64,000 bases of DNA from an uncultured Pelagibacteraceae bacterium (GTDB taxonomy: Bacteria; Pseudomonadota; Alphaproteobacteria; Pelagibacterales; Pelagibacteraceae). The stretch covers positions 24,482 to 88,481 of the forward strand of contig CACMMN010000005.1 in the NCBI GenBank assembly GCA_902614905.1, written 5' to 3'. The notes under the pieces were generated by a model. It saw nothing but the letters and a program-made list of their open reading frames with translations. It was not told the DNA's origin and ran no database searches. Both the position numbers and the translations under genes were made by a program. Shown here one piece after another: positions 1-64,000 of the stretch (positions within the stretch are counted from its first letter, which is position 1; each line of letters begins with the position of its first letter).

Positions 1-2
1 AA

Positions 3-227
3 GACATTGCAGCCGTGGGTAAAAAAACTTTCATAGAAAGATATGAAAAAATTGATTGGAAAAAATATTATAGCTCACTTCCATTTAACCCTAGTGCTTT
101 AGCACTCTATAAATGGGCCCCCATTGCAGAGGAATTAAAATTATTAGACAGAAAAATTGTTTTAAATTCCATGATACTTAAGTGGGATAATATTAAAGAT
201 GAATTCGTGAAACTTATAAAGTTTTAA
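3..227 (+). CDS. C-terminal fragment of an unidentified protein (5' truncated by window edge)
   Basis: Frame is open upstream of the listed start to the window edge; stop at 227; no family recognised. Confidence 0.5.
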
Positions 228-2296
228 ATATTTTTTCTTTCATCAACCAAACTTTGTACAACGCTTGGATCAGCTAAGGTTGTTGTATCACCCAGTTGAT
301 CATGTTCATTAGCTGCGATCTTTCTTAAAATTCTTCTCATAATTTTTCCAGATCTGGTTTTTGGCAATCCAGGTGAAAACTGAATTATTTCTGGTCTATA
401 TATAGGACCTAATGTCCTAACTAAATGATTTTTTAATTCTCGTTCCAAATCTCCGTCTCCTTTTTCCCCAACGTTAAGAGTTACATAACAATAAAGACCA
501 TTACCTTTTATATCGTGCGGGTATCCAACTACTGCAGCCTCTGCTACTTTTGGATGTGCTACGAAAGCACTTTCAATTTCAGCCGTACCAAGGTTGTGAC
601 CTGAAACTATTATTACATCATCTACTCTCCCTGTTATCCAATAATAACCATCTTTATCTCTCCTACATCCATCACCTGTAAAGTACTTTCCATCAAACTG
701 GGAAAAGTAAGTCTGAATAAATCTGTCATGATCACCATAAACTGTTCTCATCTGTCCAGGCCAAGATTGTGCTATGCAAAGTCTGCCTTGTGCTTCACCT
801 TTTAATATTTTTCCTGTCTTATCAACTATAACAGGCTTAATGCCATAAAAAGGTTTAGTAGCAGACCCGGGCTTAAGATCTATTGCACCAGTTTGTGGAC
901 TAATTAAAATACCCCCAGTTTCTGTTTGCCACCAAGTATCTACTATTGGACATCTTGAGTCACCAATAGTTTTGTAATACCATTCCCATGCCTCTGGATT
1001 TATTGGTTCACCAACAGTTCCCAATAGTTTTAAAGTCTTTCTTGAGGTTTTCTTGACTGGTTTATCTCCTTCTCTCATCAAAGCCCTTATTGCAGTGGGT
1101 GCTGTATAAAAAATATTTACTTTGTATTTATCAATAATTTGCCACCATCTTGAGGAGTCAGGGTAAGTTGGTATGCCTTCAAACATTATAGTAGTAGCAC
1201 CATTGGCCAATGGACCATAAATTATGTAACTATGACCTGTGACCCAACCAATATCTGCTGTACACCAATAAATATCCTTAGATTTATAATTAAAAATGTA
1301 TTGGTGTGTCATTGAGGCATAAACCATGTATCCACCTGTTGTGTGAAGCACACCTTTAGGTTTTCCTGTTGAACCTGATGTATATAAAATGAAAAGTGGA
1401 TCTTCAGCATTCATCTCTTCAGGCTCACAATTTGTTGGGGCTTTTTTTGTTATCTCGTGATACCAGACATCACGGTTATTATCCCAACTTACATCGTTGC
1501 CTGTTCTTTTAACTACAACACATTTTTTAACATTAGGACAACTTAAAAGCGCCTCATCTGTGATCGACTTTAAATGAATAGTTTTACCACCTCTAATCCC
1601 TTCATCAGCCGTTACTACGTAATCAGATTTACAGTCATTTATACGTCCTGCTATACTATCAGGAGAAAAGCCTCCGAAAATGATTGAATGAATAGCACCA
1701 ATTCTTGCACATGCTAGCATAGTATAAGCTAGCTCAGGTATCATGGTTAAATAAATAGTAACTCTATCACCTTTTTGTACACCAATTTCCTTTAAACCAT
1801 TAGCAATTTTACAAACCTCATTATGTAATTGTTTGTATGTAATCTTCTTTTGAACTTTTGGATCATCTCCAACCCACATAATTGCAGTTTTGTCTTTATT
1901 GTTTTTTAAATGTCTATCTATACAATTTGCGGAAGCGTTTAATGTTCCATCATAAAACCACTTAATGTTAACTTCTGAACTACTGTATTTTACATCTTTA
2001 ATTTTTGTGTAAGGTTTAATCCAGGTAATTCTTTTACCTTCTTTTTTCCAGAATCCATCGTTGTCTTTTAAAGATTGGTTGTATTTTTTTTCGTAAACAT
2101 TTTTACTTACAAGTGCCTTTTTAAGCCATTCTGATTTAACTTTATAAATTTTTTCGATAGGTTTATTACTGGATCCTAATTTAGCGCTTCTCTTTATTCT
2201 ATTATTTTTTTTCTTACGTTTTTTATGACTATATCTTTTTTTAGATATTTTTTTTCTCTTTTTAGTTTTACCTTTTTTTTTCTTTTTTTTTGCCAT
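224..2296 (-). CDS. acs: Acetyl-CoA synthetase (AMP-forming) with lysine-rich N-terminal extension
   Basis: [22 protein letters not shown]-binding motif, [32 protein letters not shown]-terminal [11 protein letters not shown]. Confidence 0.96.
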
Positions 2297-2302
2297 AATA
2301 CT

Positions 2303-2716
2303 TTAGATATTACCTAACTTATTTAAAATCTTCCAGCTTTTTGAATCAATAGGCATTACCGATAATCTGCTTTGTTTTATGAGGGGTAGTTGTTTAAGAT
2401 CCTTTATTTTCCTAATATTTTGTAAACTGATTGGTTTTTTCATTTTTTTTTCAAACCTTACTTTAATTGCTACAAACTTTTTGTTTTTGTCCGTAGGATC
2501 AATAAATGCCTCTTTTATAACTTTAACAATGCCAACAATTTCTTTTCCAATATTGGAATGATAAAAAAAACATAAATCACCGTTTCTCATACTTTTTAAA
2601 TTTTTAGCCGCTTGGTAATTTCTGACACCATCCCAAACAGCACCCCTGTCCCCAGCTTCTATTTGTTGGTCAATAGACCAAACATCAGGCTCAGATTTTA
2701 ATAACCAATATTTCAT
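2303..2716 (-). CDS. EVE domain-containing protein (thymocyte nuclear protein 1-like)
   Basis: MKYWLLKSEPDVWSID...WDGVRNYQAAKNLKSMRNGDLCFFYHS is characteristic of the EVE domain. Confidence 0.93.
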   Translation of the reverse strand: MKYWLLKSEPDVWSIDQQIEAGDRGAVWDGVRNYQAAKNLKSMRNGDLCFFYHSNIGKEIVGIVKVIKEAFIDPTDKNKKFVAIKVRFEKKMKKPISLQNIRKIKDLKQLPLIKQSRLSVMPIDSKSWKILNKLGNI

Positions 2717-2803
2717 TACAGTTGACTATTTCTAATTATTTAATTCATTAAGTTTATTTTAATCATTATAATTTGATATAAATTAAGATTAATATTTTAT
2801 CTT

Positions 2804-4783
2804 ATGAAAAATAAAATTAATAAAATTTTAGACCTAATTAAACATAGTAATTTTAATGACGCAAAGAATATTTGTGACGATATAAAAGGAGATTTGGAGC
2901 AAGATTATCAATTCATAAATATTCATGGATATATCTTGTTTAGAATTAAAAACTATGAAGAAGCAATAAAACTTTGGGAAAGAGCAATAAAAATTAAACC
3001 AAATTATATTTTCGCACTAAACAATTTGGGAAACGCATTTTCCAAAATGAATAAATTCGAAAAGGCTATAAAGTATTTCAAGCAAGCTTTGAAAATTAAA
3101 GAAGATTATTTTGAGGCGTCTTATGGAATGAGCGACGTTTGTTTTAAAATGCACAATTATGAAGATGCGCTTTTATATTTAAATAAATGTATAAAAATTA
3201 GACCAAATTTTTTACCACCAATAGAAAGTAAATTAAACATTTTACAATTATTGAACAAAAAAATTGATGCTTTAAAATTTTTAGATGAAATGATTAGCTC
3301 GAATCCAAATGAAGCCTTTTACTACAATGAAAAAGCCTTAATCTTATCTCAGCTAGGGAGGGAATTGGAGTCAGTTAATTCATACAAAAGTGCTTACCTA
3401 ATTGATCCTGATTATCCATTTATTCTCGGTAATATTGTATTTAATAAATTGATTAATTGCGAATGGAACCAAATTGAAAATGAATTTGAAGAAATACTTT
3501 CTAAAATTAAAGATGGAAAACAAGCATCAGACCCACTGACTACATCATATATTTTTGACTCACCTTTAATACAAAGTAAATCAGCAAAAATATTTGTCGA
3601 TTATAAAAAACGCTTAGGTAATAAAAAATATAATTTTCCTGAATTAAAAAAAAAAGAAAAAATAAACATAGGCTATTTTTCTGCGGACTTTCAAAATCAC
3701 GCTGTTGGTCATTTAATATCAAAATCGATTGAATTACATGATAATTCAAAGTTTAATGTACACGGTTTCTATTTTGGCAGTAAACATAACAAAGAAGATC
3801 GATATTATTTAAGGTTAAAGAAAGCTTTCCATAAATATCATGACGTTGCAAATAACACTGTTGATGAAATAGTAAACTTATCAAGAGAATTAAATATAGA
3901 TATAGCAATTGATTTAATGGCCCATACAGGAGGGTTTGAAAACCGTTTAGATATTTTTCTAAAAAGATGCGCACCGATCCAAATAAATTTTCTTGGTTAT
4001 CCTGGAACCTCAGGTACTGAAAAAATCGATTATATAATTGCAGATAAAAATATAATAGAGGAAAAAGATAGAAAATTTTACTTTGAAAAAATTATTTATT
4101 TACCTAATTCGTATCAGCCATCAGAAAAATATCGTTTTGTTTCTGATAAAAAATTTAACAAAAATCAATTCAATTTACCTGATGATAAATTTATCTTTTG
4201 TTGTTTTAATTCTAATCAAAAAATTTTGAAAGATATTTTTAATCTTTGGGTAAAAATTCTCAAAAGATCCCCAGAAAGCATATTGTGGCTGCTCTCAAAA
4301 AATAAAAATTTTATTAAAAATTTTAAAAATGAAATCGAGAAGCAAAATATAAATTCAGATAGAATAATATTTAGTGAACCGATACCCGTAGAAGAACATT
4401 TAGTTAGAATTAAATTTGCTGATTTGTTTTTAGACACTTTTCCTTATAATGCTCACACCACATGTAGTGACTCAATATGGGCAGGTGTGCCTGTTTTAAC
4501 AAAAAAAGGAAAATCATTTCATAGTAGAGTAGCATCAAGTTTATTAAAAACTAGTGATCTAGAAGAATTGATCACTCATTCAGATGATGAGTATGTTGAA
4601 AAAGCAGTAAAAATTGCAAATGATAGAGAATATTTAAAACATTTAAAAGAAAAATTGAATTTGTCTCGAGATACAAATCCATTATTTAATAGTGAATTAT
4701 ACATTAAAAAATTAGAACAAGCTTACAAAATAGTCTTTAATAAATGTGTTGAAAAAAAAAAACCAGACGATGTTTTCTTATAA
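2804..4783 (+). CDS. TPR-repeat protein with O-GlcNAc transferase (SPINDLY-like) C-terminal domain
   Basis: N-terminal TPRs (ALNNLGNAFSKMNKFEKAIKYFKQALKIK) plus INFLGYPGTSGTEKIDYIIAD and CSDSIWAGVPVLTKKGKSFHSRVASSLL. Confidence 0.9.
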   Translation: MKNKINKILDLIKHSNFNDAKNICDDIKGDLEQDYQFINIHGYILFRIKNYEEAIKLWERAIKIKPNYIFALNNLGNAFSKMNKFEKAIKYFKQALKIKEDYFEASYGMSDVCFKMHNYEDALLYLNKCIKIRPNFLPPIESKLNILQLLNKKIDALKFLDEMISSNPNEAFYYNEKALILSQLGRELESVNSYKSAYLIDPDYPFILGNIVFNKLINCEWNQIENEFEEILSKIKDGKQASDPLTTSYIFDSPLIQSKSAKIFVDYKKRLGNKKYNFPELKKKEKINIGYFSADFQNHAVGHLISKSIELHDNSKFNVHGFYFGSKHNKEDRYYLRLKKAFHKYHDVANNTVDEIVNLSRELNIDIAIDLMAHTGGFENRLDIFLKRCAPIQINFLGYPGTSGTEKIDYIIADKNIIEEKDRKFYFEKIIYLPNSYQPSEKYRFVSDKKFNKNQFNLPDDKFIFCCFNSNQKILKDIFNLWVKILKRSPESILWLLSKNKNFIKNFKNEIEKQNINSDRIIFSEPIPVEEHLVRIKFADLFLDTFPYNAHTTCSDSIWAGVPVLTKKGKSFHSRVASSLLKTSDLEELITHSDDEYVEKAVKIANDREYLKHLKEKLNLSRDTNPLFNSELYIKKLEQAYKIVFNKCVEKKKPDDVFL

Positions 4784-5845
4784 TTTAACACCTGATCCTT
4801 TTAAAAATTTCGCTTTACTATCTAAAGACCATCTAGGCTTAATAGAAAAATCTAATCTATCAAACTTATTTTTTTTAAATTTTTTTAGACCTGCAATAGC
4901 AATCATCGCTGCATTATCACTACACAAGTTTAATTCAGGAAAATATGGTTTAAAATTTTCCTCAAGACTAACTTTATTAATAATTTTTCTAATTTCTTTG
5001 TTTGCGGCGACCCCACCAGCTACCACCAATGAATTTCCCTTAGCAAGTTTTTTATATTCTTTTATTGCTACTTTTGTTTTTTTATAAATTATTTTTAAAA
5101 CTGTAGACTGAAAAGAGGCAGCTAAGTCATACTTATCTTTCTTTGTTTTTAATAAGATTTTATATCTAAGGACGGCTGTCTTTAAACCTGCAAAAGATAG
5201 ATTACAACCTCCTTTATTAATTATAGGTTGAGGGAGATCAAATTTATTTGCATTACCTTTCTTAGAAAATTTCTCTATTTTTGGCCCGCCAGGGAACCCA
5301 AAACCTAGTAGTTTTGCAGTTTTGTCGAAAGCTTCACCAATGGCATCATCAATAGTTGTTCCTATCCTCTTATATTTTCCTAATCCTTTTACAACAAGAA
5401 ACTGAGTATGACCTCCTGAGATTAATAACAATAGATAAGGATAACTTAATTTACTCTCAAACATAGGACTCAAAGCATGACCCTCTAAATGATTTACAGC
5501 GATTAAGGGTTTTTTTAATGCCAATGCAAGCGCTTTTGCAAAATTGAATCCAACTGATAAACACACCACTAATCCAGGACCTGCTGTTGCAGAAATTGCG
5601 TCTAAATCCTGCAATTTAACCTTACTAATCTTTATCGCTTTTTTTGCAATTAATTCAATTTTTTCTAAATGGCTCCTTGCTGCTAACTCTGGCACCACAC
5701 CTCCAAATTTTTTATGCACTTCTTCTTGGCTCGAAATTATATTGGCTAATATTTTCGGTGGTTTTTGACCATTATCTTGAATTATAGATACTGCAGTCTC
5801 ATCACAGCTTGTCTCTATGCCCATAATAAGTATTTTTTTTCTCAT
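4778..5845 (-). CDS. tsaD: tRNA N6-threonylcarbamoyladenosine biosynthesis protein TsaD
   Basis: MGIETSCDETAVSI, NHLEGHALSP, LLLISGGHTQ, VVAGGVAANKEIR. Confidence 0.97.
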   Translation of the reverse strand: MRKKILIMGIETSCDETAVSIIQDNGQKPPKILANIISSQEEVHKKFGGVVPELAARSHLEKIELIAKKAIKISKVKLQDLDAISATAGPGLVVCLSVGFNFAKALALALKKPLIAVNHLEGHALSPMFESKLSYPYLLLLISGGHTQFLVVKGLGKYKRIGTTIDDAIGEAFDKTAKLLGFGFPGGPKIEKFSKKGNANKFDLPQPIINKGGCNLSFAGLKTAVLRYKILLKTKKDKYDLAASFQSTVLKIIYKKTKVAIKEYKKLAKGNSLVVAGGVAANKEIRKIINKVSLEENFKPYFPELNLCSDNAAMIAIAGLKKFKKNKFDRLDFSIKPRWSLDSKAKFLKGSGVKL

Positions 5846-5881
5846 AAATAATTTAATTAATATAAGTAATTTATAAAAATT

Positions 5882-6793
5882 ATGAATAAAAAAAAAATAA
5901 TTATTGGAACCAGAGGAAGTAAACTAGCCATTAAATACGCAGAGCTTGCAATTAAAGAGATCAAAAAATTCTATAATGGAAAAATTGAATTAAAAAGAAT
6001 AATTACTAGAGGAGATAAAATTTTAAATTATAGGACATCAGATATTGGGGGAAAAGGTGAGTTCATTAAAAATATCGAGAGGGAACTGATTGCGAAAAAA
6101 ATTGATATAGCCGTCCATTCTTTAAAAGATGTGCCATATAAAGAAACCAATGGACTAATTATAAATTCTTTCCTTAAAAGAAATTCAGCTAATGATGTAT
6201 TAATAAGTAGGAAAAACTTAAAATTTGAAAAGTTAAAAAAAAAATCAATTATAGGCACATCTTCTTATAGAAGAGAATTTCAGTTTAAATTAATTCGTCC
6301 CGACTTAAAATTTAAACTTATCAGAGGAAATATTGATAGTAGATTAAAAAAATTATATCAAAAAAAATATGATGCAATTATATTAGCTAAAGCTGGTCTA
6401 AAATGTTTAAAAATGTTAAAATTTGTTTCTCAAGAGTTCGATTGTAATAAAATTATCCCTTCAGCTGGCCAAGGTATAATATCATTACAATCGAGAAAAT
6501 GTGACTATAAAATTCGAAAACTTTTGGAAAAAGTAAACCATAAAGCTACAAGAATTAGAGCCAATGCTGAGAGAAGTGTCCTAAAAATTTTAAAAGGCGA
6601 TTGCAGTTCAGCAATTGGAGTTCACTCATTAATTAATAAAAATAAATTAATTTTAAAAGCTGAATTATTTTCTTTAGATGGAAAAACTAAATATTATTAT
6701 GAGCACTCTGGCAAATTAGATAAATCGAAAAGTATTGGAAGTATTGTAGGTAAATATTTAAAAAAAAAATCTGGCGGAAAATATAAGAATTGA
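5882..6793 (+). CDS. hemC: Hydroxymethylbilane synthase (porphobilinogen deaminase)
   Basis: IGTRGSKLAIKYAELA, VHSLKDVP, GTSSYRREFQ, RGNIDSRLKKL, GDCSSAIG. Confidence 0.96.
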   Translation: MNKKKIIIGTRGSKLAIKYAELAIKEIKKFYNGKIELKRIITRGDKILNYRTSDIGGKGEFIKNIERELIAKKIDIAVHSLKDVPYKETNGLIINSFLKRNSANDVLISRKNLKFEKLKKKSIIGTSSYRREFQFKLIRPDLKFKLIRGNIDSRLKKLYQKKYDAIILAKAGLKCLKMLKFVSQEFDCNKIIPSAGQGIISLQSRKCDYKIRKLLEKVNHKATRIRANAERSVLKILKGDCSSAIGVHSLINKNKLILKAELFSLDGKTKYYYEHSGKLDKSKSIGSIVGKYLKKKSGGKYKN

Positions 6794-6794
6794 A

Positions 6795-7493
6795 ATGCAC
6801 ATATTATTAACTCGTAGTTTGAATGACTCTAAAGATTTAATTCAAAAACTTAAGTCTAATGGATTTAAAGTCTCAAATTTACCATTATTAGAAATTAGTA
6901 AAGTTAATTATAAAGAATTAAAATTTTCAAAATTTAGCTCTATAATTTTTACTAGCTCAAATGCAATAAAATTCTTAGATATAAAAAATATCGATAAGAA
7001 TATTTTATGTTTCTGTGTAGGTTCAGCTACAGAAAAAACTGCAAGATCAAGTGGCTTTCAAAAAGTATTTGCGGCTGATGGAAATGTTAAAAACTTAAAA
7101 GAATTAGTTCAGTTGAACTTACCTGAAAAAAATAAAAAAATACTTTATGTAAGCGGTGAAATTGTATCATATCCACTAGATAAAGACCTAATCTCAGAGG
7201 GATATAATGTTGAACGTTTAATAAATTACAATACGAAACATAAAGCTGATCTTGAAACATCTTTTTTAGAGACTCTAAAGAGTGATATGCCAGATTTAGT
7301 ATATGTATATTCTGAAAATAGTGCAAAAAGCTTTTTAAATTTAATAAAAAAATATGAATTAGTTGACTACTGGATGAATACTAACTTAATGTGTATAGGT
7401 GAAAAAACTTCATCAGTTTTAAATATTATCAAATGGAAAAAAATTTTTTTATTTAATCCTGGTGAAGAAGAATTTTTATTATATAAAATCTAA
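6795..7493 (+). CDS. hemD: Uroporphyrinogen-III synthase
   Basis: HemD-like layout (ILLTRSLNDSKDLIQKLKSNGF; IIFTSSNAIKF; CVGSATEKTA) and position directly after hemC. Confidence 0.85.
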   Translation: MHILLTRSLNDSKDLIQKLKSNGFKVSNLPLLEISKVNYKELKFSKFSSIIFTSSNAIKFLDIKNIDKNILCFCVGSATEKTARSSGFQKVFAADGNVKNLKELVQLNLPEKNKKILYVSGEIVSYPLDKDLISEGYNVERLINYNTKHKADLETSFLETLKSDMPDLVYVYSENSAKSFLNLIKKYELVDYWMNTNLMCIGEKTSSVLNIIKWKKIFLFNPGEEEFLLYKI

Positions 7494-7496
7494 GAT

Positions 7497-8582
7497 ATGG
7501 AAGTCTTTGTTAATTTAAAAAATTTATTTCTTTCTGTTTGGGATAAAGGAATATTAGGAATTGATATTGGTCAGATACTAATTGGTTTGGGAATTTTTTT
7601 AATTTTCCTAATTTTTAGAGGATTGATTAGTAAATTGATTATAAAAAAGCTAGAGCTTATCTCAAAAAGAACCACTAACAAATTAGATGATACATTCGTC
7701 AAGGCAATGGTGGGGCCAGCACGTTTTCTACCTGTTGTTTTAGGTTTTTTCTTTGCAAGCTATTATATGACTTTTAATGAGGAAACCAGATCTTTTGTAG
7801 ATACTATAAACAGAACTTTAATAACAATTTTATTATTTTGGATCATTCATCAAATAATTGAGCCAATATCGTATATTTTAAGTGGACTTGATAAAATTCT
7901 TACAAGAGAATTAATAGGATGGATTATTAAATCCTTAAAAATTCTTATATTTATTTTAGGAGCTGCCGCTGTTCTAGAATTGTGGGGAATAAAAATCGGA
8001 CCAATTATAGCTGGGCTAGGTCTTTTTGGTGTAGCTGTTGCTTTAGGAGCTCAAGATTTATTCAAAAATTTAATATCTGGAATTTTAGTTCTAGTAGAAA
8101 AAAGATTTAAAATGGGTGATTGGATATTAGTAGAGGGCACTATTGAAGGGATTGTTGAAAAAATTGGTTTTAGATCAACCACTATTAGAAAATTTGATAA
8201 ATCATTAGCTATAATTCCAAATTTTCAGTTTGCAGAAAATGCTGTTATTAATGTGAGCCAAACAACAAATTGGCTCATTAGTTGGATAATTACTTTACAA
8301 TATGACACTACAGTTGATCAATTAAAAAAAATTAGAGATCAGATTGAGAAGCATATAAAAGAAAACGATGACTACGATAAAAAAGTAGGGTTAGCAGTTA
8401 GAGTAGACAAATTTTCAGATAGCTCGATAGATATGTATGTAAGATGCTTCACCAAAACTAGTAGTTGGAGTGAATGGCTAAAAGTAAAAGAAAAATTAGC
8501 AATTGAAATTAAGCAAATAGTTGAAAAAAATAAAGCTTCTTTTGCATTTCCAAGCCAATCTATCTACGTCGAAAAAAAATGA
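7497..8582 (+). CDS. MscS-family small-conductance mechanosensitive channel
   Basis: GLGLFGVAVALGAQDLFKNLISGILVLVEKRFKMGDWILVEG pore/beta-domain motif. Confidence 0.93.
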   Translation: MEVFVNLKNLFLSVWDKGILGIDIGQILIGLGIFLIFLIFRGLISKLIIKKLELISKRTTNKLDDTFVKAMVGPARFLPVVLGFFFASYYMTFNEETRSFVDTINRTLITILLFWIIHQIIEPISYILSGLDKILTRELIGWIIKSLKILIFILGAAAVLELWGIKIGPIIAGLGLFGVAVALGAQDLFKNLISGILVLVEKRFKMGDWILVEGTIEGIVEKIGFRSTTIRKFDKSLAIIPNFQFAENAVINVSQTTNWLISWIITLQYDTTVDQLKKIRDQIEKHIKENDDYDKKVGLAVRVDKFSDSSIDMYVRCFTKTSSWSEWLKVKEKLAIEIKQIVEKNKASFAFPSQSIYVEKK

Positions 8583-8869
8583 TAGCTATATTTTACTTAT
8601 CATTACAAATTTTAAAATTATATTCTTATGTTGTTATAGCCAACGTTATAATTAGCTGGCTAGTTGCTTTTAATGTTTTGAATACTACAAATCGATTTGT
8701 TTATTTAGTTTTGGATTTTACATATAGACTAACTGAGCCTTTTTTAAGAAAGATTAGAGGTTTTTTACCTAATCTGGGTGCTATTGATATATCCCCAGTC
8801 ATCCTTCTTTTGTTGATATGGTTTATAGAAATGTGTATGAAACTTTATATAGCGCCATTAATTTTTTAA
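8579..8869 (+). CDS. YggT family membrane protein
   Basis: VVIANVIISWLVAFNVLN...LTEPFLRKIRGFLPNLGAIDISPVILLLLIWF. Confidence 0.93.
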   Translation: MIAIFYLSLQILKLYSYVVIANVIISWLVAFNVLNTTNRFVYLVLDFTYRLTEPFLRKIRGFLPNLGAIDISPVILLLLIWFIEMCMKLYIAPLIF

Positions 8870-8875
8870 TTTAGA

Positions 8876-9721
8876 ATGATTATAATAGACGGAAAAAAAG
8901 TTGCTGCAGATTTAAGATTAAATTTGAAAAATGAAGTAGATAATCTAAAAAAAAAATTTAATAAAGTCCCAGGCTTAACTGTAATACTTATTGGTGAATA
9001 TGCGCCAAGCAAAATTTATGTACGCAACAAAGAAAAATCAGCTGCAGAAATAGGTCTTAAATCAGAAATTATCAGGTATCCTGATACAGTAGATGAAAAA
9101 ACTGTTTTAGAAAAAATTAGTGAACTCAATAAAGATGAAAATGTTTCTGGTATCTTGGTTCAGTTGCCGCTTCCAAAAAACATCAATAACAAAAAAATTA
9201 TAGACGCAATCGATCCAAATAAAGATGTAGATGGTTTTCATCCTAACAACGTGGGAAATTTGTCGTCTGGATATGAAAGCTCAGTTCCTTGTACACCTAT
9301 GGGATGTCATTTGTTGATCAAAAAAATAGAGCCAAATTTAAATGGAAAAAAAGCAGTTGTTTTAGGTAGATCTAATTTAAATGGAAAACCGATGACACAA
9401 CTCTTACTAAAGGAAAATTGCACAGTGACAGTTGCTCATTCAAAAACAAAAAATTTAAAAGAAGAATGTTTAAAGGCGGACATTTTAGTAGTTGCAGTTG
9501 GAATTCCAAAACTTGTTAAAGGTGATTGGGTTAAGAAAGGATCCATTGTAATTGATGTGGGTATAAATAAAACGGAAGAAGGAATAGTTGGTGATGTAGA
9601 TTTTGATGAAGTTTCAAAATTTGCGAAAGCGATAACCCCAGTTCCAGGCGGAGTTGGACCAATGACCATTGCCTGTTTATTAAAAAATACAATAGAGTGT
9701 TTTAAAAGATCATTTGTATAA
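8876..9721 (+). CDS. folD: Bifunctional methylenetetrahydrofolate dehydrogenase/cyclohydrolase
   Basis: GILVQLPLPKNIN, DVDGFHPNNVG, VVLGRSNLNGKPM, TPVPGGVGPMTIACLL. Confidence 0.97.
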   Translation: MIIIDGKKVAADLRLNLKNEVDNLKKKFNKVPGLTVILIGEYAPSKIYVRNKEKSAAEIGLKSEIIRYPDTVDEKTVLEKISELNKDENVSGILVQLPLPKNINNKKIIDAIDPNKDVDGFHPNNVGNLSSGYESSVPCTPMGCHLLIKKIEPNLNGKKAVVLGRSNLNGKPMTQLLLKENCTVTVAHSKTKNLKEECLKADILVVAVGIPKLVKGDWVKKGSIVIDVGINKTEEGIVGDVDFDEVSKFAKAITPVPGGVGPMTIACLLKNTIECFKRSFV

Positions 9722-11389
9722 ACCAAGAAGTATTTGATTAAATTCCTCACCTGCTTTTGAAGTATTAAATAGCTTTTCAATAGCTCTCTTTTGATAATAT
9801 TTTTTTGTTTCTAATAAATTTTCTTTATTTGCAATATCGATTGCTAATTCTATATATTCTTTTTTATTTTTGACTATCGGAGGATTGCTAATTTCCATCT
9901 GCTTATAAGCAGCACTAACGATTCTAGATTTTATAAACTTGGTTGGCATTGTAACTGTTGGTGTTCCATAAACCATGGACTCGTGAAACGAGTTGCCAGC
10001 ACCAAAATATAATGGATCCAATAATACAGATGATGTTCCTAAGTGATTTATGTAGTTGTCTCTACTAAGTGGATCAAGAAAAATAACCCTATCCAGCTCA
10101 AAAAACCCAATTTTCTTGAAACGCTCAATTAATTTATTGAAATAAATTTTGTTGTTATCTTTAATTAAATACAAAACTCCTTTTTTATCTTTTTTAAGGA
10201 TTTCAGCTAAAACATGATCAAAATCAGGGTGAAATTTAAACATCGTTTGTGGGCATGAGTAAATATTATTTTTAGATAATTCAGTATCATTTATTTTTTG
10301 CTCAATTTTTGGTATTTCATAAATCATTGGCAAGTGATCCATCAACAATAATTTTTCAGAGTAACTTTTTGAAGTTTCATCCGTAATTAAACTTTTAGAA
10401 CATAGAAAAAAATCTATACTTTCACTACCTGTTGTCTCAGGATGACCCCATGACATTATTTGATGTTTGGCAAGTCTGATTAGAGACAAATAATACATCT
10501 CAACTGACATACCTATATCTGGATAAAATAAAATATTAAATTTTTCTTTTTTAAAAAAATTAATTTTCTCATTCAATTTTTCTGGAAGTCTGATATTTTT
10601 TAAAAATCCATTTTTTTCTTTTTCAATAAATTCATCATAAAGTTTGCTGGTTTTTGTTTTTTTAGAATGAAGTATAAAAATATTAAATTTTGATTGATCT
10701 AGACTAAAAATAATATTCTTAAATAATTTACCGATCGTATGATCGGTAAAAAATTCTGATATAAAACCTATTTTTATTTTTTCATTTTCTTTTTTTTCAA
10801 CAACACAATTTTCATTTAATTCTCTATAAATTTTTCTTAAAGCCTTTACACTTTTGGTATTTAATTCAAGATTATCATGTTGATTATAAGATGATTCATA
10901 GTGAGGAGTTTGAATTATCTGATCATTATCATAATCTAGTTGTTCACCATTCTCTAAAATCTGGTCATAGCAGTTAATTATTTTTACTCTAAATTTTTCA
11001 ATTTCATCGTTGTCCTTTACTACTACAGGAAACAATAATTCTTTTTGATATTTCCACTTTGGATTCATTAAATTTTTAGCTAAACCTTCCTCAATTAGAC
11101 TAATCATCTCATCAATTTTGTCCTGGTTTTTTAAAATCGATGCATAAAACTGATAAACATAAGGTTCTTTTTCATTTAATTTTAAAACTTTTTTAATCGT
11201 GTGTTCTGCGTTGGCAAAGTCCCCAGAAAAAGCATACGCATGCAGTAAATTTCTTAAAACAGATAAATTTTCGGGGAAATGACTTAAGATTTTATTAAAT
11301 AGTTCGATAGATTTAGAGTAATTTTTATTTTGTAAATGATTATAAGCAATTTTAAATAATTCTTCTGTAGAAATTTTATTCACGACCAA
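9710..11389 (-). CDS. TPR protein with divergent O-GlcNAc transferase/SPINDLY-like domain
   Basis: N-terminal TPRs; KIGFISEFFTDHTIGKLF, HQIMSWGHPETTGSESIDFFL, DPLYFGAGNSFHESMVYGTPTVTMP. Confidence 0.85.
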   Translation of the reverse strand: MVVNKISTEELFKIAYNHLQNKNYSKSIELFNKILSHFPENLSVLRNLLHAYAFSGDFANAEHTIKKVLKLNEKEPYVYQFYASILKNQDKIDEMISLIEEGLAKNLMNPKWKYQKELLFPVVVKDNDEIEKFRVKIINCYDQILENGEQLDYDNDQIIQTPHYESSYNQHDNLELNTKSVKALRKIYRELNENCVVEKKENEKIKIGFISEFFTDHTIGKLFKNIIFSLDQSKFNIFILHSKKTKTSKLYDEFIEKEKNGFLKNIRLPEKLNEKINFFKKEKFNILFYPDIGMSVEMYYLSLIRLAKHQIMSWGHPETTGSESIDFFLCSKSLITDETSKSYSEKLLLMDHLPMIYEIPKIEQKINDTELSKNNIYSCPQTMFKFHPDFDHVLAEILKKDKKGVLYLIKDNNKIYFNKLIERFKKIGFFELDRVIFLDPLSRDNYINHLGTSSVLLDPLYFGAGNSFHESMVYGTPTVTMPTKFIKSRIVSAAYKQMEISNPPIVKNKKEYIELAIDIANKENLLETKKYYQKRAIEKLFNTSKAGEEFNQILLGLYK

Positions 11390-11436
11390 GTTTGTTAATG
11401 AATAACATTACACTAATACGAAAAAATTAAAATATA

Positions 11437-12153
11437 TTATGATAATTTAGATCTTCCACCGTCTACACCTATTATCTGACCAGTTATCCACGAGCTATCT
11501 TCAGATAATAAAAATTGTGCCATTGCAGCTGCATCTTTTCCTTCACCTACTCTCTTCATTGGGTGTGCTTTAGCCACGCCCTCTGCAATTAATTTGTTTT
11601 TTAATATTGGGTCAGCTATCTTTGATTTAGTTAAACTGGGAGCAATACAATTAACTCTAATATTAGGGGCGAATTCAGCTGCTAAAGATACTGTAAGCCC
11701 TTCGATAGCACCTTTTACTGATGCAATAATACTATGATTTGTAAATCCTCTTTGAACAGCAACTGTTGAAAACATAACTATAGAGCCTTTATTTTTTTTT
11801 AAATTATCCTGAAAGTTTTTAATAGTTTCAACTATTGGAAAAAAATTTAAATCAAAACATTTAATAAAATCATCTTTTTTAACTGCTCGAACAGGTTTGA
11901 GATCAATAGAGCCAACACAATATGCTATGCCAGCAATTTCCTGTCCTTCAAATTGATTTTTCAAACTTTTAACAGATTGTTCGTCTAACACATCAACAAC
12001 ACTGTATTTACAGCCAAGCTCAGATGATAATGCATTAAGACCATTTTCATCCCGACCTATTAATTGAACATTTTGATTTTTACCAACCATTAATTTAGCT
12101 AAGTTTGAACCGATAGAACCTGTCGCACCAAAAATTAAATATTTTCCTGACAT
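11437..12153 (-). CDS. Short-chain dehydrogenase/reductase
   Basis: FGATGSIGSNLAK Rossmann motif; FSTVAVQRGFTNHSIIASVKGAIEGLTVSLAAEFAPNIRVNCIAP; C-terminal SSWITGQIIGVDGG. The usual YxxxK is SxxxK here (SIIASVKG). Confidence 0.88.
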   Translation of the reverse strand: MSGKYLIFGATGSIGSNLAKLMVGKNQNVQLIGRDENGLNALSSELGCKYSVVDVLDEQSVKSLKNQFEGQEIAGIAYCVGSIDLKPVRAVKKDDFIKCFDLNFFPIVETIKNFQDNLKKNKGSIVMFSTVAVQRGFTNHSIIASVKGAIEGLTVSLAAEFAPNIRVNCIAPSLTKSKIADPILKNKLIAEGVAKAHPMKRVGEGKDAAAMAQFLLSEDSSWITGQIIGVDGGRSKLS

Positions 12154-12181
12154 ATTGTATAATAATACTTATAAATAAATT

Positions 12182-13669
12182 ATGAAATTATTTATTATAC
12201 TTGGAAATCAATTATTTCCATTAAAATACCTAAACCGCTTCAAAAAAGACCATCTTTTTTTTATGGCAGAAGATAACGGTTTATGCACCTATGAAAAACA
12301 TCACAAACTTAAAATTCTTTTATTTTTGTCATCTATGAGATCATTTTATGAAAATTTAAAAAAAAATAGCTTTAAAATTACTTATTCTAAAATTGAAGAT
12401 TCAGCTTTCAAAGATGATTATATTTTGAAAATCAAAAAAATTTTAAAAAAAAATAAAATCAACGAAATTTCATGTTTTGAAATTGAAGATAAACCATTTG
12501 AAAAAAAAATTATAGACTTTTCAAAAAAAAACAAAATAAAGCTTAATATAATTACATCTCCAATGTTTCTTAATACTAGAGATGATTTTAAAAAATATTT
12601 ATCTAAATCAAAAAAACCATTCATGGCAGTTTTTTATAAAGACACTAGAAGAAAAATGAACATCTTAATGAATGGCGAAGATCCCGTTGGTGGTAAATGG
12701 AGCTTTGATGAAGATAATAGAAAGAAACTGCCTAAAGGAACCAAAGTTCCCTCATTTCCTAAAATTGATCAAACAGTTCACACAATAAAACTGAAAAATA
12801 TTATAGAAAAGAAGTTTGCAACACACCCTGGTTCAACAGAAAATTTTTGGTTTGCAACTGAATATAAAGAAGTTTTAAAACTACTAGAATTTTTTATAAA
12901 ACAAAAGTCTAATTTATTTGGCGACTATGAGGATGCGGTCGATCAAAATAATAACATATTGTTTCATAGTGCTCTTAGTCCTTATTTAAATTTAGGTTTG
13001 ATAACTCCAGAAATAATTTTAGAGAGGATTTTAGATAGCCATAAAAAGAAAAAAATTAAAATTAATTCTTTAGAGGGTTATATAAGGCAAGTAATTGGCT
13101 GGCGAGAATTCATGAGAGGAATTTATCAAAATTTTTATAACAAATTAGAAAATGGTAATTTTTTTAAACATAAGCGTAAAATGAAAACTACTTGGTACCA
13201 AGGAAATACAGGACTTCCACCTTTGGACTATGCGATAAAAAATGCTAATGATCATGGTTGGTCACATCATATAGAGAGATTGATGATTTTATCAAACATT
13301 ATGAATCTATGTGAGATTAAACCAATATTTGTTTACAAATGGTTTATGGAAATGTTTGTTGACTCATCTGATTGGGTAATGTCACCAAATGTTTATGGAA
13401 TGGGATTATTTAGTGATGGAGGAATTTTTGCTACTAAACCTTATATTTGTGGATCAAGTTATTTTCTTAAAATGATGGATTTTAAAAAAGGTGAATGGTG
13501 CAATATTATGGATGGTCTTTATTGGAGATTTATAAATAAGAATAGATCTTTTTTTTTAAAAAATCCGAGATTATCAATGATGGTAAGAATATACGATAAG
13601 ATGAATGTTCCAAGGAAAAAACTTATATTATCTGCTGCAGAAAAATTTATTAATCAAAATACTATTTAA
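12182..13669 (+). CDS. Cryptochrome/deoxyribodipyrimidine photolyase-related protein (DPRP/FeS-BCP family)
   Basis: LFIILGNQLFP start; EGYIRQVIGWREFMRGIY; NHGW-like NDHGWSHHIERLMILSNIMNLCEI; WFMEMFVDSSDWVMSPNVYGMG. Confidence 0.93.
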   Translation: MKLFIILGNQLFPLKYLNRFKKDHLFFMAEDNGLCTYEKHHKLKILLFLSSMRSFYENLKKNSFKITYSKIEDSAFKDDYILKIKKILKKNKINEISCFEIEDKPFEKKIIDFSKKNKIKLNIITSPMFLNTRDDFKKYLSKSKKPFMAVFYKDTRRKMNILMNGEDPVGGKWSFDEDNRKKLPKGTKVPSFPKIDQTVHTIKLKNIIEKKFATHPGSTENFWFATEYKEVLKLLEFFIKQKSNLFGDYEDAVDQNNNILFHSALSPYLNLGLITPEIILERILDSHKKKKIKINSLEGYIRQVIGWREFMRGIYQNFYNKLENGNFFKHKRKMKTTWYQGNTGLPPLDYAIKNANDHGWSHHIERLMILSNIMNLCEIKPIFVYKWFMEMFVDSSDWVMSPNVYGMGLFSDGGIFATKPYICGSSYFLKMMDFKKGEWCNIMDGLYWRFINKNRSFFLKNPRLSMMVRIYDKMNVPRKKLILSAAEKFINQNTI

Positions 13670-14381
13670 AAAAAATTTTTTTAAATGTTAAAAAAAATAA
13701 ATTTTTTAAAGTTCTTAGTATTTCAATTCTAGGTATCTTTGAGATCCCCTTTTTTCTGTCATAAAAAGTTATTGGTATTTCTTTTATAATGATATTATTT
13801 CTTTCTAATTCAAATAGTGTTCCCATAAAAAAACTATATCCTTTAGTTTTTACATTGTTTAGGTCAAAGTCTTTTAAATTTTTTATGTCGAAACCTCTAA
13901 AAGATGTTGTAAACTCATTCGACTTAATCTGTGATATAATTTGAATTAATTTATTACCAAATTTACTCATCATTAGTCTTGTGCCTTTCATTAAACATTT
14001 TCCTCCAGATACATATCTTGATCCAATTACAAAAGGATAATCCTTTAATTTTTTTATAAATTCTGGAAGTTCTTTTGGATGATGAGACAGATCAGCATCC
14101 ATAGTAATCAAATAATCAAAATTGTTTTCAACAGCATATCTAAACGCAATTTTATGTGCTGTATCTAATCCTAATTTTTTCTCTCTTTCAATTAGATTTA
14201 TATTGTAATTTTTTTTTTTTAATTCTTTAACAACTTCTGAAGTTTTGTCTGGAGAATTATCATCAATAATTAAAATTGAGCTAAGAGGAAGATATTTTAT
14301 TATACCATTTATTAGCTCCTTTATATTCTCTATTTCATTGTAAGTTGCTGTAAATACTAATATTCTTTTATCATTATTCAT
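13662..14381 (-). CDS. Family 2 glycosyltransferase, polyprenol/dolichol-phosphate mannosyltransferase-like
   Basis: TATYNEIENIKELI, ILIIDDNSPDKTSEVVKEL, LITMDADLSHHPKELPEFI, VIGSRYVSGG. Confidence 0.92.
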   Translation of the reverse strand: MNNDKRILVFTATYNEIENIKELINGIIKYLPLSSILIIDDNSPDKTSEVVKELKKKNYNINLIEREKKLGLDTAHKIAFRYAVENNFDYLITMDADLSHHPKELPEFIKKLKDYPFVIGSRYVSGGKCLMKGTRLMMSKFGNKLIQIISQIKSNEFTTSFRGFDIKNLKDFDLNNVKTKGYSFFMGTLFELERNNIIIKEIPITFYDRKKGISKIPRIEILRTLKNLFFLTFKKIFFK

Positions 14382-14401
14382 TTATTAATTTATTTATATC
14401 T

Positions 14402-15361
14402 ATGAAAGATAAAATTTCAATTGTAGTAGGTGGATCTGGCCAATTTGGTATTTATCTATCTCAATTATTGCTTAAAAAAAAATATAAAGTAATTATAACT
14501 AGTAGAAATATAAAATTAGCAAAAAAAAAAATACCCATTAAGAGTAAAAATTTAATTTTAAAACGAATAAATATTTTAAATTTAGAGGAAATTAAAAAAC
14601 TCATTTTAGAAAATAAACCAAATATCATTTTTTATTTTGCAAGCCAAAGTTCACCAAAACTATCATTTAAAAATAAAAAGGAAACATACCAAAGTAATTA
14701 CATCGGTTGCCAAAATTTTTTAAAGGTTATCCAAAAACGAAAAATCGATTGCAAGTTTATAAATGCTGCCTCAAGTGAAATTTACTCTGAGACAAAAAAA
14801 AAAATTAAATTAAATTCAAAAAAAAAACCAATAAGCCCATACGGTAGAGCAAAACTCATGTCTTTTGAAGAAACTAAGTACTACAGAGAAAAAAAAAATA
14901 TCAAATCTTATAATGCAATAATTTTTAATACTGAGTCGATTTTAAGAAACCGGGAATATCTTATTCCAAAAATTTGTTTAGCAGCAATAAATGCCTATAA
15001 ATTTAATACTATCACAGCTTTTGGAAATTTAAATGTTTCTAGAGAATGGAATTGGTGTGAGGAACAAGTCAAATATTTATTACGTTTTATAAATAAAGAA
15101 CCACAAGATTTTATATTATCAAACGGTAAAGCCTATACTGCTAAACAAATGATATATTATGCATTCAATTACTTTAATTTAGATTATAAAAGATTTATTA
15201 AATTTAGAAAAAGTTTTCTTAGAAAGAAAGACTTTAAACTCAAAAGATCAAATTACTCTTTTTGTTTAAAAAGAAATAATATAAGGAGACAAAATAAAAT
15301 ATACGGTAAGAAAATCGTATATGCGTTGATAAAATATTATTTAAATGAAACAAAAAATTAA
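14402..15361 (+). CDS. NAD-dependent epimerase/dehydratase, divergent GDP-mannose 4,6-dehydratase-like
   Basis: GGSGQFGIYLSQLL, NAASSEIYSE, SPYGRAK (YxxxK), FNTESILRN, SREWNWCEEQVKYLL. Confidence 0.8.
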   Translation: MKDKISIVVGGSGQFGIYLSQLLLKKKYKVIITSRNIKLAKKKIPIKSKNLILKRINILNLEEIKKLILENKPNIIFYFASQSSPKLSFKNKKETYQSNYIGCQNFLKVIQKRKIDCKFINAASSEIYSETKKKIKLNSKKKPISPYGRAKLMSFEETKYYREKKNIKSYNAIIFNTESILRNREYLIPKICLAAINAYKFNTITAFGNLNVSREWNWCEEQVKYLLRFINKEPQDFILSNGKAYTAKQMIYYAFNYFNLDYKRFIKFRKSFLRKKDFKLKRSNYSFCLKRNNIRRQNKIYGKKIVYALIKYYLNETKN

Positions 15362-16553
15362 CAATAAATACATTCTAATTTATTTAATAATTTTGTTATT
15401 TTTATCTTACTTTTTCTTGTATTTTAAACATCAGGTTGGGAATGACTCAACAATTTCTGAATGGTTAATTAATTATGAAGGTGGATTTACAAGACGAGGT
15501 GTTACTGGTCAAATAGTCATTTTATTTACAAGATTATTCGATACAGAATTAAGATGGACAATTTTTTTATTTCAATCTTTTTCTTGCACAATTTACTTTC
15601 TTCTTTTATGGCATTTATTCAAAGATTTAAAAACTAACAGAATTATTACTTTAGCAATATTCACACCAATTTTCATATTATATCCAATTGCTGAAATTGA
15701 GGTTCTTGCTAGAAAAGAAATTTTAGTATTTGTTCTTCTATTAATATATTTATTAATACCATCTCAAAATTTGTTAAAAAATTTTTTTTTAGCGGTTTTT
15801 TCATTTTTATCTATTTTAGTTTGGGAGCCTACAATATTTTTTATACCTGTTGTTTTCCTATATTTAATTATTGAAAATAAAATAGAAAAATTTGATTTAA
15901 AATTGATAAAAATTATTTTGCTCATTACACCTGGAATTTTTTTATCATTTTATATAATTTTTAACCCATTGACAGATAATCAATGGGATGTAATGGCATC
16001 TGTTTTAAAAAATGAGTTTGGTGAAACATGTTATATGTCTTGCAAGTTACTTAAATCAAAGTCTTCTATAATTCAACAATTTCAAGGAAATTTAGGTAAA
16101 TATTCTTTAGAGGTTTTTTTAAGATACTTTTTAATTATTATGATTGGGTTTTATCCACTATTGGTCTTAATTAAAAATTCTTCGGTTGATAATAAAAATT
16201 TAATATTTTTCAGAAATTTTGATAATCTTTTATTGCCATTTTGTATAGCAACCTCTCCTGTGATCTTGTTGTTTGCAATGGGATACGATTGGGGAAGATG
16301 GGTAAATATTTCATATGTAGTTTTAGTGATAATTATTCTTAATTTAATAAAAAGCCAAAAAATAATATTAAACCTTAAGTCACTGGAAAAAAATTTAATA
16401 TATAAAATTAAAGGAAAATTTTTTATTATATTTTTTATTATATTTTGTTTTGGGTGGAACCCAAAAACTGTTATAACTGGAGATATTGCTTCTTTTCCAG
16501 GTTACAGAGTTCCTGTAAAAGTATTTAACAAAATAATTTTTGGAGAATATTAA
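15345..16553 (+). CDS. Polytopic membrane protein of unknown function
   Basis: Long ORF with many hydrophobic segments and an N-terminal SEWLINYEGGFTRRGVTGQIV segment. Confidence 0.7.
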   Translation: MKQKINNKYILIYLIILLFLSYFFLYFKHQVGNDSTISEWLINYEGGFTRRGVTGQIVILFTRLFDTELRWTIFLFQSFSCTIYFLLLWHLFKDLKTNRIITLAIFTPIFILYPIAEIEVLARKEILVFVLLLIYLLIPSQNLLKNFFLAVFSFLSILVWEPTIFFIPVVFLYLIIENKIEKFDLKLIKIILLITPGIFLSFYIIFNPLTDNQWDVMASVLKNEFGETCYMSCKLLKSKSSIIQQFQGNLGKYSLEVFLRYFLIIMIGFYPLLVLIKNSSVDNKNLIFFRNFDNLLLPFCIATSPVILLFAMGYDWGRWVNISYVVLVIIILNLIKSQKIILNLKSLEKNLIYKIKGKFFIIFFIIFCFGWNPKTVITGDIASFPGYRVPVKVFNKIIFGEY

Positions 16554-16926
16554 AATGAAAATAAAAGTTTTTTTTAATAACTCTTGTAATATTTGTAAAA
16601 TTGAGGTTGATCATTACAAAAAAAATTCTAATGAAGATATAGAATGGGTCGATATTACAAATAATCAACAAGCATTAGACTTAACATCAAAATCTAAAGA
16701 AGAACTTTTAAGAAGATTACATGTAATAGAAAATGGAGAAGTTATTGGAGGCGCGAAAGCATTTATAATTATTTGGTCAAAAATACCAAAATATAATTTT
16801 TTAGCAAAAATTTTGAGTTTTAAACCTCTGTTTATCTTATTTCATTACGCTTATGAATTTGTAGCTTATTTTTTATTTTTAAAAAACAAACACCAACTTA
16901 ATGAAAAAACAAAACCTACCAACTAA
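16540..16926 (+). CDS. DCC-type thiol-disulfide oxidoreductase family protein (DUF393)
   Basis: [19 protein letters not shown] and later [19 protein letters not shown]. Confidence 0.88.
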
Positions 16927-17029
16927 GTTGTGCCCAGTTTGTGAAAGGCCCTTTAAATGGAGAAAAAAGTGGAAGCTAAATTGGGAAAAAGTTAAATATT
17001 GCTCTAAAAGATGTTCATCAAAAAGGTAA
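16901..17029 (+). CDS. DUF2256-type small cysteine-rich protein (not in the supplied ORF track)
   Basis: Read by eye: [42 protein letters not shown], 42 aa, CPVC...CSKRC pattern; overlaps both neighbours. Confidence 0.85.
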
Positions 17030-18456
17030 ACTATTTATATAAATTTTTAATTATTTTTTTTTTAATATTACCAATTAATAATTCTCGTTCAGAATTTTTT
17101 AAAGATATTTCAAATATTATAACGATAAATGAAAATAGGCTCAGTTATGGGGTTTCGGTTACGGATATTAATTCAGATGGAAATAATGAGTTTATAGTTA
17201 CAGGATTTGGTTATCCAAACTTAGCTTTAAGTTACATAAATGGAAAATTAAAAAACATAATCCAAGAGGACATTTTTTTAGATAGAGATAGAAAAACTAT
17301 TGGTGTTGCAGCATGTGATATAGATAAAGATGGTTTTGAGGAAATTTATTTTTTAAATACGGATACCTATAGTGGAACAAAAAAATATTCTGATAGACTA
17401 ATTGATAAAAACAATAATAATTTTTTTGACTTATTTGAGTTAAAAAAAAATAGAGAAAATCTAAACTTAACAGCAGGTAGATCTGTAGTTTGTGTTGATA
17501 GAAAAGGTGACGGCGAATACGGTATTTATGTAGCTAATTATGGCGGACCAACTAGATTTTATGAAATCGAAAATAACAAAATAGTAGATAAAGCAGAAAA
17601 TTTAAATTTGGATAAAGTTACTGGTGGAAGAGCAGTAGTATCAGGGCATATATTGACAGATAGAGCTGATATATTTGCAGCAAATGAAAGAGGTGCCAAT
17701 TTTCTATTAAAAAATAATGACGGTAAATTTTATGATGTTGCATTTGAATATAGAGTTGATGATGTAATACAGAATGGAAGGGGAACAGCATTATCAGATA
17801 TTTACTATAGAGGAAGATTAGATATTTTGAGTGGTAATTGGCTTGGTTATCATAGAGCGTATGTTTTAGAAAAAAACAAATTTAAGGATATAGGAAACAA
17901 AGCTTTCGATAAACCATCTAGAATAAGAACAATCATCTCTGCTGATTTTGATAATGATGGGTTTGATGAAGTTTTTATGAACAATATCGCAGAACCAAAC
18001 AAATTATTTAAAATAAATGAAGATGGAAAATTTGAGGAAATAACATTAAAAACGGCGCTTGAGACTGAAGGATATGGTACTGGAGCAGCTATAGCAGATA
18101 TTGATAATGATGGGATTTTAGAATTATTAGTTTCTCACGGGGAGAGTAAAGCTCAACCTTTGACATTGTATAAAGCAAAAGTAGAAAAAAATAGTAAATA
18201 TTTAAGGATCAAGCCCATCAATAAATTTGGAGCACCTGCTAGAGGAGCAACTGTAACGCTAATGTCTAATCAAAGAAAGCACTCAAAAACAATTGATGCT
18301 GGATCTGGTTATTTATGCCAAATGGAACCTGTGGCACATTATGGAATTAGAAAAAATGAAAAAGATTTTAGAGTAGAAGTTAAATGGACTAATGGAAAAA
18401 AAGTTTTTATAAATAAAATTAAACTTAATCAAACAATTACAATAAAACAAAAATGA
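17011..18456 (+). CDS. Secreted FG-GAP/VCBS-repeat protein with ASPIC/UnbV-like C-terminus (CRTAC1-like)
   Basis: Repeated [52 protein letters not shown]-terminal [36 protein letters not shown]. Confidence 0.88.
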
Positions 18457-19142
18457 AAAATATTTTACTAAAATCTTTTCTAATTTTTGCAGTTTTTTTT
18501 CAAATCGAATTAGTTGCAGAAGAAAAAAATTACCACAAAGAATTAATAACTGACTGGTCTAGGATATTTCCTGACAAAAACAGAAATGCTGCTGGACCTA
18601 AATTTTTTAGATATATCATAGATAAAAAAATTACTTATAAAGATTTTATTGAGTTTAATAAATTATATTGTGCTGTTTCAGGATCATTAATTGATCCGGG
18701 GAGTGATTCAGAATTTTTGTTTATAAAAGAAAATAAAACAAACAATAAAATTTGCGGTAATTATTATAGGTGCTGTGTACCTTGTTCTTGCGATATCATG
18801 AAGTATTCAGAGGTTCAAAAAATGAAATATAAATTTATAGATGGCTCAAGAGAATTTTACGTTATAACAATTAAAAACCCTTGTAACAAAAGTGACTTTC
18901 CAAATAGAGTAAATAAAGAATATTTTTGTGATGGCAAAAAAATCAATAGTGATCAAGTGTATAATCTTAATGATAGAATAGTTATAGGATTATTACATAA
19001 TGGAAGAAGATGTAAAAATGATGATATTGATTTAGTCAAAAATCATCAAATTACTGGTCGATACTGTGAACTAAGAAATAATACGCCGCTAGAGGAACTA
19101 GATGCTGGTATGGGAGACATCTTCATAAAACTTGCAAGATAA
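18453..19142 (+). CDS. Conserved-looking cysteine-rich exported protein of unknown function
   Basis: N-terminal signal-like segment; CGNYYRCCVPCSCD cluster; start overlaps the upstream stop. Confidence 0.65.
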   Translation: MKNILLKSFLIFAVFFQIELVAEEKNYHKELITDWSRIFPDKNRNAAGPKFFRYIIDKKITYKDFIEFNKLYCAVSGSLIDPGSDSEFLFIKENKTNNKICGNYYRCCVPCSCDIMKYSEVQKMKYKFIDGSREFYVITIKNPCNKSDFPNRVNKEYFCDGKKINSDQVYNLNDRIVIGLLHNGRRCKNDDIDLVKNHQITGRYCELRNNTPLEELDAGMGDIFIKLAR

Positions 19143-19154
19143 ACTTAACAAAAA

Positions 19155-20297
19155 TTATGTAAAGTTTGAAATAATTTTTGGAATATAATTTTTAAAATTA
19201 AAAAAACCTTTATTGCAATATTGCCAAGAATATTGATCGAGTTTTCTATATAAAAAATTTATTTTTAAATTATTTAAATTTAGATAATCTAGGTTTTCTC
19301 CAACAGTTGGATACAATCCGATGTTTTTTTTATCAATTTTTTTAATTTGGCTTATATCAATTATTTCACAATCAATTGATTGTTCTTTTAATCTTTTTTC
19401 TTGATCTTCAAAAAGAAGGTACTTAAATTTTGATACTTTTTCATTGAGTTTGATTGATCTGTTTTCATTTTTGTTAGAGACTAAATATATTTTTTTAAAT
19501 TTACTATCTTTAAAGTCTGAGATTTCGAAAGAAAGATTATTATCAAAAATTAATAAATTAACTGGTTCAATATTTTCAGAATTTTTAAAATCTTGTTTTA
19601 TTATTGAATAAGTTCTTTGTGAAATTTTTGGAGGAGCATTTTCATTTAATTTAATATTTTTAAATCTATTATTTGTGAATTTTTTAATATTCCATTCACT
19701 TGCTAGATAATGCTTTCCTTGTGTTTGAACCCCCGCAACCCATCTCCATCCAAGAGTATTTGATGCAGCATCTCCATCAAGTAGGTGTTGCATAAAAAAT
19801 TCAGCGCCAAGTTGCCAAGGTAAATTAAGTGTAAAAATCCAAATACTGGCAAACCACATTCTAGTGTGATTATGGAGGTAGTTATTATTTTTTAACTCAT
19901 TTACCCATTCATTAAAACAATCTATATTTGTATCACCTTCCATTGCGTTTTGATAATTTTTGTCATCTTTATATTTTTCTTTAATATTTCTTAAATCAAT
20001 TAAATAGTCACTCCAAACATTAGGTCTTAACTCTAACCATCCTTTCCAGTACGTTCTCCAAAGTACTTCCTGTATAAACTTTTCATTTTTTGAAAAAGAA
20101 AACTTCTCAAGTGATTTTTTTATAATTTCAATTTCATTAAGAACGCCATGTGTAACATAAGGTGATAAACACGATACATTATCTCGTTTATCAGGACCAA
20201 AATCAAAATTTCTTAGCTTTGAATAATCAGAAAGATTTTTCTCAACAAAATGATTTAATCTATATATAGCTTTCGCTCTTGAGGCTTCAAAATTCAT
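19155..20297 (-). CDS. Photolyase/cryptochrome FAD-binding domain protein, FAD domain at the N-terminus
   Basis: LSPYVTHGVL, LWRTYWKGWLELRP, NHTRMWFASIWIFTLNLPWQLGAEFFMQHLLDGDAASNTLGWRWVAGVQTQGKHY. Confidence 0.92.
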   Translation of the reverse strand: MNFEASRAKAIYRLNHFVEKNLSDYSKLRNFDFGPDKRDNVSCLSPYVTHGVLNEIEIIKKSLEKFSFSKNEKFIQEVLWRTYWKGWLELRPNVWSDYLIDLRNIKEKYKDDKNYQNAMEGDTNIDCFNEWVNELKNNNYLHNHTRMWFASIWIFTLNLPWQLGAEFFMQHLLDGDAASNTLGWRWVAGVQTQGKHYLASEWNIKKFTNNRFKNIKLNENAPPKISQRTYSIIKQDFKNSENIEPVNLLIFDNNLSFEISDFKDSKFKKIYLVSNKNENRSIKLNEKVSKFKYLLFEDQEKRLKEQSIDCEIIDISQIKKIDKKNIGLYPTVGENLDYLNLNNLKINFLYRKLDQYSWQYCNKGFFNFKNYIPKIISNFT

Positions 20298-20303
20298 ATT
20301 TCT

Positions 20304-21479
20304 TTATTTTAATTTTTTTTTGTGGAAATTGATAAATCTTTCAACATTGGATTTATTAAAAGTTTTATTTTCTTCAAAAGAAACTTTTTTCATTGAATAA
20401 GCACTACTAGTAGTCATTCTTGACTGAATTGAAACATTCCCTTTATAAAGTTTTAACTTAATATTTCCATTTACCTTGTTTCTTTTTAGATCCACGATTT
20501 TTTGTAATTTGAATCTTTCTTTTGAAAACCAATAACCATTGTAAATTAATTCTGCATATCTTGGCATTATTGAATCTTTTTTATGCATAGTTTCTTTATC
20601 TAGTGTTACAGACTCTATTGCTCTATGAGCGATTAAAAGCAATGTTCCTCCAGGAGTTTCATAAACCCCTCTCGATTTAATTCCGATAAATCTATTTTCA
20701 ACCAGATCAACTCTTCCAATTCCATTTTTTCCACCGAGCTGGTTCAATTTTTCTAACAGTTTTTCTGGAGTTAATCTCTTACCATTAACAATAATTGGAT
20801 CACCGTTTTTAAATCCAATAGAAACGTATGTTGGTTTATTAGGTGCTTTTTCGGGCGAAGTTGTTCTTTGAAATATAAATTCAGGAGCTGAATTTTTTGG
20901 ATTTTCTAAAACTTTACCTTCAGTTGATGTATGAAATAGGTTGTCATCTACTGAAAAAGGTGGTGCTCCTTTTTTGTCCTTTGGAATTGAAATTTGATGT
21001 TTTTTTGCATATTTGATTAAATCAGTTCTTGATTTTAACTTCCAAATTCTCCATGGAGCTATAACTTTTATTTTTGGACCAAAATAATGATATCCTAATT
21101 CAAATCTTACTTGATCATTTCCTTTCCCCGTTGCGCCATGCGAAACAGCAAATGCTTTGAATTTCTTTGCAACTTGAATTTGATCTCTTGCAATTAATGG
21201 TCTAGCAATAGATGTACCAAGCAAATAAACTCCCTCATAAATCGCATGACCTCTAATCATTGGAAATACGTAATCTTTTACAAAAATATTTTTAAGATTT
21301 TTAATTATTATTTTTTTAACACCTAATTTTTTTGCGTTTCTAATGATCTTTTTTTTATCCATTTCCTGGCCAATATCAGCTGTATAAGCAATCACTTCAG
21401 CTTTATAGTTTTCTTGTAACCATTTAAGAATAATAGATGTATCTAAACCACCAGAGTAAGCTAAGACTATTTTTTTCAT
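20304..21479 (-). CDS. argG: Argininosuccinate synthase
   Basis: [40 protein letters not shown]. Confidence 0.98.
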
Positions 21480-21500
21480 TAGGTTGTTATTTGGTGTTCA

Positions 21501-22007
21501 TTAGCTACAATTTTTTTTTGCGCTATTGTATGCTTTGGTAAAACCCATTAGTGAGTAGTGATCAATTGTTTGAGAACCAGATTTATTATAACCTGTTATC
21601 ATAATTCGTGAGCCTTTTTTCATTACACTAATCATTTTTTTTTCAATTTTATTATTAGCTATCCAAGCAAAATTATCTTTGGATATATCGAACTTAATTT
21701 TATTTTTTCCAGATTTCGCTAGTATTGCATTTTGCACATTGTATTCGTACCCTGAAGTAATACTTACCTCGTCAGAAATTTTTTCAGAAGGTCTAAAACT
21801 TATAAAAAGTCTTGCTTCTCTCACATTATTTTTCGGGGACTGCAAAACTGGCTTAGACTGAGCAAAACATAATTTTGCAGTTTCATCTGTCACAACTATT
21901 GTTTCCCAATCTTTAAATTTACCAATTTTTTTTATTTCTTGTGCATTCAATGATGTAAAACTTAGAATAAGAATTGACAGAAAAATAGTTTTTTTAATTA
22001 TGGACAT
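21501..22007 (-). CDS. Invasion-associated locus B (IalB)-family periplasmic protein
   Basis: Signal peptide; KFKDWETIVVTDETAKLCFAQSKP; GYNKSGSQTIDHYSLMGFTKAYNSAKKNC. Confidence 0.8.
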   Translation of the reverse strand: MSIIKKTIFLSILILSFTSLNAQEIKKIGKFKDWETIVVTDETAKLCFAQSKPVLQSPKNNVREARLFISFRPSEKISDEVSITSGYEYNVQNAILAKSGKNKIKFDISKDNFAWIANNKIEKKMISVMKKGSRIMITGYNKSGSQTIDHYSLMGFTKAYNSAKKNCS

Positions 22008-23035
22008 GGATTTGGATACAGTTTTTGTACTTCATTAATTTCATCAATTATCTCGTTATTAAGATTTATATTTACACTTTCTATATCAGTTTTCAACTGC
22101 TCCATAGTTGTTGCTCCGATTATTACACTAGTTATGAACGGCTGAAGTTCGCAGAATTTCAAACTCATTTGAGATAAGTCTAAATTGTATTTTTTTGAAA
22201 TACTAAAGTATTTTTCAATGGCTAATTGGCCATTTTCAGTTTTATATCTTGAAAATTTGTCTCCAAATAAGTGCATCCTAGAATTTTTTGGCAATTCTCC
22301 ATTTCTATATTTCCCAGTTAAATAACCAAACGCAAGGGGTGAATAAGCTAAAAGACCACTTCTTTCTCGTACTGAAATTTCCGCTAATCCTACTTCATAA
22401 GATCTATTCAAAAGACTATAAGGATTTTGAACAGACATCATTCGAGGAAGTTTCTTTAACTTTGAAATTTCTAAAAATTTTGACAATCCCCATGCTGTTT
22501 CATTTGAAAGGCCGATATATCTAATTTTACCGCTTTTAATTATTTTATCTAAAGAGTTAAGAATATCTTCAAATTTATTCCAATTATTATCATCTTTATG
22601 TTCATAACCTAGTCTTCCAAAAAAATTTGTTTTTCTTTCAGGCCAATGTAATTGATATAAGTCAATATAATCAGTTTTTAATCTTTTAAGACTATTATCA
22701 ACAGCTTCATTTAAATTTTTTTCATCATATTGATTTCCGCCGCCTCTAATCCAACCTGGTCCAGGACCAGATACTTTAGTTGCAAGTACTATTCTGTTTC
22801 TTTTTTTTGTTTTCGTAAACCAATTACCTATTATTTCCTCTGTTTTGCCGTAAGTGCTTTCTTTAGGAGGTATTGCGTATATTTCAGCAGTATCCCAAAA
22901 ATTTACATTTTGTTCAAAAGCATAATCCATTTGCTCAAATGCATCTTTTTCCGAATTTTGCTCCCCCCATGTCATAGTACCGAGACAAATTGTACTAACA
23001 TCAATATCTGTATTACCTAGTTTTTTAAAATTCAT
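21998..23035 (-). CDS. Aldo/keto reductase
   Basis: LGTMTWGEQN, FWDTAEIYAIPP, YIDLYQLHWPER, YIGLSNETAWG. Confidence 0.95.
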   Translation of the reverse strand: MNFKKLGNTDIDVSTICLGTMTWGEQNSEKDAFEQMDYAFEQNVNFWDTAEIYAIPPKESTYGKTEEIIGNWFTKTKKRNRIVLATKVSGPGPGWIRGGGNQYDEKNLNEAVDNSLKRLKTDYIDLYQLHWPERKTNFFGRLGYEHKDDNNWNKFEDILNSLDKIIKSGKIRYIGLSNETAWGLSKFLEISKLKKLPRMMSVQNPYSLLNRSYEVGLAEISVRERSGLLAYSPLAFGYLTGKYRNGELPKNSRMHLFGDKFSRYKTENGQLAIEKYFSISKKYNLDLSQMSLKFCELQPFITSVIIGATTMEQLKTDIESVNINLNNEIIDEINEVQKLYPNPCP

Positions 23036-23102
23036 AAATTTTTTAATAATCCCAGTCAGTTTTGACCATTGAATATAAGTTTAAAATAATTATATTATAT
23101 TT

Positions 23103-23858
23103 ATGGATTTTAATAGACAAAACATTTTTGAAGCAACAAGTGTTAAAAAGAACGTAGTTTGGGACGCAGGTTTAAGATCTTACATGTTGAAGGTCTATAA
23201 CTACATGGCAACTGGAGTTCTTTTGACAGGTATAATCTCACTTTTATCATTTAAAATGTCAGTAGTTACAGACAGCACTGGTATGATCACAGGGCTTACA
23301 AGTTTTGGGAATGCTATATTTAATTCAGGTTTGAAATGGTTAATTATGCTAGCTCCACTAGGTATTGTTTTTTATATGAGTTTTGGAATTAATAAAATGA
23401 GTTCAGCTAAGGCACAAACTGTATTTTGGATATTTGCTTCATTGATGGGATTATCTTTGTCTTGGATACTTTTAGTTTACACAGGAGTAAGTGTAGCAAG
23501 AGTATTCTTCATCACCTCAGCAACATTCGGAGCAATGAGTATTTACGGATATACAACTAAAAGAGATTTAACAAAATTAGGTTCATTTTTAATGATGGGT
23601 CTAATTGGAATAATTATCGCTTCATTAGTTAATATATTTTTAAAATCTGCGATGATGTATTTTGTTGTATCAATATTGGGTGTTCTAATATTTGTAGGTT
23701 TGACTGCCTATGACACTCAGAAAATTAAGAATATGTATTCGGCAAGTGATACAATTGAAATTTCTGGCAAAAAAGCAATAATGGGAGCTTTAACGCTTTA
23801 TCTTGATTTCATTAATCTATTTATAATGTTATTAAGACTTTTTGGTCAAAGAAGATAA
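23103..23858 (+). CDS. Bax inhibitor-1/YccA family membrane protein
   Basis: LRSYMLKVYNYMATGVLLTG; GLTAYDTQKIKNMY; GALTLYLDFINLFIMLLRLFGQRR. Confidence 0.95.
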   Translation: MDFNRQNIFEATSVKKNVVWDAGLRSYMLKVYNYMATGVLLTGIISLLSFKMSVVTDSTGMITGLTSFGNAIFNSGLKWLIMLAPLGIVFYMSFGINKMSSAKAQTVFWIFASLMGLSLSWILLVYTGVSVARVFFITSATFGAMSIYGYTTKRDLTKLGSFLMMGLIGIIIASLVNIFLKSAMMYFVVSILGVLIFVGLTAYDTQKIKNMYSASDTIEISGKKAIMGALTLYLDFINLFIMLLRLFGQRR

Positions 23859-23859
23859 A

Positions 23860-24198
23860 CTAAATTTTTTTCCAATCTATATCTTTTAATAATTTTTCCA
23901 AGTTATCAGAATTTTTTATTATACGGTTTCTATTATCTGTAATTAAATATTTAAGATTTTTATTAGAAGGCTTGAAGTTTTTGCTAATATTATAAACAGC
24001 GTTTTCAGCAGCATTCTTAAACACACTAAAACTTACTCTCTTAGAGGAAATTTGAAGACCATAATCTTTCCAAGATCCCTTCGAAACCATTTTAGCGTAT
24101 AAATCCAAAATATTTTTTAACTCTTTTTTTTCAAAAAAAAGTTTATTTTCTTTTTTTATGAAAGAATTATTAACTACAAGTTTTAAATCTTTATTCAT
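23860..24198 (-). CDS. DUF2794-family protein
   Basis: FEKKELKNILDLYAKMVSKGSWKDYGLQISSKRVSFSVFKNAAENAVYNISK. Confidence 0.85.
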   Translation of the reverse strand: MNKDLKLVVNNSFIKKENKLFFEKKELKNILDLYAKMVSKGSWKDYGLQISSKRVSFSVFKNAAENAVYNISKNFKPSNKNLKYLITDNRNRIIKNSDNLEKLLKDIDWKKI

Positions 24199-24742
24199 TT
24201 ATTTTATATTTATTTATTAAAGGGATTTGAAATGTTGTAAATATTATTGTAATTGGCAACATTCCCCATACTTTAAAGTTTACCCAAAATTCTTCTGATT
24301 GTGTTCTCCAAATTAACTCATTTAATATCGCTAAAAAAATGAAAAAAAACATCCACCTAATATTAAGTTTTCTCCATCCCTCATCGTTTAACGGCATAGT
24401 TTTACCTAAAATTTTTTTTAAAATTGGTTCTTGAGTAAAATATTTTCCAAAGTATAGAGCAAGAGCAAATATTATATTTATTATTGTAGGCTTCATATAT
24501 ATAAAGATAGGGTCTTTGAAATAAATTGTAAGACCACCAAAAAATGTTATTAACGCTCCACCTAAAAGAGGAACAAAAGGTATTTTTTTTTCCAATATCC
24601 AAACTATAAACACAGAAATTATTGTCGCAATAATCAAAGGTGGTATAGCTACTTGTAGATTTTTTCCACTTTTATAATAAAAACCAAAAAATATTACTAA
24701 GGGCCCGAAATCAGTAATGAATTTTATTAAAGACTTATTCAC
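24191..24742 (-). CDS. yciB: Inner membrane septation protein A (YciB/IspZ family)
   Basis: KFITDFGPLVIFFGFYY; PTIINIIFALALYFGKYF; WRKLNIRWMFFFIFLAILNELIWR. Confidence 0.93.
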   Translation of the reverse strand: MNKSLIKFITDFGPLVIFFGFYYKSGKNLQVAIPPLIIATIISVFIVWILEKKIPFVPLLGGALITFFGGLTIYFKDPIFIYMKPTIINIIFALALYFGKYFTQEPILKKILGKTMPLNDEGWRKLNIRWMFFFIFLAILNELIWRTQSEEFWVNFKVWGMLPITIIFTTFQIPLINKYKINE

Positions 24743-24819
24743 AGTTTCATCCTACCAGATATGTATAAATTTAATATTTTTTTTATTGATTTTTTTTTAA
24801 GAATACACATATTTAAGTA

Positions 24820-25140
24820 GTGACTATTCAAAAAGCAAAATTCTCAATAGGCGACGTTGTCAAACATAAACACTTTGATTTCAGAGGCGTTATTTATGAC
24901 GTCGATTTTGAATTTAATAATTCTGAGGAATGGTACGAGTCTATACCTAAAAATGTAAGACCTAGAAAAGATCAGCCTTTTTATCATCTACTTGCTGAAA
25001 ATGATGATATTACTTATGAGGCCTATGTATCAGAACAGAACCTCATTAAAGACGACTCAGGTGAGCCAATTAAACATCCTTTAATCAATGAGATCTTCTC
25101 AGGAAAAAAAGGCTCAACTTACTTCAAGCCGTCAAATTAA
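24820..25140 (+). CDS. hspQ: Heat shock protein HspQ (GTG start)
   Basis: AKFSIGDVVKHKHFDFRGVIYDVDFEF; RPRKDQPFYHLLAENDDITYEAYVSEQNL. Confidence 0.93.
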   Translation: MTIQKAKFSIGDVVKHKHFDFRGVIYDVDFEFNNSEEWYESIPKNVRPRKDQPFYHLLAENDDITYEAYVSEQNLIKDDSGEPIKHPLINEIFSGKKGSTYFKPSN

Positions 25141-25200
25141 TAGTCATTTTTTCAACACATTTCTCTCAAAACTTAGACAAATGATTATTCTATAAATAAT

Positions 25201-25264
25201 TAAACTGATCAAGGGTGTTAACGTTTCCCTTCAATTATCTCCCTCAACATTCTTGATCAGTTTA
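25201..25264. other. Long inverted repeat/hairpin upstream of ccmC
   Basis: TAAACTGATCAAG (25201-25213) and CTTGATCAGTTTA (25252-25264) are perfect complements; pairing extends through GG/TT wobbles and TGTT/AACA to a 26-nt loop. Confidence 0.85.
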
Positions 25265-25288
25265 TTTTCACGTTATATAAATAAAAAA

Positions 25289-25996
25289 ATGTTATCTATA
25301 ATCACTGAGAAGATTAAAAAAGTATTAATTTCATCTAAATTTAGAAATTTAATATTTATATTATTTATAATTTTTCTGTCAGTAGGTCTATTTGAGGCGT
25401 TAATATTGTCTCCTCAAGATTATCTACAAAGTGACTCTGTAAGAATTATGTATGTACACGTTCCGTCAGCGTGGATTTCCCTCGGGATTTTTTCAATAAT
25501 AGCTTTTTTATCTCTTGGAGTTATAATTTTTAAAAATAAAAACTTTGTACTAATATCAAAAAGTTTAGCTCCATCAGGATTTATTTTTAACTTAATAGCC
25601 TTGGTTACTGGCTCAATTTGGGGCAAGCCAACATGGGGTACTTGGTGGGCTTGGGATCCTAGAATAACTTCTATGTTGGTATTATTTTTATTCTATTTTT
25701 TATACTTATTATCCTGGAAACTTTTTGAAAAGAACAAAGCAGTTAAAATCTCATCATATATTTCAATTATAGGTGTGATTAATGTTCCAATTATCAAATA
25801 TTCTGTAGATTGGTGGGCAACTTTACATCAACCCTCATCGATTAATGTTTTATCAGAAAGCACTATACATTCTTCTATGTTAATACCATTATTTTTGATG
25901 ACTGCGGCATTTGCTCTATTTTCTGTGCTAATTTTTTTAATGAAATATAATGTGGAGTTGATAAAAGTTAAAAACAAAGGTTTAAATAGGATATGA
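25289..25996 (+). CDS. ccmC: Heme exporter protein CcmC (start chosen at internal ATG)
   Basis: MYVHVPSAWISLGIF; WGKPTWGTWWAWDPRITSMLVLFLFYF; VDWWATLHQPSS. Listed ORF start 25253 lies inside the inverted repeat. Confidence 0.93.
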   Translation: MLSIITEKIKKVLISSKFRNLIFILFIIFLSVGLFEALILSPQDYLQSDSVRIMYVHVPSAWISLGIFSIIAFLSLGVIIFKNKNFVLISKSLAPSGFIFNLIALVTGSIWGKPTWGTWWAWDPRITSMLVLFLFYFLYLLSWKLFEKNKAVKISSYISIIGVINVPIIKYSVDWWATLHQPSSINVLSESTIHSSMLIPLFLMTAAFALFSVLIFLMKYNVELIKVKNKGLNRI

Positions 25997-26223
25997 ATTT
26001 AGATTTATTTATCATGAACGGATACGGACTTTATGTTTGGTCAGCATTCGCATTCACACTATTCAATTTCCTGATTTTATATAAAGTAACAAGTAAGCAA
26101 TTAATTAAAGAAAAAGCTAAATTTGCGAAAAAATTTGAATCTTTAAATTCAGACCAAGTTATTTTAGCTCACAAACAATCAACAAATAGAACATTTGTAA
26201 GAACAGTTGCTCACAAAATCTAA
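25993..26223 (+). CDS. ccmD: Heme exporter protein CcmD
   Basis: Short single-TM protein (MNGYGLYVWSAFAFTLFNFLIL) between ccmC and ccmE. Confidence 0.8.
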   Translation: MNLDLFIMNGYGLYVWSAFAFTLFNFLILYKVTSKQLIKEKAKFAKKFESLNSDQVILAHKQSTNRTFVRTVAHKI

Positions 26224-26232
26224 TTTAGATTA

Positions 26233-26652
26233 ATGTATGGTAAAAAAGTTAGATTAAGAATTGTATTTATAATTTCTGTTCTAACTACAATCATTTTAAG
26301 TATTTATATAATTCTAAAACTATTAGAGGATGATGTTGTATATTTTAAGTCACCAACTGAAATCAAGCAATCTTCGAAGAATATAACTAAAAAAATTAGA
26401 GTAGGAGGGATGGTTAAAAAAAATTCTGTAACTCTAGATAATGAAAAAATTTTATTTGTAATCACAGATTTTAAAAATGAAATTAATGTTATTTTTGCCG
26501 GGTCCGTTCCAAATTTATTTCAAGAAGAAAAGGGAGTAGTAGCAGAAGGATTTTTAGAGGATAAAAACTTATTCGTTGCTGATAAAATTTTAGCAAAACA
26601 TGATGAAAATTATATGCCCCCTGAAGTTAAAGAAAGTCTGAAGCAAAAATGA
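26233..26652 (+). CDS. ccmE: Cytochrome c maturation protein CcmE
   Basis: [53 protein letters not shown]. Confidence 0.96.
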
Positions 26653-28532
26653 TATTATCTAATGTAGGTTTTCTCTCTTTGTTACTAGGACTTATATCTT
26701 CTTTTGCTGTTTTTTTATGTACAGTTTTAAATATTAAAAAAAATTTATTAAATTTAGAAAAAAATATATATAAGTTTCTTACGCTTCAATTTTTTTTCGT
26801 CATTATAGGTTTTTTTATTTTATTATACACTTTTATTATATCTGATTTTAGTAATGAAACTGTTTACAATAATTCTCATTCAACAAAACCTTTATTTTAT
26901 AAAATAACAGGTTTATGGGGTAATCATGAAGGAAGCTTATTATTATGGTTATTAGTACTGACAAGTTTTATATTGTTTTTTTTCTTCAGCTCAAAAGATG
27001 AACCAAAAAATTTTAGACTTTATACTGTAATATTTCATCAAATAATTGTTATTGGTTTTTTTATATTTGTACTAAAAACTTCTAACCCATTTGATACTCT
27101 TTTCCCGGTACCATCCGAAGGACTTGGATTAAATCCAATACTTCAAGATCCTGCGCTAGCAATACATCCACCAATTTTATATGTTGGATATGTTGGTACA
27201 TCAATTATATTTGCCTCTGCTTTAGCCGCAATGGTAACCGGGTATGTAAATAATCTTTGGGCAAAAAATTTAAAAAAATGGGTTTTAATATCTTGGACCT
27301 TTTTAACTGGAGGTATTCTTTTAGGTTCGATTTGGGCATATTACGAATTAGGATGGGGAGGTTTTTGGTTTTGGGATCCAGTTGAAAATATTTCTTTAAT
27401 GCCATGGTTGAGTTTAACTGCCCTTTTACATTGTATTTTAACTCTTGAGAAAAGAGACCTTTTTAAAAATTGGTCAATTATCTTAAGCATAGTGACTTTT
27501 ATGTTAAGTGTTAGTGGAACGTTTTTAGTTAGATCTGGGATACTTAATTCAGTCCACACTTTTGCAAATGATCCATCTAGAGGAATTTATATCCTAATTT
27601 TTTTATTTGTTTTAATTTTTATATCTTTTGTAATCTTTTTTATATTTGAGAACAAAAATTTAGAAAATAAAAAAGAAATTTTTTTTTTAAGTAAGGAAAC
27701 TTCCGTTTTAATAAATAACTGGTTTATGATTTATTTTTTAAGTGTAGTTTTAATAGGAACTGTATATCCAATATTTTTAGATGTAATCACATCAGAAAAA
27801 ATTTCAGTTGGACCCCCGTTTTATAATAAACTTTTAATACCTTTCTTAATTCCATTTTTTTTGTTTATGTCTGTTGGGCCAAGTATGAATTGGATTAAAA
27901 CAAATTTAAAGTTTAAAGCGAGTTATATTTACTACTTTTTACTAACCTCAGCTGCCACAATAATAACTATATATTTTTTAACTCAAAAAGATTTTTTATT
28001 AATTATTTTGGTTTTTTCTTTAGTATTTTTAAGTGTTAAAACGCTTACTAATTTTTTCAAAAATAATACTAATCATGCACAAAACTTATCACATTTGGGT
28101 TTTGCCATGTTAATGTTGTCTATATTGTTTAACAGTATTAGTTCTACAGAAATTATTAAGAATATTAAGGTTGGAGAAACCTTTATCTCGAAAAACGAAA
28201 AAATAACTTTCGAAGAAGTTAAAACCAATGAAAAAAAAAACTATTCTTCAATCATTGGTACTTTCGAAGTAAAAAATAAAAATAATAAAATAATTAAACT
28301 ATATCCAGAGATCAGAATCTACAATCAGCCGGTTATTGCAACAAGTGAAGCAGCGATTAAAACAACTTTGTTCAAAGATAGATTTATAACAATAAATTTA
28401 ATAAAGGATGAGCAACTATTTAATGTTAGATATCAAAATAAACCATTCATGATCTGGATCTGGATCTCTACATTAATAATAATTTTTGGGGGTACATTTG
28501 CGGTTTTTAGTAAAAAAAAAAATTACTCTTAG
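26649..28532 (+). CDS. ccmF: Heme lyase CcmF
   Basis: [62 protein letters not shown]. Confidence 0.97.
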
Positions 28533-29043
28533 TTTTTTAATATTAGTTTTTTTTGTTTTTTGCTTTTTAGTTTTTAATAAAGCATTGTTTAAGGATAAAA
28601 TATATTCTCCAGAATTCAAAGATGGGAAAACAACTTACTTAGTAGACTTTAGTTTACCTGAATTATATTCAGCCAATGAAATAAAATTAAGTGAAGTTAT
28701 TGAAAACAAGGATTTTTCCATAATTAACATCTGGGCTTCATGGTGTGTTCCGTGTAGAGAGGAAAATGATCTTCTTAAGAGTTTAAGCAGTCTAAGTTCA
28801 CTGCAAATTATTGGCATAAACTATAAAGATAGAAAAAAAAATTCTATAAAATTTTTAAATGATTATGGAAACCCATTTAAATATAATTTAGTAGATAAAG
28901 ATGGAACAGAGTCAATAAACTTAGGTGCTTATGGTGTTCCAGAAACTTTCTTGGTTAACAAAAATAGAAAAATTTTAATAAAGATTATAGGACCAATAAA
29001 TGACAAAGATGTTAAAAAGATTAGGGAGATTGTAAATGATTAA
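28486..29043 (+). CDS. ccmG: Thiol:disulfide interchange protein CcmG/DsbE (exact start uncertain)
   Basis: IINIWASWCVPCREENDLL; IGINYKDRKKN; GAYGVPETFLVN. Confidence 0.92.
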   Translation: MGVHLRFLVKKKITLSFLILVFFVFCFLVFNKALFKDKIYSPEFKDGKTTYLVDFSLPELYSANEIKLSEVIENKDFSIINIWASWCVPCREENDLLKSLSSLSSLQIIGINYKDRKKNSIKFLNDYGNPFKYNLVDKDGTESINLGAYGVPETFLVNKNRKILIKIIGPINDKDVKKIREIVND

Positions 29044-29416
29044 AAAAAAATTTATGGTCTTTTTATTTTTATTTATCAACTTTTTTGGAATATGTTATTC
29101 TGAGACAGAACCTTATTCTAAACTTGAAAATGATATTGCAAAAAATTTAAGATGTCTGATTTGTCAAGGGCAGTCTATATACGACTCCAATTCTGAATTT
29201 GCATTAAGTATGAGAATCTATATTAAAGATCAAATAGACAGAGGTCACTCAAAAGATCAAATTTATAATATGTTAGTCAAAAAATATGGTCAATGGATTG
29301 TTTATGATCCTGGATATTCAAAAAAAACCTTTTTATTGTGGTTTATACCAATATTGTTTTTTTTATTAGGTGGTGCAATAATATATTTAAGAATATATAA
29401 GAGTAAAAAAATATGA
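29036..29416 (+). CDS. ccmH: Cytochrome c maturation protein CcmH
   Basis: IAKNLRCLICQGQSIYDSNSEFALSMR; KYGQWIVYDPG. Confidence 0.95.
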   Translation: MIKKKFMVFLFLFINFFGICYSETEPYSKLENDIAKNLRCLICQGQSIYDSNSEFALSMRIYIKDQIDRGHSKDQIYNMLVKKYGQWIVYDPGYSKKTFLLWFIPILFFLLGGAIIYLRIYKSKKI

Positions 29417-29931
29417 AAAAATCTTTTAAAATTTTATTGTTAATTTTTTGCGCTTTAATGATTTTTGAAAAGTCCTTCGCTGAAAAAAACCGAAAAATGG
29501 ATAATGGTCATAAATATAATATTTATACCGGAATGTTTGATTTCAGCGATGGTGGAAAAAAATCCCAAATTTTTGGGATTCAACATTTAAATGACAATCT
29601 TTTTAGAGATAGTTTTATAGGTACAATTAAACCTGTTACTGGTTTCATGTTAACTGCTGACTCAGCGTCATATCTTTATACAGGAATTCAAGCAGAGTAT
29701 AAAATTGGTAAATTAAATTTAATTCCAAGCTTTACTCCTGGTTTATATCATGAGGGAAGTGGCAAAGATCTTGGCCATCTAGTAGAATTTAAAAGTGAAC
29801 TTCAATTATCACTTGATTTATCGTCAAGCACGGAATTCGGACTTTCATATAACCATTTATCTAATGCTAGTTTAGGTGAAAAAAATCCTGGGGCAAATAG
29901 TTATATGTTTAATTTCTTAAAAAGCTTTTAA
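29413..29931 (+). CDS. Acyloxyacyl hydrolase (PagL-like lipid A deacylase)
   Basis: Signal peptide, beta-strand pattern, C-terminal GLSYNHLSNASLGEKNPGANSYMF. Confidence 0.82.
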   Translation: MKKSFKILLLIFCALMIFEKSFAEKNRKMDNGHKYNIYTGMFDFSDGGKKSQIFGIQHLNDNLFRDSFIGTIKPVTGFMLTADSASYLYTGIQAEYKIGKLNLIPSFTPGLYHEGSGKDLGHLVEFKSELQLSLDLSSSTEFGLSYNHLSNASLGEKNPGANSYMFNFLKSF

Positions 29932-29940
29932 ATTAATCTA

Positions 29941-31095
29941 ATGAATTTAAAAAATTGTCATAATTTTAGTGATTTTAGAGCTCTGGCGAAAAAAAAATTA
30001 CCTTCACCAATATTCCACTATATAGATGGTGCTGCAGATGATGAGATTACCTATAACAGAAACACATCTGCTTTCAATGATGTAGATCTAGTACCAAATG
30101 TACTAAGAGGTGTAGAAAATGTGGACTTGTCTACGACTATATTTGGAAAAAAAATTGATTTACCTTTTTATTGTTCCCCAACTGCTTTACAAAGATTATT
30201 CCATTATGATGGTGAGCGTGCGGTAGGAAAAGCAGCTCAAAAGTTTAACACAATGTTCGGTGTATCTGCTTTGGCTACAGTAAGTGTGGAAGAGATATCA
30301 TCTTTAATTGACACTCCAAAAATGTTTCAATTTTATTTTCATAAAGACAGAGGTTTAAACGACTCTTGTTTAGAGAGAGCTAAAGCTGCAAATTTCGATG
30401 TAATGGCTTTAACCGTAGATACCATTACTGGTGGAAACCGTGAAAGAGATTTAAGAACGGGATTTACGTCACCACCTAAACTTACTTTATCGAGTTTGTT
30501 TAGTTTTGCCACAAAACCAATGTGGGGTATAAATTATCTTACAAAAGGAAAATTCGAGTTACCACATTTACAAGATTTTGTAAAAGAAGGCACAAGTACA
30601 AATTCATCAATTGGGAATTACTTTTCTACTATGTTAGACCAATCCATGAATTGGAAAGATGCTGAAAAACTATGCTCTAAATGGGGTGGTCATTTTGCAC
30701 TTAAAGGAGTTATGAGTGTTGAAGATGCAAAAAAAGCTGTTGATATTGGATGCACAGGAATAATGGTTTCAAATCACGGTGGAAGACAACTTGATGGCTC
30801 AAGATCACCATTCGATCAACTGGCAGAAATAGTTGACGCTGTAGGAGACAAAATTGACGTTATTTGTGAGGGAGGGTTTCAGAGAGGAACACACATGCTT
30901 AAAGCATTATCTTTAGGTGCTAAAGCTTGCGCTGGAGGAAGATTATATCTTTATGCATTAGCTGCCGCTGGCCAAGCAGGGGTAGAGAGAGCTTTAGGAC
31001 AATATAAATCTGAATTAGAAAGAGATATGAAATTAATGGGGTGCACAAAAATAAGTGATTTAAATAGAAATAATCTAAGGTTTAGATATTCATAA
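29941..31095 (+). CDS. FMN-dependent alpha-hydroxy acid dehydrogenase (L-lactate dehydrogenase-like)
   Basis: HYIDGAADDEITYNRN; ALTVDTITGGNRERDLRTGF; IMVSNHGGRQLDGS; EGGFQRGTHMLKALSLGAKACAGGR. Confidence 0.93.
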   Translation: MNLKNCHNFSDFRALAKKKLPSPIFHYIDGAADDEITYNRNTSAFNDVDLVPNVLRGVENVDLSTTIFGKKIDLPFYCSPTALQRLFHYDGERAVGKAAQKFNTMFGVSALATVSVEEISSLIDTPKMFQFYFHKDRGLNDSCLERAKAANFDVMALTVDTITGGNRERDLRTGFTSPPKLTLSSLFSFATKPMWGINYLTKGKFELPHLQDFVKEGTSTNSSIGNYFSTMLDQSMNWKDAEKLCSKWGGHFALKGVMSVEDAKKAVDIGCTGIMVSNHGGRQLDGSRSPFDQLAEIVDAVGDKIDVICEGGFQRGTHMLKALSLGAKACAGGRLYLYALAAAGQAGVERALGQYKSELERDMKLMGCTKISDLNRNNLRFRYS

Positions 31096-31141
31096 ATATG
31101 CGTTGAATAGTGTAAAATTAATTTATAGGATTATAAATACT

Positions 31142-32305
31142 ATGAAGTTGGCAAAAAGTTTAGATAGATTAGGGACAGAGACCGCATTCTCAGTTTTAGC
31201 GGAAGCAAAAAAACTAGAGGCATCAGGTAAACCAATGATACATCTTGGATTAGGTCAACCTGATTTTAAAACTCCAAAACATGTAGTTGATGCTGCAAAA
31301 AAGGCTTTAGATGATGGTCATCATGGTTATGTTTTATCAAATGGAATTTTAGAATGCAGACAAGCAGTTTCAAGAAAAATAAAAACACTTTACAATCAAG
31401 ATGTTGATCCAGAAAGAATTATCATAATGCCAGGTGGTAAACCGACAATGCACTATGCGATTCAATGTTTTGGTGAACCAGGTGTAGAAATAATTCATCC
31501 AACACCAGCTTTTCCTATTTATGAGTCCATGATTAACTATACTGGATCTACTCCAGTTCCATATGATCTTACTAAAGATAAAGATCTAAAGTTTAATGCA
31601 GAGGAAATATTGTCTTTAATAACTGACAAAACAAGATTATTAATTTTGATTAACCCTAATAACCCAACAGGAAGTTTTGTAGAAAAATCTGAAATTGATA
31701 AACTTGCTAAAGGTTTAGAGCAACACCCACATGTAACAATTTTAAGTGACGAGATTTATAGTAGACAAATTTTTGATGGCAAAGAGATGCCAACTTTTTT
31801 TAATTATCCTAAATTAAGAGAGAGACTCATTGTATTAGAGGGATGGAGTAAAGCCTATTCTATGACTGGATGGAGATTAGGTTGGAGTTTTTGGCCAGAA
31901 CATTTAGTGGAACATGTTAATAAACTATTAATAAATAGTGTTTCATGTGTAAATGCTGCTGCTCAATATGCTGGCATTGCTGCATTAGATGGCCCAGACG
32001 ATTCTATACATGAAATGATGGAAAAATTTACAGCAAGAAGAGATCTTATTCATAAAGGTTTAAATGATCTGCCAGGTGTGGAATGTAGTTTACCTGGTGG
32101 TGCATTTTACGCTTTTCCAAAAGTAAAGGAGACTGGAATGAATGGAAAAGAATTTTGTAAAAAAGCAATGCACGAAGCTGGTGTTGCAATCGTACCAGGA
32201 ACAGCATTTGGTCAAACCTGTCAAGATTATGTGAGATTTAGTTTCGCAGCATCAAGAGATAACATTTCTCAAGCATTAGAAAACATAAAAAAAATGCTTA
32301 AGTAA
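31142..32305 (+). CDS. PLP-dependent class I aminotransferase (start chosen at internal ATG)
   Basis: IHLGLGQPDFKTPKHV; INPNNPTGSFV; EGWSKAYSMTGWRLGW. Confidence 0.93.
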   Translation: MKLAKSLDRLGTETAFSVLAEAKKLEASGKPMIHLGLGQPDFKTPKHVVDAAKKALDDGHHGYVLSNGILECRQAVSRKIKTLYNQDVDPERIIIMPGGKPTMHYAIQCFGEPGVEIIHPTPAFPIYESMINYTGSTPVPYDLTKDKDLKFNAEEILSLITDKTRLLILINPNNPTGSFVEKSEIDKLAKGLEQHPHVTILSDEIYSRQIFDGKEMPTFFNYPKLRERLIVLEGWSKAYSMTGWRLGWSFWPEHLVEHVNKLLINSVSCVNAAAQYAGIAALDGPDDSIHEMMEKFTARRDLIHKGLNDLPGVECSLPGGAFYAFPKVKETGMNGKEFCKKAMHEAGVAIVPGTAFGQTCQDYVRFSFAASRDNISQALENIKKMLK

Positions 32306-32348
32306 TTTAAGTATTTTTTTTGTAAGATTTATATAGTATCATCATCAT

Positions 32349-33722
32349 ATGAATAGCGAACTTCAATCAGAATTAAAAAAAATACTAAATTCAAGATTTT
32401 CTGAGTCAGAATCCACAAGATTAAATTATGCAAGAGGGGAAGACACTTATGATCCAATTTTATCCAAGGCTGTAGTATTTCCAGAGACTAATGAAGAAGT
32501 TTCCAAGATATTAAAATTATGCAATCAACATAAGATACCTGTTGTTCCGTTTGGAACAGGGACTTCTTTAGAAGGCAATGTTGTTGGGAACGATCAAGGG
32601 ATTACAATTTCTCTTGAAAAGATGAATAAAGTTTTAAGTGTAAATGTAGAAGATTTTGATTGTAAAGTTCAGGCATGTGTAACTAGAGAACAATTGAATG
32701 ATTATTTAAGGGAAGATGGAGTATTTTTTCCAATCGATCCGGGTGCAAATGCAGCAATAGGTGGAATGGCCTCTACTTCAGCGTCAGGAACAATGGCAGT
32801 TAAATATGGAACTATGAAAACTGTTATAACCGGATTAACAGTTGTTTTACCAAATGGAGATATAATAAAAACTGGGAGTAGAACGAAAAAAACTTCAGCT
32901 GGATATAATTTAACCAATTTATTTATTGGTTCAGAAGGTACTCTTGGAGTTATAACAGAAATCCAGCTAAGATTGTCACCAATCCCAGAAAGTATTATGA
33001 GTGCTGTATGTCACTTTAAAACTCTAGAGGATGCAGTTAAAACTGCACAAGAGGTAATTCAGTATGGTATTCCAATTGCAAGAATTGAAATGCTTAATAA
33101 AGATCAAATGGAAATTAGTATAGAATACTCTAAATTAAAAGACGTAGAAGCTACACCGACTTTATTTTTTGAATTCCATGGATCAGAAACTTCTAATAAA
33201 GAGTCAATCGATATTGTCGAAGAAATATCAAAAAATAACAATGGCAGCTCCTTTAAATGGGCAAAAGATTTAACGGAAAGAAATAAGCTATGGAAAGCAA
33301 GACATGATGTCTATTATTCTGTCAAAGCGCAAATAAATAATGGCAGAGTGTATTCAACTGATGTTTGTTTACCAATTTCTAAAATAACGGAATGTGTTAA
33401 CTTTGCAGATGCTGAGGCTAAAAAATTTGGTTTAAGAGCCCCAATGGTTGGTCACCTTGGTGATGGTAATTTCCATGTTTTACTACCTTATGATCCAGAA
33501 AAAAAAGAGACCTATCAAAAAATACGAAAATTTAGTGATATTCTTATAGAAAAAACATTGGAATTAGAAGGCACAATTACTGGAGAACATGGAGTTGGGC
33601 TTCATAAAAAAGATTACCTTCTTAAAGAACATGGTGATAATTTACCTGTTATGAAATCTATCAAAAGAACCATTGATCCAAACAATATAATGAATCCTGG
33701 TAAAATTTTTGACTTAAACTAA
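32349..33722 (+). CDS. FAD-linked oxidase (glycolate oxidase GlcD/D-lactate dehydrogenase-like)
   Basis: PVVPFGTGTSLEGNVVGNDQGITISLEKMNKV; GSEGTLGVITEIQLRL; GHLGDGNFHVLL; GEHGVGLHKK. Confidence 0.94.
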   Translation: MNSELQSELKKILNSRFSESESTRLNYARGEDTYDPILSKAVVFPETNEEVSKILKLCNQHKIPVVPFGTGTSLEGNVVGNDQGITISLEKMNKVLSVNVEDFDCKVQACVTREQLNDYLREDGVFFPIDPGANAAIGGMASTSASGTMAVKYGTMKTVITGLTVVLPNGDIIKTGSRTKKTSAGYNLTNLFIGSEGTLGVITEIQLRLSPIPESIMSAVCHFKTLEDAVKTAQEVIQYGIPIARIEMLNKDQMEISIEYSKLKDVEATPTLFFEFHGSETSNKESIDIVEEISKNNNGSSFKWAKDLTERNKLWKARHDVYYSVKAQINNGRVYSTDVCLPISKITECVNFADAEAKKFGLRAPMVGHLGDGNFHVLLPYDPEKKETYQKIRKFSDILIEKTLELEGTITGEHGVGLHKKDYLLKEHGDNLPVMKSIKRTIDPNNIMNPGKIFDLN

Positions 33723-33730
33723 TAAGTTGA

Positions 33731-34684
33731 ATGAAAAAAATTTTAATTACCAGAAAACTTCTAAGATCAAATGAGGAAAAAGCCTCAAAGTTGTGGGAGG
33801 CTAAACTTAATTTAAATGATGAACTTTATTCTCAATCTAAATTAGTGGAATTAAGCCAAGGTTGTGATGGTATATTAACATCGCTAACTGATAAAATGGA
33901 TGAGGCAACTATCAATAAATTACCAGAGAGCATAAAAATTTTATCAAATTTTGCAGTAGGATTTGGTAATATTGATTTAGTAGCTGCTAAAAAAAGAAAT
34001 ATAGCAGTGACAAACACACCAGATGTCTTAACAGATGCAACAGCCGAAATAGGAATATTGTTAATTCTAGGAGCTTGCAGAAGAGCAAGTGAAGGTATTC
34101 AAGCCGCAAAAGAGTCTAATTGGAAATGGTCAGCAGACTATTTAATTGGCAAACAATTAACTGGCTCAAGGTTAGGTATTTTAGGGATGGGACGTATTGG
34201 TCAAAAAATTGCTAAGATAGCAAAGTCGCTTGGAATGATAATACATTATCACAATAGATCTAAATTGAGCTCTGATAAAGAACAAGGGGCTACTTATCAT
34301 GATAATCTAAAAAGTTTAATGGAAGTGTCAGATGTATTATCTGTATGTTGCCCAGCCTCAAAAGAAACAATTAATCTTATAAATAAAGAAACTTTAGAGT
34401 ATTTACCAAAGGGTGCAGTAGTAACTAATGTAGCTAGAGGAGATATAGTAGACGATGAAGCTTTACTGGATGCATTAGATAGAAGAAAAGTTTATGCAGC
34501 TGGTTTAGATGTTTATAAAAACGAACCTAATTTAAACCCAGGATATCTTAAACATAAAAGTGTTTTCATACTACCTCATCTTGGAAGTGCCACTAAAGAA
34601 ACTAGAACAGCCATGGCTAATCTTGCTATCGATAACATTGAGGAATTTTTCAAAACGGGTAACTGCAAAAATAAGGTAAATTGA
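33731..34684 (+). CDS. D-isomer-specific 2-hydroxyacid dehydrogenase (glyoxylate/hydroxypyruvate reductase-like)
   Basis: VGFGNIDLVAAKKRNIAVTNTPDVLTDATAE; LGILGMGRIGQKIAKIAKSLGM; NVARGDIVDDEAL; LPHLGSATKETR. Confidence 0.94.
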   Translation: MKKILITRKLLRSNEEKASKLWEAKLNLNDELYSQSKLVELSQGCDGILTSLTDKMDEATINKLPESIKILSNFAVGFGNIDLVAAKKRNIAVTNTPDVLTDATAEIGILLILGACRRASEGIQAAKESNWKWSADYLIGKQLTGSRLGILGMGRIGQKIAKIAKSLGMIIHYHNRSKLSSDKEQGATYHDNLKSLMEVSDVLSVCCPASKETINLINKETLEYLPKGAVVTNVARGDIVDDEALLDALDRRKVYAAGLDVYKNEPNLNPGYLKHKSVFILPHLGSATKETRTAMANLAIDNIEEFFKTGNCKNKVN

Positions 34685-34802
34685 TAAACTTATACTACCA
34701 ATAGTTGTAAATAATTAAGTTTAGAACAATTTTAACTTAAGACTCCAAGTTCATTTTGTGCTTTAATATTATTAAGTTAATTAACTAATAGAGGAGAAAT
34801 AA

Positions 34803-35957
34803 ATGATTAAAGAAAAAAAATCATTGAAGGGAAAAATTCCTTCAAGACGTAAGTTCTTTAAGGCAGCGGCAGCAACTGGTGCAGCAGCAACAGCAGCAGT
34901 AGCAATGCCAAACATTGCATTCGGAGCTCCACAAACTCTAAAAATGCAAGCTGCATGGCCAAGTGGTGCTAACATCTTTTTTGAAATGGCAGGAGACTAT
35001 TGCAAAATGGTTAGCGACATGTCTGGCGGTTCTTTAAAAATCGATCTTCAACCAGTTGGAGCAGTTGTGAAGACTAGTGAGATCGGTCAAGCGGTAAGTT
35101 CAGGTGCTGTAGATATGGGACACTGGGTAACTGCTTATTGGTATGGTAAAAATCCAGCAGCATCATTATTTGGTACTGGACCATCATACGGTATGTCATC
35201 TCAAGAAGTAATGGGATGGATGGAGTACGGTGGCGGAAGAAAACTGTATGAAGAAACACTTGCAAAAGTTGGTTTCGATTACACAGGTGTATTCCACATG
35301 CCTATGCCAGCACAACCTTTTGGTTGGTTTAAAAAGAACGTAACAAAAGTATCTGACGTTAAAGGTATGAAGTACAGAACAGTTGGTCTTGCTACTAACG
35401 TTCTTACTGCAATGGGAATGGTCGTAAGACAGTTACCAGGTGGTGAAATTCAACCAGCTATGAAAACTGGTTTGATTGAAGCAGCTGAGTTTAACAACCC
35501 AACTTCAGACTCTCAGTTTGGTATGCAAGATGTTTCTAAGCATTATCACTTAGGAAGCTTCCACCAATCTCAAGAGATGTTTGAGATACCAATTAACAAT
35601 AAAACATTTAATGGTCTGTCACCAGCTAACCAAGCAATATTGAAAAATGCTGCTTACGCTGCAAACACAGATAACTACTTTAAAGCATTAGTTAGATATT
35701 CAGCTGATTTATCTAAATTAATGAATCAACATAAAGTAAATGTTTACCAAACTTCAGATGAAATTTTAGCTCAACAATTAAAAGGTTGGGATAAAGTTAT
35801 CGGTGATTTCAATAAGAAAGATCCTTTCTTTAAGAAAATCGTCGATTCTCAAAAAGCATACGCTAAGAGAGTAATGAAATACTTGCTGATGAATCAGCCT
35901 AATTACAAGCTAGCTTATGAAAATGAGTTTGGACCAATTGCTAAAGTAAAAATATAA
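34803..35957 (+). CDS. TRAP transporter solute-binding subunit (DctP/TakP-like), Tat-type signal
   Basis: SRRKFFKAAAATGAA twin-arginine signal; PGGEIQPAMKTGLIEAAEFNNPTSD; AGAG GAGG-type RBS upstream (gaggagaaataaatg). Confidence 0.93.
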   Translation: MIKEKKSLKGKIPSRRKFFKAAAATGAAATAAVAMPNIAFGAPQTLKMQAAWPSGANIFFEMAGDYCKMVSDMSGGSLKIDLQPVGAVVKTSEIGQAVSSGAVDMGHWVTAYWYGKNPAASLFGTGPSYGMSSQEVMGWMEYGGGRKLYEETLAKVGFDYTGVFHMPMPAQPFGWFKKNVTKVSDVKGMKYRTVGLATNVLTAMGMVVRQLPGGEIQPAMKTGLIEAAEFNNPTSDSQFGMQDVSKHYHLGSFHQSQEMFEIPINNKTFNGLSPANQAILKNAAYAANTDNYFKALVRYSADLSKLMNQHKVNVYQTSDEILAQQLKGWDKVIGDFNKKDPFFKKIVDSQKAYAKRVMKYLLMNQPNYKLAYENEFGPIAKVKI

Positions 35958-35976
35958 TCAAGATATAATCTTAATT

Positions 35977-36003
35977 AAGGGGGCCAATGGCCCCCTTTTT
36001 TTT
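35977..36003 (+). terminator. Rho-independent terminator between TRAP SBP and small permease genes
   Basis: AAGGGGGCC-AAT-GGCCCCCTT followed by a run of T. Confidence 0.95.
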
Positions 36004-36041
36004 GTTTGATTAATAGATAGAATTTAACGTAAAGTGATATT

Positions 36042-36629
36042 ATGAAATCTTTCATAAAATTTGCTGACACATTAAGCGCATCAATGGGTAAAGCCTTCTC
36101 ATGGTGCATAGTTATACTTATGGGTGGAACATGCTATGAAGTAATAATGGCCTACGCTTTTAACAGCCCTACACTTTGGAATTTTGACTTTAGTTTACAA
36201 ATGTATGGAGCAATTTTTATGATGGCAGGTGCTTATTGTTTGTCAACAGAGGCACATGTTAGAGGAGATGTTATTTACAGACTATTTCCTACAAGAGTTC
36301 AGGGCTGGATTGATTTAATTTTATATTTTATTTTTTTCTTCCCTGGAATTTTAGCTCTAGTATTTTATGGATATGAATATGCAGCGTTAGCATGGAAAAT
36401 TAAAGAAACTAGTTGGAACAGTCCGGCACAAATACAAATTTATATGGCAAAATCTATAATACCTCTGTCAGGAATTTTATTAACAATCCAAGGAATTAGT
36501 GAAGTTTGTAGAGCGATCATTTGTATTAAAACAGGTCATTGGCCAGAGAGAATGTCAGCAGGTGCTGAAGAAACCGAAAAAATATTAATGAGAACATCTC
36601 AGAAAGACGAAAAAGCTGATGTTATTTGA
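36042..36629 (+). CDS. TRAP transporter small permease (DctQ)
   Basis: TM-rich small permease, FMMAGAYCLSTEAHVRGDVIYRLFPTRVQGWIDL, between DctP and DctM. Confidence 0.92.
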   Translation: MKSFIKFADTLSASMGKAFSWCIVILMGGTCYEVIMAYAFNSPTLWNFDFSLQMYGAIFMMAGAYCLSTEAHVRGDVIYRLFPTRVQGWIDLILYFIFFFPGILALVFYGYEYAALAWKIKETSWNSPAQIQIYMAKSIIPLSGILLTIQGISEVCRAIICIKTGHWPERMSAGAEETEKILMRTSQKDEKADVI

Positions 36630-37980
36630 ATTAACAAATCCAGAAATTGCAATATTAATGATGAGCTTATTTTTATTTGCAGTTCTGTTAGGTTTTCCAA
36701 TTGCATTCACTCTACTAGCTATGGGTGTAGGGTTTGGATATTACGCTTATTTTGATCCAACTAGGATGGATCATCTGCTTGATAATCGGATATTTTCTTT
36801 ATTAGTCCAAAATACTTACACCATAATGGATAATACAGTTTTAACTGCAGTGCCTTTATTTTTATTTATGGGTTACTTAGTTGAAAGAGCTGGGATAGTA
36901 GCAAAATTGTTTTTTGCTATAAGACTTGCTTCCCATAGATTGCCAGCCTCAATGGCTGTCGCAGCACTTGTAACATGTGCATTATTTTCTACAGCAACTG
37001 GAATTATTGGAGCAGTTGTAACTTTAATGGGTCTTTTAGCTTGGCCAGCAATGATAAGAGCTGGATATGATAAAAAATTTGCTTCCGGAGTTATATGTTC
37101 AGGAGGATGTCTGGGAATTTTAATACCTCCAAGCATTATGTTAATTGTATATGCAGTAATAGCTCAATTATCCCCACTAAGACTTTTTGCTGCCGCTATA
37201 TTTCCTGGCTTAATGTTAGCAGGTCTTTATATTTTATATGTAATTATAAGAGCATATTTCAATCCGTCTTTAGCACCTAAGCCTGCAGCAGAGGAAATTC
37301 CGCCAAGGTCAGTAATTTTAAAAGAGGTTTTAGTTTCTTTTGTTCCATTGTTCTCATTAATAATTTTGGTTTTAGGTACAATTTTAGGAGGACTAGCTAC
37401 TCCAGCAGAGGCGGCTGCAGTAGGAGCATTTGGAGCTTTAATTTTATCTTTTTTTTATAAGTCATTAAAATGGAAGAATTTTAAAGAATCTGTTTTTCTA
37501 ACAGCCAAAACAAGCGCAATGATTATGTGGTTATTCGTTGGATCTTGGACATTTGCATCAGTTTTCTCATATTTAGGCGGCCATGAAGTTTTTGAAGAAT
37601 TTTTTAAATCAATGGATATTCAACCTTGGCAATTTTTAGTTATCACACAAATTATAATATTTTTACTTGGTTGGCCACTAGAGTGGACTGAAATTTTAAT
37701 TATATTTGTCCCAATATTTTTACCGCTAGTAGAATTTTTTGGAGTAAACCCGTATTTTTTTGCAATGTTAATAGCTTTAAATTTACAAACATCTTTTCTA
37801 ACTCCACCGATGGCAATGTCGGCTTATTATTTAAAGGGTGTGCAAAGTAGAAACGTTGAATTAATGCAAATTTTTAGAGGTATAATGCCTTTTCTTGGAA
37901 TAGTAATATTTGCAATGGTTTTAATGTACATGTTTCCTGGTATCGCTTTATGGTTACCAGATGTTTTATTCGCAGAATAA
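36619..37980 (+). CDS. TRAP transporter large permease (DctM)
   Basis: LFLFMGYLVERAGIVAKLF; GCLGILIPPSIMLIVYAVIAQ; LATPAEAAAVGAFGALI; LLGWPLEWTEILIIFVPIFLP. Confidence 0.95.
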   Translation: MLFELTNPEIAILMMSLFLFAVLLGFPIAFTLLAMGVGFGYYAYFDPTRMDHLLDNRIFSLLVQNTYTIMDNTVLTAVPLFLFMGYLVERAGIVAKLFFAIRLASHRLPASMAVAALVTCALFSTATGIIGAVVTLMGLLAWPAMIRAGYDKKFASGVICSGGCLGILIPPSIMLIVYAVIAQLSPLRLFAAAIFPGLMLAGLYILYVIIRAYFNPSLAPKPAAEEIPPRSVILKEVLVSFVPLFSLIILVLGTILGGLATPAEAAAVGAFGALILSFFYKSLKWKNFKESVFLTAKTSAMIMWLFVGSWTFASVFSYLGGHEVFEEFFKSMDIQPWQFLVITQIIIFLLGWPLEWTEILIIFVPIFLPLVEFFGVNPYFFAMLIALNLQTSFLTPPMAMSAYYLKGVQSRNVELMQIFRGIMPFLGIVIFAMVLMYMFPGIALWLPDVLFAE

Positions 37981-37986
37981 ATTTTA

Positions 37987-39324
37987 ATGTCCAATATATT
38001 TCAATTAACTGTCTCTGAAATAGCAGAAAAAATAAAAAAATCTGATCTAAACTCTGTTGATTTGTGTAAATCATACATTGAGCAAATAGAAAAATTTGAA
38101 AAAGATGTAAAAGCTTGGGCCTATTTTGATAAAAAACTACTTCTAGAAAAAGCAGAAGAGGCAGACAATCATAGAAGGTCGGGCAAACCCGTAGGCCCTC
38201 TCCACGGAATTCCGGTAGCACTAAAAGATATAATCGGAACTTATGACATGCCTACAGAGTGTGGAACTATTTTAAGAAAAGGCAAAACAGAATCACAAAA
38301 TGCAGAGATAGTAGATTTACTAAAATCAGCAGGAGCATTAATCATGGGAAAAACTAATACTTCTGAATTAGCTTACCTTGCTCCACCTAAAACAACAAAT
38401 CCTCACGATTATTCAAGAACTCCAGGTGGATCTTCTAGTGGGTCGGCAGCTGTTATAGCTTCTCATATGGCGCCTTTATCAATTGGTTCTCAAACAGGAG
38501 GTTCAGTGATTAGACCAGCGTCTTATTGTGGTGTCGTTGGTTACAAACCGAGTTATGGATTAATTTCACGTAATGGTGTTTTAAGAACTTCATATAATCT
38601 TGACCATATAGGAGTTTTTGGAAGAACCGTAGAGGATGTTGCTTTACTTGCAAAAGTGTTAATCAAAAAAGATTCTTACGATAAAGCGACCATACATTAT
38701 TCCTCAGAATTTATGTTAGACGAGTGTAAAAAAGGACCTATGTTTGATCCAAAGTTTATTTTTTATAAGACAGATAGTTGGAAGAAAGTTGATAAAAAAT
38801 CTAGAGAGGCATTTGAATATTTTATAAAATCTTTTAAAAAAAATATTGAAGTATTTGATACTCCTTCATACTTTAAGGATATAGACAAATACCACAGATT
38901 AATACATGAAACTGATTTAGCTAATAACTTTCAAGTTTATTACAAAAAGTCAAAATCAAAACTTTCAAAGGAAATGCAATCAGCTATTTCAAAAGGTATG
39001 AAGCATTCTGCTAAAGAATATTTAGATGCCGTTGACTTTATGGAGAGGAGTTATGAGTCTTATAAAGAGGTATTCGAAGATTATCATGGAGTGTTAAGTC
39101 CATGTAGTACTGGTGTAGCTGATAAAGGTTTAAAAAGTACAGGAAGTGCTGATTTTAATAGAGTATGGTCGTATATGCATACACCAGCAATTTCTCTACC
39201 TTTACTTCAAGGAGAAAATAATTTACCATTAGGTGTACAATTAGTTGGCGACAGGCATGACGATAACAGATTTTTAGGTGTAGCTAACTGGCTGGAAAAG
39301 GAGAGCAAAAAATTTAATGAATAA
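37987..39324 (+). CDS. Amidase signature-family hydrolase
   Basis: GPLHGIPVALKDIIGTYDMPTECGT; RTPGGSSSGSAAVIASHMAPLSIGSQTGGSVIRPASYCGVVGYKPSYG. Confidence 0.94.
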   Translation: MSNIFQLTVSEIAEKIKKSDLNSVDLCKSYIEQIEKFEKDVKAWAYFDKKLLLEKAEEADNHRRSGKPVGPLHGIPVALKDIIGTYDMPTECGTILRKGKTESQNAEIVDLLKSAGALIMGKTNTSELAYLAPPKTTNPHDYSRTPGGSSSGSAAVIASHMAPLSIGSQTGGSVIRPASYCGVVGYKPSYGLISRNGVLRTSYNLDHIGVFGRTVEDVALLAKVLIKKDSYDKATIHYSSEFMLDECKKGPMFDPKFIFYKTDSWKKVDKKSREAFEYFIKSFKKNIEVFDTPSYFKDIDKYHRLIHETDLANNFQVYYKKSKSKLSKEMQSAISKGMKHSAKEYLDAVDFMERSYESYKEVFEDYHGVLSPCSTGVADKGLKSTGSADFNRVWSYMHTPAISLPLLQGENNLPLGVQLVGDRHDDNRFLGVANWLEKESKKFNE

Positions 39325-39493
39325 AATCACAGTTATTATTGGTCTAAGTTTTGCAATATTTTTTTTAGTTGGACTCGCAACAACACTAACAAGATCTATG
39401 ATGATTGGTTTTTTGGATGTTTTGCCAGTATATATCTTAATGGGTATAGCGATAGTAATGATGATATACGAATCTTTTTTCGATAAATCATAA
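39317..39493 (+). CDS. Small (58 aa) hydrophobic protein, not in the supplied ORF track
   Basis: MNKITVIIGLSFAIFFLVGLATTLTRSMMIGFLDVLPVYILMGIAIVMMIYESFFDKS*; ATGA-type overlap with the amidase stop. Confidence 0.6.
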   Translation: MNKITVIIGLSFAIFFLVGLATTLTRSMMIGFLDVLPVYILMGIAIVMMIYESFFDKS

Positions 39494-39501
39494 CACGTTT
39501 C

Positions 39502-40395
39502 GTGATTAAAAAAGAGCTTCTAGCTTATTCTTTATTAGTAATTCAACCAATATTTATGGCAAGCAATCTTGTAGTTGCAAGAGGTGGAGTTGAATACATA
39601 CCGCCAATATCTCTTGCTTTTTGGCGGTGGTTAACAGTTTTTTTAATTCTTCTAATTTTTAATTACACAATTTTTTCTAAAAAAAAAATTATACTTAAAG
39701 AATATAAGAAATTGTTTTTTTTGGGTTTTATGGGATGCGGAGTTTGTGGAGCTTTTCCATTTATTGCAGGTCAAACTACGACAATAATAAATATGGGTAT
39801 AATTTATACTTCTTCTCCAATTTTTATAATTTTAATAAGCTATTTTTTTTTTAAAGAAAAAATGAATTTACTTAAAATAATAGGACTAATATCATGTTTA
39901 TTGGGAGTTATAATTATTATTATCAAAGGAGATTATTTAGCATTAATTGAACTAATGTTTACCAAAGGTGATCTCTGGATGTTAGGAGCATCCATTGGTT
40001 GGGCTTTATACTCTATATTTCTATTTTATTGGAAGTCATCGCTTAAAGTATTTGAACGTTTTACACTAATATCTTTATTTGGTGCTTTAAGTTTATTACC
40101 TTTTTATCTGACTGAAGAAATTTTTGTAAAAAGTACTACGTTTGATACAAACTTTATAATTTGGGTAATATTTGCTGCAGTCTCACCAGGGATAATTGCA
40201 TTTTCCTTGTATACCTATGCTCAAAGATATTTAGGAGCAACTACAACTGGTTTCACTTTATATCTTTTTACTGTGTATGGTGCTTTTTATGGAATTTTGT
40301 TTTTTGGTGAAAATTTAAAAACTTTCCATGTATATGGAACAATATTAGTATTTTTAGGTGTTTATTTAGTAAAATATAAAAAAAAAAATGTATAA
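39502..40395 (+). CDS. EamA/DMT-family transporter (GTG start)
   Basis: Multiple TM segments in two repeats; IFIILISYFFFKEKMNLLKIIGLISCLLGVIIII. Confidence 0.9.
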   Translation: MIKKELLAYSLLVIQPIFMASNLVVARGGVEYIPPISLAFWRWLTVFLILLIFNYTIFSKKKIILKEYKKLFFLGFMGCGVCGAFPFIAGQTTTIINMGIIYTSSPIFIILISYFFFKEKMNLLKIIGLISCLLGVIIIIIKGDYLALIELMFTKGDLWMLGASIGWALYSIFLFYWKSSLKVFERFTLISLFGALSLLPFYLTEEIFVKSTTFDTNFIIWVIFAAVSPGIIAFSLYTYAQRYLGATTTGFTLYLFTVYGAFYGILFFGENLKTFHVYGTILVFLGVYLVKYKKKNV

Positions 40396-41197
40396 GAAAA
40401 TTTCAATGATAATTTTAAATTCAGCTATAGCTTTAACAGTCATTTATCTAGTGGTTGTAATTGTTATTTTTCTTTCACAGAGAAAATTAATGTATCACCC
40501 TAATGAAAATAACTATCTTGAGGAAAATCAATTAAATCATAAAATTGAAAAAGTTTATATTAATTCAGATTTTAAACTTTTAGGCTGGCATCATGTAAAA
40601 AATAAAAAATTTAAAACATTGCTCTTTTTTCATGGTAATGCAGGAAATCTTCAAAATAGAATTTATAAATTAAACGATATTTCAAAACTTGATTTAAACT
40701 ATTTGATTATAGCTTACAGAGGATTTAGTGGTAATAAAGGTCAGCCAAATGAAATCGGTCTTTACAAAGATTCTGAGGTAGCAAAAAAATGGTTAAATAA
40801 TATTGGTGTATCTGACAAAGACATAATTTTATACGGCGAGTCGTTAGGAACAGCAGTGGCTGTTGATTTAGCATCAAAACATAATTTTGCAGGAATAATT
40901 TTAGAGTCGCCTTTTACATCAATGGTTAAATTATCAAAAATATATTATCCATATTTACCAGTAAAAATACTTTTGAAAGATAAATACGAATCGATAAAAA
41001 AAATTGATAAAATAAATTTTCCTAAAATGGTAATGCATGGTGACAAAGATAAAATTGTCCCTTTCAGCATGGGAAAAGAAATGTTCGAAAAGTTTTCTGA
41101 ACCCAAGTTAAGTTATTTTAGAAAAGGTGATGACCATATGATGGAATTTGATGAAGAGTTATTAGAAAAAATTAAAAATTTTTTAAAAATTATATAG
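40388..41197 (+). CDS. Alpha/beta hydrolase (BEM46/YfhR-like, membrane anchored)
   Basis: LLFFHGNAGNLQNR; IAYRGFSGNKGQPNE; LYGESLGTAVAVDLA; MHGDKDKIVPF. Confidence 0.92.
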   Translation: MYKKISMIILNSAIALTVIYLVVVIVIFLSQRKLMYHPNENNYLEENQLNHKIEKVYINSDFKLLGWHHVKNKKFKTLLFFHGNAGNLQNRIYKLNDISKLDLNYLIIAYRGFSGNKGQPNEIGLYKDSEVAKKWLNNIGVSDKDIILYGESLGTAVAVDLASKHNFAGIILESPFTSMVKLSKIYYPYLPVKILLKDKYESIKKIDKINFPKMVMHGDKDKIVPFSMGKEMFEKFSEPKLSYFRKGDDHMMEFDEELLEKIKNFLKII

Positions 41198-41200
41198 TGA

Positions 41201-42121
41201 TCAATTAAAATTAATGAAATTTTTAGAAAAACTTTCACTATCAAAGATTTGAAGATCATCCTCTTTTTCACCAAACCCCAAAGCGATAATCGGTAACTGA
41301 AATTTTTTAGAAACTGCAATTAAAATACCACCTTTTGCTGTACCATCAAGTTTGGTCATAATTAACCCTGTGATTGGTATAATCTTATTGAATTCTTCCA
41401 CTTGATTTATAGCGTTTTGACCAGACGTAGCGTCTAAGACTAAAATTACATCTTGTGGCGCTTTCTCATCTATTTTTTTTATTACATTTCCAATCTTTTT
41501 AAATTCATCCATTAAATTTTTTTTATTTTGCAATCTACCCGCTGTATCTATTAAAGTAATATCTATATTATTGTTCTTTGCAAACTCCATAGCCTTATAG
41601 GCAACGGATGCGGGATCACTTCCTGGTTCGGACTTAATTATTTCGCAACTTAATTTTTTTGACCATCTCTCCAGCTGATCAATTGCTGCTGCTCTAAATG
41701 TGTCACAAGCTGCAAAAATTACTTCATTATGATTTGATTTATAAAGTTTTGACATTTTTGCAATTGTTGTGGTTTTGCCTACACCATTTACTCCAGAGAT
41801 AAGAACTGCTTTTCTCGCTTCAGTTTTACTAAAAAAATTTTTGTTTTCTAAAGGTTTCAATAAAGAGTTTATGTAATTATTTATAATATTTTGAATCTCT
41901 TCAAGTTCGTTCTTACTTGGATCAATTTTACGGTTAGAAATTTCCTCTCTAATTTCTGAAGATGCTTTTACCCCTACATCTGATTGAATCAAAAATTCTT
42001 CAATTTTTTCTAATTCTTTATCACCAATTTCTTTGTTAATTATGATTTCTTTAATACCTTTAGAAAAATTTGAAGTAGTTTTTTTTAAACCGTCTTTAAA
42101 TTTTTTAAAAATATTTATCAT
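41201..42121 (-). CDS. ftsY: Signal recognition particle receptor FtsY
   Basis: ISGVNGVGKTTTIAKMSKLY; AACDTFRAAAIDQLERW; LIDTAGRLQNKKNLMDE; TKLDGTAKGG. Confidence 0.97.
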   Translation of the reverse strand: MINIFKKFKDGLKKTTSNFSKGIKEIIINKEIGDKELEKIEEFLIQSDVGVKASSEIREEISNRKIDPSKNELEEIQNIINNYINSLLKPLENKNFFSKTEARKAVLISGVNGVGKTTTIAKMSKLYKSNHNEVIFAACDTFRAAAIDQLERWSKKLSCEIIKSEPGSDPASVAYKAMEFAKNNNIDITLIDTAGRLQNKKNLMDEFKKIGNVIKKIDEKAPQDVILVLDATSGQNAINQVEEFNKIIPITGLIMTKLDGTAKGGILIAVSKKFQLPIIALGFGEKEDDLQIFDSESFSKNFINFN

Positions 42122-42930
42122 AGATTTAAATGAATTTTTTCTATATTAGATACATTTCCTTCCATAAGGATATTTCCATTAACGTCCTTATTTATTTTGA
42201 TCTTTCCTAATTTAAATTCAATTTCAGTAGGATAAATTGAAACTTTATTTATTTCACCCGCAATTGCTGTAGCACACGCTGCAGTACCACAAGCTTTAGT
42301 CAAGCCTGCTCCTCTTTCCCAATGTAAAACCTTAAAATGTTTATCATTAATTTTTTTTGCAAATGTCACGTTTACTTTTTCTGGAAACAAAGAATTACTT
42401 TCAATTTTAGGCCCTATATCTTTTATTTGAATTTTATCTAAATCTTCAGTAAAAAAAATTATATGCGGATTTCCAACATTCACTGCTGTCCCTGAAAGAT
42501 TAAGATTATCTATTTTAATTTCAACATTCTTTGTATCTACTTCTTTTGCTAAAGGTATTTCATTCCAATTTGTTTTAGGAATTCCAATATTAGTTTGGAT
42601 ATTATTCTCATTTAAGATTTTAGATTTTAGAATACCGCTCTCTGTTTCAAATGTGATTTCACTTTTAGCATTTTCTTTTGACAAAAGGCTTGCTACACAT
42701 CTCGTACCGTTACCACAAGCTGCTGAGTCGGATCCATCAGAATTTTTAAAAATTAAATAAGCATCAACTTTTTCACTTTTTTTAACTAAAATTAGTTGAT
42801 CGCAACCAATCTTTTTTCTGTCACAAATACTTTTTATTTGAGACTTATTTAATTCAAAGTCACTATCTCTTTGATCGATAATAACAAAGTCATTTCCTAA
42901 ACCATCCATTTTATATGCTTTAAAATCCAT
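42118..42930 (-). CDS. dapF: Diaminopimelate epimerase
   Basis: MDGLGNDFVIID; GSDSAACGNGTRCVA; WERGAGLTKACGTAACATA. Confidence 0.97.
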   Translation of the reverse strand: MDFKAYKMDGLGNDFVIIDQRDSDFELNKSQIKSICDRKKIGCDQLILVKKSEKVDAYLIFKNSDGSDSAACGNGTRCVASLLSKENAKSEITFETESGILKSKILNENNIQTNIGIPKTNWNEIPLAKEVDTKNVEIKIDNLNLSGTAVNVGNPHIIFFTEDLDKIQIKDIGPKIESNSLFPEKVNVTFAKKINDKHFKVLHWERGAGLTKACGTAACATAIAGEINKVSIYPTEIEFKLGKIKINKDVNGNILMEGNVSNIEKIHLNL

Positions 42931-42982
42931 ATATTTATACTTAACTTATTTATTGACTTTTTGAACCTCTATTATAGTTTCT

Positions 42983-43082
42983 CACCACTTCCGCAAAAAA
43001 ACAGCATTTTGCGGTGTCTTTGGAAACAAAGAGATCGACACCAGTCAGCGAGGGTTCGCCCACTGGTGCGATGACTGCTGGA
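42983..43082 (+). ncRNA. Candidate structured RNA/5' leader upstream of ffh
   Basis: Local GC-rich island with three hairpins (CCGCAAAA/TTTTGCGG; GGTGTC-TTTG-GAAA-CAAA-GAGATC-GACACC; CACCAGT-CAGCGA-GGG-TTCG-CCC-ACTGGTG) in an AT-rich gap. Confidence 0.75.
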
Positions 43083-43089
43083 TTAAAAT

Positions 43090-44448
43090 ATGTTTGAAAA
43101 TTTAACAAATAAATTCGAGGGCATACTCGAAAGATTTAAAAAATCACCATCACTTGATGAAGGTCAGGTTGATGATGGTTTAAGATTAATAAGACAAGCT
43201 CTATTAGAAGCAGATGTTTCTTTAGACGTCACAAAAGAATTTATCAATAATGTTAAACCGAAAGTTTTAGGGAAAGAAATTCTAAGATCAACAGCTCCTG
43301 GGCAGATGGTTGTAAAAATTGTTTATGACGAGCTTGTAAATTTCTTAGGTGATAAAAATCAAGAAATTAATTTAAAATCTAATCCACCAATTTCAATTAT
43401 GATGGTAGGCCTCCAAGGATCTGGTAAGACAACTAGTACCGCAAAATTATCTAAATTTTTAGAAAAAAATAACAAAAAAAAGATCATGATGGCAAGTTTA
43501 GATATCTATCGTCCTGCTGCTCAAGACCAATTAAAAGTTCTTGGCGAGCAAAATAATATTCAAACACTACCAATAATAGAAGGTCAAACACCCACGGATA
43601 TTTGCAGAAGAGCCTTAACGGCTGCAAACCTTAATGGCTCAGATGTTATTATTTTTGATACCGCTGGAAGAACACAAATCGATTTACAGATGATGAGTGA
43701 AATAAAACAAATAGAGGAAGTCATAAAACCAACTGAAACAATACTGGTTGCTGATTCACTTACTGGCCAAGTAGCTGCTAATGTTGCAAAGGAATTTGGA
43801 AATACAGTAAAACTTACAGGAATAATTTTAACACGTGCTGATGGAGATGGAAGAGGTGGTGCAGCACTTAGTATGAAACATGTTGCTAATGTGCCAATCA
43901 AATTTTTAGGAATAGGAGAAAAAATTGAAAATCTAGAAATTTTTCACCCTGACAGGATTGCAAATAGAATTTTAGGCATGGGAGATATCGTTTCTCTAGT
44001 TGAGAAAGCAGCACAAGACATCGACGAAGAAAAATTAAAAGAAGCTGAAGAAACTTTAAAAAAAGGACAATTTTCACTAGATGATTATTTAACACAATTA
44101 AGACAAATGAAAAAAATGGGTGGTATAGAGGGAGTAATGTCTTTTTTACCAGGTGTCTCAAAATTAAAATCACAAATGGATCAAGCAGGCGTTGATGAAA
44201 AAATTATAACCCAAAATGAGGCAGTAATATTGTCAATGACAAAACAAGAAAGAGATAATCCTAAAATAATAAATGGATCTAGAAAAAAAAGAATTGCTAA
44301 TGGCTCTGGTACAGATATTGCCACTATCAATAAATTGTTAAAACAATTTAAAATGATGTCTGACATGATGAAAAAAATGTCAAAAGGAAACACAAAAGGG
44401 TTAATGGATAAAGGATTGCCACCAGAACTCTTCAATCAATTAAAATAA
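43090..44448 (+). CDS. ffh: Signal recognition particle protein Ffh
   Basis: [45 protein letters not shown]-terminal M domain. Confidence 0.98.
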
Positions 44449-44461
44449 TAAAGGAGAAAAA

Positions 44462-44977
44462 ATGTTAAAACTTAGATTATCAATGGGCGGTACAAAAAAA
44501 AGACCAGTATATAAGATAGTTGTAGCAGACAGCAGATTTCCAAGAGATGGAAGATTTATAGAAAAACTAGGATATTTCAATCCACTGTTACCAAAAGATA
44601 AAAAAGATAGAGTAGGTCTTGAATCTGAAAGAATTAAATATTGGTTAAGTCAAGGAGCAAAACCAACTACTAGAGTTGCAAGAATTTTAGGGGAGAATAA
44701 ATTAATTGAAATGCCTGCAGCTGGTAATAATCCCAACAAGGCTATTCCAAAAAAAGATAGAAAAAAACAAGATGCTGGTGCTGAAAAAAAAGAGGATAAA
44801 AAAACTGATGCTCCAAAAGAAGCTCCAAAGGCAGAAGAGAAAAAAGCTGATGCTCCAAAAGAAGCTCCAAAGGCAGAAGAGAAAAAAGCTGATGCTCCAA
44901 AAGAAGCTCCAAAGGCAGAAGAGAAAAAAGCTGATGCTCCAAAAGAATCTCCAAAGGCAGAGGAAAATAAAAAATAA
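44462..44977 (+). CDS. rpsP: 30S ribosomal protein S16 with repetitive C-terminal extension
   Basis: [41 protein letters not shown]; then repeats of [14 protein letters not shown]. Confidence 0.97.
44804..44971 (+). repeat. Four near-identical 42-bp tandem repeats within rpsP 3' end
   Basis: Unit (g/a)ctgatgctccaaaagaagctccaaaggcagaagagaaaaaa at 44804, 44846, 44888, 44930 (last copy diverged). Confidence 0.97.
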
Positions 44978-45663
44978 TGTTTCAAGTAAAAATATTCACT
45001 TTATATCCAGACTTTTTTCCAGGAATTCTAAGCAAAGGTATATATGGAAGAGCAATTGAGAAAAGTTTGTGGAACTTGGATGTAATCAATATTAGAGACT
45101 ACGCAAAGGATAAGCATAAAACAGTAGATGATACTCCTTACGGAGGTGGTGAAGGAATGGTTTTAAAACCTGATGTAGTTGCAAAAGCACTAGATCAAAA
45201 TTTAAAAAAAAATGAAAAAATTATTTATTTAACACCTAAAGGAAAGACTTTTGATCAAAATAAAGCAAAAAAATTTTTGAACGAAAAAAAAATAAATATT
45301 CTTTGTGGTCATTTTGAAGGAATTGACCAAAGAGTCATAGAGTCCAGAGGTATTGAAGAGATCAGTATTGGGGACTACATTTTGTCAGGTGGCGAGACAG
45401 CTGCATACGTAATTTTGGATAGCATATTAAGACTTGTGCCGGGTGTTCTAGGAAATGAAAATTCGTATAAAGACGAAAGTTTTGAAAATGGTTTATTGGA
45501 GTATCCTCAGTATACAAAACCACAAATATGGGAAAAAACACCAGTTCCTGAGGTGCTTTTATCAGGAGATCATAGCAAAATTAAAGACTGGCGTTTATCT
45601 CAATCAGAGGCTATAACACGCCACCGAAGACCAGACTTGTGGCAAAAATATAAAAAGAATTAA
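44977..45663 (+). CDS. trmD: tRNA (guanine-N1)-methyltransferase
   Basis: [71 protein letters not shown]. Confidence 0.98.
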
Positions 45664-45679
45664 ATTGATAAACATACAA

Positions 45680-46204
45680 ATGAAAAATATTGAAGAAATA
45701 AATAGAGAGAACGTAAAGAAAATCTCAGCAGAAAAAAAATTACCAGATTTCTTTCCTGGAGATATTATTAAAGTTGGTGTTAGAATTACAGAAGGAAAGA
45801 GAGAAAGAATTCAATATTTTGAGGGCGTTTGTATAGCAAAAAAAAATAGAGACATTAACTCTTCATTTACAGTAAGAAAAATATCATTTGGCGAAGGAGT
45901 TGAAAGAACATTTGCACTCTTTAGTCCAATTGTTGATACTATTAAAGTCATAAGATCTGGAAAAGTAAGAAGAGCTAAACTATACTACTTAAGAGACAGA
46001 ACAGGGAAATCAGCAAAAATTGCTGAAAAAATTAAAAAGAAAATCGGTATTGATATAGAGACAAAACCTGAGGGAGTAACAGAGGAAAATGTTGTTAAAC
46101 AGACAACAAAAGATGATAAAGTAGAAACTCCTGAGGATGATAAATCTCCGTCTTTAAAAAAAGATGAGAGTCTTAAAGAAGATAGCACTAAAAAGGCTAA
46201 ATAA
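45680..46204 (+). CDS. rplS: 50S ribosomal protein L19 with acidic/basic C-terminal extension
   Basis: [60 protein letters not shown]. Confidence 0.97.
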
Positions 46205-46220
46205 AATTAAACTTTTTTAA

Positions 46221-47624
46221 ATGTCAAAAACTTTATACGATAAAATCTGGGAAGAACATTTAGTACATCAGCAAGAAGATGGCACATCTTTGTTATTTGT
46301 CGATAGACATTTAATACATGAGGTTACTAGTCCCCAAGCTTTTGAAGGTTTAAGAAATTCTAACAGGAAAGTCAGAAATCCCGAATTAACACTTGCTGTT
46401 GCAGATCATAATGTTCCAACTACAGATAGATCTAAAGGTATCGCAGATGAGGAGTCTAAAATCCAAGTTGATACACTAGGTAGGAATTGTAAGGAGTTTG
46501 GAATTAAACTTTTTGGAATGTCTGACAAAAGACAGGGTATAGTACATATTATTGGGCCAGAGCAAGGATTTACACAGCCTGGGAACATAATTGTTTGTGG
46601 AGATAGTCATACAGCAACCCATGGAGCTTTTGGCGCATTAGCTTTTGGAATAGGTACTTCAGAAGTTGAGCATGTATTGGCAACCCAAACGTTAGTTCAA
46701 AAAAAATCAAAAAATTTAAGAATAAGCGTTAATGGTAAATTACCAATCGGAGTAACATCTAAAGATGTAATTTTACAAATAATAGGAAAAATTGGAACTG
46801 CTGGCGGTACAGGTTATGTCATTGAATATGCTGGAGATGTTATCTCATCATTGACAGTGGAAAATAGAATGACAATTTGCAACATGACAATCGAAGGCGG
46901 TGCAAGAGCAGGATTGATAGCTCCTGACGAAAAGATATTTAAATATTTAAAAGGTAAACCGATGGCACCAAAAAATGAAATCTGGGATAAAGCTGTTGAA
47001 TATTGGAGTAAACTTAATTCAGATAATAACGCTAATTTTGATAAAGAAGTTACACTTAAAGGAGAAGACATACAGCCAATGGTTACTTGGGGTACATCAC
47101 CACAAGATGTTATTACAATAGATGGAAAAGTCCCTAATCCGTCTGATGAAAAAGATAATGACAGAAGAAACTCGATTGAAAGATCTTTAAAATATATGGG
47201 TCTTAAACCAAATACATTAATTAAAGATATAAAAATTGACAAAGTTTTCATAGGTAGCTGTACAAATGGTAGAATTGAAGATTTAAGAGATGCTGCAAAA
47301 ATTCTAAAGGATAAGAAAATTGCATCTCATGTAAAAGCCATGGTCGTTCCAGGATCAGGGTTAGTAAAAGAACAAGCTGAACAAGAGGGTTTAGATAAAA
47401 TATTTTTAAATTCTGGATTTGAGTGGAGAGAACCAGGATGTTCCATGTGTTTAGCAATGAATGCTGATAAACTTAAACCAGAGGAAAGATGCGCATCAAC
47501 ATCTAACAGAAATTTTGAGGGTAGACAGGGTAGAGGTGGTAGAACACATTTAGTTAGCCCAGCTATGGCAGCAGCTGCAGCAATTTCTGGAAATTTTGAT
47601 GATGTAAGAAAGTATAAAAATTAA
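46221..47624 (+). CDS. leuC: 3-isopropylmalate dehydratase large subunit
   Basis: [69 protein letters not shown]. Confidence 0.98.
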
Positions 47625-48229
47625 TGAAAAAGTTTAATAAATTAAAAAGCATTCCTGCATACATACCAATAGTTAATATCGATACGGATATGATAATCCC
47701 TAAACAATTTTTAAAAACTATTAAAAGGACAGGTTTAGGAAAAAATCTTTTTTTTGAGATGAGATATGATGATGAAGGTAAAGAAATTTCTGACTTTGTT
47801 CTAAATAATGAACCTTACAATCAATCAAAAATATTAATCACTGGTAAAAATTTTGGATGTGGCTCATCGAGAGAACATGCACCTTGGGCACTTTTAGACT
47901 TTGGTATTACTTGTGTAATAAGTTCTAGTTATGCAGATATATTTTACAATAATTGTTTCAAAAATGGCATCTTACCAATAACTATCAAAGAGGAAGTAAT
48001 AAAAGAATTATCTGAATATTCTACAAGGAAAGAAGAAATATCCATAAACTTGGAGGATCAGTCTATAAAATTTGGGAATAATGAAATTAAGTTTGAAATT
48101 GATGAATTTAAAAAAAAATGCCTTCTAGAAGGTTTAGATGATATCTCTCTTTCGTTAGCCCAGTCTTCAAAGATTTCAGCTTATGAAAGCAAAATAAAGT
48201 CATCGAAGCCTTGGATTTTTAATGATTAA
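47624..48229 (+). CDS. leuD: 3-isopropylmalate dehydratase small subunit
   Basis: [36 protein letters not shown]. Confidence 0.97.
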
Positions 48230-49331
48230 AGTAAAAAAAAGAAAAATTTTACTTTTACCTGGGGATGGTATTGGTCCAGAAGTAATCAATGAGGTAAAAA
48301 AAATAATTGAATGGTTTAATAAAAATAGATCGCTTGATTTCGAAGTAGATCAAGATTTAGTAGGTGGGGCTGCGTATGATAAATTTAAAACTCCCATTAC
48401 CGACGAAGTATTTTTTAAAGCCTTAGAATGTGAAGCAGTAATTTTAGGCGCTGTAGGAGGCCCTAAATGGGATAACTTAGATTTTTCTAAAAAACCAGAA
48501 AGAGCATTACTAAAATTAAGAAAAGAACTTAAACTTTTTGCAAATTTACGACCTGCTATTTGTTTTAAACAGTTAGTTGAGGCTTCTAGTTTAAAACCCG
48601 AAATAGTATCAGGACTTGATATAATGATTGTAAGGGAATTGACTGGAGGAATTTATTTTGGTGAACCAAGAGGTATAAAGCCCATCGATAATGGAGAAAG
48701 AAAAGGAATTAATACTCATACATATACATCCAAAGAAATTGAAAGAGTTGCAAGAGTTGCTTTTGAATTAGCCAAAAAAAGAAATAATAAAGTTACTTCT
48801 TGTGAGAAATCAAATGTTATGGAAGCTGGTCAACTGTGGAAAGAGGAGGTAACAACTCTTCACAAAAAAGACTATAAAGACGTAAATTTAGAACACATGC
48901 TTGCTGATAACTGTGCTATGCAGTTATTAAGAAATCCAAAACAATTCGATGTAATAGTAACTGATAATTTGTTTGGAGATATACTTTCTGATGAAGCAGC
49001 AATGCTTACAGGTTCATTAGGATTACTACCTTCAGCCTCACTTGGTGCAAAAGATAAAGATGGAAATTTAAGATCAATGTACGAACCTGTGCATGGTTCT
49101 GCTCCAGATATCGCAGGCAAAGGTATTGCTAATCCAATTGCAACAATTTTAAGTTTTTCAATGGCTTTAAAATATTCTTTAAACTTAGATAAAGAGTCCA
49201 CTGAATTGGACAATGCAGTTCAGAAAGTTTTAGACGATGGATTAAGGACAAAAGACATTATTTCTAAAGGAAAAAAAGAAGTTTCCACCTCTATGATGGG
49301 GGATGCGATTATTGCGTGTTTGCAAAAATAA
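48222..49331 (+). CDS. leuB: 3-isopropylmalate dehydrogenase
   Basis: [69 protein letters not shown]. Confidence 0.98.
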
Positions 49332-49364
49332 TTAAATTATCTTAATTTAAGTATAGTAAAAAAA

Positions 49365-51131
49365 ATGACAACTTATACAGCACCTGTTGAAGATATGATG
49401 TTTCTTTTTGAGAAATTAAGAGACAATAAAAATTATAATGACTTAGAAAAGTATAAAGAAGTCAGTCCAGATCTCGTTAAAAACATTTTAGAAGAAGCAG
49501 CAAAAATAAATGAAAATTTAATTTTACCACTTGCAAAAGCTGGAGACGATAATCCTGCAGTTCTAGAAAATGGCGTAGTAAGAACACCGCCTGGATATAA
49601 AGAAGTTTATCAAAAATATATCGAGGATGGATGGACTTCATTATCCTGCGATCCAAAATATGGTGGACAGGGAATGCCTAGAACTGTAAGTGCTTTTTTT
49701 GATGAGATGATATCATCTGCTAGTTTAGCGTTTAAACTTTATAGTGAATTAACTCTCGGTGCTTATAACTGTATTCATCACCACGCCTCAGATGAAATTA
49801 AAGATAAATATCTTCCCAAAATGGTTGAGGGTAAATGGAGTGGTACAATGTGTTTAACAGAGCCAGTCTGTGGAACAGATTTAGGTTTATTAAAAACAAA
49901 AGCAGTAGAACAACAAGATGGAACTTATAAAATTACAGGTCAAAAAATATTTATTACATCTGGAGACCATGATCTTACTGAAAATATAATCCATTTAGTA
50001 ATTGCGAGAGCAACAGACTCACCTAAAGGAACTAAAGGAATAAGTTTATTTTTAGTTCCAAAATTTGTTGTAAAAAATGATGGAACAATTGGTGCAAGAA
50101 ATGGAATTTCAACAGGATCTATAGAAACAAAAATGGGCATCAAAGGTTCAGCAACTTGTGTTTTAAATTTTGATGACGCAACTGGATTTATGATTGGTCC
50201 TAAAAATAAAGGATTAAGTCAAATGTTTACTATGATGAACCTAGAGAGAATTGTCGTTGGAATTCAAGGTTTAGGGATTTCAGAAATCGCTTACCAGAAT
50301 TCATTAAGCTATGCTAAAGAGAGAAAACAAGGTAAAAGCAATAATAACAAATCTCAAAATGGAAATGCAGATTTAATTATTGAACATGCAGATATAAGAA
50401 AATCATTATTAAATATGAAATCAATAATTGAGGGAGAAAGAGCATTATGTTTTTGGTTGTCACAACAAACTGAAGTTAGCTTAAATCATAGTGATCAGAA
50501 AATTAAACAAGATGCTTCAGATATGGTTTCATTAATGACACCAGTTGTAAAATCTTTATTTTCAGATTTAGGTATGGAAATTACTAGTGATGCAATGCAA
50601 ATATATGGAGGATATGGGTATACAAAAGATCAAGGTATAGAGCAATTATACAGAGATAATAGAATAACTCCTATTTACGAAGGGACCAATTCAGTGCAGG
50701 CTGCTGATTTAGTTTTTAGAAAATTATTAAATAAAAATGGAAACATAATTAACAAATTCTTAGATCTTATTAAATCTGAAACTAATTCAAATAACGAAAA
50801 AATTAAACCGTTTGTTAAAGAATTTAATAATTATCTAGAAATCCTTAAAAAATTCAGTGAATGGACAATTGATAGATCTGAGACTAACAGAGATGATGTA
50901 AGCGCAGCAGCAAATGATTATTTGAAAACACTTGGTTATATTTCTTTGGCCTTTGCTTGGATTAAAACACTTAAAGTAAGTTTTAAAGATTATGAAGAAA
51001 ATAAGAAATTCTATGATGACAAAATAAATACTGCTAAATTTTATTTTGAAAAAGTATTACCTAGGGCTGAACAACACTATAAATCTGCCATTTCAGGAAG
51101 TTCAAACATTATGAATTTTAATTTTAACTGA
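49365..51131 (+). CDS. dmdC: Acyl-CoA dehydrogenase, probable methylmercaptopropionyl-CoA dehydrogenase DmdC
   Basis: MCLTEPVCGTDLG; KIFITSGDHDLTENIIHLV; QIYGGYGYTKDQGIEQLYRDNRITPIYEGTNSVQA; gene order with dmdB and dmdA. Confidence 0.88.
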   Translation: MTTYTAPVEDMMFLFEKLRDNKNYNDLEKYKEVSPDLVKNILEEAAKINENLILPLAKAGDDNPAVLENGVVRTPPGYKEVYQKYIEDGWTSLSCDPKYGGQGMPRTVSAFFDEMISSASLAFKLYSELTLGAYNCIHHHASDEIKDKYLPKMVEGKWSGTMCLTEPVCGTDLGLLKTKAVEQQDGTYKITGQKIFITSGDHDLTENIIHLVIARATDSPKGTKGISLFLVPKFVVKNDGTIGARNGISTGSIETKMGIKGSATCVLNFDDATGFMIGPKNKGLSQMFTMMNLERIVVGIQGLGISEIAYQNSLSYAKERKQGKSNNNKSQNGNADLIIEHADIRKSLLNMKSIIEGERALCFWLSQQTEVSLNHSDQKIKQDASDMVSLMTPVVKSLFSDLGMEITSDAMQIYGGYGYTKDQGIEQLYRDNRITPIYEGTNSVQAADLVFRKLLNKNGNIINKFLDLIKSETNSNNEKIKPFVKEFNNYLEILKKFSEWTIDRSETNRDDVSAAANDYLKTLGYISLAFAWIKTLKVSFKDYEENKKFYDDKINTAKFYFEKVLPRAEQHYKSAISGSSNIMNFNFN

Positions 51132-51132
51132 A

Positions 51133-52761
51133 ATGAGTCATTACGATAATAACTTAGACAAAAATAACGCAAATTTTGTTCCATTAACTCCATTAAGTTT
51201 CCTTGAAAGAGCAAAAGATATCTATCCAGATTATGAAGCTTTAATTTATGAAGATAGGTCTTACACCTGGGAACAAATTTATAAGAGATGCATCAAATTT
51301 GCGAGTGCACTAGAAAAAATTGGTATTAAGGAGGGGGATACGGTTTCAGTCATGGCTTTTAATACACCTGAAATTTTTGAGGCTCATTATTCTGTGCCAA
51401 TGACTGGAGCAGTTCTAAATACTATAAACACAAGATTAGATGCTAAGACAGTTGCATATATTATTGATCATAGCGAAGCAAAAGTATTGATTGTTGATCG
51501 ACAACTACATTCAGTTTTAAAAAAAGCATTGGAATTATCCAAAAATAAACCTTTAATAATTGATATTCATGATAAATTTGCTGATCAATCTTTATTAAAA
51601 AAAATTGGCGAAAAAGAATATGAAGAATTCCTGAATACTGGTGATGAAACATTCATCTGGAAGAGACCAAAAGATGAATGGCAAGCAATATCTTTAAGTT
51701 ATACTTCAGGCACGACAGGAAATCCAAAAGGAGTTGTGTATCACCATAGAGGTTCTTATTTAATGTCTACAGGAAGTGCAATTGCATGGAACATGCCAAA
51801 TAGATTAAATTTTTTAACAGTCGTACCAATGTTTCACTGCAATGGTTGGGGATATCCCTGGACAATCCCGATGCTAAACGGCAGAACAATTTGTTTAAGA
51901 GCCATTGATATAAAAAAAATTTTTGAGCTAATTATTAAGCATGAAATTACACATTTTGGTGGAGCACCAATAGTTTTAAATATGATAACTGGTGCATCAG
52001 AAAGTGATAGAAAAAAACTTACACATAAAGTTTATGTTCTTACAGCTGGAGCACCACCACCAAGTATTATATTTAAAAAAATGGAAGCACTTGGTTTTGA
52101 AGTAATGCATGTTTATGGACTAACAGAAACATACGGACATATTTTACAATGTGCATGGAATGAGAATTGGAGTTCTTTTGATGAAGACAAGAAAAATGAA
52201 ATAAAAGCTAGACAAGGTGTTAGATATCCTAATACAGAGGATGTAATGGTAATGGACCCCGAGTCTATGAAACCTGTTCCTAAAGATGCAAAAACCATTG
52301 GTGAGATAATGATTAAAGGTAACGTAGTTATGAAAGGTTACTTTAAAGATAAAGATGCAACAGATAAAGCAATGTCACATGGTTGGTTTCACTCTGGGGA
52401 TTTGGCTGTAGTTAATCCTGATGGATATATTAAAATTAAAGATAGATCTAAGGATATAATTATTTCAGGAGGAGAAAATATTTCATCTATAGAAATTGAA
52501 AATACCTTAGCAAAACATCCATCTGTTTCGATAGCTGCAGTAGTTGCAAAACCGGATGAAAAATGGGGAGAGGTTCCTTGTGCTTTTATTGAGAAAGTGC
52601 AAGATAAAGATGTATCAGAAAAAGAATTAATTGATTTTTGTAGAGAGACTTTAGCTGGTTTTAAAATACCAAAAAAAGTAGCATTTTGTGAATTACCAAA
52701 AACTTCAACAGGTAAAATTCAAAAATTTGAGCTAAGAAAAAAAGCCAAGGAACTTACTTGA
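51133..52761 (+). CDS. dmdB: Acyl-CoA synthetase, probable methylmercaptopropionate-CoA ligase DmdB
   Basis: LSYTSGTTGNPKGVVYHHRG; HVYGLTETYGH; DRSKDIIISGGENISSIEIEN; gene order. Confidence 0.88.
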   Translation: MSHYDNNLDKNNANFVPLTPLSFLERAKDIYPDYEALIYEDRSYTWEQIYKRCIKFASALEKIGIKEGDTVSVMAFNTPEIFEAHYSVPMTGAVLNTINTRLDAKTVAYIIDHSEAKVLIVDRQLHSVLKKALELSKNKPLIIDIHDKFADQSLLKKIGEKEYEEFLNTGDETFIWKRPKDEWQAISLSYTSGTTGNPKGVVYHHRGSYLMSTGSAIAWNMPNRLNFLTVVPMFHCNGWGYPWTIPMLNGRTICLRAIDIKKIFELIIKHEITHFGGAPIVLNMITGASESDRKKLTHKVYVLTAGAPPPSIIFKKMEALGFEVMHVYGLTETYGHILQCAWNENWSSFDEDKKNEIKARQGVRYPNTEDVMVMDPESMKPVPKDAKTIGEIMIKGNVVMKGYFKDKDATDKAMSHGWFHSGDLAVVNPDGYIKIKDRSKDIIISGGENISSIEIENTLAKHPSVSIAAVVAKPDEKWGEVPCAFIEKVQDKDVSEKELIDFCRETLAGFKIPKKVAFCELPKTSTGKIQKFELRKKAKELT

Positions 52762-53534
52762 TTCTTAAAGTAGATAATAAGCAGGTCTTTGCCTCCGATG
52801 CAGGTAAAGATTTTGATAAAAATAAAGAAACAATTTTTTTGCTTCATGGTAGTGGGTTAACACATATTGTTTGGTCTTTAACCGAACAATATTTGTCAAA
52901 CAAAAATTTTAACATTTTAGCGATTGATTTACCTGGCCATGGAAAATCAGATGGACCATGTCTAACGAGCATAGAAAAAATTGCAGACTGGTTAGAAAAT
53001 GTAAGAAATGAAATAAATGTTGAAAAAGTGTCAATAATTGGTCATTCGCAAGGGTGCCTTGAGGCCATAGAATATGGTTCAAAATATAAAAATCATATTT
53101 CTAAATTAGTATTGTTGGCTGGATCTTATAAAATGCCAGTCAATCAAGATTTGATTGATTTAGCTGAGTCTGGCGATAAAAAAGCAGTTCATCTGATGAT
53201 GAAATGGGGCTACGAGGGATCAAAAAAATTTATTGGCGGAAACCCGGTAGAAAAAATTATCAACTCATCAAGAGAAGTTAAGGAAATTTTATCTGTAGAT
53301 CTTAAAGCTTGTAATAATTATAAAAACGGAAAAGATGCATCGACAAGTATTGAGTGTCCAACAATTCTTATTTTTGGAGCACTTGATAAAATGGTGCCAA
53401 CTGAAAATGGAAAAAAATTTGCTAATTTAATAAAAAACTCAAAAACTGAGATTTTAAATGATTGTGGACATATGATTATGTTTGAAAAAGCTTTTGAAAT
53501 GAGGGAAAAGGTAGCAGAATTTTTAAAAAAATGA
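52758..53534 (+). CDS. Alpha/beta hydrolase in the dmd operon (TTG start)
   Basis: [50 protein letters not shown]. Confidence 0.92.
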
Positions 53535-54640
53535 AAAACTTCTCAATTATAAAATCAAGAAGATTAAGAAGCACACCTTACACTGATAGAATAGAAGCTC
53601 ATGGGGTGAGTGGTTATACAGTTTACAATCACATGCTACTCCCGGTCTCTTTTAAGTCGGTAGAAGCTGATTATGAGCATCTTAAGAAATTTGTGCAAGT
53701 ATGGGATGTGGCCGCAGAAAGACAGGTACAAATTACTGGGAAAGACTCTGCAAAATTAGTTCAACTAATGACGTGTAGAGATTTATCAAATTCAAAAGTT
53801 GGAAAATGCTATTATGCACCTTTAATTGACGATCAAGGAAATTTAGTAAATGATCCAATTATAAATAAACTTGCAGATGATAAATGGTGGCTTTCAATAG
53901 CCGACTCGGATGTTATATTTTTTGCAAAAGGTTTAGCTGCCGGATACAAATTTGAAGTGGAGATAACTGAACCAAACGTAAATATTTTAGCTGTCCAAGG
54001 ACCTTTGTCTGATAATCTTTTGGCAAAAATATTTGGTGAAGAAATTAGACAATTAAAATTTTTTAATTTTAAATATTACGAATTCAAAGGAAAAAAATAT
54101 TTTATTGCTAGATCTGGATGGTCTAAACAAAGCGGTTTTGAAATATATGTTGAAGATGATAAAGCTGGTCAAGACTTATATGACTATTTGTTTGAATATG
54201 GTAAAGAATTTAACGTTAAAGCAGGATGTCCAAATTTAATTGAAAGAATAGAATCTGCTTTATTATCTTATGGTAATGATTTTGATAATAGAGACAATCC
54301 ATTTGAGGCAAATTTTGATAAATTTGTGAATTTAGAATCTGATGTAAATTTCTTGGGCAAAGAAAGATTGAAAAAAATTAAGCAAAATGGAATAAAAAGA
54401 AAATTAATGGGTGTTAAGATTGATCATAATAAAATTGATATGTACTGTGAAAAAACATTATATGATGATAATAATAATATCGTTGGCCACGTTAGGTCTG
54501 CCGCATATTCTCCAACATTTAAAAAAGTGATTGGAATTGCAATGATTAATAAACCCTATTGGGATGCAAAACATCAATTTAAAATTGATATCAATGAGAA
54601 AATATTTCTAGGAACAGTTTGCGATTTACCTTTCATTTAG
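53531..54640 (+). CDS. dmdA: Dimethylsulfoniopropionate demethylase (GcvT-fold)
   Basis: [79 protein letters not shown]; recognised from SAR11 DmdA. Confidence 0.93.
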
Positions 54641-54655
54641 TATAAGTTAATCAAC

Positions 54656-55648
54656 ATGAATATAGCGATTGTAGGAGCAACAGGAAATGTTGGAAGAAAA
54701 ATTATAGAAGTTCTGGAAAGAAAAAACTTTTCAGTGACTAATCTATACCTTCTAGCATCTGCTAAAAGCTCAGGAGTAAAAATTAAATTTAAAGACAGGG
54801 AAATTGAAGTAAGCGACCTAGAAAATTTTGATTTCTCAAAAGCTGATATTACATTTTTTTCTGCAGGTGGAAAAATTTCAGAAAAATATGTTTCTGCAGC
54901 AGCAAAGCATACAGTAGTTATAGATAATTCAAGCTATTTTAGAATGGATCCAGATGTGCCTTTAATTGTTCCTCAAGTCAATTCTAAAGAAATAAAAAAT
55001 ATGAAAAAAAATATTTTAGCTAATCCAAACTGCTCAACTGCTCAATTGGTAATAGTTTTAAAAAATTTGAATGATAATTTTAAAATAAAAAGATTGGTAA
55101 TATCAACTTACCAGTCCACATCAGGTGCTGGAAAAAAACCTATGGATGAGCTTTTGAATCAAACAAAGAAAGCTCTTGAATCTAAAGAAATTAAAAGTGA
55201 GAATTTTACTAAACAAATAGCATTTAATGCTATACCGCATATAGATAAATTTAGTACAGATGGATATACGAAAGAGGAAATCAAAATGATACAAGAGTCT
55301 AACAAAATTTTAGGTTCGAATATAGATATCACAGCAACGTGTGTTAGAATTCCTGTTTTAGTATCTCATGCGGAGTCTGTTAACGTTGAATTTGAGAATG
55401 AGGCACCAATTGATAAGGTTATAGAAATTTTAAATCAATCACCTGGTTGTAAAGTAATTGATGATAGGAATGATGGAGGATATATTACCCCAGTAGAAGC
55501 TGAAGGAAAAAATGAAACTTTTATTTCAAGAATTAGAAAAGATAATAGTAAAAAAAATGCCATTAACATGTGGATAGTTTCAGATAATTTATTAAGAGGA
55601 GCGGCTTTAAATGCAGTGGAAATTGCAGAGGCATACATTAAGAAGTAA
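54656..55648 (+). CDS. asd: Aspartate-semialdehyde dehydrogenase
   Basis: IAIVGATGNVGRKIIEVL; FFSAGGKISEKY; NPNCSTAQLVIVL; TYQSTSGAGKK. Confidence 0.97.
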   Translation: MNIAIVGATGNVGRKIIEVLERKNFSVTNLYLLASAKSSGVKIKFKDREIEVSDLENFDFSKADITFFSAGGKISEKYVSAAAKHTVVIDNSSYFRMDPDVPLIVPQVNSKEIKNMKKNILANPNCSTAQLVIVLKNLNDNFKIKRLVISTYQSTSGAGKKPMDELLNQTKKALESKEIKSENFTKQIAFNAIPHIDKFSTDGYTKEEIKMIQESNKILGSNIDITATCVRIPVLVSHAESVNVEFENEAPIDKVIEILNQSPGCKVIDDRNDGGYITPVEAEGKNETFISRIRKDNSKKNAINMWIVSDNLLRGAALNAVEIAEAYIKK

Positions 55649-55650
55649 TT

Positions 55651-56034
55651 ATGAAAGATAACAATCCTATATCTCCACACATACAAGTTTATAACTGGCA
55701 TATTTCATCACTTGTTTCAATTTCTCACAGAATAACAGGAGTGATAAATTATTTATTATTAATACTTGTTTGTTTTTGGGTGATTAGTTTAATATTTGGC
55801 TCAGAAAGTTATCAATACTTTAAAAAATTTTCAGAATCGATGGTGGGTAAGTTTTTTATTATTGGATTTATTTGGTCCTATTCATTTCAGATTTTAAGTG
55901 AAATCAGACATTGGTTCTGGGACATGGGTTATGGTTTTGAATTGAGAACTACAAAAATAACAGGTGTCATTGTGATATTAGGCTCTTTTATATTAACAAT
56001 AGCTTTATACCTTCTAAGTGGAGTTTTAATTTAA
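55651..56034 (+). CDS. sdhC: Succinate dehydrogenase cytochrome b556 subunit
   Basis: PISPHIQVYNWHISSLVSISHRITGV; IRHWFWDMGYG. Confidence 0.95.
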   Translation: MKDNNPISPHIQVYNWHISSLVSISHRITGVINYLLLILVCFWVISLIFGSESYQYFKKFSESMVGKFFIIGFIWSYSFQILSEIRHWFWDMGYGFELRTTKITGVIVILGSFILTIALYLLSGVLI

Positions 56035-56357
56035 TGCTTCAAGCTACAAAAAAATGGTTATTCCAAAAAATCACTTCAGTAATAATGGTTCCTTTTATGA
56101 TTTGGTTTTTAATGAATATTGTTACAATATTTAATGGAAGTTATGACGAGGTAGTTAATTTCTTTACCTCACAGCCATCTAAAATATTATTTTCAATTTT
56201 CATAGTTAGCATGTTTTTTTATTCAGCTCTTAGTATTAGTGAGATTTTTGAGGACTATATAAAGCAGGAAAATGCAAAAAAATACGCAAATTTGGGTGTT
56301 TTTTTGTCATCTTTAATTATCCCTCTATTTACAATAATTACTATTATATATTTATAA
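56034..56357 (+). CDS. sdhD: Succinate dehydrogenase membrane anchor subunit
   Basis: [31 protein letters not shown]; position between sdhC and sdhA. Confidence 0.92.
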
Positions 56358-56359
56358 TT

Positions 56360-58135
56360 ATGAAATCTTACAAAATTATTGATCACGAATATGATGTAGT
56401 TGTGTTAGGTGCTGGTGGTTCAGGCTTGAGAGCTGCTGTTGGGTTAAGTGAAGCTGGGCTTAAGACAGCTTGTATATCAAAAGTTTTTCCAACTAGAAGC
56501 CATACATCTGCTGCCCAAGGTGGAATTTCTGCAGCGTTAGGTAATATGGGTGAAGATGATTGGCGTTGGCATATGTATGATACAGTTAAAGGTGCAGATT
56601 GGTTGGGTGATCAGGATTGTATAGAGTACTTGTGTAAAGAAGCTCCTCGAGCAGTTTTGGAATTAGAAAAATATGGTGTTCCTTTTAGCAGAACAGATGA
56701 TGGCAAAATTTACCAAAGACCTTTTGGTGGAATGACAAAAAACTATGGTAACGAACCAGTACAAAGAACTTGTGCAGCAGCAGATAGAACTGGCCATGCA
56801 ATTTTACATACATTGTATGGACAAGCTTTGAAACATAATACAGAATTTTTTATTGAGTATTTTGCATTAGATCTTTTAATGAAAAATGGTGAGTGCAAAG
56901 GTTTGGTTGCTTGGAATTTAAATGATGGCACAATTCATAGGTTTAGGTCTCACATAACAATTATTGCAACAGGTGGTTATGGAAAAATATACTATTCAGC
57001 TACTTCAGCACATACTTGTACTGGTGATGGGAATGCAATGGTATTAAGAGCAGGTTTACCTTTACAAGATATGGAATTTGTTCAATTTCATCCAACAGGT
57101 ATCTATGGTCATGGCACTTTAATATCTGAGGGTGTAAGAGGTGAAGGCGGATATCTTGTAAACTCTAAAGGTGAAAGATTTATGGAGAGATATGCTCCTA
57201 AAGCTAAGGACTTAGCATCAAGAGATGTGGTGAGTAGATCTATTGCAGTTGAAATAAATGAGGGCAGAGGAGTTGGCAAAGATAAAGATCACGTTCACTT
57301 ACATTTAGATCACTTAGATAAAAATGTTATCGAAGAGAGATTACCAGGCATATCAGAGTCTTCGAAGTTATTCGCTAACGTTGATGTTACTAAAGAACCA
57401 ATACCAGTAGTACCAACTGTTCATTATAACATGGGGGGTATACCTACAAATTATAAAGCTGAAGTGCTAACACTAAATGGTTCTGAAAAAACAGTTCCGG
57501 GATTAATGGCTATTGGTGAGGCTGCATGTGTATCTGTTCATGGAGCAAATAGATTAGGATCTAATTCATTAATTGATTTAGTTGTTTTTGGAAGAGCTGC
57601 AGCAAAAAGAGCATCCGAATTAGTAAAACCTGGACAACCACATGAAGATATTCCAGATTCTGAAACTGATAAATGTTTATCAAGATTTGATAAACTTAGA
57701 AATTCTAGCGGTTCAAACAGTACTGCAGATTTAAGATTATCTATGCAAAAAACAATGCAGTCAAAGTGTGCCGTTTTTAGAACAGAAAAAACTTTAAAAG
57801 AAGGCATTGAGCAAATAAGAAAACCATTTGAAGGTATGGAAAATTTATCAGTGAAAGATAAATCTTTAATTTTTAATACTGATTTAGTTGAAACCTTAGA
57901 GTTTGATAACTTAATAAGACAAGCAATAACAACAATGGATTCAGCATATTATAGAAAGGAGAGCAGAGGTGCTCATGCTAGAGAAGATTATCCTAAGAGA
58001 GACGATGAAAAATACATGCAACATACTTTATCTTGGTGTGAAGGTAAGAAAACAAAAATAGATTATAGACCAGTTCACAGATCAACACTAACTAATGATG
58101 TGCAGTATTTCCCGCCACAGGAAAGAGTCTACTGA
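56360..58135 (+). CDS. sdhA: Succinate dehydrogenase flavoprotein subunit
   Basis: [57 protein letters not shown]. Confidence 0.98.
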
Positions 58136-58908
58136 TGGTTCAAATAAATTTGCCTAAGAATTCAAAAATCCAAAAGGGCAAATATTTTAAAGACACAACA
58201 GGTTCTAAGAATATAAGAAAAGTTAATATTTATAGATGGGATCCATCAACTGGCGAAAACCCAAGAATTGATACTTACGAAGTGGATATGGATAATTGCC
58301 CATCAAAAGTTTTAGATCTACTTAATAAAATTAAAAACGAAATTGATCCAACTATTGCTTATAGAAGATCGTGTGCACACGGAGTTTGTGGTTCTTGCGC
58401 AATGAATATGGATGGAAAAAATGGTTTAGCTTGCACTAAACCTCACTCAGAGATTAAAGGAGATATTAATATTTATCCTCTTCCTCATTTAAAAGTATTA
58501 AAAGATCTTATTGGAGATTTAAGTACACTTTATAGACAATATGAGTCTGTGGAACCATGGCTAAAAAACTCAAACGATTCCAGCAAAACCGAGAACTTAC
58601 AATCTAAAGAAGATAGAGCTAAACTTGATGGACTTTATGAATGTATTATGTGTGCATGTTGTTCCACGTCATGCCCTAGTTACTGGTGGAACGGAGACAA
58701 ATATCTTGGTCCAGCTGTTTTGCTTCAAGCCTATAGATGGATAATAGACTCAAGAGATGAAGATAGAAAAGCAAGATTAAAAAAAGTAGCTGACGAACTA
58801 AAACTATATAGGTGTCATACAATCATGAACTGTACAAATGCTTGTCCAAAGGGTCTTAATCCTGCAAAAGCTATAGCTTCTATCAAAAAAATGCTTGCAA
58901 CAAGCTAA
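58135..58908 (+). CDS. sdhB: Succinate dehydrogenase iron-sulfur subunit
   Basis: [64 protein letters not shown]. Confidence 0.98.
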
Positions 58909-58932
58909 TTAGTTAATTAAATAATTTTGCCA

Positions 58933-60426
58933 ATGAATTTAATACAACATTACGTAAATGGTAAAATTTTTTCTGGTTCATCCAAAAGAAGTGGAAAAGT
59001 TTTTAATCCCGCAACAGGATCACAAGAGAGCGAAGTCTCACTTGGAACAAAAAATGACTTAGACCAAGCTGTTGATATAGCATCAAAAGCCTTTGAAACA
59101 TGGTCTCTAAAACCATCAATACAAAGGGCAAGAGTCATGTTTAAATTTAAAGAATTGATAGAAAAAAATTCAGATGAGCTAACAAAATTAATTGTTTCTG
59201 AACATGGTAAGGTTTATGAGGATGCAAAAGGCTCACTGACAAGAGGTTTAGAGATAGTTGAATTTGCCTGTGGCATACCTCAAATGTTAAAAGGGGAATT
59301 TACAGAAAATGTTGGCACTGAGATTGACAGTTGGTCAATTAGACAGCCACTTGGTGTTTGTGCAGGTATAACCCCATTTAATTTTCCAGCTATGGTACCA
59401 ATGTGGATGTTTCCAATGGCTATCGCATGTGGAAATACATTTATTTTAAAACCGTCAGAGAAAGATCCTTCATGTTCAATAAAGTTAGCAGAGCTTTTTT
59501 CAGAAGCTGGTTTACCTGATGGAGTTCTTAATGTTGTCAATGGAGATAAAGAGGTAGTTGATGCAATTTTAACAAATAAAAAAATTCAAGCAGTAAGTTT
59601 TGTTGGATCGACTCCAATAGCAAAATATATTTACGAAAATGCTGCAAAAAATGAAAAAAGGGTACAAGCTTTAGGAGGTGCAAAAAATCATTGTGTTGTC
59701 ATGCCTGACTGTGATTTAGAGCAAGCTGTTAACGGATTAATGGGAGCAGCATACGGATCCGCAGGAGAAAGATGCATGGCCCAATCAGTAGCAGTTGCTG
59801 TTGGAAAAATTGGTGATGAATTAGTAGGAAAACTATCAAAAAAAGTCGAGGCTTTAAAAGTTGGTCCTGGTATGGATAAAAGTTCAGAGATGGGTCCCTT
59901 AGTTACAAAAGAACATCTTGAAAAAGTGAAAGGATATGTAGATTTAGGTGTTAAAGAGGGCGCTAAGTTAGTTGTGGATGGTAGAAATATAAAGTTACAA
60001 GGTTATGAAAAAGGATTTTTTATTGGAGGATGTTTATTTGATCATGTGAGTAAAGATATGAGAATTTACAAAGAAGAGATCTTCGGTCCAGTTTTATCAG
60101 TTGTAAGAGCTAAAGATTTTAACGAGGCAATTAATTTAATTAACGAACATGAATTTGGTAATGGAACAAGTATTTACACACGTGACGGTGATGTTGGAAG
60201 AACTTTTGCAAGCAAAATTAAAGTTGGCATGGTTGGTATAAATATACCTATACCTGTGCCAGTCGCATTCCACAGTTTTGGTGGATGGAAAAGATCACTT
60301 TTTGGAGATCAACACATGCATGGACCTGAGGGTGTAAGATTTTATACAAAATTAAAAACAATTACATCTAGGTGGCCTTCAGGTGTTAGATCAAACCCAG
60401 AGTTTATAATGCCAACAATGAAATAG
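58933..60426 (+). CDS. mmsA: CoA-acylating (methyl)malonate-semialdehyde dehydrogenase
   Basis: GVCAGITPFNFPAMVPMWMFPMAIACGNTFILKPSEKDP; GGAKNHCVVMPD; GSAGERCMAQSVAV. Confidence 0.96.
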   Translation: MNLIQHYVNGKIFSGSSKRSGKVFNPATGSQESEVSLGTKNDLDQAVDIASKAFETWSLKPSIQRARVMFKFKELIEKNSDELTKLIVSEHGKVYEDAKGSLTRGLEIVEFACGIPQMLKGEFTENVGTEIDSWSIRQPLGVCAGITPFNFPAMVPMWMFPMAIACGNTFILKPSEKDPSCSIKLAELFSEAGLPDGVLNVVNGDKEVVDAILTNKKIQAVSFVGSTPIAKYIYENAAKNEKRVQALGGAKNHCVVMPDCDLEQAVNGLMGAAYGSAGERCMAQSVAVAVGKIGDELVGKLSKKVEALKVGPGMDKSSEMGPLVTKEHLEKVKGYVDLGVKEGAKLVVDGRNIKLQGYEKGFFIGGCLFDHVSKDMRIYKEEIFGPVLSVVRAKDFNEAINLINEHEFGNGTSIYTRDGDVGRTFASKIKVGMVGINIPIPVPVAFHSFGGWKRSLFGDQHMHGPEGVRFYTKLKTITSRWPSGVRSNPEFIMPTMK

Positions 60427-61394
<968 letters not shown>

Positions 61395-61395
<1 letters not shown>

Positions 61396-62555
61396 TGAAT
61401 ATTCACGAACATCAAGCAAAACAAATATTAAAAAAATATGGTGCGAGTGTTCCAAAAGGTGATTTTGCTTTCACAGTAAACGAGTTAATTGAAAAAGCAA
61501 AAGCGATTAAGACTGAAAAATATGTTTTAAAAGCACAGATACACGCTGGAGGTAGAGGTAAAGCTGGAGGGGTTAAAATATTAAAAAATATTAAGGAATT
61601 AACTGATGCTGCAAAAGAGATGTTGGGTAAAACTCTTATTACTCACCAGACTGGTCCAAATGGCAAAGAAGTAAAAAGACTTTATATTGAAGAGTCGTCG
61701 AAAATTAAGAAAGAATTTTATTTGTCATGTCTTATTGATAGAGCCAGTTCAAAAATTGCATTTATTTCTAGTGATCAAGGAGGAATGGACATTGAAGAAG
61801 TAGCTAAAAAGAGTCCTGAAAAAATAATTACGACTAAAGTAGATTATCTTGAGGATATTGATGATGAAAATTGCAAAAAAATTATCAAAATTTTTAATCT
61901 AAAAGACAATACAATGTTACAAGGAATAAATCTAATTAAATCAATTTATAAAATGTTTATATCTACTGATGCAAACTTAGTTGAAATAAATCCTTTAATA
62001 TTAACTGAAGATGATAATCTAATCTGTTTAGATGCCAAAATGAATTTTGACGATAATTCAATTTTTAGGCAACCAGAGATTCAAAGTCTAAGGGATTTAA
62101 ATGAGGAAGATCCATCAGAAATTGAAGCAAGCAAACATGATTTAGCCTATATAAAATTAGATGGATCAATTGGCTGTATGGTAAATGGAGCAGGATTAGC
62201 AATGGCAACCATGGATATAATTAAATTGTTTGGGCAAGAGCCAGCAAATTTTTTAGATGTGGGTGGTGGAGCCTCAAAAGAAAAAGTTTCTGCAGCCTTT
62301 AAAATTATACTTTCAGATCCAAATGTTAAAGGAATATTAATAAATATTTTTGGAGGCATTATGAGATGCGATATTCTTGCTCAAGGAGTTGTTGAAGCAG
62401 CAAAAGAAATTAATATAAATGTACCACTTGTAGTTAGATTAGCTGGAACAAACTATAAAGAAGGTAAACTAATTTTAGATAACTCAGGGTTAAAAATAAT
62501 TTCTGCATCAGATTTGTCAGATGCGGCTAGCAAAATTGTAAAAGCAATAAAATAA
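61395..62555 (+). CDS. sucC: Succinyl-CoA synthetase beta subunit
   Basis: [51 protein letters not shown]. Confidence 0.98.
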
Positions 62556-63430
62556 TGTCTATTTTAGTAAATAAAGAAACCAAAGTAATTTGCCAAGGAT
62601 TTACAGGATCCCATGGCACATTTCACTCTGAACAAGCTATTAAGTATGGAACTAATCTTGTAGGTGGTGTAACTCCCAAAAAAGGAGGCCAAGAACATTT
62701 GGGTAGACCAGTCTTTAATACTGTTAAAGAAGCTAAAGATAAAACTGGCGCGAATGCTTCAATGATTTATGTCCCAGCAAAGTTTGCTGCTGCTGCAATA
62801 ATTGAAGCATTAGATGCATCTATAGAATTGATTGTTTGTATCACTGAGGGGATACCAATATTAGACATGTTAAAAGTTAAACAAAAATTATCAAAATCTA
62901 AATCAAGATTAATTGGTCCTAACTGCCCAGGTATTATTACACCTGATGAATGTAAAATTGGAATAATGCCAGGAAATATTCATAAAAAAGGAACAGTTGG
63001 AATAGTCTCAAGATCAGGTACATTAACGTACGAAGCAGTTGCTCAAACTACTGAAAATGGACTGGGTCAATCGACTTGTATAGGTATTGGAGGCGATCCA
63101 ATTAATGGAACAAATTTTATTGATTGTCTTGATCTTTTTTTAAAAGACGATGATACAAAATCTATACTAATGATTGGGGAAATCGGTGGTTCTGCAGAGG
63201 AAGAAGCTGCAGAATTTATAAAAAGTCATTCTATCAAAAAGCCTATGGTTGGATTTATTGCGGGAGTTACAGCACCACCCGGTAGAAGAATGGGACATGC
63301 TGGAGCAATAATTTCTGGAGGCAAAGGTAGTGCAAAAGACAAAATAGAAACTATGGAAAAAGCAGGCATTACTATAGCTAATTCTCCTGCCGAGTTGGGC
63401 AAAACACTTGTAGATAAATTGTCACTTTAA
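62555..63430 (+). CDS. sucD: Succinyl-CoA synthetase alpha subunit
   Basis: [77 protein letters not shown]. Confidence 0.98.
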
Positions 63431-63465
63431 ATAAAGGAACTTTGTATTATAAATAGTAAATATAA

Positions 63466-64000
63466 ATGAGTTCCTCAAATAACTTAGAAAATAAAAATGC
63501 AACTTTTTTAAACAAATCCAACAGCGGATTTATTGAAGAGATGTATGTAAAATTTATAGAGGGAGATCCAAATTTACCTGAAAGTTGGAGGAGCTATTTT
63601 GAAAGTCTTAATGAAGATCTAGAAGTCATTTCCAAAGAAATTCAAGGACCAAATTGGAGTCCTAAAAAAATAAAAATTAATAGAAATAATTTAAACTATA
63701 AAAATAATGTCCCTACGGAAAATGTTAATGCAGATAAAAAAGTTTCAGATTCTATAAGAGCTATAACGCTAATAAGAGCTTACAGAACAAGAGGTCATTT
63801 GATTGCAAATTTAGATCCTTTGGGTTTAATGAAAAGAGAGTACTTACATGATTTACATCCAAAAGATCATGGTTTTACTGCAGATGATCTTAATAGGAAA
63901 ATTTTCTTAGATAACTATATGGATATAGGACATGCAACAATTAAAGAAATAACAAATAATTTAAAAAAAATCTATTGCTCAACAATTGGCGCAGAATTTA
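63466..64000 (+). CDS. sucA: 2-oxoglutarate dehydrogenase E1 component, N-terminal part (truncated by window end)
   Basis: Translated by eye: MSSSNNLENKNATFLNKSNSGFIEEMYVKFIEGDPNLPESWRSYFESL...AITLIRAYRTRGHLIANLDPLGL. Confidence 0.95.
   Translation, partial: MSSSNNLENKNATFLNKSNSGFIEEMYVKFIEGDPNLPESWRSYFESLNEDLEVISKEIQGPNWSPKKIKINRNNLNYKNNVPTENVNADKKVSDSIRAITLIRAYRTRGHLIANLDPLGLMKREYLHDLHPKDHGFTADDLNRKIFLDNYMDIGHATIKEITNNLKKIYCSTIGAEF

Follow-up and report, generated by a model that had tools for sequence, protein, structure and literature searches.

The leader described here lies in a 64,000-nt stretch of DNA (the window) from a Pelagibacterales genome of 1.01 Mb, 82% complete. According to NCBIfam models, dapF (42118-42930, minus strand) and ffh, encoding the SRP protein (43090-44448, plus strand; TIGR00959, 562.6 bits, cut-off 473.2), diverge there, and the gap between them holds a leader block at 42983-43082. 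Next after dapF comes ftsY (41201-42121). Downstream of ffh, on the same strand, lie rpsP, encoding ribosomal protein S16 (44462-44977; TIGR00002, 96.4 bits, cut-off 45.3), trmD (44977-45663; TIGR00088, 293 bits) and rplS, encoding ribosomal protein L19 (45665-46204; TIGR01024, 154.1 bits); two more open reading frames beyond rplS were taken for leuC and leuD. Between rpsP and trmD this genome lacks rimM, which is present in the corresponding operon of the order f50 discussed below (locus L357). The C-terminal part of S16 in the window (44650-44960) is built as a tandem repeat in which Lys, Ala, Pro and Glu abound, and the S16 of L357 also carries a C-terminal extension, of low-complexity Ala/Pro/Glu sequence.

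The Rfam covariance-model scan proposed in the earlier note gave a single match in the 64 kb, to RF01793 ('ffh'), at 43024-43077, with 54 bits against a gathering threshold of 35 and an E-value of 1.8e-07 for the window. The block at 42983-43082 is thus a real structured RNA that belongs to a family already catalogued, here at the family's type locus, and the note's suggestion that it may be a member of a published 'ffh' motif was right. The motif was described by Meyer et al. (2009; PMC2704228) from Candidatus Pelagibacter ubique as a single bulged hairpin upstream of ffh, present in all sequenced Rhodobacterales, Sphingomonadales and Rhizobiales and not in Rhodospirillales or Caulobacterales; cis-regulation of ffh was suggested, without a mechanism. 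Marine metatranscriptomes contain RNA of the family, according to work cited in PMC2704228, and such RNA has also been detected in Bartonella (PMC7717549) and Mesorhizobium (PMC5596092). The family occupies the same genomic place in Pelagibacterales as our block, which shows the bulged hairpin with a covarying stem and the two conserved cytosines; the position upstream of ffh, with the ATG at 43090 lying 12 nt past the end of the model, holds in the window and not in order f50. In line with the note, which saw no conserved SRP RNA helix-8 sequence, this is not an SRP RNA: RF00169 has no match within the window, the leader included, and the SRP RNA of the genome sits on another contig (G000:C2:64629-64723). 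The leader is linked to the bacterial small SRP RNA by theme only, through Ffh. Mimicry of SRP RNA by hairpin 3, with which it has a GUCAG in common, was rejected by inspection, as the opposite strand mismatches helix 8.

The RF01793 model spans 52 positions, which take in hairpin 3 and, of hairpin 2, the 3' side only; the leader here contains two more covarying hairpins. We aligned 36 leaders to build a three-hairpin model and then aligned 100 alphaproteobacterial leaders to it; the window scores 83 bits with this model, but it belonged to the training set. The sequence, coordinates and stem arms reported in the earlier note all agree with ours. The 110-nt leader has a minimum free energy of -37.4 kcal/mol (z -3.85), where dinucleotide shuffles give -24.2 +/- 3.4 and none of 200 is as stable; its predicted fold includes stems 1, 2 and 3. 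Across the 100 leaders, standard pairs occupy 91.4% of pair cells, against 35-47% when partners are slid by 1-3 columns; cells with two-sided changes number 446 against 74-120; and the covariation score is 0.509 against 0.177 +/- 0.007 for shuffles, on an alignment fitted to the structure, which favours the structure in such counts. When all columns of the same alignment were scanned against each other, the pairs of the three stems ranked at the top. All three stems therefore passed the covariation check across relatives for which the note had called.

Stem 1 pairs CCGCAAA (42991-42997) with TTTGCGG (43008-43014), outside the Rfam model, and shows two-sided changes in 7 of 7 pairs with 81% of cells paired. 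In two loci, L078 and L080 (genomes G001 and G007), the stem is kept with a very different sequence, AGAAAAAG/CUUUUUCU, and an extra A beside CC. Stem 2 (43013-43036) had been proposed with an inner helix and an outer GGTGTC/GACACC pairing that would make it partly exclusive with stem 3. The helix UCUUUG (43017-43022)/CAAAGA (43027-43032) stands, together with U43015-A43034 (two-sided changes in 6 of 6 modelled pairs, 87% of cells paired); the outer pairing is impossible in most relatives and was rejected, and so the two stems are not exclusive. A possible extension of stem 2 would pair GG (43013-43014) with UC (43035-43036), at the expense of the base of stem 1; a few relatives have AA/UU or UG/UA there. 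Stem 3 (43039-43068), the core of RF01793, keeps its proposed outer part, CACCAGU (43039-43045)/ACUGGUG (43062-43068), and loses the inner GGG-UUCG-CCC with its 6-nt bulge, in place of which the leaders support GCGA (43048-43051)/UCGC (43056-43059) together with A·C 43047·43060, a pair also found in the column scan, for which relatives have C-G, G·U or U-A, and the mismatch 43046·43061, which is C·C in every one of the 100 leaders. Here 10 of 11 pairs show two-sided changes and 99.9% of cells are paired. The alternative pairing CAGTCA/TGACTG, also suggested earlier, is not conserved among the leaders.

The 3' tail (43069-43085) carries a conserved UGCUGG (43076-43081), as judged by column frequencies in the 100 leaders, and is kept in f50; its class consensus is a U-rich stretch followed by YGYUUGG. 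The whole leader of about 100 nt folds as three consecutive hairpins followed by this tail and is an enlarged version of RF01793; leaders of many families have in common the layout UUCC-hairpin 1-GGU-hairpin 2-GAUCG-hairpin 3-GC-U-rich-YGYUUGG. Only hairpin 3 and the tail are kept in some low-GC families (e.g. L447, L448 and L455). In the source organism the tail includes GGA, the only weak Shine-Dalgarno sequence before ffh. It is conserved even where the ATG is far away, and the spacer between motif and ATG ranges from about 1 to 276 nt across taxa, which rules out occlusion of the ffh start or ribosome-binding site as a general mechanism. A pseudoknot between loop 1 and the tail had also been envisaged. 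The complementarity CAGCA/TGCTG (43002-43006/43076-43080) is indeed present in the window, but the pseudoknot is unsupported across the class: the all-columns scan of 100 leaders detected no class-wide covariation between loop 1 and tail, and one Pelagibacterales subclade (loop ACAUUAAC) lacks complementarity of this type. Random swaps of tails among leaders, with kinship ignored, reduced the complementarity only a little, with a marginal z of 2.7 in Pelagibacterales and a z of 1.5 elsewhere.

Upstream of the leader, TTGACT (42953-42958) and TATAGT (42973-42978), spaced by 14 nt on the plus strand, resemble a promoter, and leaders of Rhodobacterales and of f50 carry TTGACT at much the same distance before stem 1. 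A sigma-70 consensus scan of the window gave no match, so the assignment is tentative; a transcript from this putative promoter (42953-42978) would start just before stem 1. In Rhodobacterales leaders such as L279, L281, L286, L309 and L311, a recurring TTGNNN-N17-TANNNT followed by GGGGGCA just after the tail resembles a second promoter between motif and ffh, whose -35 element the motif tail would overlap.

RF01793 is found in 270 of 298 Pelagibacterales genomes and in every one of the 111 genomes from a second order (that of G451), probably Rhodobacterales judging by the likeness of its leaders to named Rhodobacteraceae leaders. Searched across the class, the extended three-hairpin model matched in at least 162 of 389 genomes; only 10 candidates were scored per large genome, which makes absences unreliable. 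RF01793 alone matched in 53 of 211 class genomes, a sample that overlaps the 389 and differs from it. The leader occurs in many alphaproteobacterial families with no RF01793 hit. A pattern scan of contigs, which among the matches listed included chance ones in unrelated phyla, was used only for leaders adjoining ffh. All 40 of the inspected new loci found with the extended model, in further families and genera, lie directly upstream of ffh with rpsP 1.4-2.3 kb on and on the same strand, and in further families with enough flank the order motif-ffh-rpsP is kept on one strand. In Rhodobacterales other genes separate ffh from rpsP, which follows at 0.6-2.8 kb, and there the unity of the operon is only putative. 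At every locus examined with enough flank, rpsP is downstream on the same strand. This order alone cannot separate ffh from rpsP as the target of the RNA. The exception in f50 does.

Order f50 comprises 18 draft genomes in three genera (G345, G470 and G623-G638; loci L128, L357 and L369-L381), searches at the family and order levels giving the same 18; our guess, from genome size and AT-richness, is that it corresponds to HIMB59/AEGEAN-169. In G345 the motif stands about 40 nt before rpsP, without ffh. RF01793 occurs in 14 of the 18 genomes, one copy in each, and all 14 have rpsP immediately after the motif, with no ffh between. Where sequence is available dapF diverges from the motif, as in the window, and at L357 rimM, trmD and rplS stand behind rpsP. 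None of the 18 genomes has an Ffh match above the TIGR00959 cut-off (best 17 bits against 473.2) or an FtsY match to TIGR00064 (best 25.7 bits against 260.7), the latter protein being found in 14 of 14 controls. SRP RNA (RF00169) was found in none of the 18 and in eight of eight other alphaproteobacteria by the same search. Six of the 18 genomes are 93-97% complete, and the chance of such absences through incompleteness alone is about 5e-16 if the genomes are independent, a rough figure for related drafts that may share a binning bias. The 18 drafts thus show an apparent loss of the entire SRP pathway; our literature search gave nothing relevant on SRP loss in HIMB59/AEGEAN-169. If true, the loss of Ffh, FtsY and SRP RNA from an order of presumably free-living bacteria would be surprising in itself, since SRP is, to our knowledge, otherwise nearly universal.

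This retention of the motif before rpsP, in genomes with no detectable Ffh, FtsY or SRP RNA, does not bear out the earlier note's description of the RNA as a cis-regulator of the SRP protein gene. An element of SRP autoregulation would co-occur with SRP components, and of the 18 f50 genomes 14 carry the motif and none has Ffh, FtsY or SRP RNA above cut-off. The reading suggested by Meyer et al. (2009) and by the note, in which Ffh protein or 4.5S RNA would exert autogenous control over ffh, can appeal to Ffh being an RNA-binding protein and to the fact that outside f50 the motif always precedes ffh too, in all motif-bearing genomes with ffh and enough flank. The 14 f50 genomes and the unlikeness of the motif to SRP helix 8 nevertheless make it an improbable account of the leader and an unlikely general explanation, and Ffh and 4.5S RNA, undetectable in f50, are excluded as the ligand there if they are truly absent. 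The f50 leader could also be a remnant kept for some generic reason, such as a promoter or RNA stability, and not for ligand binding.

The family name 'ffh' is thus probably misleading, and the RNA probably controls the ribosomal-protein operon rpsP-(rimM)-trmD-rplS and not protein secretion. From the sequence comparisons, we consider it somewhat better than an even bet that the block in the window is a feedback leader of the ffh-rpsP-trmD-rplS transcript with S16 as its most likely ligand. The broader proposal, that the 'ffh' RNA is a class-wide alphaproteobacterial S16 feedback leader and not an SRP element, kept on rpsP by a small-genome order without any SRP, we put a little short of even. 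S16 is favoured since the genes of the rpsP operon stay with the motif everywhere examined, rpsP is the nearest ribosomal-protein gene at every locus, and an S16 leader has been assigned in Flavobacteria (Eckert 2020; PMC7247131). That leader is likewise structured, lies upstream of rpsP-rimM and is conserved by structure within one lineage; the leader here belongs to a different lineage, had no match to Rfam r-leader models in the cmscan of the window, and has S16 as a candidate ligand by inference only. Like a ribosomal-protein leader, it is a conserved structured element upstream of a ribosomal-protein gene, directly so in f50. How the trmD operon is regulated is said not to be known even for E. 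coli (PMC10931766), and our search for the mechanism of the ffh leader gave nothing relevant.

A feedback leader of otherwise the same kind could respond to L19 or TrmD instead. S16, L19 and TrmD all remain in the f50 operon, so that the data do not separate these ligands, and a Firmicutes L19 leader is a known ribosomal-protein leader (PMC7247131); we regard this version as unlikely, since at L353, from a Rhodobacterales genome, the 8 kb next to the motif yielded no L19 gene and rpsP invariably lies closer. RimM is less likely as a ligand, because rimM is absent from the operon in the window, where rpsP runs straight into trmD. Processing of the block into, or its action as, a trans-acting small RNA would fit the Rfam typing of RF01793 as 'Gene; sRNA', the detections of family RNA cited above and the variable spacing to the ATG, yet the linkage to one operon is fixed across the class and a scan of the window found no terminator after hairpin 3; we give this little credence. 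Least probable of all is that the leader has no particular protein as ligand and serves the operon by stabilising the 5' end of its RNA or by antitermination. Hairpins 1 and 2 are free in sequence and reduced or absent in some families, and the 5' end appears to begin at hairpin 1, as such an element might allow, but the invariant C·C, a hairpin-3 core that hardly varies and the conservation of the tail suggest specific recognition.

Under S16 feedback, an operon protein normally bound to rRNA, most likely S16, would come to be in excess over rRNA, bind hairpin 3 and the tail, and lower expression of the operon. In Pelagibacterales such binding could cover the weak ribosome-binding site adjoining the tail, and in taxa with long spacers control may act on transcription or on the stability of the RNA. 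The architecture of three hairpins and the wider distribution appear to be new, as does the evidence for reassignment from SRP to a ribosomal-protein operon, where the leader can precede rpsP without ffh. Since 2009 the motif has been listed as a putative regulator of SRP with no mechanism attached, and an order without detectable SRP separates the two hypotheses. That separation points to the ribosomal-protein operon and yields a defined RNA with a short list of ligands.
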